Assembly (NCBI RefSeq): GCF_000264905.1
Contig: NW_006763147.1
Location: 1,169,709-1,233,708 of the forward strand
Source of the DNA: Stereum hirsutum FP-91666 SS1
Lineage: Eukaryota > Basidiomycota > Agaricomycetes > Russulales > Stereaceae
Length of the DNA stretch: 64,000 bases
Direction of reading: 5' to 3'
Shown here: one piece after another, positions 1-64,000 of the stretch
How positions within the stretch are numbered: position 1 is the first letter of the stretch
How the letters are laid out: each line of letters begins with the position of its first letter
Notes under the pieces: model-generated
Database searches by the model: none
The model's input: only the letters and a program-made list of their open reading frames with translations
What the model was told of the DNA's origin: nothing
Translations under genes and position numbers: made by a program

Positions 1-713
1 CTTTGCCGTTCGCTGACCACCCAACTATGACCTAGTTCGCTATCATGCCCACCAATTTTGTGTGGCTTGCTTGTTTCTGGGTTCTGGGGAAGTGTGAGTG
101 TCTTCAGTTCTTCCCGAATCTGATTTCCAGATGCTCACGGAAATCTGTAGGCTACGTCAACTCATTCCTGGCGATGTAATTACTCAACCTTCTTATCATC
201 ATGATTACGATACTTACGCAGGATACGCTTCAGCTTGAACGGCAGGGAGTCCATACGTGAGCGGTCTACGCAACCTTCTGATGGAGTCATGCATCTATCT
301 GCTTTGAGGTCTGTAACCCAAGAGGATACTTTGATCTCACATGGTGGCGTGACTAGCATTAGCCAGAAGGTGCGCTAATTTTTTCTGCACTCGCACAAAT
401 CTTTCATACATATAATATTACAGCACACTCGGCCCACGCTTGCGGTTACCGTGGAGACTACAACGGAATACAAGAGTGACTATCGTAGCTCACCCAACTC
501 TCCCGTGTCAACAACGTTTTTGACCACGCCCCGCACACAACACCCTCAAGTAAGTTTCCCTATGCTATCAATGACCTGGAGACTGACAGCATTTTGTTTC
601 CCGATTCACAGTTGAGTCCCCTTCCGGAAGTTGGGAGTGTCGATTCAAGAGCGCCTTCCGTCACTTCTATCTCGATTCCTCATCCAAATACGCGACAGAG
701 AGCATATTTCTGA
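1..713 (+). CDS. DUF6534 membrane protein, C-terminal part (5' end outside window)
   Basis: Only the last exons are in the window. From about position 45 the frame reads a hydrophobic helix (NFVWLACFWVLGK), then after a short intron YVNSFLA and after another LNGRESIRE. This is the characteristic end of the DUF6534 domain, usually written as FVxLAxFFxLxKxYVNSxLAxLNxR. A Ser/Thr-rich cytoplasmic tail follows, containing TVETTTEY, and ends at TGA 711-713 after one more intron. The same tail motif (VQTVTEY) occurs in the next gene, so the two are tandem paralogues on the same strand. DUF6534 proteins are predicted multi-helix plasma-membrane proteins expanded in Agaricomycetes. Their function is unknown. 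The exon limits were inferred from GT-AG signals. Confidence 0.7.
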
Positions 714-1555
714 AGGCTGCCTTGTACGTTGCAACCGTGTCGTCTTCCACTGTATACCATATGAGTCCGTCGTGTTTGCTCAGCGTTCGTTATGCCTATG
801 CTTCGTTTCTGGACAATCTATGAAGGGATGTCAAGGATTCTCGGCGCTTCTCGTACCACATCAAGCAACACGGTACCACGGCCCCATCTCCGTAGAAGAG
901 GAACTGCCTTTCTCGATATTTGATACTGGTTCTCAAGATTATATCGCCGGGTACGAAGGTAAAGCTGATCCCCTTAACGAGGCTGTGAAATTGGCAACCG
1001 CTGTCACGTCTTCTTTTTCTATCTGTGCTCCTGAGTTCGAACCACCGCTCATCGAAGTTGATATTTTCCCCCAAATGTGGGCCTTGTTACGTTGAAGTGC
1101 TTCTTATGTGATTATCGTGGTCTTACAACAAGCTCAGACATTGAGATACGCTTTGACAAGTCAGCTTCACACCAAAGGCTTCTGGTGTCCGTGCGTGGTG
1201 CATCTGTGGTAAAGGCTTTTGGCCCTACTGAGACAAGTCTGATATAATAAACCAGAAGTCCGCTGTGAATTACCTCACACAACGGCGACACTCGGCGATA
1301 TCAATCGCAAGGGAAAATCTCGTGCGGCAATCTTTACGCGGATGCTTCGGTTCAAATTGTTCGAGGGTGTTCGTGACCCATTGTGTGGCGTTAGATATGC
1401 TTCCATCCTACCGAACGTCGAAGCGGAGCGCTGATGGCGGCCTGATGAGCTCAGCCCGTCGCTCGCCCCTGGTCTAGTCATTTGGGCCTTTATATGCGGG
1501 CCCTCCTACCAACGACGAGGCCAGTTCATGTTTACCCCTCGGTGCTTTGGCTTGC
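714..1555. other. Intergenic region between tandem DUF6534 genes
   Basis: I see no recognisable gene here. Short open frames exist on both strands but show no family signature. The stretch should hold the 3' end of the first DUF6534 gene and the promoter of the second. Confidence 0.4.
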
Positions 1556-3906
1556 ATGTCATCGCCGTCACAGCTTGAACTCACCTTCGGAAGCACGCTC
1601 ATTGGACTCTTGGTTAGCGGGGCGTACGTGCTCTTTACCGTTTACTCTTTGAACCTTTCTCTAAATGTCCGCTATATAGACTGTATGGTATTACATTGGG
1701 CCAGACGTGAGTACGACGTTGGCTTAGAGGTAGAGCAACTGGTTGACCAGTTTCGACCATTCTACGTGCTAGTGTGACGTACTACCGGTAAGAAACATCT
1801 CACTAGTATGTACCCGACATATCTGCTCACATAGCCTCCTCTTTTTAGTCGCTTCCGCAAAAAAGACAGGCCCTTTATCCGGTGGCTCGTATTTGTTCTA
1901 TGGTACGTGCGCGCTCTCCCGACGATTCGGACCATGTTTGTATTCACCTCATTCATAGGGTTGCAGACACGTTACATCTTGCTCTCTGTACCCATACGAT
2001 TTACTGGTGAGTTAGAATTTATGGCAGACCAGCCTATGCCTGGACACTGAAATCATTTTAGGTACCTGGTTTCCAACTATCTCCGGCCCTCGGCGCTGTT
2101 AGAGACAGAGTGGTAAGCACTCCCTCATTCGCTCCAACGTTGAAGCTACCTCTAAGGACCTCATTTCTATCACTCAGGAGTATAAATGTTGGAGCACAAC
2201 TTCGACTTCACAATTACGCCATCTGATCACCCTTTTATCATACAGCTACAGACGGACTGTAACGTTCGTCGACCCCATATACATTTGGCTTCCTATCATT
2301 AAGCTCGTTGACGATTTTTGCAGGGGTTCATTGGCTTTCTGGTTGAATGGTATGCTTTCACCGCTCTCAAGCCAGGGCATACCTGACGTACGGATTCATA
2401 GCTTCTTCGCATGGAGGACTTGGCGCCGTAAGTCGGTCATCCACGCCTTTGCCCAGCTACTTGGGCTTACAACATGATTTCCCAAGTGAGCAAGAACTAC
2501 TTCGTTACAGGGTGCATAGTGAGTGAGGCTTGTCATTATGGCAGTCAAGTGTACCCTGAATTCACCAAACCTGTGACTGGTTTCAAGGTCATACTTGCAT
2601 CGATTCATTTCGGTAAAAATCTGGTCATAGTTTTTGGTAGGGTGAATCTGACCACAAGTTTGTGTTCCTCATTCGTGTTAGGACTTGGAGTTGGTGGGTC
2701 AGCCTTGGTACTCTGTCATTCTTCCCTACTGACAACAGAAGTCTAGTGTTCACCGTCAAAGCGTAAGAGAACCAGTGTATCGATCTAGACCTTCTCATTT
2801 GAATTATCCTATCGTTTACAGCTTCGAGATTAAGGAGTTCTCGCGCTATGATACCCTTCTGGTGCGTACCTCAGCCGTTCCAGGCAGATTGATCACAACT
2901 ACTAATACTTCATCCGCAGTGGATCGCCTGCACGGGGCTTGGATCTGCAGCGGTCGCAGACATGTTAATCGCCGTTACAATGTGCTGGTACCTTTACCAA
3001 AGCCGCACCGGGTTCCCGTCGTACGCACCTCGAGCCTGTGGAAATGATCCGTGTACCCTGTTTCATTGACACATTGTACGCAGGACCGACTCCATGATCA
3101 AGACTTTGATGTTATACTCCCTCAACACTGGCTTGTTGACGAGGTATTTCCGGCTCCGCTTTTGTTTTGGAGCGAGCGACTGAATGACGGATTGTACAGT
3201 TTAATCGCTTTGTCTTGTGTGATCACGGTAACATTATTGGAGTAACTGTGATGCTGATGAACGTCCGCTGACCTAAGAGCGTAGTATGCAGTGATGCCAC
3301 TCACCTTCGTTTGGATGGGTCTCTTTTGGGTGCTCGGGAAGTGTAAGTCATTTCATTTCTAGCGAACGAGCCTTTCAAGCCTGGTCTTTGTCAACTGAAT
3401 GTTCCCTTCAGGTTACGTTAACTCGTTCCTAGCCACGTATGCTCTCTCCAGCGCTCGTATTTGACACTGTAATCAGTTGATGATTTCTTTCGCAGGTTAA
3501 ACAGCAGAGAATACATTCGTCAAAAGGTGAACGACGGCGGGCCCTCCTTCATCGACATGTGTGACATGCAGAGCAAGAGTCGTCGGCCCCAGAACGAGTC
3601 CCAAATTCTCCCTGTTCAGAACTCGCTACCAAACAAACATAGCAGCAGTGTCCATCATGGCTTGGAATCATCCTCGCCTATAGCTGTCGTGGTGCAGACG
3701 GTGACGGAATATAGGACGGACTTCCAGACTCGGGAGATGGACTCACCAACGGACCATGGCAAGAGGACAACATCTTTCGAGGAATGCACACCGATTTCCG
3801 TAAGCTCCTTTTATATATTGCTTTCCTAATAAGCTGTGTTTAATAAATCGCTTTGTAGGCATGGCCATTGAACCGACATGATAAAATAGCGGATTCCAGT
3901 CAGTAG
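1556..3906 (+). CDS. DUF6534 domain multi-pass membrane protein
   Basis: Start chosen at ATG 1556 (MSSPSQLELTFGSTLIGLLVSG), a typical DUF6534 opening with the first membrane helix. Many small introns follow. Readable exon pieces in order are RFRKKDRPFIRWLVFVLW, DTLHLALCTHTIYWYLVSNY, FFAWRTWR, VSKNYFVTG, WIACTGLGSAAVADMLIAV, CWYLYQSRTGF, TDSMIKTLMLYSLNTGLLT, FVWMGLFWVLGK, YVNSFLATLNSREYIRQ. A hydrophilic tail ends at TAG 3904-3906. This order of about seven helices plus the YVNSxLATLN motif identifies the family. The exon around 2160-2340 is hard to define, so the model there is uncertain and a local lesion cannot be excluded. The protein is probably about 350 aa. Its role is unknown; a receptor-like function has been guessed only from topology. 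Confidence 0.75.
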
Positions 3907-5280
<1,374 letters not shown>

Positions 5281-5400
5281 ATGCGTCAGCATTTCCTAGA
5301 GTTTGTTCTGCGCTACCTTATATATAGTATCTTGGTACACTGGGTGCCCAACTGCTCCCTTCGTTCGACTGCATTCCGTTTTCTCCATACGCGCAACACA

Positions 5401-5817
5401 TCATGCTTTCGCTGGAAGGGGAACGACGGTCGTCTCTCCGTGCTTGAATGTCCTCACCCCAGTCCTCACGATTCTCAACTTAGACGGACAGTTCGGATCC
5501 GGACACGCTACCTCTGCATCTGTCGTCATCCAGTCGTTCGGCTGCGTTACTCGCTGTTTCGCCGCCAGCAAAGGTAATACTGCACCTGATCAACCAGTTC
5601 TGCCGTAAGTATCGCTCTACAAATGCATGGGTGGCAAAGGTAGAGAAGAGAAGTACAGACCGAGAGAGTATATGGAAAAACCTTGCCCAGGTGGCAGACA
5701 CATCAACTCTCCTTCGAGCGTGAAGTGGTCACCCTCTTTAGCGCCACACATGATTTTGGCTCCTGGTGGGCAAATAACTTCGACCCGAAGATCATAGAGC
5801 TCGAATGTGTCGTCCAT
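5401..5817 (-). CDS. TIGR04076 family protein
   Basis: Small cytosolic-type protein of 113 aa. The first exon (5661-5817) starts at MDDTFELYDLRVEV and reads ICPPGAKIMCGAKEGDHF and LPPGQGFSIYSL. After an intron (5586-5660) the second exon reads AVLPLLAAKQR, NDWMTTDAEVACPDPNC and VRTFKHGET. The Cys-Gly-x-K-x-G-D, PPGQGF and DAEVACPDPNC blocks are the hallmarks of the TIGR04076 family, found in bacteria, archaea and many basidiomycetes. No biochemical role is established. The frame continues upstream to 5913 only with a GTG, so the ATG at 5817 (good context, GACATGG) is preferred. It converges with COQ5, with only about 120 bp between the stops. Confidence 0.87.
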
Positions 5818-6236
5818 GTCGGTTAAGAGGTTTTGGAGCGTAGGATTGTGACCAACCCGAGGAGAGCTTGTTGGGGGAGATCGTAAGTAGAAAGCTGTAT
5901 CCGATAACGCCACAATGTAGCATCCTCCCCGGAGGCGTGTTTATTCGCCGAATAGATCTCCATCTTGCTATATATCATGAGCACGCACACTGTTAACTAA
6001 ACACTTTCGTATAGGGCCAAAGGGTATGATGATGGTTGCGCGTGTTACAACTCAAAGCATTATATAGATCGTATAATGTCCAAAGAAAGTCCATGAAAAA
6101 CCGCCCTCACTGCAGGGTCAAAGCTGAGTCTTCAAGTCAGTCGCCTGACAGTCTACGTTAGTAACCAAGCAGTACGATGTATTACTGAAAGACGACTTAC
6201 ATCCACTATTTCTCCATCCCACTCCATTTCCCCCCT
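5818..6236. other. Intergenic region
   Basis: No gene recognised. It should contain the promoter of the TIGR04076 gene and the 3' end of the small secreted protein gene. Confidence 0.4.
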
Positions 6237-6572
6237 TCATGAGGAAACCCCACAGTCAATGAAAACCGATCCTCCCCTAGTCTTTTGGAAGTTGAGACAA
6301 TGATCCGCATTCTCGCTGTTCCCGTTCTCCGCCGATATAAAGCCTTCACACCCAGTACCGTTGAACAGCAGAAAAGTGCAAGGGAAACTGCTGCCTGTGC
6401 TCATGAACAGAGACGCGCCCGTCTGATGCCTGCATTCAGTGTGGTTGGAGATGAGGTCGAAAGCTTGGTTGACGTGGCCGGTGCAATTCGCTTCGGCGTA
6501 TTGTTCGACGTAGGCGGCGGAGGCGAGGCTTGTACTGGCGAGAAGGACAGCGGTAGAGAGTAAGAGCTGCAT
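6237..6572 (-). CDS. Small secreted protein with six cysteines
   Basis: Single-exon coding region of 111 codons with a clear signal peptide (MQLLLSTAVLLASTSLASA, cleavage likely before AYVEQ). The mature part is about 92 aa with six cysteines (EANC, TECR, FPCT, GTGCEG, DHCL, IDCG), compatible with three disulfides, and two or three N-glycosylation sequons. No domain family was recognised. Upstream there is a strong TATA box (6751-6760) and a probable 72-nt intron in the 5' UTR (6588-6659). Such short secreted Cys-containing proteins are common in mushroom secretomes and are sometimes effector candidates. Nothing here shows a specific role. Confidence 0.75.
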   Translation of the reverse strand: MQLLLSTAVLLASTSLASAAYVEQYAEANCTGHVNQAFDLISNHTECRHQTGASLFMSTGSSFPCTFLLFNGTGCEGFISAENGNSENADHCLNFQKTRGGSVFIDCGVSS

Positions 6573-7271
6573 GGCGAGGATATGGACCTAGTCGGAAAAG
6601 AAAAGGCGTTCAAGTTAAGAAACAAGGTATGTGGGAAATTGCCCATTAAATAATCGTACCTGATGATATACGACGAAGTTTTTGACGACGGGAAGACGAT
6701 TGCAAGCGTTTTGAGCAAGATATGGGGTACATTTCAGCAAGCCCCGTCCTCGCTTTTATACTCGTGAGGGAGCCATGAGGGCGCTTTCATGTGCGTCGCA
6801 TCAAAGCACAATATGTCCTCCCCCTCGCACAGCAGAACATGGAGTCGCGCGCGTGGAACATGATATTACTATGATGTGCGCAAGAGTGCACCGTAAGGTT
6901 CTCAGATGGAGGCAAAATGTACTGTTACGGTGATGAAGAAAAGAGTGCGAGCTCGGGCTGCCTGCCCGTATGAGAAGAAATGATGGAGGGCGAGAATGGC
7001 CGAGAAAGCGAACATGCTCCAAATGCTGGCCTCAGCAGCTAGCGCACTCAGCCTCCGGCACCACTAGACCTTGGAACATCTAGCCAGGATTGTTTAGGAG
7101 CATGTAGGAAACATACGCCGGCCGTCTAGCGCTGTCTGGAAAAATGTTCTAGGACATAGATCCTGACTTAAGAACGAATCATACAAAGCCCCAATGCCAC
7201 CAATCAGCAATCGGGCCGGGAATATCATAACTTCGTGACGACCTATCCCATCCACAGGGGTCAAGCTGGAA
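6573..7271. other. Upstream region of secreted protein gene; 3' side of RRP6
   Basis: The 6573-6760 part is the leader and promoter of the secreted-protein gene. The rest, 6761-7271, shows no gene that I recognise. Confidence 0.4.
6751..6760 (-). promoter_or_regulatory. TATA box of small secreted protein gene
   Basis: TATAAAAGCG read on the minus strand. A probable start of transcription about 30 nt downstream is followed by a leader exon, a donor GTACGATT and an acceptor CCGACTAG just before the ATG at 6572. Confidence 0.5.
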
Positions 7272-10200
7272 TTACTTGAAAGTATGACTCTGGTTCCCGC
7301 TCTTAACCTCTCTCCTATCCCTCGGTGGCGCCGGGAAATTGCCATACTCCAGCACGCCACTCCCTGTTGGAACGAAAGCAAGGAACGAACAGGATCAGCA
7401 AAACATAAAAAACACAGTCCTCTATGGCCGAAGGCGCACCTTTGTTGTTCCTCTTCTGCTTCTTCTTCTTATCCCTCCTGCTTTCTTCTCTCGCCTCCGG
7501 CTCATCATCCAAGATATTCTTCGCGCCCTCGTAGTCAAATGGCTCCATCTCCACAACCTCGCCCTCCTCACCTTCTTCACCATCCTGCTCATTAGCCTGC
7601 TCCTTTTCCTTCTCCTTCTTCGCCTTCTTGCTACTCTTCGTGCTCGGTGTACCCGGCTGAGAGTCCGCTGTACTCGTCGTGGCCACCTTGTCACGTTTAC
7701 GTTTCTTCTGCCGCTGACCGACTACGACGATCGCGTTATCAATTTCGGTGGTGTCGAGAGTAGATTTCAGACGTTGCGAGGCCGGGATGAATGGGATTTC
7801 TTCGGTGGCGCCGTCGATGGGTTTTGGTGGCATGGCTTCTATGCCCATTACGGTGGAGTCGACGACCATAGCGTCGTCTACTTTTGTCGGGTTAGTCGCG
7901 TTGTTCGTGGCTACGTTGACAGGGATCTGCGAGTCCAAAGCCAATTCAGACCACGAGGAGGGATAAATTGACGAGACAGAATAAGACAGCGAGATGAACA
8001 TACCTGAGGTAAAGTCGGCGCGACCACCAACGTGCTGTGTATCTTCTTCACAACGTCCTGGAAGCGGGACTGCATATTCTGGACATCACGAGCACGAGAC
8101 GATTCTGAAGCTGCCGATGAAGAAGCCCCGTGGCCGAAGAGAGAGCTGCGTGGCGCAACGTAGGACGAGGTCGTTGCTGAAGATGTAGGGATTGGTTTGG
8201 ACGTGGTTGCACTAGACAAGCCTGAACCAAAGAGTGAAGATGCCGAGGTGGATTGTGTTGCCGAATTCGAGGGATTTGACCATAGTGACGAAGACGGAGG
8301 CGTCACAGAAGGCACGACGGTTGAGGGAGTGGAATCGACGACCATGCCATCTGGCGTATTAAGCGGCGTGGGTGCGGGGGTTTGTTCGATGGGAGCAGGT
8401 GTCTGTGGGGTGGTGGCACTCAGACCACGCTTCAGAGCGACCCGGATACAGTCCAAGAGCTCCTTCGCACGTCTTCGTATAACGGGTGGGACGGAATGGA
8501 ACATATGCAAAAGCGCAGCCATATCGTTCGGGGGCCGTTCAGCGAGCTGGAACACGAAGTGGTTCGCCAGAACGTATCTGCAACACAAACGCACATGAGC
8601 TCTCCATCGAATTACACCAAAACAAAGGAGGAGGCAGGAAGGTGGAACATACCTCACACTCTCATCTTCCTCCCTCGCGGTCCTGTCCCTCCACGCATGA
8701 ACAGCCCTATACACCTCCCTCTGCACTCCACCAGGCCCATCCGCCACTAAGGCGACCTTATTCCACTTCTTCGCCATCGTGTCCCATCCGCCTGGTCCAC
8801 TACCACCTTCCACATCATAATACTCCCTCTCATACACTCTCAACGAGGTCTCGGCTGATCGGGACAACACTTCGCGTACATATCCGTCAGGACCGGGAGG
8901 GATGAGTGCCGTCACTGTTGAGGAAGGGTTGATTGTGGAAGGAGGCGGTGGCGTTGATGATGATTGAGGGGACTGAGCACGGGATTGAGAGCGAGAGAGA
9001 AAGCGGTCGAGGAGGGCGTTACGGAGGTTGTCGTAGATGTAGAGAAGGAAATGTGTGTCTGACCGAGCGTATTCGAGCATCTCCTGTGGCAGAGGCCTAA
9101 CAAGTGACCCAAAAAATTAGCACGAAAGGCATTGTGGCGTATCGTGGGGCCAATTGCCTACCTGACTCGCCAGTCGGCTAATTGATACCGCTTATCGGCA
9201 GTGAAGTCGCAGTACATCTCGAGGAGGGAGGCGAGGCCATGTCTGGGAAAGTCGAGGACTTTTGAGGCGTGGAATGTATCGAAGAGGTTGACGATGTAGA
9301 GGTTGAAGTCTTGTTGTAACCATGCGACATCACTCTCTGCACCATGAAAGATCTGCAGAAGAATGCCGGTCAGCAGGTATATTCAATGCTGAACAGAACG
9401 ATACCCACCTTTACAATCTTCGGATCCGTAAACACCTCATTCAAATCCTCCATCTCGTCCCTCAACTCAAACGGATCAACGATCCAATCCTCCTCCCTAC
9501 TGCTAATCTGCATCAAACACACAAATCCGCCAAATGTCCGATAGCTGTGGTACTCAAGGTCAACAGCGATCTCTTGTGCGTTACGGAGCTTGTCGAGCAT
9601 GGTGGCGAAGTCGATAGAGGTGGAGACCCAAGTGAAGGGCGTCTCGGCAAAAGATTTTGGGGTGATTGGGGACTGCGTTTCGAACATGCGAGAAGGGTAG
9701 GTGATATTAGTGATCTCATGACGGTATGGATGTGGCGGTCTAAAGGGGATGTGGTCAGTCATCTTATTGAAAAGGACAGGTTCGTGGAGGAACTAGCTGG
9801 GTGCTAGGTTTAAATGCTCGTCGCAAAGGAATCAATCGCGTTGTGTGTCTCAAACGTGGTCGCAAAAGCCGAAGCTCTCTTAGCCATGTAGCGACAAAGG
9901 CTCTCACGCGTGCGGGCAGAGTGCAGATACACAAGCAAAAGAATGGATGATATTCGGCGAGAATACTACGTACATCGCCTTTTCAGATTCAGGATCATTG
10001 GGATTGAAGTTAAACCCAAGTGGCACCTGAGCATTGTATTTGTGGCGCAACTGAGGATACCATACTGCTCCGTTCGTGTTCACGGGTTTCCGTTTGAACT
10101 TGAGCTGAGGCTTTGGTAGGTGTGCGGCGTGTTGAACAACGGGTGCAGGCGCTAAAGCAGTTCGTTTGGGAACGGGTGGAGGGGGTTTAACGGCAATAGC

Positions 10201-10640
10201 AGGTGCTTTGGTCCGTCCGGAGAATTGGTCTAAAGAAATGTCCTGAGAGGATGTCAGACGTCTCCTCGAAATGATATAATACCGACAAAACTCACCGCTC
10301 GTTCTAGCAATTGATCCATGGACTCTACTATGGTAGACTCGAACCTATCCACCAAGTCATCCTGATCCTCTAACCTCGCCTTACCCTTTCCTTTGCCACT
10401 TCTTGAGCTGTCTGCCGTAGAGGCCAAAGACAGAAGCCTGTTTACTAAAGAAAGAGCCCTGTCACTGCAGGCATCCAGATTATTGGCGAAGTCCTTGTCA
10501 ATAGACTTGTAAAACGCGACGTCGGAAGGTAGCCCCGCAGAGTGCTTCGTGGCCTTGAGAGCAGCGGCCTGGAGTCCGGCATTGTAGTCGTTGAAGCCGT
10601 CCTTTGTCAGACCACTCGAGCTAGACGACGAAGATGCCAT
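7272..10640 (-). CDS. RRP6: Exosome complex exonuclease RRP6 / EXOSC10
   Basis: Nuclear 3'-5' exoribonuclease that trims rRNA, snRNA and snoRNA precursors and degrades aberrant RNA with the core exosome. ATG at 10640 opens a PMC2NT domain ([21 protein letters not shown] through [15 protein letters not shown]), which binds the Rrp47/C1D partner. A linker exon reads [23 protein letters not shown] in pieces. The DEDDy nuclease follows: [14 protein letters not shown] (D and E), [14 protein letters not shown] and LFDTFHA, and [16 protein letters not shown] (Tyr and last Asp). An HRDC domain is seen near [16 protein letters not shown]. The tail has IPFIPASQR, a Lys-rich basic segment suited to nuclear import, and SGNQSHTFK before TAA 7272-7274. 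About eight exons, roughly 900 aa, slightly longer than human EXOSC10. Confidence 0.95.
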
Positions 10641-11221
10641 CGTAGGAAAGGCCGAGAAAAGGAATTATCTCCCGGTGAACGTCGAGCGGAAAGTGAAGCT
10701 CGTAAAACGACTTCAACAAATTTCGACCAAATGTGCTTTCTCGAAATGGCCGATAATTCTCACGTTCCACGTGGCTTTATCCGAACCCTTTCAAGGAAGG
10801 AGTGGCCCATAACTCGCTTTCCTACAGCTTTCCACACCGACCATTGTCCCTTTGGGCCACTTCGAAGTCGGAAAAGCCCCTGCGATATTCTCGCTCAATC
10901 GTCCTGTTATCCAAACGAGATCCGTCTCTGCATTCTGAAACTCTGAAAGGCTGGGCATCTTGGGCCACACAGCTTTCCAACTGAAATGGTCACACGGCCG
11001 ATCAGCCTCCGCAAATGGTCCACGGAAGAGCGGAATTTGTCGCTGTGCTATGACGGATGTCGTACCTCGGGCTATAGTTAGGAGTTAGTCTGCGGGACTT
11101 GCAGAACTTTCATTACTCGAGCTCTCTGTGCTATCCCCTTACAAACCCTCATCCCCTTATGCTCATTGCTTGCATCTACCTGTCCTAACCATCACGACGA
11201 ACGCGCCACCATACTACCATC
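10641..11221. other. Divergent promoter region (RRP6 / pseudokinase)
   Basis: Spacer of about 580 bp between two genes transcribed away from each other. No gene recognised. A pyrimidine-rich stretch (about 11125-11220) precedes the ATG at 11222. Confidence 0.4.
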
Positions 11222-12485
11222 ATGACCGAGCGAGTCCTCCCTGGCCAGACTATCTCTGAGTCTCCGATACACTCGCCGGATGACTCCAATAACTCTTCAG
11301 ATACAGAGAGTCTCTCAGAGCTAGAGGAGTCTGTCGACCACTTGAGTTTTGGGCATCCGCTGGAGAGAATGGTGCCTGTGGAACCGTTGAACGACTCGGA
11401 CGGTGCGGGTCGAAGTAGCTTTTATCAATTGCCTTCACGGTCGTCTTCGTGCTCTTCGACCTCATATTTCGTGTGCGTCCGGTTTTACCCTTCTCCTCCT
11501 GAAATGAAACTGACTGCCTCAACCCTATAGAGATTACGAAGCCGTGATAGACGAATATCTATCCACGTACGCTGATTCGAACTACAAAGACCTGGTTAGT
11601 TTTGCTTGCCCTTTGCTCATATCCCGTATCCAGCCGTCTAGACAGTCTTCCCCCAAACGCACACAGGTCTTCGTGCAATCGGACTCGGACTGCTTCTCGC
11701 CCGCATGCTCCCTCATCATTAAACGAATGTCCACGGACAGCCAGGAAGCTTACGTCCTCGCATATCTGAACTCTGACGAAGTCCGCCAAGACCCATGGAA
11801 TCCTGCCCCACGAGTGCTTTACGCCGCCGAGCGTGGGGACGAGACCATCGTCTGCATGGAGAGACTCTTCGAGTTTGATCAACCACCATTCCAGACAGTT
11901 GGCAATGTTATCGAGTTCATTCGTCAAACTTTAGAAGTACGTCCTTCTCCCTTCCTCTTAGCGTGCCAAAGGCTGACCGACTTTACAGGGCCTGGCATTC
12001 CTCCATGAAAACCGGGTCATCTTACACTCGTACGGCGACCTGCACGGCACCATGATGGACATCGGCGGCATGTCACCCGATAATTTTGACCGTACGAAAT
12101 ATCCCGTGCGCTATTATCGCATCAACTTCTCGAAGGCGGAGCAGCTTGAACCCGGAGTCTCAGCACATTACAGTGAATTCCATAAGGACGTGCAGGACTG
12201 CGGTGCCACTCTGGAGCGTATGCTATTGAACGTGAGTATCATTCTTCCGCTGCCCGATATCCCCCATAGTCGTAGCAATCTTAATGACTATTCATCGCCG
12301 CAACACAGGTACCCAAAGCCGGTCCTAAACTCAAGTCACTCGTAAATGCCATGAAGGGTGGAGGTTTCGGCGGAGAAGACAGTCGGAAGCTCTTCGAAGC
12401 GTTGTGCAAGACTATCAGCCACGATACTTATTCTATGGAGCTGCCAGAAAGTAGCAGAAACTCTTCCTCTACTGAGCGGACTTAA
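11222..12485 (+). CDS. Protein-kinase-like protein, probable pseudokinase
   Basis: Five exons giving about 335 aa. The N-terminus is acidic and Ser-rich (SPDDSNNSSDTESLSELEESV). The middle resembles the Agaricomycete kinase-like family: YEAVIDEYL, CSLIIKRMSTDSQEAYVLAYLN, IVCMERLFEFDQPPFQTVGNVIEFIRQTLEGLAFLHEN. At the catalytic loop the usual H-R-D-x4-N is replaced by HSYGDLHGTMMD, which lacks the HRD arginine spacing and the metal-binding Asn. The DFG site, expected after PVRYY, reads INFSKAEQL with Asn in place of Asp. No glycine-rich loop is evident. The protein is therefore probably catalytically dead and works, if at all, by binding. Splices at about 11470, 11595, 11938 and 12230 keep phase; stop is TAA 12483-12485. 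Confidence 0.7.
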
Positions 12486-13278
12486 CTGTGTGGTCAACAA
12501 GCTACATAATCCGAGTGCACTTCCGAGGGTACACGGACCAGGGACCTCATTCATTGTTTCTTTTCTCTCATCTATCCATCGATTGTGCACATCCACACTA
12601 CTGTATCCTATGCTGTAGCTTTTCCTGTAAAGATTGTATTTCTCCTTGTCATCAATATCACAGGTGCTCTGTACTTCCAGTCATATCCTGCCAGGCTCAC
12701 GGCGCGCCACAACACATAGACACCGCATCGTGGCCCGGAGTTTGCCGAGGGACAACAGTCAACCACCCATAGCCGCAGAACAGCTTGTTCCTTTCCTCGA
12801 CTCTCAAATTTCTTCGATGCTTTGCTCCGTCTCCATGGTTTTGGCGAAGGCATTTCTTTGCGGCGGGATCCAAGTCTTGTTGTATCTTCAGCTTCGAAGT
12901 TTTGCCACGTCATCGTCGCCCCTCGGCCACCGGTACCGTCTCAACATTGGCAGTTCATTCAAGTTGGTGCTGGCTAAGTATACAATCGAGCCAGGCGCGC
13001 TGTGAATTCATGTATGACTGAGGTGCCTTTCCCGTGTGCGAAGAACTCTCTCCGAAAAGTGCTTCTCCACCTCAACAGACCAGACTGCGTCTCCGTGGAG
13101 ATCTTCCATTGGCTCTGGGTTCTGTATCCTGAACAAACTTTCCTTCCTTCCTTCTATCCTTCAGTCTCATGCCTCTCCGCAGGCTCTCACTGCCATGACG
13201 CTGTGTTACTATCATTACGCGATGTTATTCAGTTGGCTTGTCTGTCATGATAATAGCTCAGACACCCGAGCGGATCCG
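12486..13278. other. Intergenic region
   Basis: No recognisable gene. Short open frames lack family signatures. The right end leads into the promoter of the disrupted PEBP2 gene. Confidence 0.4.
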
Positions 13279-13286
13279 TATATATA
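13279..13286 (+). promoter_or_regulatory. TATA box of disrupted PEBP2
   Basis: TATATATA 40-47 bp upstream of the old start codon at 13326. The promoter therefore appears preserved although the gene behind it is broken. Confidence 0.45.
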
Positions 13287-13330
13287 GAACGGAGGGTGCG
13301 GATAGAGACACTCCAAAGGCTCGAGATGCT

Positions 13331-13338
13331 GCTGGCGC
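13331..13338. repeat. Target site duplication of MITE-1 (left copy)
   Basis: GCTGGCGC, repeated exactly at 13546-13553 on the other side of MITE-1. Confidence 0.85.
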
Positions 13339-13545
13339 CAAGGGGGCGGCAGCCCCCAAGAAAAAGACCTTATCTTCCCATAGGCTTTATTCACTGGAGA
13401 AGGGAATTCTAAGCATTTTTGTGGGGTCGAAAGCCTTCCGGATTAAGTCCCTCCCCCCCCCAAACTCCTACCATATAAGGAAATAATTACCGGATTAGGC
13501 AGGACCCAACATCAGGTCTTGGCTCGGGGGGCTGCCGCCCCCTTG
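13339..13545. mobile_element. MITE-1, hAT-like non-autonomous element
   Basis: A 207-bp insert bounded by perfect 19-bp terminal inverted repeats (CAAGGGGGCGGCAGCCCCC at 13339-13357; its complement at 13527-13545) and flanked by the 8-bp duplication GCTGGCGC. An 8-bp duplication and ends beginning with CA fit the hAT superfamily. There is no coding capacity. It interrupts the signal-peptide codons of PEBP2; together with the duplicated target it adds 215 nt, so the frame is lost and a stop follows inside the element. Confidence 0.85.
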
Positions 13546-13553
13546 GCTGGCGC
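13546..13553. repeat. Target site duplication of MITE-1 (right copy)
   Basis: GCTGGCGC, identical to 13331-13338. Confidence 0.85.
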
Positions 13554-13859
13554 TCTTCAAGGCGAGCCTCGCAGCATTCGCCGTTGCACTTGCAATTGCA
13601 CCGGGAGCGATTTCGATTCCGAGTTTAGGCTCACAGACTGCTAATGATGGGAGCGTTGGAGATGCCGACTTGACTGTTGTGAAACAGAAATTCGATGATG
13701 CGGATGTATGTTCAGCTTGTTTTTTCCGTCTTGATCATTGGTCGTACGACCTATCTAACTGAGTGGACGGTGCAGATTTCAACCAATATCTCTATGAACT
13801 TCGACCCGAGTGTATTGCTCGAGGTTATATTTCCCCAGTTAGATGGATCGACTATAAAC

Positions 13860-14557
13860 TAGGCCGTGTGGTATAAGACCAACACTCTCCGACTTGCCTT
13901 TATACCCTTTGATTTAAAGTAACCCTCACCCAAGCCACGTCATACCGTGTACGCGAATACTGTATTAGTCCGCGGGTTCTGCGAGAATCTGACCAACTGC
14001 GGTGCGCTGGTCGCGAGCTCGAGGAGCTTCCTGCCCATATAGTTACCATGCAATGTGAGAATATGTGCGCACTGAGACTGTGAGTGCCGCCTTCACGAGG
14101 GTGCAGCACGCGTGTTGCGAATAATTTGATTGATCAAGCAAAGGCAAACCGTCTTGGACGAGGGTGAGAGACAGAGATACAGTATACACAAGTTGGGTCC
14201 GGATGATGAAAGATGTCGTGGTGTGGGTGCGGAAATGTGGTGTAAGAGGCTTAAATTGTGGTGGGTTCGAGGCCGCAACCTAAATATGAGTAGATTGAGG
14301 GAACGACGAGGGCTCTTTGGGAGAGATGCAAAACTGTTACCTATCACGCTACAAAGGCAGTCCTTCACAGAAGTCCAAAATAGTAGAAAGGGTCGATAAA
14401 ATGTGCAGTCGTCCTTGCTGGAGAATATATTTTGATTCAACAGGTGTGAATAGTAAATTGAGACAGCAATACTCCCGCTACGTCCCTTAGGCTTCCTGAA
14501 ATCTCAAACATTCTTAGTTACCTGTAGTGTATTACAGTAAACCCACATACAGTTAAT
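13860..14557. other. Displaced intergenic region, probably the former PEBP3 promoter
   Basis: No gene is seen. On the minus strand this stretch runs from the PEBP1 stop to the inversion breakpoint. If the inversion is undone, it would lie directly upstream of PEBP3. It holds a good TATA box close to the breakpoint. Confidence 0.5.
13896..13907 (-). promoter_or_regulatory. Orphan TATA box, probably once serving PEBP3
   Basis: GGGTATAAAGGC on the minus strand, about 36 nt from the breakpoint at 13860. There is no start codon or gene in front of it now. In the reconstructed order it sits about 70 nt upstream of the PEBP3 ATG (22707), a normal TATA-to-start spacing with a short leader. Confidence 0.5.
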
Positions 14558-15437
14558 TCATGCGGCCGGGACCGCAGCCGCATTGGAAGATGCCGTCGTG
14601 TTGGGATCGGGCCCAACGAGGATGAACGTGCCACCAAGGGGGTTTCCCATCTCCAACGTCTCCGCAAACGCACTGATATTGAAGTTGTTCACCGGTGTCG
14701 TCGAATTCACCAACGTCTGATTGTTGAAATCTTCCGGCTGAGAGAATAGCAGAAACACGTATCTGTGGTGGACCACGGTCAAAAAACATGCCTGTGGCGG
14801 ACAGGCCGTTATTACGCACCGGTGAGGGTCGGACCCAGCAGGTGGCGTGGGCTGTCTAAACTCAGAGATCGCAGTCGTGGTGTTCGAGAGCAACGAAAGG
14901 CCGTCGGTGCTGCTATTCGAAAGCTCGAAATTTCCGCCCAAGAAATGACGGATCTCGGCACTTGTGGGCGCTTGTGGCGTTGGTGCATCGAGGTCGACCA
15001 TGGCCACTACGAAGGGTCCAGTTCCGGGATCGAGGATGCTCCCGTTTGCCTGGATGCCAAAGACTGGCGGGATGGCGGTGTCTGTAGATGAAGAATCCAA
15101 TGATGAATATGTGTGCGGTGAAGGGAGGCTTGCAAGACGGACCGTTACGAGCGAGCTGAACACCGGCTGTTACGTTGATGGGTGCTGCACTGGCTTGTGG
15201 GAAAGACACCTCCAAAAGGACGGTAGGGTCGAAGGTGATGGATGCATTTACGGGTATCTGTCGATGAGGAGTGATTGTTAGTCGGACCTAAGTCCTCGAG
15301 AAGTGACAGTCATTTGATGTACATACGTTAAATGCGTTGAAGGTTGCCACAACTTCAGCCAAGCTCGTATCTCCGCCACTTGCCGATGCGGCCCCTGGCA
15401 TGAAGAAAGGGAATGCGAAAAGTGAAGAGATATGCAT
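14558..15437 (-). CDS. Secreted PEBP-like protein (PEBP1)
   Basis: Phosphatidylethanolamine-binding-protein fold, of the fungal TFS1/carboxypeptidase Y inhibitor-like type. Four exons on the minus strand: 15437-15327, 15257-15143, 15081-14820, 14762-14558; 230 aa. The signal peptide is MHISSLFAFPFFMPGAASA. Conserved ligand-pocket blocks are FVVAMVDLDAPTP (DPDAPxP motif), EIRHFLGGNF, PPAGSDPHR and YVFLLFSQP (GxxHRYVFLLF motif). The end is FILVGPDPNTT followed by an Ala-rich stretch. Several Asn-x-Ser/Thr sequons fit secretion. The exon 2-3 junction gives RNDTAIPP and the exon 3-4 junction HRYVFLL. Function in fungi is not settled: lipid or peptide-ligand binding or protease inhibition are the family options. 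It lies inside the inverted segment, so it originally shared the strand of PEBP2 and PEBP3. Confidence 0.88.
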
Positions 15438-15842
15438 GTTGAGAGTGTCAAAAGGTTGAAGAGGGTATGCGGATTTTTCAGGATGTTCAGGGCCTTCATA
15501 TACTCGATTGTCATAGTCTCACAGACGTCATGGGCATGGGCGCGTTCGTGCGGATTCAACTACAAGAAAAACTCAGTCCGATCAGCTGTTTCGGTCATAA
15601 TGCTGATGAGAACGCCGCGGGGACAACGATTGTTGTGTGGCCCACTCCTCCCATGATGTCATTGAGTGTAAAAAGCAGAGATCCCAGGCAATATCGATGA
15701 CAATTCGCCTGTATAATGCAAAATAACGGCAACGTCGCTCGGGGCTTTGAGTCGTTCCATAATCGTAATAATGCACATACCAATACATTTGTACACTCCG
15801 GTCCATTACCGCAACTGAAGACAAGACACCGCTACTTATATT
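15438..15842. other. Promoter region of PEBP1
   Basis: No gene seen. A TATA-like GAGTATATGAAGG lies about 60-65 nt upstream of the PEBP1 ATG on the minus strand. Confidence 0.4.
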
Positions 15843-16526
15843 TCAATACTTGAAGGCCATCAACGGTCTCTTGACCTGGCGTCTCTTCATAAACTCTGAA
15901 GGGCGCTTCATCAGCACACGATCGAGCAAAAACGACGAGAGACTCACTTCTTCGTGACCTTCCCTTCGTCCTATCTGTGGTAGTCGCGTTAGATGCAGGT
16001 ATTGTCGAATTAGAAGCATCTGGCCCGACAAGAATAAATGTTCCCCCGACGGGATCGCCCAGCCCGACTTTAGCAGCGAAAGAGCTGAGGTTGAAGCTCG
16101 TTCTCATTGTCGAAGAGTCCAGTATCGTCTGAGCGTCGAATCCATCCGGCTGCGAGAATAGGAGGAACACATATCTGAACAAATTAATCAGCATCAGCTT
16201 CTCATACGCACTCGCGGTTGTGACTTATTATGATAAACTTGGAGCAGAAAATAACGGCGTAAACATACCGATGTGGATCAGACCCCGCAGGTGGCGAAGG
16301 TTGCAAGAACTCCGACAGTGCTGCGCTCGAGTTCTTCAGCAGTTGGACGGCATCGCTACTGGACAAGGTTCCAGAAGTCGAATTTGGATCATTGCTCAAA
16401 GCGAAATTGCTGCCGAGAAAGTGGCGGATTTGAGCGCTGGTGGGTGCTTGTGGGGAGGGTGCGTCGAGGTCTATCATCGCGATGACGAAGGGTCCGGTGG
16501 TATCATTGTTGTTTGCGTTGGTGGTA

Positions 16527-16550
16527 CTGTACTTTTTCGACCAGACGTTC
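16527..16550. repeat. Left terminal inverted repeat of the 5.4-kb transposon
   Basis: 24 bp starting CTGTACTTTTTCGACC and ending CAGACGTTC in overlap. It is exactly complementary to 21911-21934. The TA at 16525-16526 is one half of the target duplication. Confidence 0.9.
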
Positions 16551-16952
16551 ATCAGTGGCGTGGGAATATGACTGTCCTAATCCAGGATGTCCACCCGTGC
16601 AGGTTCAAACTCGGGAGGGGACCGGGGACAGCATGTTCAGCATTCATGTTTCGTTACCGGGTGGAGGGCAATTTGCCGAACCTGTGTAAGTCACCTAGCA
16701 ACCCACTCCATATTTAGCACATTTTGACAAAGAGCCTATTCAACACTGCTATGGCTGTTCGATGACTGCTCGAGTTTGCCGTCCTGCATGTCGACAACAG
16801 CTCGATCTTCAGCTCCTCGCCGAGCACTCCGCGCGCATAGTCTCGAAAAAATTGCTATAGAATATACTGAGGAGGTGTGTATCCAGCTCAAGCTATTCAA
16901 TCTGACCTATCCAACTAACGGAGAAAGACGATCCAACCGGTGAAACATCAGC

Positions 16953-19900
16953 ATGCACTCCGACGATGACATCCTCACAGAATCGGCCTCGTCGCAGACA
17001 CTTCATGCATGACAATTGCTAAAGTGTTCCAGGGCAAAATTTCCACAAAATTTCCACGGCGCAGTCATGGTACGTCTTTCATCATTTGAGGACCATCGAT
17101 GGACGCTTATAAGGTTCGGTGAAAAAGGTCAGCATCCCTATCCACCACCTGCCATCCGAGGTAGTCGTTCATCTCAGCAAACACATCGAATCTGCGGCTT
17201 CCGAACAGGTTATGAGCACCACTCCCATTGGTACGTACTTCTCTGGTCAATCATGGTTGATTCCGTCTGTGGCGCCAATATTCAGATTATACTTACGCCA
17301 TTCTCTTCTGACTTCGCCCTTGTTTTAGATCCGAACCTTGTTGCATGGATAGGTCATGGAAGACGATGGCCCGGGTCATCGAAACGGCCGAGGTTTCTAA
17401 ACGATGCGTTCAAGGCAGCGGTTCGCTACCCGCGAGATTATGATTCCTTCGTACCCGCGTCCGACCTCAGCATCGTCGAATTCATTGCTATGGACTTACC
17501 ACGGGTCTCCACCACGCCCTCTGTCGACTTTGTCGACGAATTATTCTCCTTCGAGCCAGCCTTCGCCGAACCCTTACCGATCTTAGCCATTGATATGCCT
17601 CCCGCCGATCTCCTTCACAAAATTTGGGACATGCTCCCGCAAAAATGGCTAGATGGCTATCAATCTATTCGTGGGCTTTCTTCGCACTACAATATTCCTT
17701 TCTGCATAATCTCCCTCTGGATGGACCTTCTATCCGCTACGACCATGCAGCCCCGATGGATGCGAGCTTACTCCTGGTTTCATAACATTGCACTCCCTCT
17801 CCCCGTTCCGGCTCATCTCTCATACATTCCCAACGCGATTGAACGTTTCTTCGAGGTCATGGGATGGGACGTTCATCTGTGTGGTCCCTCGTCCTTGAAG
17901 TCGACACACCTCATTGAGCTTTTTGGACGAGGGATGCTTAGCGGGAGAATTGTTGAGAGCGGCATGGAGATGTTTCGCAACTGGGCCTCGCAAGATCCCG
18001 GCCTCCGCACTGTCCAGGTCGAAACATTCGATTTTCAATACCCGTTTACCGTCAAAGACATCGACTGGTCGACCTTCGCCGACGACGACCACCACAGTCA
18101 CTTCGGATACCTCCGTACGATCGCTCAGGCCATCCGTAGTTCTCACATCACCAAGATCATCGCTCCCATCCACATTCCCAATGTCGACCACTTCTCGGCA
18201 GCTTCAATCGACTTTGTAGATGGCACCATTAGCTACGGTGATGGCCTCGGGTTCTCTATGCCGGGGCGAGATTTTGAGGGAGTTAGGAATTTAGGAGAGA
18301 AGGCGGGAAAACCCTTACTTCACTCGTGGCGGCAGATGGAACGACCGGTGCAGGATGATGGATTTTCTTGCGGGATCATTGCGTTGAATGTTTGCGAGAA
18401 AGAGCTCTGGCCACAGACACGGTTATGGGAGTCTGCCACAAAGGACTTCGAGAGGATTGAGTTTGCACTTCTCCTTGCCACAGGAGCGGGATGCTCTTAT
18501 TCTTTGGTACGTGAAATTTCCCTCAAAGTCATCAAACAACATCTAATTCTTCTAACACTGATAGGAGGATTTTGGAGTCAACTCAGACATCATCACCGCA
18601 CGTCATGATGGTCGTCGTGCTGCTCGCACGCCACTTACTCCTTCACAACGCTCGGATTTGATTCCTCCTCCTCCTCCTCCTCCTCCTCCTCCTCCTCCCA
18701 GCCAACCAATCTCCGCATCGACGTCATCTTCAGAACCCGAGAGCGACGAGTGTGAGGGGAGTGAATGGGACATGTTGTATGATGACGGTGAGGAGGATGC
18801 ACTGTTGTCTACGTTACGTGATCGTGCTGCCGTTGAGCGTCTGCAACATCGTGAGTATAGTTATGCACATATCTTTTACTATATCCCTGCTGATGTTATG
18901 TTCCTAGAACTTTCAGCTGCCGTCACACTGCCCGCACATGTTTCAAGGACTTCAGGGTGTTCCGCCGCCGCAGACATAAGGACACCATCCCTGTCATCTC
19001 CCATATCGACATCTCAGAAACGCTCTGTTAGGAAAGCCAACTTTCCATTCACTCGGACACCCGGTCCCGTCCCAACATCCCGCTTCGACGAGCCTTACGA
19101 CGATGACGAACTCAGTGATGCTGACTCAGACGGGCTCGATGACCTAGACGACTTATTCCGTATCTTAGCCACTACGCCCGCCACTCCCTTGGCCTCTAGC
19201 GACGTAGAGTTGGATGTGGCTCAGATGGACGTTGATCGCCATCCTTCATCCGTGTCTCAGCTACCAACAGCTGCATGTACACCTATCGCTTCCACACCGC
19301 ATGTCATCGACACTTCCAAGGATTCCGTCTGGTCTCATGCCGTCGATAGCCACAATCGCCTCATCCGAGCCCTCCCATCCAGAGTCAATGACGATCGTCT
19401 TCAGCAGTCCAGTCTCCAGTCGTTCTTCCCAAAACTCACTCGCGAGGAGGCCGAGACGAGACGCTGTGCTACGAAGATAGAGAGAATGGAGCGGGAGCGG
19501 GATGAACGGGAGATGGCAAGTCGGAGGGAGAAGGTTAGCAAGCTGGTTAAGAAGAAACATAGTAGGCAGCGGGAGAGGGAGAAGAAGCGGAGGTATCGAC
19601 AGCGCAAGAAGGCCAAGAAGGTACTTGTCTGTTTTACTTCGAGTTTGGTGTTTTGTCACTAACCATCGTTTCCAGGAGGCTCTACAGGCTGCAGCCTCTG
19701 ATCCAGGAAACACACAGGCTCTTGTCCAGGTCGAAGGCAACAACCCCACCACAATTCCTATCACACCTGACGACACACGACCTTTCCGACTCTTCAAGGA
19801 GCTCGCTCGCCAGAGTCGTGATAAGCGAGGACGGAAACGCAAAAACCCACCATCGAGTGCCACGCGCTACAACTGGATCAACCCGGCCATCTTCCAACAA

Positions 19901-21752
19901 ATCAGCACAGCGGCACGCGAGGTTGGCCCGTCGATGTCTCCAACTGAAATCGTCAGCCTTCTTCGGTCTCGCAATCCTGCACAGTTCTCCCGGCTCACGG
20001 CCCAGGTCATCGGACGATGGATCGAACGGCCCAAGAATGCTCCCGCTCGGTGGAAAGAGAAGGTCCTTGCTCGTGTCAGACTCGGGAACAAGCCTCTCGG
20101 ACATACTACACGTAGTGGTATTTTGGTATGTCATTCCCTCGGGACTCCGTTTTCCTTACTTTCGCTCATCCAAAAATACGCGTTACAGTCCTTGTTTCCC
20201 GAGCTTGTGGACATCATTGTGGCGCAACTCAAATTCCTTCGCGCGGCGGGAATCCCTTTGGACACCACTACTTGCCGTGCCATCATGCTAGCCTTAATCA
20301 CTCACCACACACCACAGCTTCTTCGCACCACTGTCTCTCGCGATGGCAGTACTTTCCGCTGCTCCAACACCTTTGTGCGCAAATTCGTCTACAACCACCT
20401 TCGTTGGGTTCCTCGAGTCTCTACACGTGCTGCTCAGAAGACGCCAGTCGACGCTGAGCAGCAGATATGGGAGCTATTCCTCCGTCTCGCACTCTGGGTC
20501 CGCGACGCCGGCGTCCGGCACCCTTCTCTTATCGTCAACTTTGATCAGACGCAGGTAGTCATCGCTGACAACAATGCACACACATTTGCCGAGGAGGGTT
20601 CGAAGCAGGTTGGCGTGAACGGAAAGGAAGAGAAACGAGCGTTCACATCGGTCGTCGGCATCTCAGCATCCGGCAATGTCCTTCCCTCCCAGCTCATCTT
20701 CAAAGGCGGCTCAGACCGGTCTCTTCCCTCCCCGAGCGCCCCCGCCCGAGACGAAGCTTCGCGCCTTGGGTTCCTCTACAGCTGGAACCCCAACAATTAC
20801 TGGTCGAGCCTTTCCCTCATGGAGACGTACATGGAGACCATCATTGTGCCATACTTTATGCATCAGAAGCAGCTGCTGGGCTATGCGGAGGATCAGGAAT
20901 GTGTGGCCATCCTCGACTGCTGGTCCGTACATCGCAGCAAGGAGTTTCGTCACATTGTACGTCGAAGGTGGCCCTGGTTGCGACTGCGATATATTCCCGG
21001 CGGTACTACTGGTCTCGCACAACCATGCGACGTTGGAGTTCAGCGGCCGTACAAGTTATCAATCAAACGCTCACAGCTCCAGGACACGGTCGACGAAACA
21101 CTTAGTCAGCTCGACACCACTGAGGATCCCTCTGCTTTGAGACTCGACACACGCATCGGCACCTTACGTGATCGGTCTGTAGGCTGGGTCGTAAAAGCGT
21201 GGAAGGACGTGAATGATCCTGCTTTGATTCGAAAGGTGCGTTCTTCTATACCTTACTCTTACATTTTCCATTTTCGCCATGCTCACTCTCTCCTTTTTGT
21301 AGGCCTTTGAACGATGTGAAGTGCGCGGGGGGTTCAACCTGTCTTTCGAGTCGTTATCCAGCTCGGCAGCCCTTAAGGTTCTGCGGGAGCTTCCTCGCAC
21401 GGACCCCGAGCTTTGGGCACGAGTGTCTCAGTCACTGCTCGATGACGATGATGTGTGCGTAGACGAGTCGGATCCAATCGAAGGTAGTCCCACCGATGCT
21501 GTGGCAGAGGGACCTTTCGAAGAGGATGAGGACTTCGAGGACGACACTTGGATTGAGCCCGCTCAGTTGATGGCACAGATGCTCGGCGCGGTCGCCGATA
21601 GGCAGCCTGCATCTTCTGTGGGCCAGACGGGTTTAGCGGATCACGATGAGGTAGATCTGCAGGATGTCAATGTACCCGCTGCTGATGAGATGGGTCGTGG
21701 TAAGCGGCGGCGTACGGCGAATAGGATGTTCGACGGCTTTGTAGGACATTAA
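16953..21752 (+). CDS. Transposase: N-terminal Ulp1/C48-like protease, basic coiled region, C-terminal DDE_1 transposase
   Basis: About 1,400 aa from one spliced gene; in-frame GT-AG introns lie at 18507-18564, 18851-18907, 19621-19675, 20126-20188 and 21236-21302, plus one or two near the 5' end. The first exon and start codon are uncertain (ATG 16953 is the best candidate). Part 1 ends in a Ulp1-type peptidase: His in NVDHFSAASIDF (codon 18189), then Gln and Cys in VQDDGFSCGIIALN (codons 18351 and 18369). A run of 12 prolines, an acidic Ser-rich linker and a Lys/Arg/Glu-rich helical region (about 19440-19620) follow. Next come HTH-like helices (YNWINPAIFQQISTAAREV, ALWVRDAG further on) and the DDE_1 core: NFDQTQV (D at 20543), AILDCWSVHRS (D at 20915), GLAQPCDVGVQRPY (D at 21029). 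The acidic tail ends with a basic KRRR motif. Confidence 0.88.
18664..18699 (+). repeat. CCT microsatellite coding for polyproline
   Basis: Run of CCT triplets encoding 12 consecutive prolines in the linker between the protease and transposase halves of the element-encoded protein. Confidence 0.85.
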
Positions 21753-21910
21753 GCATGTAGAAAAGCCCTTCAATAATATTATTTCAGTTGTTTTGGCGAT
21801 TTCTTCACGAATTTGACCGTATGTCCACCCCTCAGAGTTCGTCTCGCCACCGGGACAGTGGACTGTCCCCTCTAGGAGGTTCAGTTCACAGGTATCAGGG
21901 GACAGGGGAC

Positions 21911-21934
21911 GAACGTCTGGTCGAAAAAGTACAG
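21911..21934. repeat. Right terminal inverted repeat of the 5.4-kb transposon
   Basis: 24 bp, an exact inverted copy of 16527-16550, followed by the TA of the target duplication at 21935-21936. Confidence 0.9.
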
Positions 21935-21980
21935 TAATACCGAATTCGGGTGGAATAGCGGTCTCTGGAAGCGACGATGA

Positions 21981-22557
21981 TAGGGCTCCGACAAAAAGTC
22001 CTGAGCCAATGATACCCTGTGTTAGTAACTCGGCGGCCCCCGAGGGACTTTTTTACAGGTGTTAAAAACAGTTAAAAACAGAATATTTAAATCGATTTAA
22101 ATATTATATTTTCCCTCAGGAGCTGCCAGTTTCGACTGACCTGGAGGGCTTTCAAAGCACTAGCGGTCTTTTGAGCATCTCCGGTTACTACTTGAACTCC
22201 TAGACGAGTTCTACAGCACATACACTCATAATATGTGAGGCCGTTGGCGAGAACACGCACCGTAGACTCGGAAGCTGTGGCTGGCAGTCAACGTCGTGGG
22301 AATAGGTCAGGGTAAAGTCATGTTTAGGTCGGGTTAGGGGCCCTAGAGGATGGAATACGACGTCGGGAGTTGGTCAGGAACTCCAAAGAGTCTTCCCTGA
22401 ACGCGTATCTACTCGTCCAGTCGTCAGGATTTCTTACACTTTTTTACAGATCTATATAGCACCGTATCGGGAGGGTTGTTAATAACAAGTTATAAACAGT
22501 TATTAACAGCACTTTTTTACAGCTGTTATTAACTCCCGACTTATTGTCGGAGCCCTA
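21981..22557. mobile_element. MITE-2, hAT-like non-autonomous element
   Basis: A 577-bp insert with 14-bp perfect terminal inverted repeats (TAGGGCTCCGACAA), extending to 18 bp with one mismatch, flanked by the exact 8-bp duplication GACGATGA (21973-21980 and 22558-22565). Three copies of ACTTTTTTACAG lie near the ends (about 22049, 22439, 22509), together with repeated TTAAAAACAG and TTATTAACAG motifs. Such subterminal repeats are typical of hAT transposase-binding regions. It has no coding capacity. It sits in intron 2 of PEBP2. Its ends differ from MITE-1, so it belongs to another subfamily. Confidence 0.85.
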
Positions 22558-22706
22558 GACGATGAAGGAAAAGGTATCAGCGAATACCAGCCCCAAGGAT
22601 GAATAAACTGATAAATAACGTCGACTGACCGTTGCGCGAAAGCTGGACACCAGCTGCGACCAACACGTTTAACGTCCTCAACTCTTCCCTCAAAAAACAA
22701 TCCACG

Positions 22707-23667
22707 ATGCTCGCCATCTCCTTCCTCAGCCTGCTTTTCTCCATTGCACGAGTTTCCGCACAGGACACCAGTATCCAAGAAGTTGTAGCGTCTTTCAATG
22801 CTGCCGATGTACGTCGTTCAAGTCCACCACCTCTCTTGAATACCGATAAAACAGTATTTGTGTTTCTTGACCTCGTCCGTGTGGTAGATCCCTACCGACG
22901 CAGACATCGTATTTGATCCCACCGTGCTTCTCGAGGTCGCATTCCCTCAAGCGGACGGATCTGTCGTCAACGTCACAGCCGGCACCCAGCTCCCTCGTAA
23001 TGGTATATCCCAGTCTATCTGTTCTCGTCCTTGGCATGGGACTTACTCTTCATTTTTGTCGAAAATATCCAGCTACGGCGATCCCACCCGTCTTCGGTAT
23101 CCAGTCCAATGGGAACATTCTCAACCCCGGCGTCGGTCCCTTCATCGTTGCCATGGTCGACCTCGATGCACCTACCCCGCAGGATCCCACCAGCGCCGAG
23201 ATCCGTCACTTCCTCGGTGGTGACTTCGACCTTTTGAACAGTACCTCGGATGATGGCCTTTCGCTGCTCTCGAACTCCAGTCCTGCTATTTCGAACTTTC
23301 TGCAGCCAACTCCGCCTGCTGGATCGGACCCGCACCGGTACGTCGCTCGCCATGTACACACGAGCGTGAAACTTCCATGTGGTGTATTCATGGGAAGGGA
23401 TGAATGCTGACGGAATTTCGGTGTGGATTTGCTGGTGTGTGTGGCGGTGGCACCATATACAGATATGTCTTCCTACTCTTCCCCCAGCCTGCAGGTTTCG
23501 ACAACCAGACCTTGGTAACTGCGAATACGTCGATTTCCAACTTCAATATAAGTGCATTTGCGGAGGCGCTAGAGCTAGGGAACCCTCTTGGCGGATCATT
23601 CATCCTGGTTGGGCCCGACCCCAACACGACAGTTTCGTCGAGTGCGGCTGCTGTCCCTACGGCATGA
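22707..23667 (+). CDS. Secreted PEBP-like protein (PEBP3)
   Basis: Four exons: 22707-22808, 22888-23002, 23073-23337, 23463-23667. Signal peptide MLAISFLSLLFSIARVSA. Exon 2 reads FDPTVLLEVAFPQ and NVTAGTQLPRN; exon 3 TAIPPVFGIQSNG, FIVAMVDLDAPTP, EIRHFLGGDFD and PPAGSDPHR; exon 4 YVFLLFPQPAGFD and FILVGPDPNTT. The product is about 228 aa. It is closely related to PEBP1 with identical intron positions and phases. The coding region looks intact. Its 5' flank is abnormal: only about 34 bp of leader remain before the inversion breakpoint, where the antisense tail of PEBP2 begins. Expression is therefore in doubt even though the protein is complete. Confidence 0.88.
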
Positions 23668-24013
23668 GTACAAAATTAGGTGAGTATCTGACTGTTTATA
23701 GCATCGTATATGAGAAAGCTTTACTGACTATCTTGTCAGTCGGTTTGTCCACAGAAACCGGCTACAGAGGGTACGGTCAAAATCATGGGACGTGCTTGGT
23801 TATGGATTCTCCACTTGTTCGATATCAACGTCTGCGTTCGGCCTATTCATGTGTATTGGAGTGACTACTAGCACGCCCTGACCAAAGTAGGATCGGGCTA
23901 CAAACCTACATACAAGCCTAAGAGTCACCGCCTCAGTCAGAAGTCCGTCATTGGTATGGAGAAAATATACACCAGACTTACAAGTCATACAAGATTCGCC
24001 GACTGACTTCTTC
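23668..24013. other. Intergenic 3'-3' region
   Basis: Between the convergent stops of PEBP3 and the S9 peptidase. Nothing recognised. Confidence 0.4.
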
Positions 24014-26437
24014 TTACAATCTCGTTTCTGCTAACACTCCAGCCTTAATGACGAAAACCTCCTCATAGAACTCTCTCTCGGCCTCCAACGCCCTCTTGAT
24101 CGAGTCTGCCCTGGTCCAACCATGGCCCTCACCCTCGAAGAGTATCTTCTCTACCTTACCTCCTTGCTTTCGTATCTTGTTCACAATGATATCCGCTTGC
24201 TCTGGAGGTACAACTCTATCTTCCGTGCCTTGCAAGATCTATGAAGTATGCCGCACAGAAGTTTAGCCACTGAACGTTTTGAACGAATGTTTGGAGAGAG
24301 AACAACGTACAAGCAAAGGCGCCCTGATACTCTCTGCTGAATTTACCGGACTCCTCTCCTCATAAACCTGTTTCTTCTCCTCATATGTCCCACCCAATAA
24401 CCCCTCCATATACTTACTCTCAAACTTATGCGTGTCCTCCGTCAACTTCACTAGATCGCTTATCCCGAAATTCGAGCACCCTGCTTTGAATGCGTCCGGA
24501 TGAGTGCATAGGGCTTGCAGGACCGTGTAGCCGCCGGAGGAGCGGCCGCGGATGGCGGTGCGATTGGGATCGATTAGCGAATGTGGGGGTGAGGAGAGGG
24601 AAGAAGCGACAAGGACGCAGTCGGACACGTCAGTTATTCCCCAGAAGGTGTTGAGGCGATCCCTGGTTTGCGATTGTTGTGAGTGTGCAGGGAAGAGCTT
24701 TGAGAGGGGAGGACGTACATATATTGTCTGCCGTAGCCAGAGGAGCCTCCGAAATTGACGTCTACCCTGTACAAAGGTTAGTCAGGTAGAGACCAGCAAA
24801 GGTTCAGTCTGAGGGATAACTTACCACGCCCAACCTCGGCTAGTAAAGTACTGTATCATCCTGCATCCATGTTTTCATTATAATTTCAGGGATTGTGGAC
24901 AAACACAGAGACTGACCAGTTGAGCCCTTGCCCTGACATATGTGTAGGGCCACCGTGAGGCTGGACAATACACGGAGGTTTCTCCGATAAGTTGCTACCT
25001 GTGTACTTCGGGTTTCGTGGAGGGTAAAAGACAGCTACGGAGAGCACTTAGCGTGCACACCCACAGCTGTGGCGCTGACTGTGAAAGAACGCACCGTGCA
25101 GCGGATTCTTCTCGTCACCGAGAGTCATCGGCTGAGCTGCTGAGATGATGCCTTCAGGGAAATCCAACGAAGCCATGGATGATTTGAGTACTATCTTCTC
25201 CGTAGTGGTAGACGATGACGATGCGGAAGCTTCAACGGTGAAGAGGACCACAGCAGATGGTGTAGTGGATGATTCGCCGATCACAGTGAATGTCCTCTCG
25301 TCAATCGCGTGTACCGTAGTGATCGTGACGAGACCGTTCTCTACCGGCACAAGCTCCTTGCTAGCCAGTCCGAAACGATATAGAACATGTCTCCCGTCTT
25401 TAATCGCCGAGAAAAGGACAACATCTCGCTTGCCTGATGCCCCTAGGAAGTCGTACGGTGAAGAACCGAGCTCCCAAGCGGGAGAACAGAAGTCCTGGTT
25501 CAAAGGAGCGGCGAGGAGAGGAGCTGATCTGTCTGAAGAGACTGAATATGTCCAAGGGTTCTGGAATCCCGACTCGTCATTGAGGAAGAAGAGCGTGTCC
25601 TTGTCCAGCCACTTCGGATACGCCACGCTAACGGCCCTGTCGTCCCAGGCCAGTCTCTTTTTCTCGTTCAGTGACAGAGTCTGGTTGTGGGTATCCTGGG
25701 CCACTTCAGCAACGTGGACTTCAGACTTCTGCCAAGGCATGTGAGGATGGTTCCAAGTTTGGTATGCGAGATGGGCGCCGTCAGGGGAAAATTCTGGTGA
25801 GGCATAAAAGTCGGATCCTTTGGCAATAATGGTGACCGACTGAGTAGACGTGTTGATGAGAGCGAGGGAAGTCTCGACGGTGGATGGGGTGTCGTTTGTG
25901 TGGTCTTCAAGGATGGAAACAAGAAGATGGCGGTGTATAGGATGGACGGAGAGATTCGCGAATCGCCAAAAAGGTACCGAGTCTGAGCAAACAGTTGAAT
26001 ATGACACGTAAGTATTTCAAAAGCAAGATGTAAGACGAAAGGGATTGGGATGCCCACCAGGCGTGACTGCCTTTGGTTCGTTCCCAGGGGTCAAGCTGTA
26101 TACTCTCCCATCCGAGTGCGAGAAGAACACAACGCCACCATACACACAGGCAGCACCTCCTCCATACTCCTGGACGCGTGTCTTGGCATTCCATCCAGAC
26201 CCGAAGACGTCCTTCCCCCTCTTACTATCGACAATCACTGCGCGTCCACCCTCAGATGGACGTTTCTCTATGTGATAGATATCGCGAGTGACGGGGTCAA
26301 CGATAATATCTGCGAGGGTTATGCTCTGATCTTCGTATCAGTCAGAGCATAGCAAACATAATTTGTATGCATACGGATTGAACCAGGACATCTGCAGTGA
26401 TCGGGGAGGACCAAGTGCCGTAGGGTGCTTGAGACAT
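24014..26437 (-). CDS. S9 family serine peptidase (prolyl oligopeptidase / acylaminoacyl peptidase-like)
   Basis: Start ATG 26437 gives MSQAPYGTWSSPITADVLVQS, then SITLADIIVDPVTRDIYHIE, the opening of the N-terminal beta-propeller. Propeller blades are seen at RVQEYGGGAACVYGG, SPEFSPDGAHLAYQTWNHP and DDRAVSVAYPKWLDKDTLFF. The catalytic alpha/beta-hydrolase domain has HGGPTHM and NFGGSSGYGR. The nucleophile lies in RGRSSGGYT, the acid in GTEDRVVPPEQA and the histidine in GEGHGW. No signal peptide or membrane anchor is seen, so a cytosolic peptidase of about 690 aa acting on short peptides is likely. Several small introns; stop TAA 24014-24016. The family also includes dipeptidyl aminopeptidases, so the exact substrate is open. 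Confidence 0.9.
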
Positions 26438-26858
26438 GATGGACGAGAGCGTAAAGGAAGTGGCCACCGAAATGGCGTTTAGTGGCACTCTGAATCCCCT
26501 AACCTTGATTCAAGGTTTCAGCCCCTAATAAAACCGTGTGGCACCGTTTGCCTTCAACCAGCTTCATTGCAGCTCCACGAAACACCTTGGTTGACTCGGA
26601 CTGCACACAAAATGTTATAAAAAGCGGTAACACGGCACAATCCAACAAGTATCCTCGATCGCCAATAGGCTGGACAAGACCAAATAAATACCGTCTTCCA
26701 ACTTGACAACTCTCGCCACCTCTGTCAGTGAGTATCGGTAAGTCGATCCTGTCTTTGGCTAGTACCATTGACAAAGCCAAGATGATTGAATTTTACGCTC
26801 GGGGCCTCTAGGAATGCACGAGATTATCTGTGATTCCCCCTCTTTCTGTTTATGTGCA
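26438..26858. other. Intergenic region upstream of S9 peptidase
   Basis: Promoter of the peptidase and 3' end of the DUF6533 gene, both on the minus strand. No additional gene. A short palindromic AACCTTGATTCAAGGTT lies near 26501. Confidence 0.4.
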
Positions 26859-28810
26859 TCACACCGCATCTTCCGTCACCATAGACAGCCCGGTCCCTTG
26901 CACTGCAGTCATCCGCCTCTCCTCATCTACCAGTCCCTCTGAAGTCTATGGATACAGTCAAGACACGTTAGCCTAAGATTGAGCGTGCCCCAGGTGAAAG
27001 AGAACTGACTGAGAAATCCCTCGCTGCAAGACTCTCGAGCGCCACATCCTGGACCTCCTCCTCTCCGAGCTGCTGGTCCGTTACTTCGCCCAACACCTCC
27101 GACTCGAGATCTTCATTGTCTTCGATGTATTCTTCATCCCATTGGTCCGGATCAAGCGGTGCGCCTATATTTCCGAGAACAGGATTTGTTGCGAATGCCA
27201 GGTCGTCGAGGAGTTTTGGTGTCGTTGTTTTACGCCCATAGCGTGGTCGTTGAAACGTCCGGAGGTTGAGGACGAGACGGTTGATGAGCAGGTTTGGAAA
27301 TCTGTAAGGTCGAGGCCGAAGTTAATTCATGATGTCCGGATTCTCGTGGTAGAAACCGCTTACACATGATAGTAGGGGGTGATGATCGAGCTGAATGTGG
27401 ATGTGGAAGGCGATAGCTAGAGGTGCGTATCCCAATTTGTTTATGAACGATGGGCGTATCGAAGATGAACGTACATCACCACCAAGTAAAAAGCTCAACT
27501 GAAGAATTTCTGGCGTGAGCATATATAATGAACAGAGAAGAACAAGAAGACACACAATCTGCATAACGGTCACGATGGAGGATAAGACGGCTGTCACCCT
27601 AAACACAGACGCAAAATAAGTCTTATCGCACGTCAACCGTGCAGTCCGCTCAGTACGCACAGGAAGTACATTATACCTGAGTAGGAGAAGCGCAATGAGT
27701 GTTCAATTCATCAAGCCGAGCCGGAAGAAACACTGACACTCACCATCACGTTGCAGGAGTTGTGTTATGCTCACTTGTCCGAGCTTCCTCATCTCTCGAC
27801 TATGCCTGAGCGTCTTGCTTATTGTCATGACAAACATGAAAGAATCGAAGGCAAGCGTAAGACTTGATACCGATATGGATACTGTACTAGCGATCACTGA
27901 GATCATGATGCAAGGAACGCCACGAATGCAAAAGCGCACCTCTGGCGTAAGATAGTAAGAAAGATAGAGTATCTTGATCAGGACATGATACACGTACTTT
28001 AGGTATCTGCTAGAACTGGAGCCTATGTGGATCACGCAACGGGAAAACGGTTCGTAGACTGATCCTCGAGTAGATATACCCCGTAGTAATATCTCACTCT
28101 GTACACACCCGAAGATTTAGCTCCTAAATGGGTTCTGGTAGCAAAGTCTTGGGTGTAACTCACTACGACACCAGAACCCAATCGTCCAAAGGTAAGAATC
28201 ATGCCAACGATGAGAATTGATCGACTTTTCGAATATATAGCATATACTCTCAAGGTAGACAAGCCTGACGGACGTGATCGATGTCTTTGATCCCAAGAAA
28301 TATCATGAGATGACTTACAATTAGTGGAGATAATCATTGCCATGTCCGCAGCACTGTAGACGTCGTTCAGTGAGTAACAACTGGGCAAGTTCAATTAGCT
28401 GGGAATTAAGACGACAGGTGAACAGTGGCGAGAGCCTCACGCCTTGTCACTCGTCATCCCAGGCGTGTTGAAGGTGGTTTGAGAGACGAGACACACGATG
28501 AAAATATATCGATTGAGGAGGAAAAGCATAGAACTGGCACACATCTTGTTCATCCAGATTGCCTCTATTTCTGTAGGTAGGGTCTGTATATAGTCGAAGA
28601 CCCAAAGTACTATATTATAGCGGCGATCAGACGACAACGCTGAGGATGAAAAAGACGGTACCATTGGCCGATAGAACGGTGCAGTTGACGATTTGCCTGT
28701 CAGAACGTAGACCATCAGCGAGTGAAGAGAGTGGACTAGGGGATATTCATAAGTGTATACCAAACTTCGACTTCAAAGATGATTTGCTGCAGATCTGAGT
28801 CGTTTGACAT
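26859..28810 (-). CDS. DUF6533 domain multi-pass membrane protein A
   Basis: ATG at 28810 (MSNDSDLQQIIFEVEVW). The second exon reads QIVNCTVLSANV and, after an intron, LWVFDYIQTLPTEIEAIW and SSMLFLLNRYIFIVCLV. This is the DUF6533 core: a helix, an LxxxxEIxxIW turn and FLLNRY. Later exons give LRVYAIYSKSRSILIVG, SLTLAFDSFMFVMTISKT, VMQIVCLLVLLCSLY and NLRTFQRPRYG-like C-terminal pieces. An acidic tail (DPDQWDEEYIEDNED) ends EDAV. About seven helices and 370 aa are expected. DUF6533 proteins are receptor-like in topology but have no proven ligand. The gene is paralogous to the one at 32145-34059; both share intron positions and the terminal EDAV. Confidence 0.8.
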
Positions 28811-29837
28811 GATGGCAGAGAGGATTGGAACATGATACCGCCAGGCAGAGACCGCAAAGCTTTTATACTACCCTGAAAGTGCTTAAATGGAGTTCACGCC
28901 TTTTCCCCCATAAAACGAAGTCAGTATGGGGGTTTCCTGAGCGCGCAGAGTCTGTAAGGAGAAGGATTGAGTATCTGTGCGCCGTGAGGTGCAGTAGATG
29001 GACTTGCCGTGGTATTGTTGCAAGGCCCGTGAAAGAACGTTTCGGAGGACCCAATGGAGCATCGCGGCATCTTACTAGTTCTTGATCGTGATGTTCAGAT
29101 TGTTCAGTCCAGACGAGCCATATGACCGCACAAGGGAAACGTCGCTTTCTGAACAAATCGAATTACGCCCCGATTATTCGTAGACATCGGCTGCCGCCAT
29201 AGGACAATTGTATGGAAGGCGCTAAGATACACCTCCTGGAGGGGTCGATCCATCATGATTCTGATCTGAGACGGGACAAACCGCGGGTGTCAGAGACTCA
29301 TACCTCCACCTAGTACAGACACTTTCGCAGATACGAACATTGCTTTTTAAAAAGGTCTAAACAAGACAAAATGTATCGTCCTACCGTAGAGCGTCTAGCT
29401 CTGCGATGCTTCAAACAACTTCTCTGACGAAATCCGACTTAGTGGGGAATGATTGTGGACCCTCCCGCCATGGGCTGAAGCTCGGCCGCCGAGACAGTGA
29501 CACGCTCGGACTGACCTTGTCGAGAATTGTCACAACGAGATCTGCGGCACAGAAGGAGTCTCACTAAGAGACGAGCCATACGGTACATCACTTTTAGATA
29601 GAGGAATGTTGTTTAGAACGCTGAGCTCGGCATTCTTCCAGGGAGATCGTACCTCAAAGTTCAACCACGAGTCTCGCGTCTTTCGAAGGTTTGCGACATG
29701 CACAACCACACGAAACTGACCGGTAGCCTCCAAAAACCGAACCATGAGTCCTAGCCTGGCTACGAAGAGACCAGACTGTTCTAGCCCTGAGTCCTGGCTT
29801 GAAAGGTAGAGTCGTAGTTACTGTGATGGTCGAGGAT

Positions 29838-29960
29838 CGATTATGCACTGATTATTGTATTGGTCAGAGCGTGGTAAACATGATATACGTTTGCACCATA
29901 ATATCTGCAGAGATAAGGGAGGAACGAGTGCGCAGGAAGCTCAAGATGTAACAAGGGCGG
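29838..29960 (-). pseudogene. Relic of S9 peptidase exon 1 and intron 1
   Basis: This stretch aligns by eye with 26312-26440, the start of the active peptidase gene. Shared pieces include TTATGC[A/T]CTGAT, GGTCAGAGC, AACAT and ATCTGCAG[A/T]GAT. The start codon is lost (ATG replaced by ACA or ATC) and the third codon CAA has become TGA. Only the 5' end is recognisable. It probably derives from a duplication of the peptidase/DUF6533 gene pair. Confidence 0.6.
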
Positions 29961-30013
29961 ATGGGAGGGAGCAAGAGGCACAGCGCCACAAACTTCAACT
30001 TCAAAGGGCCGTA

Positions 30014-30025
30014 CCCTAACCCTAA
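30014..30025. repeat. Two telomere-like hexamers
   Basis: CCCTAACCCTAA, complement of (TTAGGG)2. Only two units, so chance is quite possible. Confidence 0.25.
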
Positions 30026-30379
30026 GCCAAGGTCTCCTTCCATGACGCGACGTAGCGCGACGTCTTGTTAGTTGTTACCAATTTGTGTCAACCTTTCTCC
30101 GTCTCAGCTTCAACCTGTTTCACAGGCCTACTAGGGCCTACTCAAGTGCTTTCTCATACGTCTCTCAGAAAGTGCACAGCAAGGGCTGCTGACAATAAGT
30201 TATATAATCCGTTTACAAGATCTCTGCCTACCAGCGTACTCCTGGAAGCCTAATCACCTTAGTGCAATCCGACGAATCCCTCGGTTGGCGCTCTACTGGT
30301 ACTTCAGGAAATCACCTCGCACGTAATCGATAGGACGATATTATCTGGAAGGCAATAAATATATGCTAGTTTAACGCTC

Positions 30380-31969
30380 ATGGCTCTACACGCAAGCACT
30401 ATTTTCGCTCGCTCGCCTTCTGCAATTTCGTCCTACCTTTCTCGCTTACCCAAATCCCTATCCACCCACCCTCTGCTCTTCACAATCTCTGCCAACGCAC
30501 CTCAATCCTCCCTCTCAGCTCTTGTTTCTACTTTGACGTCTTTCTCATTATGCCAAAACATTGGATGCATATCAGCCCCAATTCCCTCTGCTGCCACACA
30601 GGACCTCATAGCATGTTCAATCGCGTTCTTCGACAAAGATACCACCATTCCATTTAGAAGTGATATACCTGGAAGGACGCCAACACAGGTGGGGAGGTGG
30701 CACGCAATGCGGAAGGTCGGAAATGCAGAGGAAGGAAAGGGCAAAGAGGATGTGGCGCCGGGGGCCGAGAAAGGATTGGGCAAGGATGTGGATTGGGAGG
30801 ATATGTGGAGTAGAAATGCAGGTGACGATAAATTACCGCCAGATTTGAGGCGTGCAAAGTGAGTCACTTCATCAGCATCTCGAATGGCACTTAACGTCGG
30901 GTGGATGTACACGGCAGGAAGGAGAATGTGCATACTATACTCGCCTTCACGGACAACGCATATCAAGGTCTCTTTAACTCGCTCAGTGCATTTCCTAACG
31001 CTACCACGGTACGTACGCTACCGCCTCAGTGTCTCTTGTTTTATATATTAATTGTCACTCGACATAGGTAGGCCTTGTAGGCGCATCTACGCCGTTTGTG
31101 ACCGGCCGGCCTTATACCCTCCTACACGACAAGTCCATCCACTCAACTGGTGCTATCGGTCTTGCATTGACTTCTCCATCCAAACCACACGTCAATACTA
31201 TATTCTCCGGCTTACGGCCAATAACGCTGCCGTTGACCGTGACACGGTCTGCCTGTTCATCCAATGCTTTGATGTTGGTCATGAACTGACCCTCATTACA
31301 GCTCGGAGGGAAATCTTGTCCATGAACTCAACTCAAAAAATCCTTCCAGCCTCCTACTCTCTGCGATCAACGATAGCGGTCTCGACAAACAGGTAGCAAA
31401 AGATGATACATTTTATCTTTGCGTTCTCAATGGGGAAAAGGTAAGCCATCGCTTCCCCCCTATGCAATGCGTGATGTTGACCCTTTCTTCAGCCGCACGA
31501 AGTTTACAGTATCATGTCTGGCGATCCATCACGCGGAACTATATCTCTCGATTCCGATGCTGCACCTGCGGAGGGCAGTACTGTCCAGGTCACCTCTGTT
31601 CCTTTACTTGTTTCTGCGCCTTCTGACGACCTCTATTCATCCCTTCCCACCGTGATACAGATCTTTCACCGGTCAAAAAACACACCCATCCAAGTCCCCT
31701 CCTCTTTCCTCCAGCCACATTCCATGAGCAACACCCTCGCCTTCCTCACCTGTTCTCACGACATCGACCTCGAGTCCGGTGCCGACACGTCCTTGGACGC
31801 CACAGAAGATGTCCAGGTTTATCCGAATACATTCTTGGCAGGGAGCGAGAATGGATTTGTGTTGAGAAGACCGGGAACAGGCGAGAAGGATAAGAGTGGA
31901 AGGTGGAGTTGTACGGTCCCCAATGGTCTCGTCAGTTTGACTTGGTCTCAACTGGCTGGGGGTAGGTAA
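30380..31969 (+). CDS. FIST domain-containing protein
   Basis: ATG 30380 gives MALHASTIFARSPSAISSYLSRL, followed by FTISANAPQSSLSALVSTL and NIGCISAP, the usual beginning of FIST-type sensory proteins. Downstream exons read TILAFTDNAYQGLFNSLSAFPNATT, VGLVGASTPFVTGRPYTLLHD, GAIGLALTSP, then after introns LLSAINDSGLDKQVAKDDTFYLCVLNGEK, EVYSIMSGDPSRGTISLD and TFLAGSENGFVL. This order matches the FIST and FIST_C modules, which are proposed to bind small ligands such as amino acids. About 450 aa, five or so exons, stop TAA 31967-31969. No membrane segment or signal peptide is seen. The gene lies between the two DUF6533 paralogues on the opposite strand. Confidence 0.8.
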
Positions 31970-32144
31970 TGTGTCGATTAGCGTCTGCGCTGAAAGCGCA
32001 GAAGTCGAGTCTTAATACAACCAACCCCCTCTCAATTCTCTTCGTTTATAACTATAAAGGTCATGTACAGCATGAAATAATATGTCAACAAGTACAATAA
32101 ATTCGCCAGTCGTTGTTGGCCAAATGCATCGTGCCATCGTCGCT

Positions 32145-34059
32145 TCACACTGCATCCTCCGCCACGGTAGATAGGCTCCTTTGTACCGGTGTTATTTGCA
32201 TTTCCTCGTCCACCGGGCTCTCTGAAGCCTATGAAGCCAGAACACGTCAGCGTAACTGAACGCAAGGAGCACAGATGACAGATGAGTAACCCACTCCAGA
32301 ATCCACAGTCGCAGGACTCCTCAGCGCTCCGTCTTTCTCCTCTCCGTGCTGGGAGTCTACCACTTCGTCCGAATCCCCCGAGTCAAAAGTACCTTCAATG
32401 TCATAATCTTCATCCCATTGGTCCGGATCAAGCGGGGCACCTATGTTTCCGAGTATACGATTTGTTGCGAATGCGAGGTTCGAGTGCTGTTTTGTTGTTG
32501 TGTTGAGACCGTAGCGAGGTCGTTGATACATTCGAAGGTTGAGGACGAGTCGGTTGATGAGAAGATTGGGGAAGCTGTCGGGTCCGATTGTGAAGTTAGA
32601 TTGTGGTATGAGGATTATCGTGGTGGGAGTCGCCTACACATTGAAGTAGGAAGATAGTATGGAGCTGAATGTGGAGGTTGCAGGCGACAACTAAGGATGC
32701 TCAAGTTAGTTTACTACTAACGACTGGTATGTTGGAAACGATCATACATTTCCACCCAGCGCATAACTCAACTAGAGAAAGAGATCATACTTGAGCACGG
32801 TAACTTTCACAGCGGGAGGGAAAGCATGCGCACAATTTGTATTATGGCCATGATGGCGGCTAAGATGGCAGCTACTCTGAGCCGGAGGTCAGTCAACGGC
32901 CCGACCTTGCATTTGGTACGGCACGCACAAGAAGTACATTATACCTTGAAGAAGAGTCGAGATAAGCGTCCAGTTCATGACACCGTAGTTGTTATTGGCT
33001 CTCACCGTCTCGCTGGAGGAGTTGCGTTATGCTCACTTGTCCAAGCCTTCGCATCTCTCTACCATGCTTGAACGTCCTGGCTATTGTCATGACAAACATG
33101 AAGGAGTCGAAGGCGAGTGCAAGGACGAATATTGACGTCGAGACTACGGTCCAGAATTCAGGATGTGGGAATGAGGACATCTACGAGATGTGAGCGCACC
33201 TCTACGGGATAGTGAGAGGGATGTCAAAGCTTGATGAGAACATAAAGTGCTCACATGAGATATTCATTATATTTGCTGTCGTCTATACTATCTGCACACC
33301 GAGAAAATGACTCATAAATCGATCCTCGGGTGGATTCACCACTTAACGGGATGTTACTCTACACCCGAGATATGAGGATTTAGTTGTCGGTGGCGGCCAA
33401 ATTATGGAGTCACAACTCACAGCGATATCGGTACCCAACCGTGCGAGGGTAAGTACCATGCCTATGATGAAGATCACCAAGCTCTTGGAGTATATGGCAT
33501 ATACTCTCAGTGTAAATAAGCCTAGCCGACAAAATCAATGACTTTGCTCCAGAGAAAGAATATGAAGCGACCTACAGCTAGTAGCAATAATCGTTGCAGT
33601 CTCCGTGACGCTGAGGATGACATTCAACGAGTAGCAGCTGGTGATGCTTGATTAGTCGGCATCCAGAACCGACAGAAATATGGCAAGGGCCTTACGCTTC
33701 GTCACTCATCGTTCCTGGTGTCTCGGAGATAGTTTGACAGACAAGATATACAATGAAAAGATATCTGTTCAAGAGGAAGAGCAGCGAACTTCCAGACATC
33801 TTTTTCATCCAGATCGCCTCTATTTCCATCGGGAGAGTCTGCAAGTAATCGAGAATCCAAAGCGCTGCGTGATAACGGTGAGTCCAAACGACACTCGTAA
33901 GGAAGAACAGGTCGCACCATTGGCCGATATAGCGGTATAGTCGCTGATTTGCCTGGTAGCAAATTTAGCGTCAGCGAGTAGAGCATGAAAGAAGAGCACT
34001 GCTTCGTACCAAATCTCGAGCGCGAAGATGACCTGCTGTAAATCTGAGGCGTCCGACAT
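32145..34059 (-). CDS. DUF6533 domain multi-pass membrane protein B
   Basis: Paralogue of the gene at 26859-28810. ATG 34059 gives MSDASDLQQVIFALEIW. After introns it reads QISDYTAISANA, LWILDYLQTLPMEIEAIW, GSSLLFLLNRYLFIVYLV, the DUF6533 core. Later pieces include LRVYAIYSKSLVIFIIG-like and LALAFDSFMFVMTIARTFKHGREMRRLGQVS. The tail is acidic (DPDQWDEDYDIEGTFDSGD) and the last exon ends VAEDAV before TGA 32145-32147. Intron phases agree with paralogue A. The product is about 370 aa with seven predicted helices. Function unknown. Confidence 0.8.
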
Positions 34060-36312
34060 GATGGGGAAAGTGGAGGGCCTGATGGACCCTCAGCGGACTG
34101 TATGAAGATTTTATTCTCCAGTAAAGCGCTTGCCTTTACGTTAGTATTTCTCCTACTAGTTTTTGACTCCACGACAATGAACCCCATCATAGGCCTCTCA
34201 TGAGCGCGCAGAAACGCCGAGGAGAAGCTGAGATATCTTAGAGGAGGGTGAAGTGCGGTAGAGGTCAACCACACGAACAGAGTGTTTCAGAATGCTCAAG
34301 GGGGCATCGTAGCATTGCATTGATCGGCTGATCTCCCATGTTGTGAACCTCATATCCTGGTCGAGCTAATCTTCTATCATGCATCAACATCAGATGCCGG
34401 CACAGTACAAAGCGCTGAGATCCACCCCTCAGTGTACTGTGCCTCGGTCTGTCATAGAAATCTATAAAATGCCGATGACGGCACGAATGGCGAGCTAAGA
34501 ACCACATTCTGAAAGGCTGTCTGCTCAAAGAGATCATAATGAAGTTTAGCTCACTCGTTTGACGGAGATGTCTTCAGCTCTTGAGCACATTGTGAGCCAG
34601 AACAGTCCCGAACGGACTTGCTGGAGTAGTTGAGGGGTTTTAGTCTTGGCGAGAAGAGCAGGAGATGAACATATCGCCTATGGCTGTGATGGAGTCCTGG
34701 CACCGGTGATTGATTAGCTTTGGTTTCTCATAGCCTTGAAACACAGAAGCTCCCTCTCCTTCACCAGCGTGGCAAAGTATCCAAGGTCCCCATCATATGA
34801 ACCATGTGCGTCACGGTTTCGTGATGTCAATTCATCGTAGTACCTGACGAGTGTAAACACGATGAGTATGGTCTGCGGCAGTCAAACCAGATTGGACTCG
34901 ACACGACGAACCTGGGGTGCAAGGTTTCAGTCAGGAGAAAGACACGGGAGGAAATCATGAAAGAACTAACGATGTACTCATAGTTCGAGTACACTTATAT
35001 TATTGGCACTAGCGTCGTGCAACATCGTTCCCAGTAATCGTAAGTTAGGAACACTTTGATGCCTAGGTCTCTGTGATTCTGTCAATGCAAAATGCATGGT
35101 CGTGCAGGGGGAGGATCCACGATGTATAAGAACCTTCGCTATTTTCGAACATTGTTACAGTCGAAACGTGCTGAGGTCACCTGCCGTTCACTGTCTCATT
35201 CAAAACTTGACGATACGTCAATCCAAGTTTCGTAAGATATAAGCCTAGCATCCTGCGTTGCATTGCTACATAGCTTGGCCAATCTCGACATTATCTGCAA
35301 GGATTTATGGATTCTCACGAGAGCGACCCACCGAAATAAGCCTGACTCCAGCTTCGGAGAACGATAGCTTCTTGAGTGAGCGTCATGGCTGCAAAAGGAA
35401 CGGCGCACAGGAGTTCATTCTGGATGTATATATACACCCCAAGGAGAACCCTTCGTGGGGCAATAGAGAGTTTTCGCCACCTGGAATCTGCCGAAAACGC
35501 TCAAATTCTATGGAACGCGGAATGCGTGCACAAGGCGAGGATGTCCTCCTTGCCTCTAGCAAGTCTAATCAGACGTGATCAGCGACAAGTGTAGAGGACG
35601 CTGAAATATTTTCACAATTTTGCGTACACGAAATAGTGTCGAGGGGAAGAATCTAGGTTCGCCAGTCCAGAATAGATTTTCCCAGATTCTGGGTGGCGAA
35701 AACTCTCTAATGATACGAACTAGCAGGTGCCCGTGGGGCCGCAAGACAATTTCGCAGTACTAAAGTAAATTGCGATTATACAATATTCGGTGAAGTATTG
35801 GGCCATGTACTTTCGCCCCAGTACTCGAAGGTGTTTAGCATCGCGTTCGAAAATGTCTGACCCCGTGCCCGAAGCTACTTGGTTGCTACTTGGCATCCAT
35901 ACTCGAGGGAATTTGGCTCCCCTGTGGAAGACAACATACTCCCCTTTGGTTGCTGAATAATGATACCATTGACCTTTATACCCCACCGAAGCTATGGTCG
36001 GCGTACAGCGTCGGGAGCCACACAGCGAGGCAGCATGCGCCACACAATGAGCCGCATGCTCGAAAAGGAAGGATCCACTTGCCCTATATGGGGCGTTATC
36101 CACCCCACTCCAAATTAAAGTATTAGATTAGGAACTTCAGAGGCTTTCTAGGGGCTCACGAAAGCATGGCCAGTGCATTATGGGTTGGGCCACATGTGGC
36201 ACCCATGAAAACAAAAACATCACCATGACCTCCACAAATATTCATCGCGTTCAAGAACGACCGGCCGACATTTTGATAGTTTGTGCGCACAGCACAGAAT
36301 CCTTCCCCAAAT
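34060..36312. other. Long intergenic region with a TA-flanked MITE
   Basis: About 2.2 kb without a recognisable gene on either strand. Open frames such as 35720-36103 minus have no family signature. The one structured item is the inverted-repeat element at 35466-35707. Confidence 0.45.
35466..35707. mobile_element. MITE-3, TA-flanked inverted-repeat element
   Basis: A 242-bp stretch with terminal inverted repeats. The first 16 bp (GAGAGTTTTCGCCACC) are identical on both sides and similarity extends to about 25 bp (ending AATCTG) with two or three mismatches. TA lies directly outside both ends (35464-35465 and 35708-35709), consistent with a Tc1/mariner-type insertion. There is no coding capacity and the repeats differ from those of the 5.4-kb element. 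Confidence 0.65.
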
Positions 36313-39300
36313 TCAAGCGCTGCCTCCAACAGACTCCATAGTCTAGACACGCGCAGAAAGGGGCACGAGAACCCAATCAGCCGAGTCTCCGTGATATGTA
36401 TGAATGGCGTATGAGGAAGGCCACGTACGAAGGGAGACGCAGTTGGCCCGTCCAAGATTGCCAGTTCTTCTGTTGTGAATGGCAGTCTCGGCACGATCAA
36501 CGTTCGCAGAGGGATCAACAGCAGTATGATCACGGGGAACCCAATCGCAGCTATACCATAGTCATCGCACCGTCAGTCCACTGTGGTCATGGTTGGCCTT
36601 TCTGGCCTTCGAGTAGCAGCAAAATAGAGATATGGGAACGGAGGGAGGATGACGCACCGATCGTCTGCGTGATGGCGAACGTTGCACCAAAGCCTACAAG
36701 CTGCACCGCCGTAAAAAGAAGGATTCGTGACTTGCGGACTCGGCGCAGAGGCTCGTCTGCTGGTGTGTACGCTTTGTCTGTGAGGAAGTAGAATAGTTTT
36801 CGTGTTATGCCGTTGGCGAGGAGGGCGTCGCAGCCCATATACCAACTGGATAGAGGGCACAAATTTGAACGCTGAAAGCATGCAAACATAGGATCCAGGA
36901 CTCACAAGAGACCTGCGAGAACGCCTGCATTCCATACGACTCAGTGTCAGTCATGCTTGGTGAACGCAACAGTAAAATGGAAGGACGAACCTCTAGGAAT
37001 CAAATTCAATACATGCAAAAACGGACCCGTCAACAACACAAGGCACAGCGACCCCTGCGCCAGATTCGATACCCTCTGCTCCACCACCGCAACGGGAACC
37101 TCCCTTCCAGGCGGACCAACCGCACTCGTCCCCCCCTCCTTCGCGTCACTTCCATTCTTGTTTTCCCCGCCATTTCTCTCCCGTAGACCCGTCCGATCCT
37201 TCCTCTCCATACTGCTCTCTGGATATTCTTCGTCCTTCTTGTCATTGTACGGTCTGCCCATTACGACGAGCGAAGTGGTATGTATAGGCGCTTGTGGGAT
37301 GAGTCCATTGGGTGCAGGAACGCCGATGAGGCCAGCGATGAAGGTCGTTATTCCGAGGAGGAGGAAGTCGTAGTGAAATCCTGGAGGTTTGCGTAATGGG
37401 AATTCTGAGCCCTGAGCCATTAACGACTGCATTATCAACAACGACCGGCGCCACGCCGTACACACCACGCAAAGAGTAGTCAGCCAGAGGCATCCTAACT
37501 GCGCCAAGGGGTAGGCAGATACGAGAGGTTAGAAGGGACCTACCGAGACATTATGGTCAAAGAAAAAGAGAATCCATAGGACGATCCCAAAGGGGAACGC
37601 AATGCCCACCCACTTCCCATCTATCTCCCAAAACCTGACCAGCCAATCTCGGCCTGCGGCGGCTTGGAAAGCTCCATTCACGGGCAAAGTCTCGGGGTTG
37701 GCTTGGTTGAATCTTCCCCAGTAGGCCATTCCGGAGGCGGCGATGAGGGATATCGGCATTCCATAGTCTGTATTCACGTCCGCGTTCACGTAGATGTCGT
37801 CAATGACCGGTTGACGCAAATATATACAACGTCAAGAGGGATGGAGGCCAACTTACCAGCGCAAAATCTCCTAACATGTCTATGAAAGAACGTCGATCCG
37901 GACAACATCCTGAACAGGAACGAAGTGACGAGCATCAATAATGCCAGAATGATCGAAACGAGCGGTCCGGAATCGTTCTCTGGCGAATTAGAGGCCTCTG
38001 CGTGAAATTGACGGGTAACGACTTGGACGCCATACTGGAGGTAGACCCAGGAGACGTAGAATCCAAAGGTGTCGCAAGAGAAAAGGGTGACGAAACGGAG
38101 GAAGTTGCACCCTGTGTACAATGAGCATAGACTATCAGCAAGGACAGAGTATAGCGAGTGGGCAGGAGTGGCGAGGTGGTGGTAAGAATATGTATATGGC
38201 AGAGGGCCGAGGAGGTATACATACAATTGAGAGCGGCAGTAATCCAGTGAAGAATGGCAGCCCAAAGGTACACCCAGCCAATGAACTGTATGTAATCCGG
38301 TGCGTCAGGCTGGTTTTTCATGATTCGGAAAATAGTCTGATTGAAGACCGTAATTGGGCCTGTCATTTCGATTCGCATACATGTCAGCCTTGAATATTTG
38401 AGCATTGCGATACATTCATGGTGTTAGTGGTTGAACGAAGGATAATAAACACACACCGGTCACCCCTGCGATGCATAGCGGTTGTGCGCCAAAGACGGAG
38501 AATATGAATGCAGCCATGAAGGAGGAGATGAGGACTTCTGACACGCCGTATTGTTCTGTGGTTTCTATAAGATCTAGTGAGAAGGCGATGCCGGGGAGTA
38601 CACTGGATAAATGGAAGGCGTTAGTTCGACATAGAGAAGGCTGAGAGGTATGATAACGAATAGGATATTTTGAAATGGATTTGACGCAACTGGACGTCGT
38701 GAAGCCACCAGTACGATGAAGGGGGCCATATATAGAAGCATGACTGTCTTCCGCAATGGGCCATAGTGGTTCCCCACCTCAGCAAGTGACTATTGTATGC
38801 CCGAGCAGGCAGGATACAGACCGCTCGCGGAGTAGAGATGCACGCAAAGATTCCGAAAATACAAACCTTTCGTGGGATCAGACCGTCAGCTGGTCTGAGC
38901 AGTTTCCACAACTGATGTTTGCGTGAGTCGAGATGTGTGTGATTTCGGTGCTGAAGAAACACCAACCACGAGAAAGACAGCACCGTTGAGTGGAAATGAA
39001 GAGAAAGACACGACACAGAACCGAGGACGGGACCATAGGGAGAATAACGACTTACTTTGCGAAAAAGATGAGAGCAGTAGCGGGGATAACTCGATAGTTC
39101 CATGCGTCCTTCCAGTCACTCCAGTACCACGGTGCTCGAGCACGAATATCACGCACAATGCCTTGGAATGGCCTTATGCTAAGCAACCATCCAACCTGAC
39201 CATGTCGTCGTCGTACTGGCTGAGCGCGAAGAGTAGCAGAAGCGGCAGAAGAGGGTATAGCAGAGTCATCATTCACGTTCGTTCCGTTCTCCTTTTCCCG

Positions 39301-39354
39301 GTCTGTCTGGTACACCGAGGCAATGGGAGGAGTAGAGGTATTTTCGTTAGACAT
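36313..39354 (-). CDS. BOR1: BOR1-like SLC4 anion/borate transporter
   Basis: Multi-pass plasma-membrane transporter of the HCO3-/borate (SLC4) family; the yeast member Bor1 exports borate. ATG 39354 gives a Ser/Ala-rich cytosolic N-terminus, then FQGIVRDIRARAPWYWSDWKDAWNYRVIPATALIFFA, the hallmark entry to helix 1. Further pieces are GAQPLCIAGVTGPITVFNQTIF (core helix 3), YIQFIGWVYLWAAILHWI, FVTLFSCDTFGFYVSWVYLQYG, GKWVGIAFPFGIVLWILFFFDHNVS, LLLGITTFIAGLIGVPAPNGLIPQAPIHT, VVEQRVSNLAQGS, MGCDALLANGITRKLFYFLTD and the terminal EELAILDGPTASPF-TMESVGGSA across the last intron. The stop is TGA at 36313. About 12 exons and 650-700 aa. The cytosolic loop between helices carries a charged insert rich in Glu and Lys. 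Confidence 0.93.
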
Positions 39355-39674
39355 TATTGCGTGTATCTGGACGTCGTCGGTCGTAGGCTGGGAGGCATCA
39401 ACAGCTGCCTAGAGAGTGGAGGAAGGCAGAGCTGGTGGTCGTGCAGGGCTCAGGAGCTTGTTCGAGTTCTCGCGCCACACCGAGCGGATCGGGGCGGAGT
39501 TATTACAAATTCAACTCCCTTGGCCGTGGGCCACACCGTTCGTTGACCCTGACCGCGACGTCTCGCATGGCGGCGAGAACACCTTCATAGATCCCGGAAT
39601 TTCTGCCTCTGTGATATCCTTTAAAAATTGGTAGTCACTACTTACCGGTGATCAACGGACACCGCTTACGAGCT
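39355..39674. other. Divergent promoter region (BOR1 / ABHD12-like)
   Basis: 320 bp between two genes read in opposite directions. No gene seen; it should contain both promoters. Confidence 0.45.
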
Positions 39675-42437
39675 ATGCCTGAACCAAGTTCACCACCGCA
39701 TCCCAATCATGGGTTCATCGCCAGAGCGCATACCTTGTTCTGGTTCCTCGGGTTGCTCTATGGTTCTTTACTTGTGCTGCTAATGATTCCACCGATTCAG
39801 AGGCAGTGAGTGTTATCTCTTTTTCATGGCATTAAATTGAGGTTGACCATGTCGCTTGACAGAGTAGTCTACCTACACAACTTGAAGTTCCCGTTTTTTG
39901 CGGACTTCGAACATCCGGAGAACTATGGCCTTGCTCGTGAGTATGTCTCTTCGTGTCGTGGAAACAGGTAGATTAGGGAACTTGTCGTATTGAATAGTAA
40001 GGTACGTTTGTTTGCTAACTGTTTATGCACCTTGTCCTGACGCTGCTCATAACAGTGACTAGGTACTTCTTATCATCCATTCATGTCTGAATCTATCAAT
40101 GGATGAATGCATACACTGACATGATCTCTCACTGCAGCGTATAAAACCCTAAACATCCGTATCTCCACCCCCGACAACGTATCCATCGGCGCCTGGCTCA
40201 CCCTCTCCGAGCCCTTCTACCGCTCTCTCCTCCCTTCTTCCTCCTCCTCCTCCTCATCATCATCAAATGACCTCATCACGCCGGCAACTTCCTACCTCAC
40301 ACAACCCCCAACTCCCTCCCAGATCCGACAATCCCTCCACCAACGCCCCACGATCCTCTTCCTCCACGGCAACGCCGCGACGCGCGCCTTCCACCGCCGC
40401 GTATCACACTACCAAGCCTACTCGAGTAGACTGGGCGTCAACGTCTTGGCCATCGACTATAGAGGCTTCGGAGACTCGAGTGGGACGCCGAGTGAGGAGG
40501 GGTTAAGGATCGATGCCAGGGCCGCGTTGGATTGGCTCTGTGGCGATCCTTCGGACGCCACGGCTCAGGCTCAGATAAGAGGCGAAGTAGTCGGTGGGAT
40601 GGGCGTGCGGAGGGAAGATGTGTTGGTTGTGGGGAATAGTCTCGGGACGGGCGTGGCGGTCAGTCTGGCTCATGAGTTGGAGATGGAGAATCTCGAGAGG
40701 GACAGGGAGGAGAGGAAGGCGTTGAGAGGCATGGTGTTGTTGGCGCCGTTTAGCTCGATTGCGACGTTGTTGGAGACGTATATGGTGTTGGGGACGGTTC
40801 CGATCATGGCTCCGTTGCAAGTTATTCCGTTCGCACCTGGTGAGTGCTGTTGATTCATTTTCGGTGCTGTTGAAGCTGTCTAACTGGTACTGTGGCGTGG
40901 ATTCTGTGCGTGCGCCATAGACTTTTTCAAAAAGTTCTTGAAGGAGCCATTCAATTCGTTGTCGAAGGTCACGGTACGTACCTTTGTTCGTCTCTTTGCC
41001 TTCTTTCTCGTTCTCGTGCGCGCCACAGTTGGTTTGGAAGTTACCTTGGCTATGGCTACAACCGTAATGCGTTGCATCGTGTACACAATTGCGTTCTCAG
41101 AGTAGATCGATGTGGCCCAAATTGGCCGAAGCACGTACGAATTGAATTCTCGCCACGAATGTGAGCAAAGTCTCGCCTGCCAAACGAGCAGAAAGGCTCA
41201 GTTGACGGGCCGCAAGGTCATGACGTCGAACTCTATGTGTTGTTGATTATACTTCGTGGAGGCCGTCCGTGTGTGAATCTCGAACTATTCACAGCTCTTG
41301 TTCAAATGCGTACCTCCTGGGCAATTTTCACGGAGCGTCGTACGGCACTCAACGTATGTATACGCACGCTCCCAGTCGTTGGTCGCCTTTCGTCTGTCCC
41401 CAGTCCTGGGTTCAGGGCCAACATGCTACATACATATCGCATCGGTACCCTCCCAGTACATTTCCCCTCGCACAGTGATCTGCCCTTGAGCGTGGCCGAT
41501 TCTGGGTGGTCGATACTACTTTGATCTCGGTCGGTCGATTGCGGATGTCTGAATCTAGTGGTGAGAACGAGACGTGCTCGGGCTTTGATCTGTCGTAAGG
41601 ATAAGGAATACAAAGTTTACAAAGGTCGGAAGGAAGGAAGGGATGTCAGCTCGGGTGTTTGGAGGTGTTAAGTTGGAGTTGGACAAGGTTTGGGGGTTGG
41701 TAATTGCTCGTGCACTCAGGACGATTTACATGGGGATGGAAGGCTTCGAGCTAATCTGCCAATGACGGGAGCGAGCTGTATACGCAGACGCAGGCGCTGA
41801 GATCGGGGTACGGGGGGTAGGATAGAGTTTGGTTGCAGTGATTCTTTCGGATGCAAACCGATGCGGTATGCAAGCAAGGTCGAGTATCGTGCGGACATAG
41901 TGCGGCATTCTATATACAGTTTCGTTTATCCCCCCTTGCCTTGATCTTATTTTTCGGTTTTCACTACTCCTCGACTAACTGACTTGCATCCTACGTCTGC
42001 TATGATAGAACCTAACAACGCCCCTCCTCCTCGCACACGCCGAAAACGACTACGACATCCCCTTCTCACACTCCGAGACCCTCTTCTCCGCATTCATCGA
42101 ACCGTTCCTGCCACCTCTCCCGCTCACGTCCTCCGCCAAGGCGCGCCTTGGCGGCGACGGCGAGGGTGGTGAGGGTCCGGGAGCGGAAGCGGCGGTTTAT
42201 AGGGCGAGGAGGGAGAGGAGGAAGGAGGTCGTGAGGACGTGGGAGGTGGACGGGCTGGGGGACGTGCAGGTTCTTGTGGGTGGGAGTGTCGAGGGAAGAG
42301 AGGGAGGCGGAGAGGGAGAAGAACAGCGTAAGGAGAGAGGAGAGGTGGCGTTTTTGAGGACGAAGTGGGGGGCGCATGATACGATTGGGTTGGTTGAAGG
42401 TGTACAGGATTATATGAGAGTTATGTTTGGGCTGTAG
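39675..42437 (+). CDS. ABHD12-like alpha/beta hydrolase, membrane anchored
   Basis: ATG 39675 gives MPEPSSPPHPNHG and one membrane helix (TLFWFLGLLYGSLLVLLMIPP), followed by VVYLHNLKFPFFADFEHPE and TLNIRISTPDNVSIGAWLTL. The oxyanion region is PTILFLHGNAATRAFHRRV, then VLAIDYRGFGDSSGTPSEEG. The nucleophile is Ser in LVVGNSLGTGVA, the acid lies in AHAENDYDIPF and the histidine in KWGAHDTIG. This is the arrangement of ABHD12/BEM46-type lipid or monoacylglycerol hydrolases. A poly-Ser tract (about 40235-40265) and a Gly/Glu/Arg-rich insert before the histidine are extra. One intron, 40974-42008, is 1,035 nt, far above the usual 50-70 nt here; KVT-NLTTPLLL reads cleanly across it. About 490 aa. 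Confidence 0.85.
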
Positions 42438-43300
42438 GGATCTTACTCATTCAGAAAAATGCTGAATGGTAGAGTCTAGATATTGTGTTTGGTGCGCTGG
42501 AACAGGGGCTCGGAGACGTGGTGTGGCGGTGGCGATGATTGAGGCATATTTGCTCGGTGTCAGATGGGAACTAGGACGTTGATTCTGAGTTACTATAGCT
42601 TTGTTCTTTGGACATCGCGTATTTTCTAGATATTCATTGAGATTATTAATATTGGAATATCGTCGGGATGCACGCCGGGATGTGGCGGCTGAGAATGGGA
42701 ATTAGGGGTTTTATGATACGGCCCCAGAGCTCATTTCTGTCTGGCCAGAGAATGCTCCACCTCGAGCGCCGGCCCCGCATATGACGAAGGCAGCAGCAGT
42801 CGGTGTCTTCCGCCTCGAGCTCTCGGGGCTGCTGAAGGTACTATAGCACATCTTCTCTTCAACAACTTTATGTCGAGCTTTGGAAGCACAATTAGACAGC
42901 ATCCCGAGAGTTGTACAAGAAAAAAAGACAATAAATAAAGAGCGGACAAGACACGCTCGCGGCGGGAAGTCTCTCGTGGGAGAGTGGAACCGGGGGCCAC
43001 TTCGATCTCTGGGCTCATAAATCTCTGTCCCCAGGTTGTCGAAGCGCCCGTATCATAAAACCCCTATTGACGAGACGTTCTGGCGGATCGTGAAATGTTG
43101 TGGAGCGACGACGGAGCGACCAATGACGGAGCGAGTCGCTCTGACCGGCGACGAACTTGCTTCGACATTTTCGCCGCTGTCTACCCCGCTCCTTTCTCCG
43201 CCCTCGACGACGACGGCGACGACGAGCGCGTCGGCAGAAGCCTCGTGCCGCGGCCCGACATACGAACCCTGAGGAGTGCCACAGCGAGCCCAAGACCACG
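42438..43300. other. Intergenic/promoter region upstream of phytochrome
   Basis: No gene recognised. The phytochrome frame continues upstream of ATG 43301 only through an Arg-rich reading with a TTG start, taken as leader. Confidence 0.4.
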
Positions 43301-46300
43301 ATGCCTAGCGCCGAGGAAGAGCCTGTGCCCGCCGGCTCGAGTGCTGCTAGTGAACTCTCCTCGCTCCCGTCCTCGAGCTCGCTCAGCACCGACTTTTGTA
43401 GCTCGCCGACGTCGTCCTCGTCGTTCGTCTACCCTGTTCGCTCACTTTTATCGCGTTCTATACGGCCAGCGTACCAGCAAGTCAACGCAAAGGACGCCGC
43501 TGCGCCACGCTCGGCGCACGGCGCAGGACTTCGTTCCGCTTCTTCAAACGACCTATCACCTATTATAACGACACTGAACGATCCGGCTGCTCTCTCAGGC
43601 CCACGCAGAAACTTCCTGGATCTCGGCGTCCAGCAGACAACCCCACGCCCTCATACTTCTCTCCAGCGCGCTCATGCGTCCCGAGAGTTAACGTTTAGCC
43701 CCTCCCAATCTCCTACAGACATTAGCCCAGATCCGTCATCGTCTTCCTTCGCTTCGGGCAGCAACTCCAATCCTTCCGAATCCTCGACCTCCCCTCCCTC
43801 GTCTACATCAGCTCTTTCCAGTAGGCCCAAAAAGTCAAAGAAAAACGCTCGAAACCACAGGCCGATTCAAGGCTCGAATTTCAGGCATTTTCCTGGAGAC
43901 GAAGGCCTTAACACTCATCGTCGCTTTTCATCTATACACGCGCTTTCTAAAGACATGGTTACGTCTCTCAACCCGCAGCCATCATCTGGCGGAGGAGGAA
44001 ACATGCCCATGACGGCTGGTCCAACCGGCGAGCCCGTCCCCACTCAGGGAGATCGTCCCTACGGCGGTTCAGAGGGCGATAACTTCAGCCCTGGCCATTT
44101 TCCCAGCTTTACCATGATGACCTCAGACGCCTTCACCTCCAATGTCGGTGACTTTGTCGTCGGTGGTTCAGAATCGTCACAATCCCAATCCCATTTTCGT
44201 CCTCCCTACGAGCGCCATACGTCCTCCCCGGTCCACATGACCGATCCTACCATCGTGCACCTCGGCGCTCCTTCGTCCTCATCTACAGGCTCCAACTCTG
44301 GTCAACCCAGTGGTAGTGCAGGACTAAACAGCATCAGTTCTCCTCCCGGCTCCAGTCACGACGCTTCTTCCTCTTCTGACAGTGTTTCCTCTGGTGCGAA
44401 TGCTGCCAGTACCGGCCAGAACGAGCACTTCGGTTCCGTCGCCGTCATTCACAGCAGCGATGGCAGTATGCACGACGGATCTGCACATATGTCTAATCCT
44501 TCGACCGACCCATCGACCGGGAACAGCAATGTCAGCGGCGCGAGTCAACAGTCTGTGACGAGTGGGGATGAGCTTGTCACCTTCCGATTCGAGCATAACG
44601 TGGATGGCGATGGTCACCACGTCCTCACTGGGCGCGAGGGTAAACTCGCTCGGTGTGAAGACGAAGTAAGCGTTCCTCATCAACCCTCTTCATTTCGCCA
44701 TTGATAACCTACTTACATATACACTCCCTTCAACCCTATTCGCAGCCCATTCGAACACCAGGCGCCGTCCAGAGCTTCGGAGTTCTTATCGTCATTCAAG
44801 AGAACCCTGAGGAAGAAACCCTCACCGTCCGACAGGTCTCCGAAAACGCAGCAGAATTACTGGGCCTCACACCGCGCTATCTCTTCTCACTGCCCTGTTT
44901 CTCCGAAATCCTCCCAGATTCGCAAGTCGACGTGCTCTGGGATAACATCCAGTTCCTGCCCGATCCCGACCTGCACTCGACAGACGAAGATGACAGCCCG
45001 CACGTCTTTCTCATCAATGGCTGGGGCGAGCCCGGGAGCGCACATCCAGACGATCCGGACGCGGACCAGTTCAGGAGGAGGTATTGGAGCTGTTGGTGTG
45101 CAGCCCATCGACCGAAACAGCGCGCGTCTGGGTCCAGTTCGGAGACGGGCGCGGGCGCGGGTGGACCATCGACGTCGAGGGTCGTCGATAATGGGGGGTT
45201 GATCATATTGGAGTTTGAGTTGGAGAGAGATACGTTCAATCCGTTGTATCCGATGCCTTCGCCGACGGGAGAGAACAACTCGACGACAACGGGGATGTCG
45301 TCCCCTGGGAGCGCAGGGAGTGGAAGCTCGGGTGGTACGGGTGGGTCTACGTCTTCAGGGACGCTGGTTTCGGGAAGGTCTTCAGTCGGGAGGTCGTCAG
45401 TGGGGAGATCTGCGATGAGCCGGTCGATGTCGATGGGACAGGCCGATGCCTCGACAATGACGTTGATGGAGACGGCGGAACCACCACACACCAGGCCGCC
45501 CTTGTCCTCTCCGGACGTATTCGGAGGGCACGGGGCAGGCGCAGGATCGGGCGACTCGTCGAGCACTACGACTGGAATGACGTCGCAGGCATCGAGGAGC
45601 ACTACCACCGTTCAGAACGGGGAGGAGGTCCGCGGACTGGACGGGCAGGACGATTGGAGACCTAGCGCGGCAGAGATATTGGAGAGTACGACGAATCATG
45701 CGAAACCGCTCCCCGCACTCGAACGGATCCGAAAAATGAGCCGCATGTCGTCCTCCGCGTCTGCCTCAGGCGCGTACTCCTCTCCTACACCTGGAATCAT
45801 GGGCCCCGTTGGACTTGGAGGCGGAGGGCCTCTCCTACGGACGACACGTCGGGGGACGCGGCGCTCTGCACAAGGTTCCGGGGTGGGCATGATGGACGTG
45901 TTTGCGGTCATGGCGCAGATCAACGAGCAGCTCGGGGCGGCGAATGATTTGGACGGGTTTTTGAAGATTGTGGTGGGCGTGATTAAGGATCTGACGCAGT
46001 TTCATCGGGTGCTGGTTTATCAGTTCGATGAGAACTGGAACGGGCAGACTGTGGCGGAGTTGGTGGATTGGAATCGGACGCATGATCTTTATAAGGGGTT
46101 GCATTTTCCGGCTTCGGATATTCCGGCGCAGGTGAGTTTGTTTCCATACTGGTTTTCGACCGTTTGTGTTGTCGTCTTCTGAGCTGATCATTTTTATCTT
46201 TATTCTGCACGGACAGGCGCGAGAGTTGTATTGTATTAGTGAGTGTGGCGAGCTTCACTCATCGTTCTATTGTGTGCTAATCAACCACCCGTCATTTGTT

Positions 46301-49300
46301 AACACTAGACAAGATGCGTCTGTTGTATGACCGCGAGCAGGTCACAGCTCGATTAGTCGTGAAGAGCAGAGAGGACCTCGAAACACCCCTGGTGAGAACT
46401 TTCCTCGCTCGATCTCGTGTGGCACCTAAGCTCACTTTTATCGTTTGATTGATTGATTGGTTGTTTGTTTGTTTGGCACATCGTCGGTGTTGGCTTGAAA
46501 GAACATGACGCACTGCTATCTCCGCGCGATGAGCCCGATCCACCTGAAATGTGAGCGTCCATGCCGCCGTCGTCCCCCTATCACTCATATGCTATGCCGT
46601 CGTGTTCGCCGCCCCAGATCTGGGGAATATGGGGGTGAGGTCGTCGATGTCTGTGGTACGTCGAACAGTCGTATATCCGTAGTTTCGTGTTGCTTACCCT
46701 TTTCTCTGTCGACATTGGCACTCTCTATCGGCATTGGGCCAATGTAGTCGATAATGGCCTTCGGCACACTCTGGGGCCTCGTTGCGTGCCATTCGTATGG
46801 AAACCATGGGATTCGAGTGTCGTTCCCTGTTCGTCAGATGTTGAGATTGCTAAGTGATTCGATATCGAGGAATATTGAGCGGTTGAGCTATGCGCAGCGG
46901 TTGCATACTCGGAAATTGGTGCGTATCATCCTTTCAAATACAACTGCTCAGTCATAACAGTTCTGAACTACCCTTTTGCATGACACAGTTCAATACACTC
47001 ACATCAGACCAACATCCAACTGGATACATCGTCTCGAATGCTGACGACCTCCTCGGCCTCTTCGACGCCGACTTTGGCGTCCTCGTCATCGGCGAAGGCG
47101 CCAAGATCCTCGGGCCCAACCAACACGGCCAAGAAGTCCTCCTCATGGCCGAATACCTGCGCGTCAAACAATTCACGATGATCCAGGTCTCCCAAGCTGT
47201 CACCAAGGACTTTCCGGACCTGCAGCTCTCCGCCGGCCTCGAAGTCATAGCGGGCCTGCTGCATGTGCCGCTCAGTCCCGGAGGGAACGATTTTATTGCG
47301 TTTTTGAGGAAGGGACAGCCAAGACATGTGCATTGGGCGGGGAAGCCGTTTAAGGAGGGGGCGGGGCCGGATAGCGTGAGTTTGGAGCCGAGGAAGAGTT
47401 TTAAGGTATGGAGTGAGAAGGTTGCGGGGAGGTGTAGGAATTGGACGGATGAGCAGTTGGAGACGGCGGGCGTTTTGGCGTTGGTTTATGGAAAGGTTCG
47501 TCTTGTCCCTCTTTACCTTTTCTCGTGGAAGCTCCGCTGTTGGGGTTGACGGTTGCTTATTTGGACTTGGTTTGCATCTTGCGTAGTTCATCGAGGTCTG
47601 GCGGCAGAAAGAGACGGCGCTGCAGACGACGAAGTTGACAAATATATTGCTGTCAAATGCGGGTCATGAAGGTAAAATATATCGTTTGTTAAGTAGCGGT
47701 TGATGATACTCGTTAACGCTTCTTTCTTTCGCAGTCCGAACTCCTTTGAATCATATTATCAAGTGAGTTTGTCTCAATCGTCGGAAGTTCCCGCTGTGCA
47801 TGTATTCTGATCACTTGTGAAACGTTTGTGTAGTTGCCTTGAACTTGCTCTCAGCGGATCTCTGGACTCCGAAACTAGAGAGAATCTCAGCCAGTCCCAT
47901 GCGGCGTCGAAGGTCAGTCTGGTTTCCTGATTTCGTCTACGCATGCCTGTCCTTTCCGGAGCTTTGTTGAACGTTGCTTTGTCGGATCTAGTCATTGTTG
48001 TTCACGATCAACGACCTTTTGGTGAGTAGTCTGCACTGTGCCCGGAAACGATCCGTATTTACTCGGCTGTCTTTATTACATAGGATCTAACACGACTAGA
48101 GAGCGGACACGAAATGCTCTTCAGCGAGCCTTTCGATTTACCGTTCATCATTGAGGAGGCAACAAACCTTTACAAGTCGGAAGCCGTACGTCGGGGCCTT
48201 GAGTTCAGGATCGACTGTGAGAATAGCCCGCGGATGGTCATCGGCGACTCGAGCAAGATTCGGACAGTGGTCGCGAATTTGACGGCTAACGCGCGTACGT
48301 TTCTCACTCACTGCACTTCGTTTCTCTTTTCGGCATCTAAAGGTCTTTTCTGTTCGTGTTTAATGTAGTGAAATACACTGAGAAAGGCGGGATCACGATC
48401 ACCTGCCGCGCATTTGAAGAGCCCATAGGTCTTCGGAATGCGGATTCTATTGCCGTCGAAATTGTCGTACAGGATACAGGCTGTGGCATAGCGGCGAACA
48501 AGCTGGAGAGTATTTTCCGCGAGTTTGAACAGGTTGATTCGGCTTTGCCAAAGACAGGTAACACGCCTGGTCTCGGTACGTCCGTAGAGTTATTCTTAGC
48601 ACGATCTGGACTGACTTTCTTTCTGTCCTGCGCCACAGGGCTTGGTCTTGCGGTGGTTGCTAGGGTCGTCGAGCAACTCGGTGGCCAGCTCCGCGTAGAC
48701 TCTAAGGTCGACGAAGGCAGTCGGTTCTCTTTCCTCCTCCCCTTCCCGTTATCGACGAACCCTGGTGAGCGCTCTTTTTCGGCACCCTCACCGTTGTCTG
48801 GTGTGTCGCGGGAGCGGGCAAGCAGTCGCGGATCTGGGAGCAGTCGCGAGGTGGACAGTCTCGTGGACGCGCTTGCGAGCAGTCTGGGTGGAGGAGGTCC
48901 GGGGACGAATCGGCTTGGAACGTCGTCGTCGTCGTCGGAGATGCCGCCATCGGTACCAGGGACGTTCGCGGTGCGGGATTCTGGTATGCCCGTACGGCCC
49001 GTGAAGGTGGATGAGTTCGAGATGGAAGAAAAGATGATGAAGAGGGAGTCTGTGCCGAGGTCGTCTATGTACGTGAAGGAGCCATCATCGTTGCCATTGC
49101 CCAAGACAACGAAGCAAGTGGACGGCGTCTCGAAGGCCACTGCTGTTGGAGAGTCTTCCAGGTCCGGAAGTCTGAGGGTGTTGATCGTCGAGGTGCGGGG
49201 CTTCTTTGGTTGTGTTATTCTCCGGTGTGGCGAGTACTGACGAGTGCTGTTCCTAGGATAATGACATCAATCGCATGATCCTCGCGAAGCGGCTGACGCT

Positions 49301-49831
49301 TGATGGTCATATTGTGGTCAACACCAAGAACGGCCAAGAAGGTGTCGATATGGTCAAGTCTGATCAGAACTTTGATATCATCTTGATGGATGTCCAGTAT
49401 GTTCAACATCCTCTCTCTATCTCTTGGATGGAGCTGATAACTCTCTGGTATGCAGGATGCCAATATTGAACGGATTCCAAGCAACGGAAGCTATCCGCTT
49501 GCTCGAGATGTCCCTCGACCTCGACAAGGAACGAGTGTCACACGCTCTTAACGGGCGGATACCTATCTTCGCTGTCTCCGCATCGTTGTTGGAAAGACAG
49601 CGCGTTGAGCTAGCGAAGATCGGTGTCGACGGTTGGATCCTCAAACCTATCGACTTCAAGCGGCTCAGCATGATCCTTCGTGGAGTGACTAACACTGAGC
49701 AGCGAGAACGAGACGAATACCAGATGGGTCGGTGGGAGATTGGTGGCTGGTTGCCGCGCCACCCTCCATCAGCCACTCCATCTGAGGTCGACGTTGGTTC
49801 CGTCAAGGACGTGTCGCTCGATGGTACATGA
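43301..49831 (+). CDS. Fungal phytochrome, hybrid histidine kinase
   Basis: Red/far-red photoreceptor with PAS-GAF-PHY sensor, histidine kinase and receiver, roughly 1,750 aa. ATG 43301 opens a Ser/Pro-rich, disordered N-terminal region of about 450 aa. The bilin-attaching cysteine of the BphP/Fph type is in LARCEDE, directly before an intron; the PAS continues PIRTPGAVQSFGVLIVI. GAF: VLVYQFDENWNGQTVAE, LHFPASDIPAQAREL, LWGLVACHSYG. PHY: QHPTGYIVSNADDLLGLFDADFG. Kinase: phospho-acceptor His in SNAGHEVRTPLNHI, N box NLTANALKYTEKG, G1 QDTGCGI, G2 GLGLAVVARVVEQLGG. The receiver has VLIVEDNDINR, phospho-acceptor Asp in IILMDVQMP and Lys in ILKPIDF. A Ser/Gly-rich linker (about 48760-49180) joins kinase and receiver. 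At least 12 introns; stop TGA 49829-49831. In fungi such proteins signal through HPt/SSK1-type phosphorelays. Confidence 0.95.
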
Positions 49832-52258
49832 AAATCATTCTCTATGGCGATGGACATTGTATTGCCACGTACGTTATTTTATTGATAAACCTTTCTCTCC
49901 CCAATTACACCTTACCAAATGTTACGATATATATCCCACTGTTGCCTCAGTTGCTCTTGTTGTCTTGTATGAACTCCCCACCACTTCCTTCCTCATATTA
50001 TCCCCCTCGCCTAAATTTTTATTCCCCACCGCCCCTAGTGCATGGCTCATTCACGCATCACCCACATTTCTCTTCTTACACTCCCTTTGAGGCCAACATC
50101 TTGCTCGTATCTCCAAACTTTCATCCTATCACCAAGGATGCTCACACTGCTTTTGTTTCTCCCTCCTGTCCTTCACATCGGACACTCTCGGCTTCTACTT
50201 GTCGGTCTCTCACCTTGATGTCAGAGTCTGCGCCAACCGCACACGCATCATGTATCCATAAAGTATTCGTTTCACCTTTACCCATAGCATATGTACCATA
50301 TTAAGCCTCATACACGCCATATACTCTGTCTTTTCCTGCCCTACGTTGCATCCTCTACCTTCCCCCTCGAGCTCCCCTTTCTTTTCATCTCCTGACCTCT
50401 GCCATTCGCGTCGTCATTCGTACCAATATCCATGTTCCATCATGACTCTGCACGTATCCCTCCATCCTTCTCATTACCTCTGCTGTGTCCCTCAGTCAGT
50501 CCAATGCGGTTACCTGCCTTCATGAGCATACAATGCGTTCATCCCATCTGTTTCTTCCACCTCTAGCTTTCTTGCTTGATGTTTGTTGCACCTGCATGCA
50601 TCGCTCCATACTCTTTCCTGTTGTTCTTCTACTGTTACGTTTCACCTGGTCCTTTGACGTGCATTCACGCCAATGTCAGTCTGTTTAATCGTTGTTGTTC
50701 TCAGTGTCAGCTTTCTCTTTCCAATGTTGGCTTTCTTTGCAAGCTGTTGTTTTCTTCTCTTCTGCATGTTCTCCTTGACAGCACGTCATCCACTCTTACC
50801 ATCATCAATATATATTTAGTTATGTTGGTACCGTTATAGCTCGCAATACACGAAAGGGATGATTCCCTTCGAGATGCCATTTCTAGTCCGTCCATTGTGT
50901 TTGTTTTCCGTGTCTGTGATGGCTGATCGGAAGGTGTCTCGTGTTTGAAGGGATAGGTCATTATTCACATAATGTTTCTGTATGAAGTTCATTCCGACTC
51001 AAGATTGCAAAGAGAATGAGGAGAAGAGGAATGATATCACACAGAAAACGCTAAAGTTGGCCGTGAGAAGTCGAACGCCACCGGTTTCACCTCGATTCCC
51101 TCCCGCTCTCACTCCTCTTCCGACAACCTAAATATCTTCCCATACAGAACCCGTCGGCGGTCTTCGCGTGAGCTACGCTATTGTTTCTTCCTATTGTTTC
51201 GCCTCTCTCGTTCCACCACGTTGCGCCGCTCCGCTCGGCGCTGAGGAGCAATGGTTTTCGAAACGGAATTCCTACCAGCAGCGGCGTTTCCACGATCACC
51301 TAGCCGTGTGCGGCCGTATATCGACTGGACTGCAGCGGCATGCCTTCCCGGAATACGCAGTATACAGGCCAAGGGAATCTGGTTGTCATGTCCTGGGTGT
51401 TGATATACAGCTCTCGATGACGACTCCGTAATACAAAGGGACGGTATACTAACGCTTGCAGTATAGCAAGGACTTTCGGACGGAAACAGGGCAAACAGAC
51501 ATGCAGGCGTTGTAGCACGAGGCAAAGGAACTAACTTCTTTCGGTTGAGCGAATGTAGTTCTCACCCAGTGTAGCGAGCAAAGTCGTCCTGGACCTTCTG
51601 GCTACCGCATCTACCGCGGCAGTGAGGCCGTAAGTAATATCTGATCCACCTTCGCTTCATTTAGGAGTACACACAATTACGTTAGTACAGGTACGTGACG
51701 AAATTTGTCTGCGAACGACAGACCTGGACAGACGGGGACCTGGAGCCTTCGAACATATAGGAGATCATGACACTTCGATACAGCCGTCCATCCTTCTTTT
51801 CCGGTGGTACGCCAATAGTTATGGACCTCCCTGAAAGCTGTTTCAACGGGTGTACCTTGCGTTTGAGGTAGATTTTGCTTGTTATTGTGAGTCATATTTT
51901 TAGCTCTCTTTTGTTAGTCCGTGAAGCTTTCAAAATGTCTTAGGTCCTACAAGAACCTGTTGTCATGCTGATTTTGAAACGCCACCTGGGTATTGTTCCT
52001 ACGGAAGGGTGGATATATCAGATTTCCGATGACAAAATTAGCCTCGTCCCCTCATCTCATTGATCTTCGTGGAATCGCTTCTTCTTGAGACAAAACTCTG
52101 TCGGCTATGTACAAGAGCGGCATCCATTAGAACGGCTCCTCCGGTTTTGAGTGATGTGCAATACCTCCTGAGAAGCGTCTATATAACTCTCTTCCACCAT
52201 GTGCTCACCACTTGCTTTTCTTCGTCTTCCCCTGTCTTTCTCCCCAAGCCACTGAACG
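49832..52258. other. Long intergenic region after phytochrome
   Basis: About 2.4 kb with no recognisable gene. The first kilobase is strongly pyrimidine-rich on the plus strand and may be phytochrome 3' UTR. The last part, near 52060-52258, is the P450 promoter and leader. Confidence 0.45.
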
Positions 52259-54498
52259 ATGTTGCCTTCGCTTCTTCTCATCGTATCTGCTTTGATTTTC
52301 TGGCGCTCCAGTCTCTACCTGCGACGGAGACGAGCGTCAAAAGGCCTGCCTCTCCCCCCAGGTCCCAAGGGCTTGCCTATCATCGGGAATATCCTTGATT
52401 TTCCCAAAGAGTACGCTTGGAAAAGATTTGTGGAGTGGGGGAGCCGCTATGGTCAGTCATTTTGCCCCAACTACCCCGACTTCCTTTTCACACTTCATCA
52501 TCCCCCAGGCGACCTGATATGTGTAAATATGCTCGGCCAAACCGTTATCATCATCAACTCCTCCCGTATTGCCAGAGATCTTCTGGAAAAGCGGGGCTCC
52601 ATCTATTCCTCTCGTCCTCCGATCCCACATATGGACTTGTGAGTTGCATTATCCTCGTAGCCTCCCGATAACTTTATGCTGATTTCCGACTGGTCGTTGG
52701 TCAGGATGGGCATCACGTCCTGGAGCGTAGGCTTCAAGGCCTATAGCCATATTTACAAGGCTGAACGTAAGGTGGCTGAGCAGAGTCTTCGCCCACGGGC
52801 TACAACTGCCTACTTTCCCATGCAGACCTCGAGGACACACCAATTTCTGCGGAACCTCGTGAAAGACCCTGAGGCATATGTACGCCACATCAGACAGTAA
52901 GAATTTATACCTCATAGACCCGTCACGATGAAGTAACACAAATACAGTTTCTCGACGGCGATCATCATGTCCGTCGCTTACGGCTATGAACTGGGCGAGT
53001 CCGATGTCAGCGACCGCTATGTAGATTTGGCGGAAGAAGTCATCAAGAGAGGATTGGTCGGGCTGAGACCCACCTCACCTGTTAATATTATGCCCATATG
53101 TAAGCCCTTTTCTGCACCTGCCTTTTTTCGTTGTTTGAGTTTAGTTCTGTCGTTGATATGCATCAGTGCAGTGAAACATCTCCCCGCTCGATGGCCCGGA
53201 ATGGGATGGAAAACCTTTGCTGAAGAGACGGCTTCCGTTTCGCACAAGATGGTGAATGACCCATTCAACTTTGTCAAGACTAGCATCGTGAGTACAGCCT
53301 GAATTCTCATTGCTCACCGACGCATCCTCACCATCCCGTAGAAAAACGGAACTGCTCGGCCGTCACTCAGTCGTGATGGTTTGATGTCATGCAGGAACGA
53401 ACCTACCAAGGAAGAAGAAACCCAGATTAAGAACGTGGCCGCTACTTTGTACTCAGGTTTGTTCATGGATGAACGTCTCCTCCTCTACAGTTCTGATTTA
53501 AACGTCGACTTCCAGCCGCCGTGGATTCAGTGCGCGACCTGATTCTCTCTCTCAGCCAATATTACTCATACTGGAACCTAGTATGTCGCGTTATTCTCGT
53601 CGCTCTTCTTGGCGCTCGTACTGCACCCAGAGATGCAGCAGAAGGCTCAGGACGAGATCGACTCTGTCATCGGCCAGGAGAGACTGCCTTCTTACGAGGA
53701 TCGACCACGACTACCGTTTTGTGAGGCGTTTTCGAAAGAGATGTTACGATGGCGTCCCGTTGCCACATTGGGTGCGTGTATATGTGTGCTTCTATCGGTC
53801 AAGCACTCCTCATCTGCCTTCACTACAGGAATTCCACATGCCACTACCGAAGACGACGTGTACGAAGGTTACTTCATTCCGAAAGGTACTCTTCATCTCA
53901 TTTGTCAGAAACACGTTGTCTCACTCTCCTGTAGGCTCCCATGTCTTTGCGAATTCCTGGTATGTTCTCCGACTCTTGATCTTTTGAGAACTGTACTAAT
54001 TGACGAGACTTCGACAGGGCCATCCTGCATAATCCTGAGCACTACCCAGATCCAGAAACGTTTCGTCCAGAGCGCTTCCTAACTGCGAGCGGTGAGTTCA
54101 AGAACGATCCTGAACTAGCGTCTGCATTTGGATTTGGTAGAAGGTACGTGGATTAACCGCTCCCATTCATCCCTGATGATGAGCTTATTGCTATGTGCTT
54201 TTTCAGAGTCTGCGTCGGCCGCCATTTTGCCGACACGACAATCTGGATTCTGGTAGTATCCGTTCTCGCGACGCTCACTGTTGGCCGTGCCAAAGATGAG
54301 GATGGGAATGACATTCCCGTGGAAGACGTTTTCACAGGAGACTCTGGTCTGGTGAAGTAAGTCACAACGGTCCTTGCCCTTGTCAGAGAGTACCTTACTA
54401 ATAATTAGCGTGACAGCTGCCCGCTACCATTCCAATGCTCAATGTCACCCAGAGGGCAACGAGCACGAGAGCTGATTAAAATGACAGATGCTCATTAG
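52259..54498 (+). CDS. Cytochrome P450 monooxygenase
   Basis: Membrane-anchored class II (microsomal) P450 of about 510 aa. The N-terminal anchor is MLPSLLLIVSALIFW, followed by a basic stretch and the proline hinge LPLPPGPKGLPIIGNI. Later blocks are ICVNMLGQTVIIINSS, LLEKRGSIYSSRPP, YKAERKVAEQSL, helix I entry AAVDS, YVALFSSLFLALVLHPEMQQKAQDEID, the ExxR helix FSKEMLRWRPVATLGIPH, PERFLTASG and the heme loop FGFGRRVCVGRHFAD with the Cys ligand. The C-terminus reads LVNCPLPFQCSMSPRG across the last intron and stops at TAG 54496-54498. About ten introns, some at the boundaries of these motifs. It resembles the Agaricomycete clade around CYP5144/CYP64-like enzymes; the substrate cannot be told from sequence. 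Confidence 0.9.
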
Positions 54499-55067
54499 CA
54501 TTACACGACCTAGCCAGCAATTGTATATGATGAGTGACCATGTTGTACTCTTTTCTGCCACCGCCATCGGAGCATGTTTGTCCGTCCTTGAGTAGCATCG
54601 GCTGCCCGTTCCAGTCATGTAAATCTTTTCTAAGTGCATTTTTAGCAGCAACGTCTGGATGTCATTACATGCGGTGCTTAGGTTTTGTTGGGAAACGCAG
54701 GCCACAGTGGCGTAATCGCTGTTCAATGACCCGGCTTTCCCCGGGGCATCGATCCCACGCCTCGATTATCGCCCTCAGCCACGCCTCCTCAGTCGTTTCT
54801 ACCGCGAACTATTGCCTGACGAAATTTTGCTTCGAGTGCATATCGTTTCTACCCTCAGCTGTATTCGAAGAGACCATACTTATCTTCAAAGCTTTAGGCT
54901 GTGATACGTGGACGTTGCTCGTACGACGACACCAAGTAGCGTCATTCGCAAGCATCTCAAACAATTTAAAGTACACCGCTCAGGGCCTACATACACTAAA
55001 CTTACGATTTCTGGCGCGTTCAATTCACCGAATTTAGTTCAAGCACCCACATCGTTAGTCCTTCACG
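54499..55067. other. Intergenic region
   Basis: No gene recognised; probable 3' end of the P450 and promoter of the F-box gene. Confidence 0.4.
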
Positions 55068-55178
55068 ATGATTTTGATGACTAATATTGTGGCAGCTCTC
55101 ATACAGCTCGCCTTGTTTTCCAACAGTATTGTGTACCGTCGGCCCCCTTTTGCTGTTATAGAGCATCTCTTACATAAC

Positions 55179-56852
55179 ATGGCATCATCGATCTCGGAGT
55201 CGTCCTCCACACCAATATTTACGATACCCCCGGAGCTCATCGCACGATGTTTTGCGATTCTGGCAGAAGAAGACCCTCCCACGGTGTGCCTTTACATCAG
55301 GGATCCTCAAACTCTCAGCGAAGTACGGGAACCTCCTGGCTCTGCGCGGCCACACATGGGATTTTTGACTATCACTCATATCTGTCGTCGATGGAGGGAC
55401 ATCGCCCTGAACATGTCTTCGCTATGGTCAACTCTGACATTCATGCTTGGTCCGCGCTGGCTCGAGGAGATGTTGCGGCGCTCCAAGTCCGCACCGTTGA
55501 CTATCCATCACAACCTAGACCATGTCCCGTATTCCTGGAAGGACTACAAAACATTATCCACCGCTGTCATTGGCACTGTAGAGCAAAACCTTCACAGGAT
55601 CAAAAGTCTTTCGTTCAACATGTTGTCAATGGACAGAGACACCAGATTTCCATTGACAGATGTCATGACTAAGCCCTCTCCACTTCTCGAGGATCTGACT
55701 TTGTCAATGAAGGGCCTCCAGTCGCTTCCGTCTTTCCCCGACTCCTTCCTTGGAGGTCAGCCAAGCAACGTTCGACGACTGTGTCTAGATAATGTCGGCT
55801 ACAATTGGGCCGCGTCACCCTTCGTCAACCTGTCGATTCTTACCATCACGGTCTTCGCCAGTCACGTATATCCTCTACCTTCGTACGATGAACTATTCGC
55901 CATTCTTAATCGTAATCAGCACCTCGAGAAGTTGTGTCTTCATAGGTGTCTCCCTTCCCGACATGCCACCAAACGCACGCGATACGCTATTCAACTCCCC
56001 TCTTTAACCGACCTCGATCTGCACGGCGACGCTCGTAGTTGTGCTCAAGTGCTGGACACCCTTGAACTTCAGCCTGGTGTCATGCTTACTCTCCAAGTTG
56101 ACCTACCACGTAACGACGATGGGGATTGTTTCGCTCTTTTTGCCGCACTATCCTCGCATGGGGAGCGTCACGAAGGACCTTTCCGGTCCTTCGCGTTCAA
56201 CATTCGACAACGAAGTTCCAGCCTCATTACCGATTTTGACCGTGTCAACTTCTATCTCTCACATGATCCCGACTGGCTGGCCAACGAACTACGAATAAAC
56301 CTGCCTCAGGATCGCGACCCTGGAAAGATATCTGTATCTATCTTTCCTGAAGACCTTAGGACTGGCTTCGACATCGCGCGAATCCCGCAACTCCTCGTAG
56401 ACACCATTGCTACCGTGAAGAATGTCGAGATGCTTGCCGTACATTCAAGATCAGACGCAGCCTCAGGCATCTTGTTTGATCTTAAACAGTTCCACAATGT
56501 CAGATACCTCAAAGCCTTTACTTGCGACGTCATCGCTCTTCTTCATCGTAATGTCATATGCGAGCAGGCCGACGAAGGAACAACGTCTCATTCATTGTCC
56601 AGCCTCGTTCACCTCTATATCCAAGGCGTTGACTTGTTGACGATGGGCCCAACTAGGGAGGGGAGTGAGAGGGGCAAAGAGGCCGTTCCAAGGAAAAGAT
56701 ACGAGCAGTTGTTGATAGATATAGTGAGAGTGTGCAGACTGAGGGGATCTCCACTGCGACGCCTCACGTTGATCGGGTGCAAAGCCACACACGATCTCAA
56801 GTCGAGAATGCGAGAAGCCGACCCCAACATCCAGACTTATTGGACGAAGTAA
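55179..56852 (+). CDS. F-box domain-containing protein
   Basis: Single-exon reading of 557 aa from ATG 55179 (context AACATGG). An F-box-like segment sits at the N-terminus: IFTIPPELIARCFAILAEED, then FLTITHICRRWRDIALNMSSLWSTL, the usual LPPELL...HVCRRWRxIALxxPxLW pattern of Agaricomycete F-box proteins. The rest has leucine-rich-repeat-like spacing (LEDLTLSMKGL, VRRLCLDNVG, LEKLCLHRCLP, LTDLDLHGDA, LRRLTLIGCKA). Such proteins recruit substrates to SCF ubiquitin ligases; the target is unknown. An in-frame ATG at 55068 would add 37 aa without F-box similarity. The stop TAA directly follows ACGAAG and overlaps a GTAAGT, so a further small exon cannot be fully excluded. Confidence 0.83.
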   Translation: MASSISESSSTPIFTIPPELIARCFAILAEEDPPTVCLYIRDPQTLSEVREPPGSARPHMGFLTITHICRRWRDIALNMSSLWSTLTFMLGPRWLEEMLRRSKSAPLTIHHNLDHVPYSWKDYKTLSTAVIGTVEQNLHRIKSLSFNMLSMDRDTRFPLTDVMTKPSPLLEDLTLSMKGLQSLPSFPDSFLGGQPSNVRRLCLDNVGYNWAASPFVNLSILTITVFASHVYPLPSYDELFAILNRNQHLEKLCLHRCLPSRHATKRTRYAIQLPSLTDLDLHGDARSCAQVLDTLELQPGVMLTLQVDLPRNDDGDCFALFAALSSHGERHEGPFRSFAFNIRQRSSSLITDFDRVNFYLSHDPDWLANELRINLPQDRDPGKISVSIFPEDLRTGFDIARIPQLLVDTIATVKNVEMLAVHSRSDAASGILFDLKQFHNVRYLKAFTCDVIALLHRNVICEQADEGTTSHSLSSLVHLYIQGVDLLTMGPTREGSERGKEAVPRKRYEQLLIDIVRVCRLRGSPLRRLTLIGCKATHDLKSRMREADPNIQTYWTK

Positions 56853-57341
56853 GTCGTCATTCACTCTCTCAATGGGCCCCGTATCCTTCACGCGAATCTG
56901 AATGGTTCTCTTTGGCTAGGGGACCATATCTTCCTTCGCTTATCTGAACAGTGGATTACCACAAGTTCGCTGCGAGAGTCTTCGTATTTGCTTGTACTGG
57001 CTGACGCTTTCGGGGCAGCTTATTCTCGAATATCCTACTGGTACGCATCACTGTGGTCAAGGTGTTGCAATCTGCATGCGCGCATTGGCTCTTGTTTTGA
57101 TAGTCACGTTTTCGCTCGGCGCCCCGAAGAATATAATCGATCATGCCAGTGGTTGACAACGTATCACATCTCTTACTTGAGACTGTTTGGGTTAAGGGAT
57201 GAACAGCTACACCAAGCATCCATATTAAGAAGCACGGACTAAGCATTGTATCGAGCTCGACGCATGTAGTTTGTTCATAAACACGACACCCTCGCGAGGT
57301 ACCAGGTTTTGACTGGGCCTACGAATCGCTCTACCGCAGCC
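56853..57341. other. Intergenic region
   Basis: Between the convergent ends of the F-box gene and the secreted-protein gene. Nothing recognised. Confidence 0.4.
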
Positions 57342-57876
57342 TCAGGCCGGAAGCGTACTCGTAACAGCAGCGGCCGTCACCGTCGTCGCCCAAGCGGTCA
57401 CCGTCACGGTCGAACTATAATTCGCCACTCCCACCGTATCCACTGTGGTGATGAGACAGCTTGTCGTAGCATCGGCAAAGTTGCGAGCTTCGACTGGTGC
57501 GTCTGTTAAGGCGGCGGCTGCAGCAGAAGTCGTGGTGTGTGCAAGCCAAACGGTCGGCGTGTAAGTCGTCACTGTGGAGAGACAGAGGCGAAAGCCCATG
57601 ACAGTTAGTGTCGAGGAACAATTGGAGTTTGTAAAGGTACTCTTACCTCCCGCCTCGGTAAGAGTCGTCGTTGAACCCGGATAGTATCCTGTCACGAACT
57701 CAGTGGTTGTCCCAGAGAAGTGTGTACATGTCGACCTAGAGATTCGGGCGGCCCGTCAGCAGATCAGAACAAGGCGTTCATAAGATAGGAATGAATATAT
57801 GGACGCACCTTTGAGCTTGTACACTAGCCACTGCGGTGCCCAGGGCGACGAGAGCGAGCTTGGACGAGAACATCAT
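57342..57876 (-). CDS. Small secreted Thr/Ala/Val-rich protein
   Basis: ATG 57876 (a second ATG follows at 57873) gives the signal peptide MMFSSKLALVALGTAVASVQAQ. One intron follows that, giving RSTCTHFSGTTTEFVTGYYPG. A second likely intron, with donor GTAAGA after EAG and acceptor CTCCACAG, joins LTEAG to VTTYTPTVWLAHTTT. The mature protein is about 105 aa, rich in Thr, Ala and Val, with two cysteines, one Asn-linked sequon and much potential O-glycosylation. It ends TSTLPA at TGA 57342-57344. The second intron is in frame if not removed, so a longer isoform is possible. No family recognised; a wall-associated secreted protein is plausible. Confidence 0.65.
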
Positions 57877-58855
57877 AATGTCGAGTATTGTGGAGGATAC
57901 AACGCACAAAGCAGGGGGAGCCAGCGGTATGAACAGTGAACCAACCTGGATCATGTCTTATAGGGAGACCCTCCGGGCCTCAGCACCTAGGCCAGCGGAA
58001 AGACATCGCCGTCATGAGAGATGCACCAGCCTTTCGCCCGCCCTGGATGTGCACAAACCCCGGCCTGCCGAAGACGGCTACTCGTGCAGACAGCGAGCCA
58101 ACAGCGCACACATCGCGGTGCACATCGATCTGCATCATTGAGATCAGGAAATACTGTGCATATGCACTCGACGTTTCCCCAGATGGAGTCCCATCAGTGA
58201 TCAATCTTCGATGGTTCCAGGTAGGGCCAACTGAGCAGAACGTGGAAGGAGGCGGCGGGGATACAACGGTTCATAAACACATCTGTGAGGTGTAGGGACC
58301 AGCCGGTCCTGATTAATTCCGCTACGTATCATGGGTTAGAACTAATACATTGTTCATAGCGTACCTTTCCGCTACTGTCGATCATAACTAGACGAGAGTA
58401 GACTCGGAAGCGGCCTCGTAAGACCCGTGTGCCAGTGAAGGCATACTGATGTGCGTTCAACCTGCGTTTTCGAAGTCGATCAGTATACTTACTTAACATA
58501 CTTCACGGCAGAACTAGTACCCATCAAGCTTCAAGCAATGGACAAGATACTTGAAGGCTGGAGAGGGGGGGAGAGGATTGAACAGTACAAGATGAATGTC
58601 GCTCCTAGTCACGGTGCGTTTGAAGGAAATCCGCCAGTAAATTCCTTTCTGGCTGCACGAAGCATTAAGTGACGGAGAGGTTGAAGTTAGGCCTGCTTCA
58701 GTCTAGTGCCTTGGGTAAATGAGATCAGTGGATGGCATTGTCATTGCCAGAGAAGACGAAATCAGGCCGTCTGCGGTGGTGCGAAACGTTTATAATTAAT
58801 CCAGACGAAGCACCTTTCTCTCGAGCTCATTTGCGCGTCGGGTTGATAGGAACAC
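57877..58855. other. Intergenic region
   Basis: About 980 bp with promoter of the small secreted protein gene and the 3' end of the mannosidase gene. No gene recognised in the short open frames. Confidence 0.4.
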
Positions 58856-61800
58856 CTATGAGCTGAAACCACCAGTCGCCAATGAATCCGGCACGGCTCC
58901 CGCTCCCAATCCACTGTCACATCCACTTTCGGGCACCTCACTCCCCACCGCAATCACCACTTCACCACCGCCAACTAAATCTCCCCACTCAATCCAACAT
59001 AAACTCCCCGTCTCTGTACCGTTCACCTTCACGCTCTGAACATACACATTGCCTCCCTCAGATGGAGCGGCCACAATACTCGAAGGGTCAAAGTTTTTGA
59101 CGGTGACGGTGGTGGTGGTGCCGAAGAAGTTGTTGGAGAGAGTGTAGGAGGAAACCAGGGGTGAACCAATGAGAACTTGACGGGAGGAGGGGACAGGGTA
59201 GAGGCCAAGGATGTGGAAGGTTAAAAGCGCACTCATTGCACCGCTATCATCGTTACCGGGAATCTGTGAGAGGATATCAATATCGATAGCCATGTAGAGA
59301 AAAGCGTAAGTCAGTGAAAGACATGAAGCGTGCAAGGTTCCGGTCGAGCCACAGCAGCGTTTCCGAACAGAACCACACTGAAAAGGCTTATACAACAGTG
59401 AAGAGTACTCACACCACCAATACCAGTGTTGAAGTTGTCAAACACCACCTCTCGGACCCTCAATGCACTCAGGTCTGGACGGTTGGCATAGTGGTATAGC
59501 CATGGCGTTTGAAAGCCGGGCTCGTTTCCAGCTTCGAAATACCCCCCGTCGAAATAGTGGTCCCTGTAGAAATATAGAATAGTCATCAGTACGCTGTGAA
59601 TGCCGAATGCGCATGACAGAACATACAATCTACTGATGAACGTGTCGTTGCCGCCCATGAGCTCAATAATCGTAGCCATAGAGTGTGGCGCAAAGAAGGA
59701 CATCTCCCATGATGATGCTAACAGCCCTCGAAGGTTAATCGTTGCACTGCATTGTATATGGTAGTGCTTACATTCGTAGAACCCAACATCGTTATCCGTT
59801 CCCCTTGCACACGAATGCCCAACCGTGTCAACGGGCGAACACGCCACAGGATCGCTGAACGCGAATGTCCCATTCTGAGAAATCGTGCACCCGAGTGAGT
59901 CAATATACTCTTTCTACGGAACCAACCAGACAGAAAAAGATTCGACACACACCGCGAACCTCCTCTGCGCGAAGCCCGTAAAGCCATCACTCGTCACGTT
60001 CGGATCCCACACATTCGCGAAACCCAATGATCGATTCCCATACACCGCGACATCGGACGGATCCTTGCCTAGTGCGAGGGCGGCTTGGCGGACGGCAAAG
60101 TCATTGAGTGAATACTATCAATTCCTGGCGCGTGAGTCCCGGAACTGAGAGAAGAAAGAAAGAAGCTCACTTCTTCGGTCCTCGACGCCTCACGCGTGGG
60201 CAGCCCGGTCGCACCAGAGGGATCAGTCCAGTTCGTAGGGATGTAGCCGAATTCTTTCCAGGCCGTGTTTTGGCGTCCAACTACGTAGTCGCCACCGCCA
60301 CATTGGTCACAAATTTCGCCCAACAGAAGATTATATTAAAAAAATGATGGACCGACCTTCATACCAGTCATCTGGCGTATTCTCTGCCGTGTCTACTAAT
60401 GCTTGGTACAAGTCGTCTGTGGGGACACCCAGCTGTGTACCAAATGCTCCATATTTGACGGCGAAGTCGCCCAGGATGGGCATGCCGTCGCTGCCTCCTT
60501 GGACGTATCCTCTGAATTCACGAGAAAGTACAATCATCAGTATGTGCTGAAGGGAATGGAAAGGGTGGAGGAGGAAGAAAGGGAGGGGCAGACATACTTC
60601 TTGGTGTTATCGCGACATTCGGGGATGTATCCTGAATGGGACGAAATCACCTCGGTCAATAACAATGCCAAGATGGAGAGAAGAGGACGATGGGCATACC
60701 ACTGTTCCTCCATCCATCAATGTAAGCGTTCACGATCTCGGCCCATTCGATGGGAGAGGTGAGCGATAGCAGAGGGTGGACGGTACGGAACGTATCCCAG
60801 GAGCTATCGAATTTAATCAGAGACCCACAGCATCTGAGAGGAATAGGACAGAACGTACCAGAAGAGGGCATCATAGAAAGGGTACGGAGAGTCCCAGTAC
60901 GGGTTCTCGCCGGACAAGTTGGCGGGAACAAGCGAAGCACGATACAACTGTCCGCCCGCCAACACATCCACGTTAACATACCCCATCAGCCACCACGACG
61001 ATCTTCTGCGACAAAATATGACTGATGAATTAGAACTGACCGAAGAATACAGCAACTCAACCACCGTCGCGTTCTCCTTGTCCGTATCTACAACAACCCT
61101 CTCGAGCACATCCTCCCACTTCTCCCTACTCGCACTCTGCACCTCATCCCAGTCCCAATCCTGAATCTCTTCTTCCGCGTTCGAACATGCTTGATCTGTG
61201 CTGATGAACGAGACACCGAACCTAGCAAGCACTGAGTTCGTGGTGGAGGTGTTGGAGGTGTCGAAAGAGAGGAGGGCTCCTGCTTGTAGGGTGTAGGGTG
61301 AGGAAACGAGTGGGAAGGAGAGCAAAGTGGTGTTTGGGGTGATGGTGATGGCGGAAGAGTTGGTCGTTGTGGATTGATAGGTTGCGAATTGGAGGAGGGG
61401 TTGAGAGGAGATGGTGGTCGGGGGAAGGAAGTCGTAGCACGCATGGACGGTATAGTTCTCCACCCCATAACTCTATAGTACAACACAAAATCCATAATTT
61501 CAATATGATATATTCGTAGATAGGAGAGACAACGAGAGAAGAAAAAACAGACCTGCAAGAATGTCCCTGTGAGCGTGATCCTCGCCGTATCAGCATCCAC
61601 GTTAATCTCCCCACCCTCAAACGATCTCTGCAAATCATTCGTCAAATCGACCACAACTTGGTTCGTGGTACTATTCTCTGGGTAGGTGAATCGAATGAGA
61701 CCCGCTCGACGTGTGGAGGTCGTTTCGAGTTTGATCCCGTTGACGAACTGGGTGGTAAAGTATCCCGGTTCCGCCGCTGTAGCGTCGTAGGGCCACAATA

Positions 61801-63096
61801 CAACATGACGACAAAGGAAAATGATAGGAAGTTCGAAATGGGACTGAATTCGGAGAAGATTAGTTTGGGAGGATCTTGACGACGTACCGTCAGTATTTGC
61901 AGCTCTGAGAGCTTCTCTTGCGGAGAGACCGACTGGGCAGGACGTGAAAGAACAATCCGCAAGAGGAAAGAGCGGGAAGAAACCGTATCCGCCTTCGGTG
62001 TTTCCTGCAGTTGTAATCAGAAATCAATTTGCGGATTCGGGCAATAAAGTGAGAGCCGCTGGGGAAGGTCAAAGAGCGAAACATCCACGACGGTAGGGTA
62101 GCGAGTGTAGCAGAGAACTCGAGGCCTGAGGGCTAAGGACAAGTGCAACTCGGACCTAGGCCGAAATGTGGACCACCTGCCAACAAGGCTAAGAACGTGA
62201 CAATTACTTCTGCTCTCAGTAGAGGCACCATCACGGCATTAGGTAGGCCTTCCTACCACTCACTCGTAGTGTGTACCTGTACCGTGACCCAAGCTCGCAT
62301 GTCCACACCGGAACGAAAATAGCATTCTCATCCAGACGACTCGTTGCACATGCAACGACTTCAGGTGAGTCCAGGTACAATAATATGGTATCTTTCTCTG
62401 GGAGCCGTGTGCAGAGCACGAACGTTCGTCCATTCTACCATGCGCACCAGGCGCTGCCTTGTCCTGATTGATATCGAGTAGTAGATATATGTGCTCACCT
62501 CCAGTTCCTTCGTCGTGCATGAGGGATATTCCTATAAGCGAGGTTCATGATCAAGGGTTCGAGGACGGTGAACTTGGAAGGAAGGAGGTTCATACCGGTT
62601 ACGGAGGAGTTATCATGGATATAGCCTGCTTGACGGGCTGGACGAGTAAATAAATAGTTGATGAGAGTCAGCACCCATGCCAAGTCTCAGAAAATCAAAC
62701 CTCACGCGTCTCGTCTACGTCGATGCCGACCTACTCGTACATATGAATGAGGCTACTGCTCTCCATGCTCCCCGTTTTGCTTTGCATGGAGAACGATGCT
62801 CACCTTGACCATAGCATGCGGAACGGCAGCACCTTCCAATCATCATCACCAACGTCATCGACACAGTGAGTTCCTGCTTCAAAGACATAGAAAGCAGAAA
62901 GAACGAACTCACCAGGGAACGCGTTCCCCCCACTACCCCCATTCGCACCCGACGCAGTCCCGATGAAAAGGTTAACGAAAGACGTTAGGTTCGTTGATTG
63001 AGCTAGGACACCTTGTCCATGGCTAGGAGCGTAGGGATTCAGATGTTGAAACCCTCCGAGTAAGAAGAGGATGCTGGAGAACTTTAAGGGAAACAT
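58856..63096 (-). CDS. Secreted glycoside hydrolase family 92 (alpha-1,2-mannosidase)
   Basis: GH92 enzymes are Ca2+-dependent inverting exo-alpha-mannosidases that trim high-mannose glycans. ATG 63096 gives a signal peptide (MFPLKFSSILFLLGGFQHLNPYA), then VLAQSTNLTSFVNLFIGT, GGNAFPG, the family opening. Further pieces are HDNSSVTGMNLLPS, FFPLFPLADC-like SCPVG, TSTRRAGLIRFTYPEN, ITLTGTFLQ, VSFISTDQACSNAEEEI, RLFPTC/HPLLSLTSPIEWAEIVNAYIDGWRNSG, MPILGDFAVKYG, DDWYEGR, RQNTAWKEFGYIPTNW and, near the end, DIDILSQIPGNDDSGAMSALL with GLYPV. The GNDDSG block is a conserved active-site region. The C-terminal beta domain reads VKVNGTETGSLCWIEW and ends at TAG 58856-58858. More than ten introns; about 800 aa. 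An ATG at 63181 leads into a stop and is not used. Confidence 0.92.
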
Positions 63097-63466
63097 CACG
63101 GCCAGAACCAGCACTGGTACTGAATGTCACTGCCAAGGTGAGGTGATAGAGAAGAGCAACTCGAACACTTTCGAGCATCATGATGGATGATGAGACTTTA
63201 AATATACCACGGGCTATGCAATCAACTCTCGAACGTTGATGGGTTATAGTTATCGAGCTCGAAGCCATACAGTTTCGTTGCATGCGGTGACGGTGGTCAT
63301 CAGCTACAAAACATCAACGTTGCTTTAGAGGGGTGCATGACGTCGAAGCCGCCGGGCCGGCTCCTTCCGAACATTGGGCGCCTGTTCGTCTTTGCAATGC
63401 TTGAGCTTGGGCGCTTGCTCAACGTTTTGAACCACTTCAGGCTTGACTTTGAGGTCGACCGCGACG
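63097..63466. other. Divergent promoter region (GH92 / ETFB)
   Basis: 370 bp between genes read in opposite directions. On the minus strand an AT-rich TATATTTAAAG lies about 100 nt upstream of the GH92 ATG. Nothing else recognised. Confidence 0.4.
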
Positions 63467-64000
63467 ATGAGGCCTACCGCTGCTCGGTTGCTGAATATTC
63501 TCGTTCCTGTGAAGCGGTAGGAGTCTATCCACTTGATACGAGCACTATGCTCATGATTTTGGGGTTTTGTTTACTAGATGTGTGGACTATGCGGTCAAAA
63601 TCCGTGTAAACCCACAGCAGACGGGCATTGACCTTAATGTCAAACACTCCATGGTCTGCCCCTCCGTCTTCTATATACCCACGAAACAACCTCATGATTT
63701 ACTTTCTCTCTGTCCACGTCCACACAGAACCCGTTTGACGAGATTGGTACGTCGTAGCAGCCATTGAGACATCGCTGCATCCAATGAGAATAACACATGC
63801 CACCGACTCCAGCTGTCGAAGAAGCCGTCCGCCTACGCGAACGTCTCAAAGACCACATCAAATCCATAAAAGTAGTAACCATCGGTCCCCCCAAATCCTC
63901 CGAAACCCTGCGCACCGCCCTCGCCATGGGCGCCGACTCCGGTCTACACATCGAGCTTCCCGACTCCGCTCCTGCGCCCGAACCGCTCGGAATCGCACGG
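63467..64000 (+). CDS. ETFB: Electron transfer flavoprotein beta subunit (3' end outside window)
   Basis: Mitochondrial matrix protein that, with the alpha subunit, carries electrons from acyl-CoA dehydrogenases to ETF-ubiquinone oxidoreductase. ATG 63467 opens MRPTAARLLNILVPVKR; the next exon reads CVDYAVKIRVNPQQTGIDLN and VKHSM; a short exon NPFDEIA; the fourth VEEAVRLRERLKDH, IKVVTIGPPKSSETLRTALAMGADSG. These are the adenine/AMP-binding and family signature segments of ETF beta. Introns follow AAGCG, the ATG of KHSM, and GAGATTG, all with GT-AG ends and consistent phases. The window ends within the coding sequence. COQ5 at the other end of the window belongs to the same ubiquinone pathway, but this is not an operon. 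Confidence 0.93.

What the first reader, a model, noticed from the sequence alone, without database searches (positions are those of the whole stretch)
16527..21934. Intact TA-inserting transposon encoding a Ulp1-like protease fused to a DDE_1 transposase
The element has exact 24-bp inverted ends, a TA duplication and one spliced gene of about 1,400 codons. The protein joins a Ulp1/C48-type catalytic core (His in NVDHFS, Gln and Cys in QDDGFSCG) to a pogo-like DDE_1 core (NFDQT, LDCWSVH, AQPCDVGV). Ulp1 proteases are known as separate genes in some eukaryotic DNA transposons; a single-chain fusion with a DDE_1 transposase is, to my knowledge, not a well-described type. It suggests that desumoylation of the transposase or of chromatin could be part of its transposition cycle (inference).
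Basis: partly seen in the sequence, partly recalled or inferred. Interest (0 to 1): 0.87.

Follow-up and report, generated by a model that had tools for sequence, protein, structure and literature searches.

The report
Transposase fused to a SUMO protease
A 5.4-kb jumping gene in a fungus carries one predicted gene whose protein joins a SUMO-protease-type domain to a DNA-cutting transposase; nearly all known relatives, in mushroom-forming fungi and their kin, keep both active sites, and the protease part appears to have been traded between unrelated jumping-gene families, where it likely helps them get past host control.

Summary
Window 16527-21934 is a DNA transposon with 24/24-base inverted ends and TA on both sides, inserted in a PEBP-type host gene whose exon reads through again when the element is taken out. 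Its predicted gene (8 exons, 1,430 codons, no stop) joins a Ulp1/SENP-fold protease to a Tc1/mariner-fold DDE_1 transposase. It is not a junction artefact: a diverged full-length paralogue in the same genome and 23 of 25 database relatives carry (at least the catalytic-Cys part of) the protease and the transposase in one chain, with Ulp1 His, Asp, Gln and Cys kept wherever aligned. The ends match many short TA-flanked elements. Beyond the finding: a second, larger Ulp1-fused transposon family (69 database hits) also sits in this genome, and the protease modules of the two families interleave in the tree. In Peniophora the transposase groups with this element, the protease with the other family. 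Ulp1-transposase fusions are known from Ginger1 and plant CACTA elements, so this is a new variant of a known kind; the DDE_1 combination and the apparent exchange of the protease between superfamilies are what I did not find in print. The protease's function, likely removing SUMO from host proteins, is inferred and untested.

The parts
16525..16526 (.). left TA of the target-site duplication
   Evidence: sequence
16527..16550 (+). left terminal inverted repeat, 24 bases
   Evidence: 24/24 identical to the right end; TA plus these 24 bases occurs without mismatch at the two ends of this element and once more at C15:1078238
17009..21752 (+). predicted gene, exons 17009-17069, 17114-17230, 17329-18506, 18565-18850, 18917-19620, 19676-20125, 20189-21235, 21303-21752; 1,430 codons
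   Evidence: no stop in the spliced frame; introns at corresponding places in L059
17331..18506 (+). Ulp1/SENP-type protease module (residues 61-452; predicted catalytic H347, D364, Q401, C407)
18565..19620 (+). linker rich in Ser/Thr/Pro and Asp/Glu, ending in a charged basic stretch; holds a predicted intron 18851-18916
19405..19428 (+). PIP-box-like motif QSSLQSFF (residues 711-718) in the linker
   Evidence: coordinates; a looser form, [VILM]xx[FYW][FYW], lies at the aligned place in 21 of 27 rows and somewhere in 22 of 27 linkers against 3.2 expected from shuffles
19676..20125 (+). conserved region before the transposase core, presumed to bind DNA
   Evidence: conserved in the family consensus; no Pfam or NCBIfam DNA-binding hit, so the role is inferred
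20189..21235 (+). DDE_1 transposase core (D1051, D1175, D1213)
21911..21934 (-). right terminal inverted repeat
21935..21936 (.). right TA of the target-site duplication
   Evidence: sequence

Best explanation
This is a TA-flanked DNA transposon whose one predicted gene joins a Ulp1/SENP-type protease module to a Tc1/mariner-type DDE_1 transposase, and the protease likely removes SUMO (or a related tag) from host chromatin or repair proteins at the element's ends, so that excision and insertion would escape SUMO-dependent silencing. Shown by sequence: ends, TA flanks, the host exon that reads through in the empty site, the open frame, both catalytic residue sets, the same order of parts in relatives. 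Predicted: splicing and folds. Inferred: exchange of the protease between families (from trees), DNA binding by the part before the DDE core, cut-and-paste at TA, host SUMO conjugates as substrate, and docking on PCNA through the PIP-like motif.
Confidence: 0.55

Rival explanations
1. Self-processing: the Ulp1 domain would cut the chain in the linker and release a free transposase, as related proteases of viruses process precursors (recalled).
For: A long linker separates the halves, and the protease is on the same chain.
Against: Ulp1-type enzymes cut after Gly-Gly of a ubiquitin-like fold (recalled); a GG lies in only 8 of 27 linkers and in neither the query nor L059, and Pfam found no ubiquitin-like domain in the query exons.
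Confidence: 0.15
2. The protease strips ubiquitin or NEDD8 rather than SUMO, and would stabilise the transposase or act on repair ligases.
Against: The best matches by sequence profile and by fold are SUMO proteases, though the fold scores are close.
Confidence: 0.2
3. Two neighbouring genes or a mis-joined model: Ulp1 and transposase are transcribed separately.
For: No RNA evidence was available; two relatives (P0011, P0020) are annotated from the linker onward and P0010 from just before the catalytic Gln.
Against: The linker frame is open through to both halves, with short phase-0 introns at the junctions here and in L059; 23 of 25 annotated relatives join them at least from the Cys region on.
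Confidence: 0.07
4. The protease is passenger sequence captured by chance, without a function in transposition.
For: The protease half diverges much faster than the DDE half (14-43% against 37-62% identity to the query over 19 rows).
Against: The catalytic residues are kept across that divergence in every row with a letter, and the clearest swap put in another complete Ulp1.
Confidence: 0.05

Closest known systems
Ginger1 transposons (PMC2836005, passages read)
   Same: Ulp1 (PF02902) catalytic domain in one chain with a transposase
   Different: Gypsy-integrase-type transposase with H2C2 zinc finger and GPY/F motif; Ulp1 or OTU at the C-terminus. Here the transposase is DDE_1/mariner-type, Ulp1 is N-terminal, the target is TA.
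CACTA-ULP and Mutator-ULP elements of plants (PMC2528002, passages read; Hoen 2006 and van Leeuwen 2007 seen only as references)
   Same: ULP1 domain carried by a cut-and-paste transposon; rice proteins with Tnp2 and ULP1 are mentioned
   Different: other transposase superfamilies, not DDE_1
CryptonF and CryptonS with C48 peptidase (PMC3212892, passages read)
   Same: transposon-borne Ulp1-related peptidase
   Different: tyrosine recombinase; for CryptonS the peptidase is an additional protein
pogo/Tigger/Fot1-type DDE_1 elements
   Same: DDE_1 domain, TA duplication (recalled); pogo transposase binds PCNA and has a PIP box (PMC5371812, passages read)
   Different: no Ulp1 domain is mentioned for them in the passages I read; no pogo-type DNA-binding domain was detected here
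TET/JBP dioxygenases carried by several fungal transposon superfamilies (PMC12730594, abstract, outline and section 4.1 read)
   Same: an enzyme thought to counter silencing, passed between transposon superfamilies in Agaricomycetes
   Different: TET/JBP, not a protease; the words Ulp1, protease, peptidase, SUMO, mariner and pogo do not occur in its main text

Membership tests
IS630-Tc1-mariner superfamily (DDE_1 branch) | TA target-site duplication | tested here: met
   89 of 91 genome copies of the 16-base end preceded by TA; empty site restores a host frame
IS630-Tc1-mariner superfamily (DDE_1 branch) | DDE_1 / mariner-type catalytic core with acidic triad | tested here: met
pogo family proper | CENP-B/Psq or Tc5-type DNA-binding domain | tested here: inconclusive
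   no such Pfam hit in the query exons or in the 25 relatives, no NCBIfam hit; absence of a weak profile hit is not proof
Ulp1/C48 protease family | His-Asp-Gln-Cys set on the Ulp1 fold | tested here: met
Ulp1/C48 protease family | Pfam PF02902 match | tested here: inconclusive
   14 of 25 relatives match at E 0.01; the query does not up to E 10; L059 E 0.013, under the curated cut-off
Ulp1/C48 protease family | cleaves SUMO conjugates or precursor | not testable with these tools
   needs an enzyme assay
Ginger1 | Gypsy-integrase-type transposase with Ulp1 or OTU at the C-terminus | tested here: not met
   the transposase is DDE_1 and Ulp1 is N-terminal
KDZ (Kyakuja-Dileera-Zisupton) | KDZ-type transposase | tested here: inconclusive
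   no such Pfam hit in the query exons while DDE_1 hits; no dedicated KDZ profile was run

The most novel reading that the evidence does not exclude
DNA transposons of mushroom-forming fungi carry a SUMO-protease cassette fused in frame to the N-terminus of otherwise unrelated transposases and swap it between superfamilies: a mariner-type family (this element) and a second, larger family with a different transposase share one interleaved protease tree, with at least one clear capture in Peniophora. The cassette would be a transferable anti-silencing module, the protein counterpart of the TET/JBP genes that fungal transposons pass around.
Probability: 0.6. Interest if true: 0.86.

Novelty: new variant of a known kind. 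Interest (0 to 1): 0.74.

Why it matters
It makes an old guess (that Ulp1 domains in transposons take part in transposition, raised in PMC2836005) directly testable in one polypeptide with known ends and many short TA-flanked elements that may serve as ready substrates. If protease activity is needed, SUMO-dependent control would be a barrier that transposons of several superfamilies have had to remove, and the swapped cassette would show which part of the host they are working against.

Tried and rejected
Two-gene reading: held unlikely on open linker frame, intron places and annotated relatives. The L059 exon model is one of many acceptor choices that stay open; I picked one by eye. Canonical PIP box: only 3 of 27 rows, so I claim a PIP-like motif only. 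Self-processing through Gly-Gly: not supported. SUMO-site count as a test of the transposase as substrate: no use, 0 in the query but at least one in 21 of 27 rows. Single-sequence search of the Ulp1 exon in the PDB: nothing. The first whole-length protein search gave 1 hit; a search on the DDE part within the full length gave 25; in both, and, only about 8,000 candidates were scored, so the lists are not complete. Linker matches to chromatin assembly factor 1 look compositional and were not used. NCBIfam gave only a sub-threshold IS630 match. Limits of the trees: searches used 20 of 27 rows (dropped P0010, P0011, P0019, P0020, P0023, P0024, P0025); the two 20-row FastTree trees share 9 of 17 splits and correlate with r 0.69 (0 of 2,000 permutations as high), and the swap is one of several well-supported conflicts listed. 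One search used 58 rows (21 of 25 DDE_1-type hits, 37 of 65 hits of the second type) out of 83 with a long enough protease stretch, out of 90 hits among 97 sequences. The groups in the AU tests and the second test were named after a tree was seen; the first group is set by transposase type, though it too was run. In the 20-row protease tree the test against the DDE clade gave only p 0.029, and the DDE data do not reject query plus the two Hericium proteins as a clade (p 0.09). Copy number of the second family in this genome could not be obtained (unanswered calls below).
Full report
What is there. The element runs from 16527 to 21934 (5,408 bases) with 24/24 identical inverted ends and TA on both sides. 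It sits in a coding exon of a PEBP-type gene on the minus strand: joining the flanks with one TA gives a 146-codon open frame, of which 130 residues match PF01161, E 1.2e-9; a following exon-like stretch had no Pfam hit. This is direct evidence for insertion at TA. That the exon still reads through suggests a fairly recent event.

Gene model. Eight predicted exons give 1,430 codons without a stop. A second complete element, L059 (C15:1180303-1185494, 5,192 bases, ends CTGTACCATTTCGA..., TA on both sides), has a 5-exon model of about 1,426 codons with the same order of parts. Its four introns, all phase 0, correspond to 18507, 19621, 20126 and 21236: two in the same column, one 3 columns off, one 21 columns off in poorly aligned linker. 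Its DDE half is 37% and its Ulp1 half 17% identical to the query. Other relatives in the genome are degraded: C13 (linker and both halves), C9:785766-811709 (ends present, large insertions between the halves) and a Ulp1 remnant on C15.

Linker. A motif of the form [VILM]xx[FYW][FYW] lies somewhere in 22 of 27 linkers against 3.2 expected from shuffles, and at the aligned place in 21 of 27; the canonical form with Gln occurs in 3, the query among them (QSSLQSFF). It resembles the PCNA-binding box of pogo transposase (PMC5371812, passages). Binding is not shown.

Spread. A search with the DDE part inside the full length gave 25 proteins, 24 of them named as basidiomycetes (Hericium, Peniophora, Mycena, Trametes, Cerrena, Agaricus, Suillus, Rhizoctonia, Pholiota, Psilocybe, Agrocybe, Ceratobasidium, Lyophyllum) and one unnamed (only the best 7,992 candidates were scored). 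23 of 25 carry the Ulp1 Cys region in the same chain (one of them, P0010, starts just before it); P0011 and P0020 start in the linker. Pfam finds DDE_1 in 21 and Peptidase_C48 in 14 of 25 at E 0.01.

Short elements. The 16-base end occurs 91 times in the genome, 89 with TA before it, 0 in the reversed control. Of 34 facing neighbours, 30 lie 149-278 bases apart, 19 of them at exactly 267; the others are this element and three longer spans. Fifteen further stretches of 42-105 bases are 74-93% identical to one of the ends (a lower bound by that tool). These are likely non-autonomous elements that this or a related transposase moves; mobilisation is not shown. A second copy of the exact left end, at C15:1078238, is identical for 372 bases, after which no further sequence was readable.

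A second family and the swap. One genome match of the Ulp1 half (L061, C6:1494548-1502574) is a different 8.0-kb element with 21-base ends and a 6-base duplication GTCACT, between the two parts of an FAD-dependent oxidoreductase gene (PF01266, E 5.3e-16 and 1.4e-13 on the two sides). Its predicted chain (1,781 codons, incomplete) starts with a Ulp1 module (PF02902 E 1.9e-7) and goes on to a part without clear Pfam family; 4 of 21 relatives show a weak P-element helix-turn-helix match, best E 0.01. It has 69 database hits, two of them Rhizophagus, one unnamed, the rest named as basidiomycetes as I recall the genera. A profile made only from the DDE_1-type proteases finds 90 of 97 sequences: 25 of 27 DDE_1-type, and 65 of 70 of the second type (64 of 69 database hits and L061). 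In a protease tree of 58 rows the two kinds interleave: four changes of kind, at least three forced by starred branches; a single DDE_1-type clade is rejected (p-AU 3.6e-86; 8.8e-5 with three rows set aside). The Peniophora proteins P0002 and P0003, whose contigs differ in length and so are two places, have DDE halves 60% and 55% identical to the query and lie in its clade (100/100), but their proteases are 18% identical to the query's and up to 37% and 42% identical to the second family, inside which they nest beside a Peniophora protein (100/89). Holding them with the query and P0004 is rejected with p 0.0016; holding the DDE data to the protease grouping is rejected with p 1e-41; in the smaller protease set the rejection is weaker, p 0.029. 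Direction and number of transfers are not settled, and long branches are present.

Mechanism. I take the transposase to act as a mariner-type cut-and-paste enzyme at TA (inferred from Pfam, fold and flanks). The protease likely acts on host conjugates near the element rather than on its own chain: there is no Gly-Gly in the query or L059 linker; SUMO-site counts do not decide the matter. Retention of the active site through deep divergence, and replacement by another complete module, argue for a needed function.

Literature. Ten full-text searches; of seven papers opened I read passages, and for PMC12730594 the abstract, outline and section 4.1. Those passages give Ginger1, CACTA, Mutator, Crypton and Polinton cases of Ulp1-type proteases, none with DDE_1. 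The library lacks most subscription papers and I could not search Repbase reports, so an earlier description there is possible.

Noticed in passing
L061 2049-9001 and L065 1-1074 (C6:1494548-1502574): A second, unrelated 8.0-kb transposon with an N-terminal Ulp1 module fused (by prediction) to a different, unnamed transposase-like part; 21-base ends, 6-base duplication GTCACT, inside an FAD-dependent oxidoreductase gene; hydrophobic stretch near the N-terminus.
   Followed up: partly
database proteins P0002 and P0003 (Peniophora): Chimaeric relatives: transposase of this family, protease nearest to the second family, with hydrophobic N-terminal stretches as in L061.
   Followed up: yes
window 15832-16526 and 21937-22052, minus strand: PEBP-type host gene interrupted by the element; the interrupted exon reads through in the joined flanks.
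   Followed up: yes
C15:1078238 (L062 2741 onward): 372 bases identical to the left end of the element: possibly a second recent copy, of which no more could be read.
   Followed up: partly
L057, inside the C9 copy: Open frames with the same translation lie in opposite orientation within the copy, a sign of a nested insertion with long inverted arms; kind unknown.
   Followed up: no
linker, about residues 740-785 of the predicted protein: Charged stretch after the PIP-like motif; a family profile matches chromatin assembly factor 1 in the linker region (E 1.6e-4), probably by composition, but that factor also pairs a PCNA box with a charged region (recalled).
   Followed up: no
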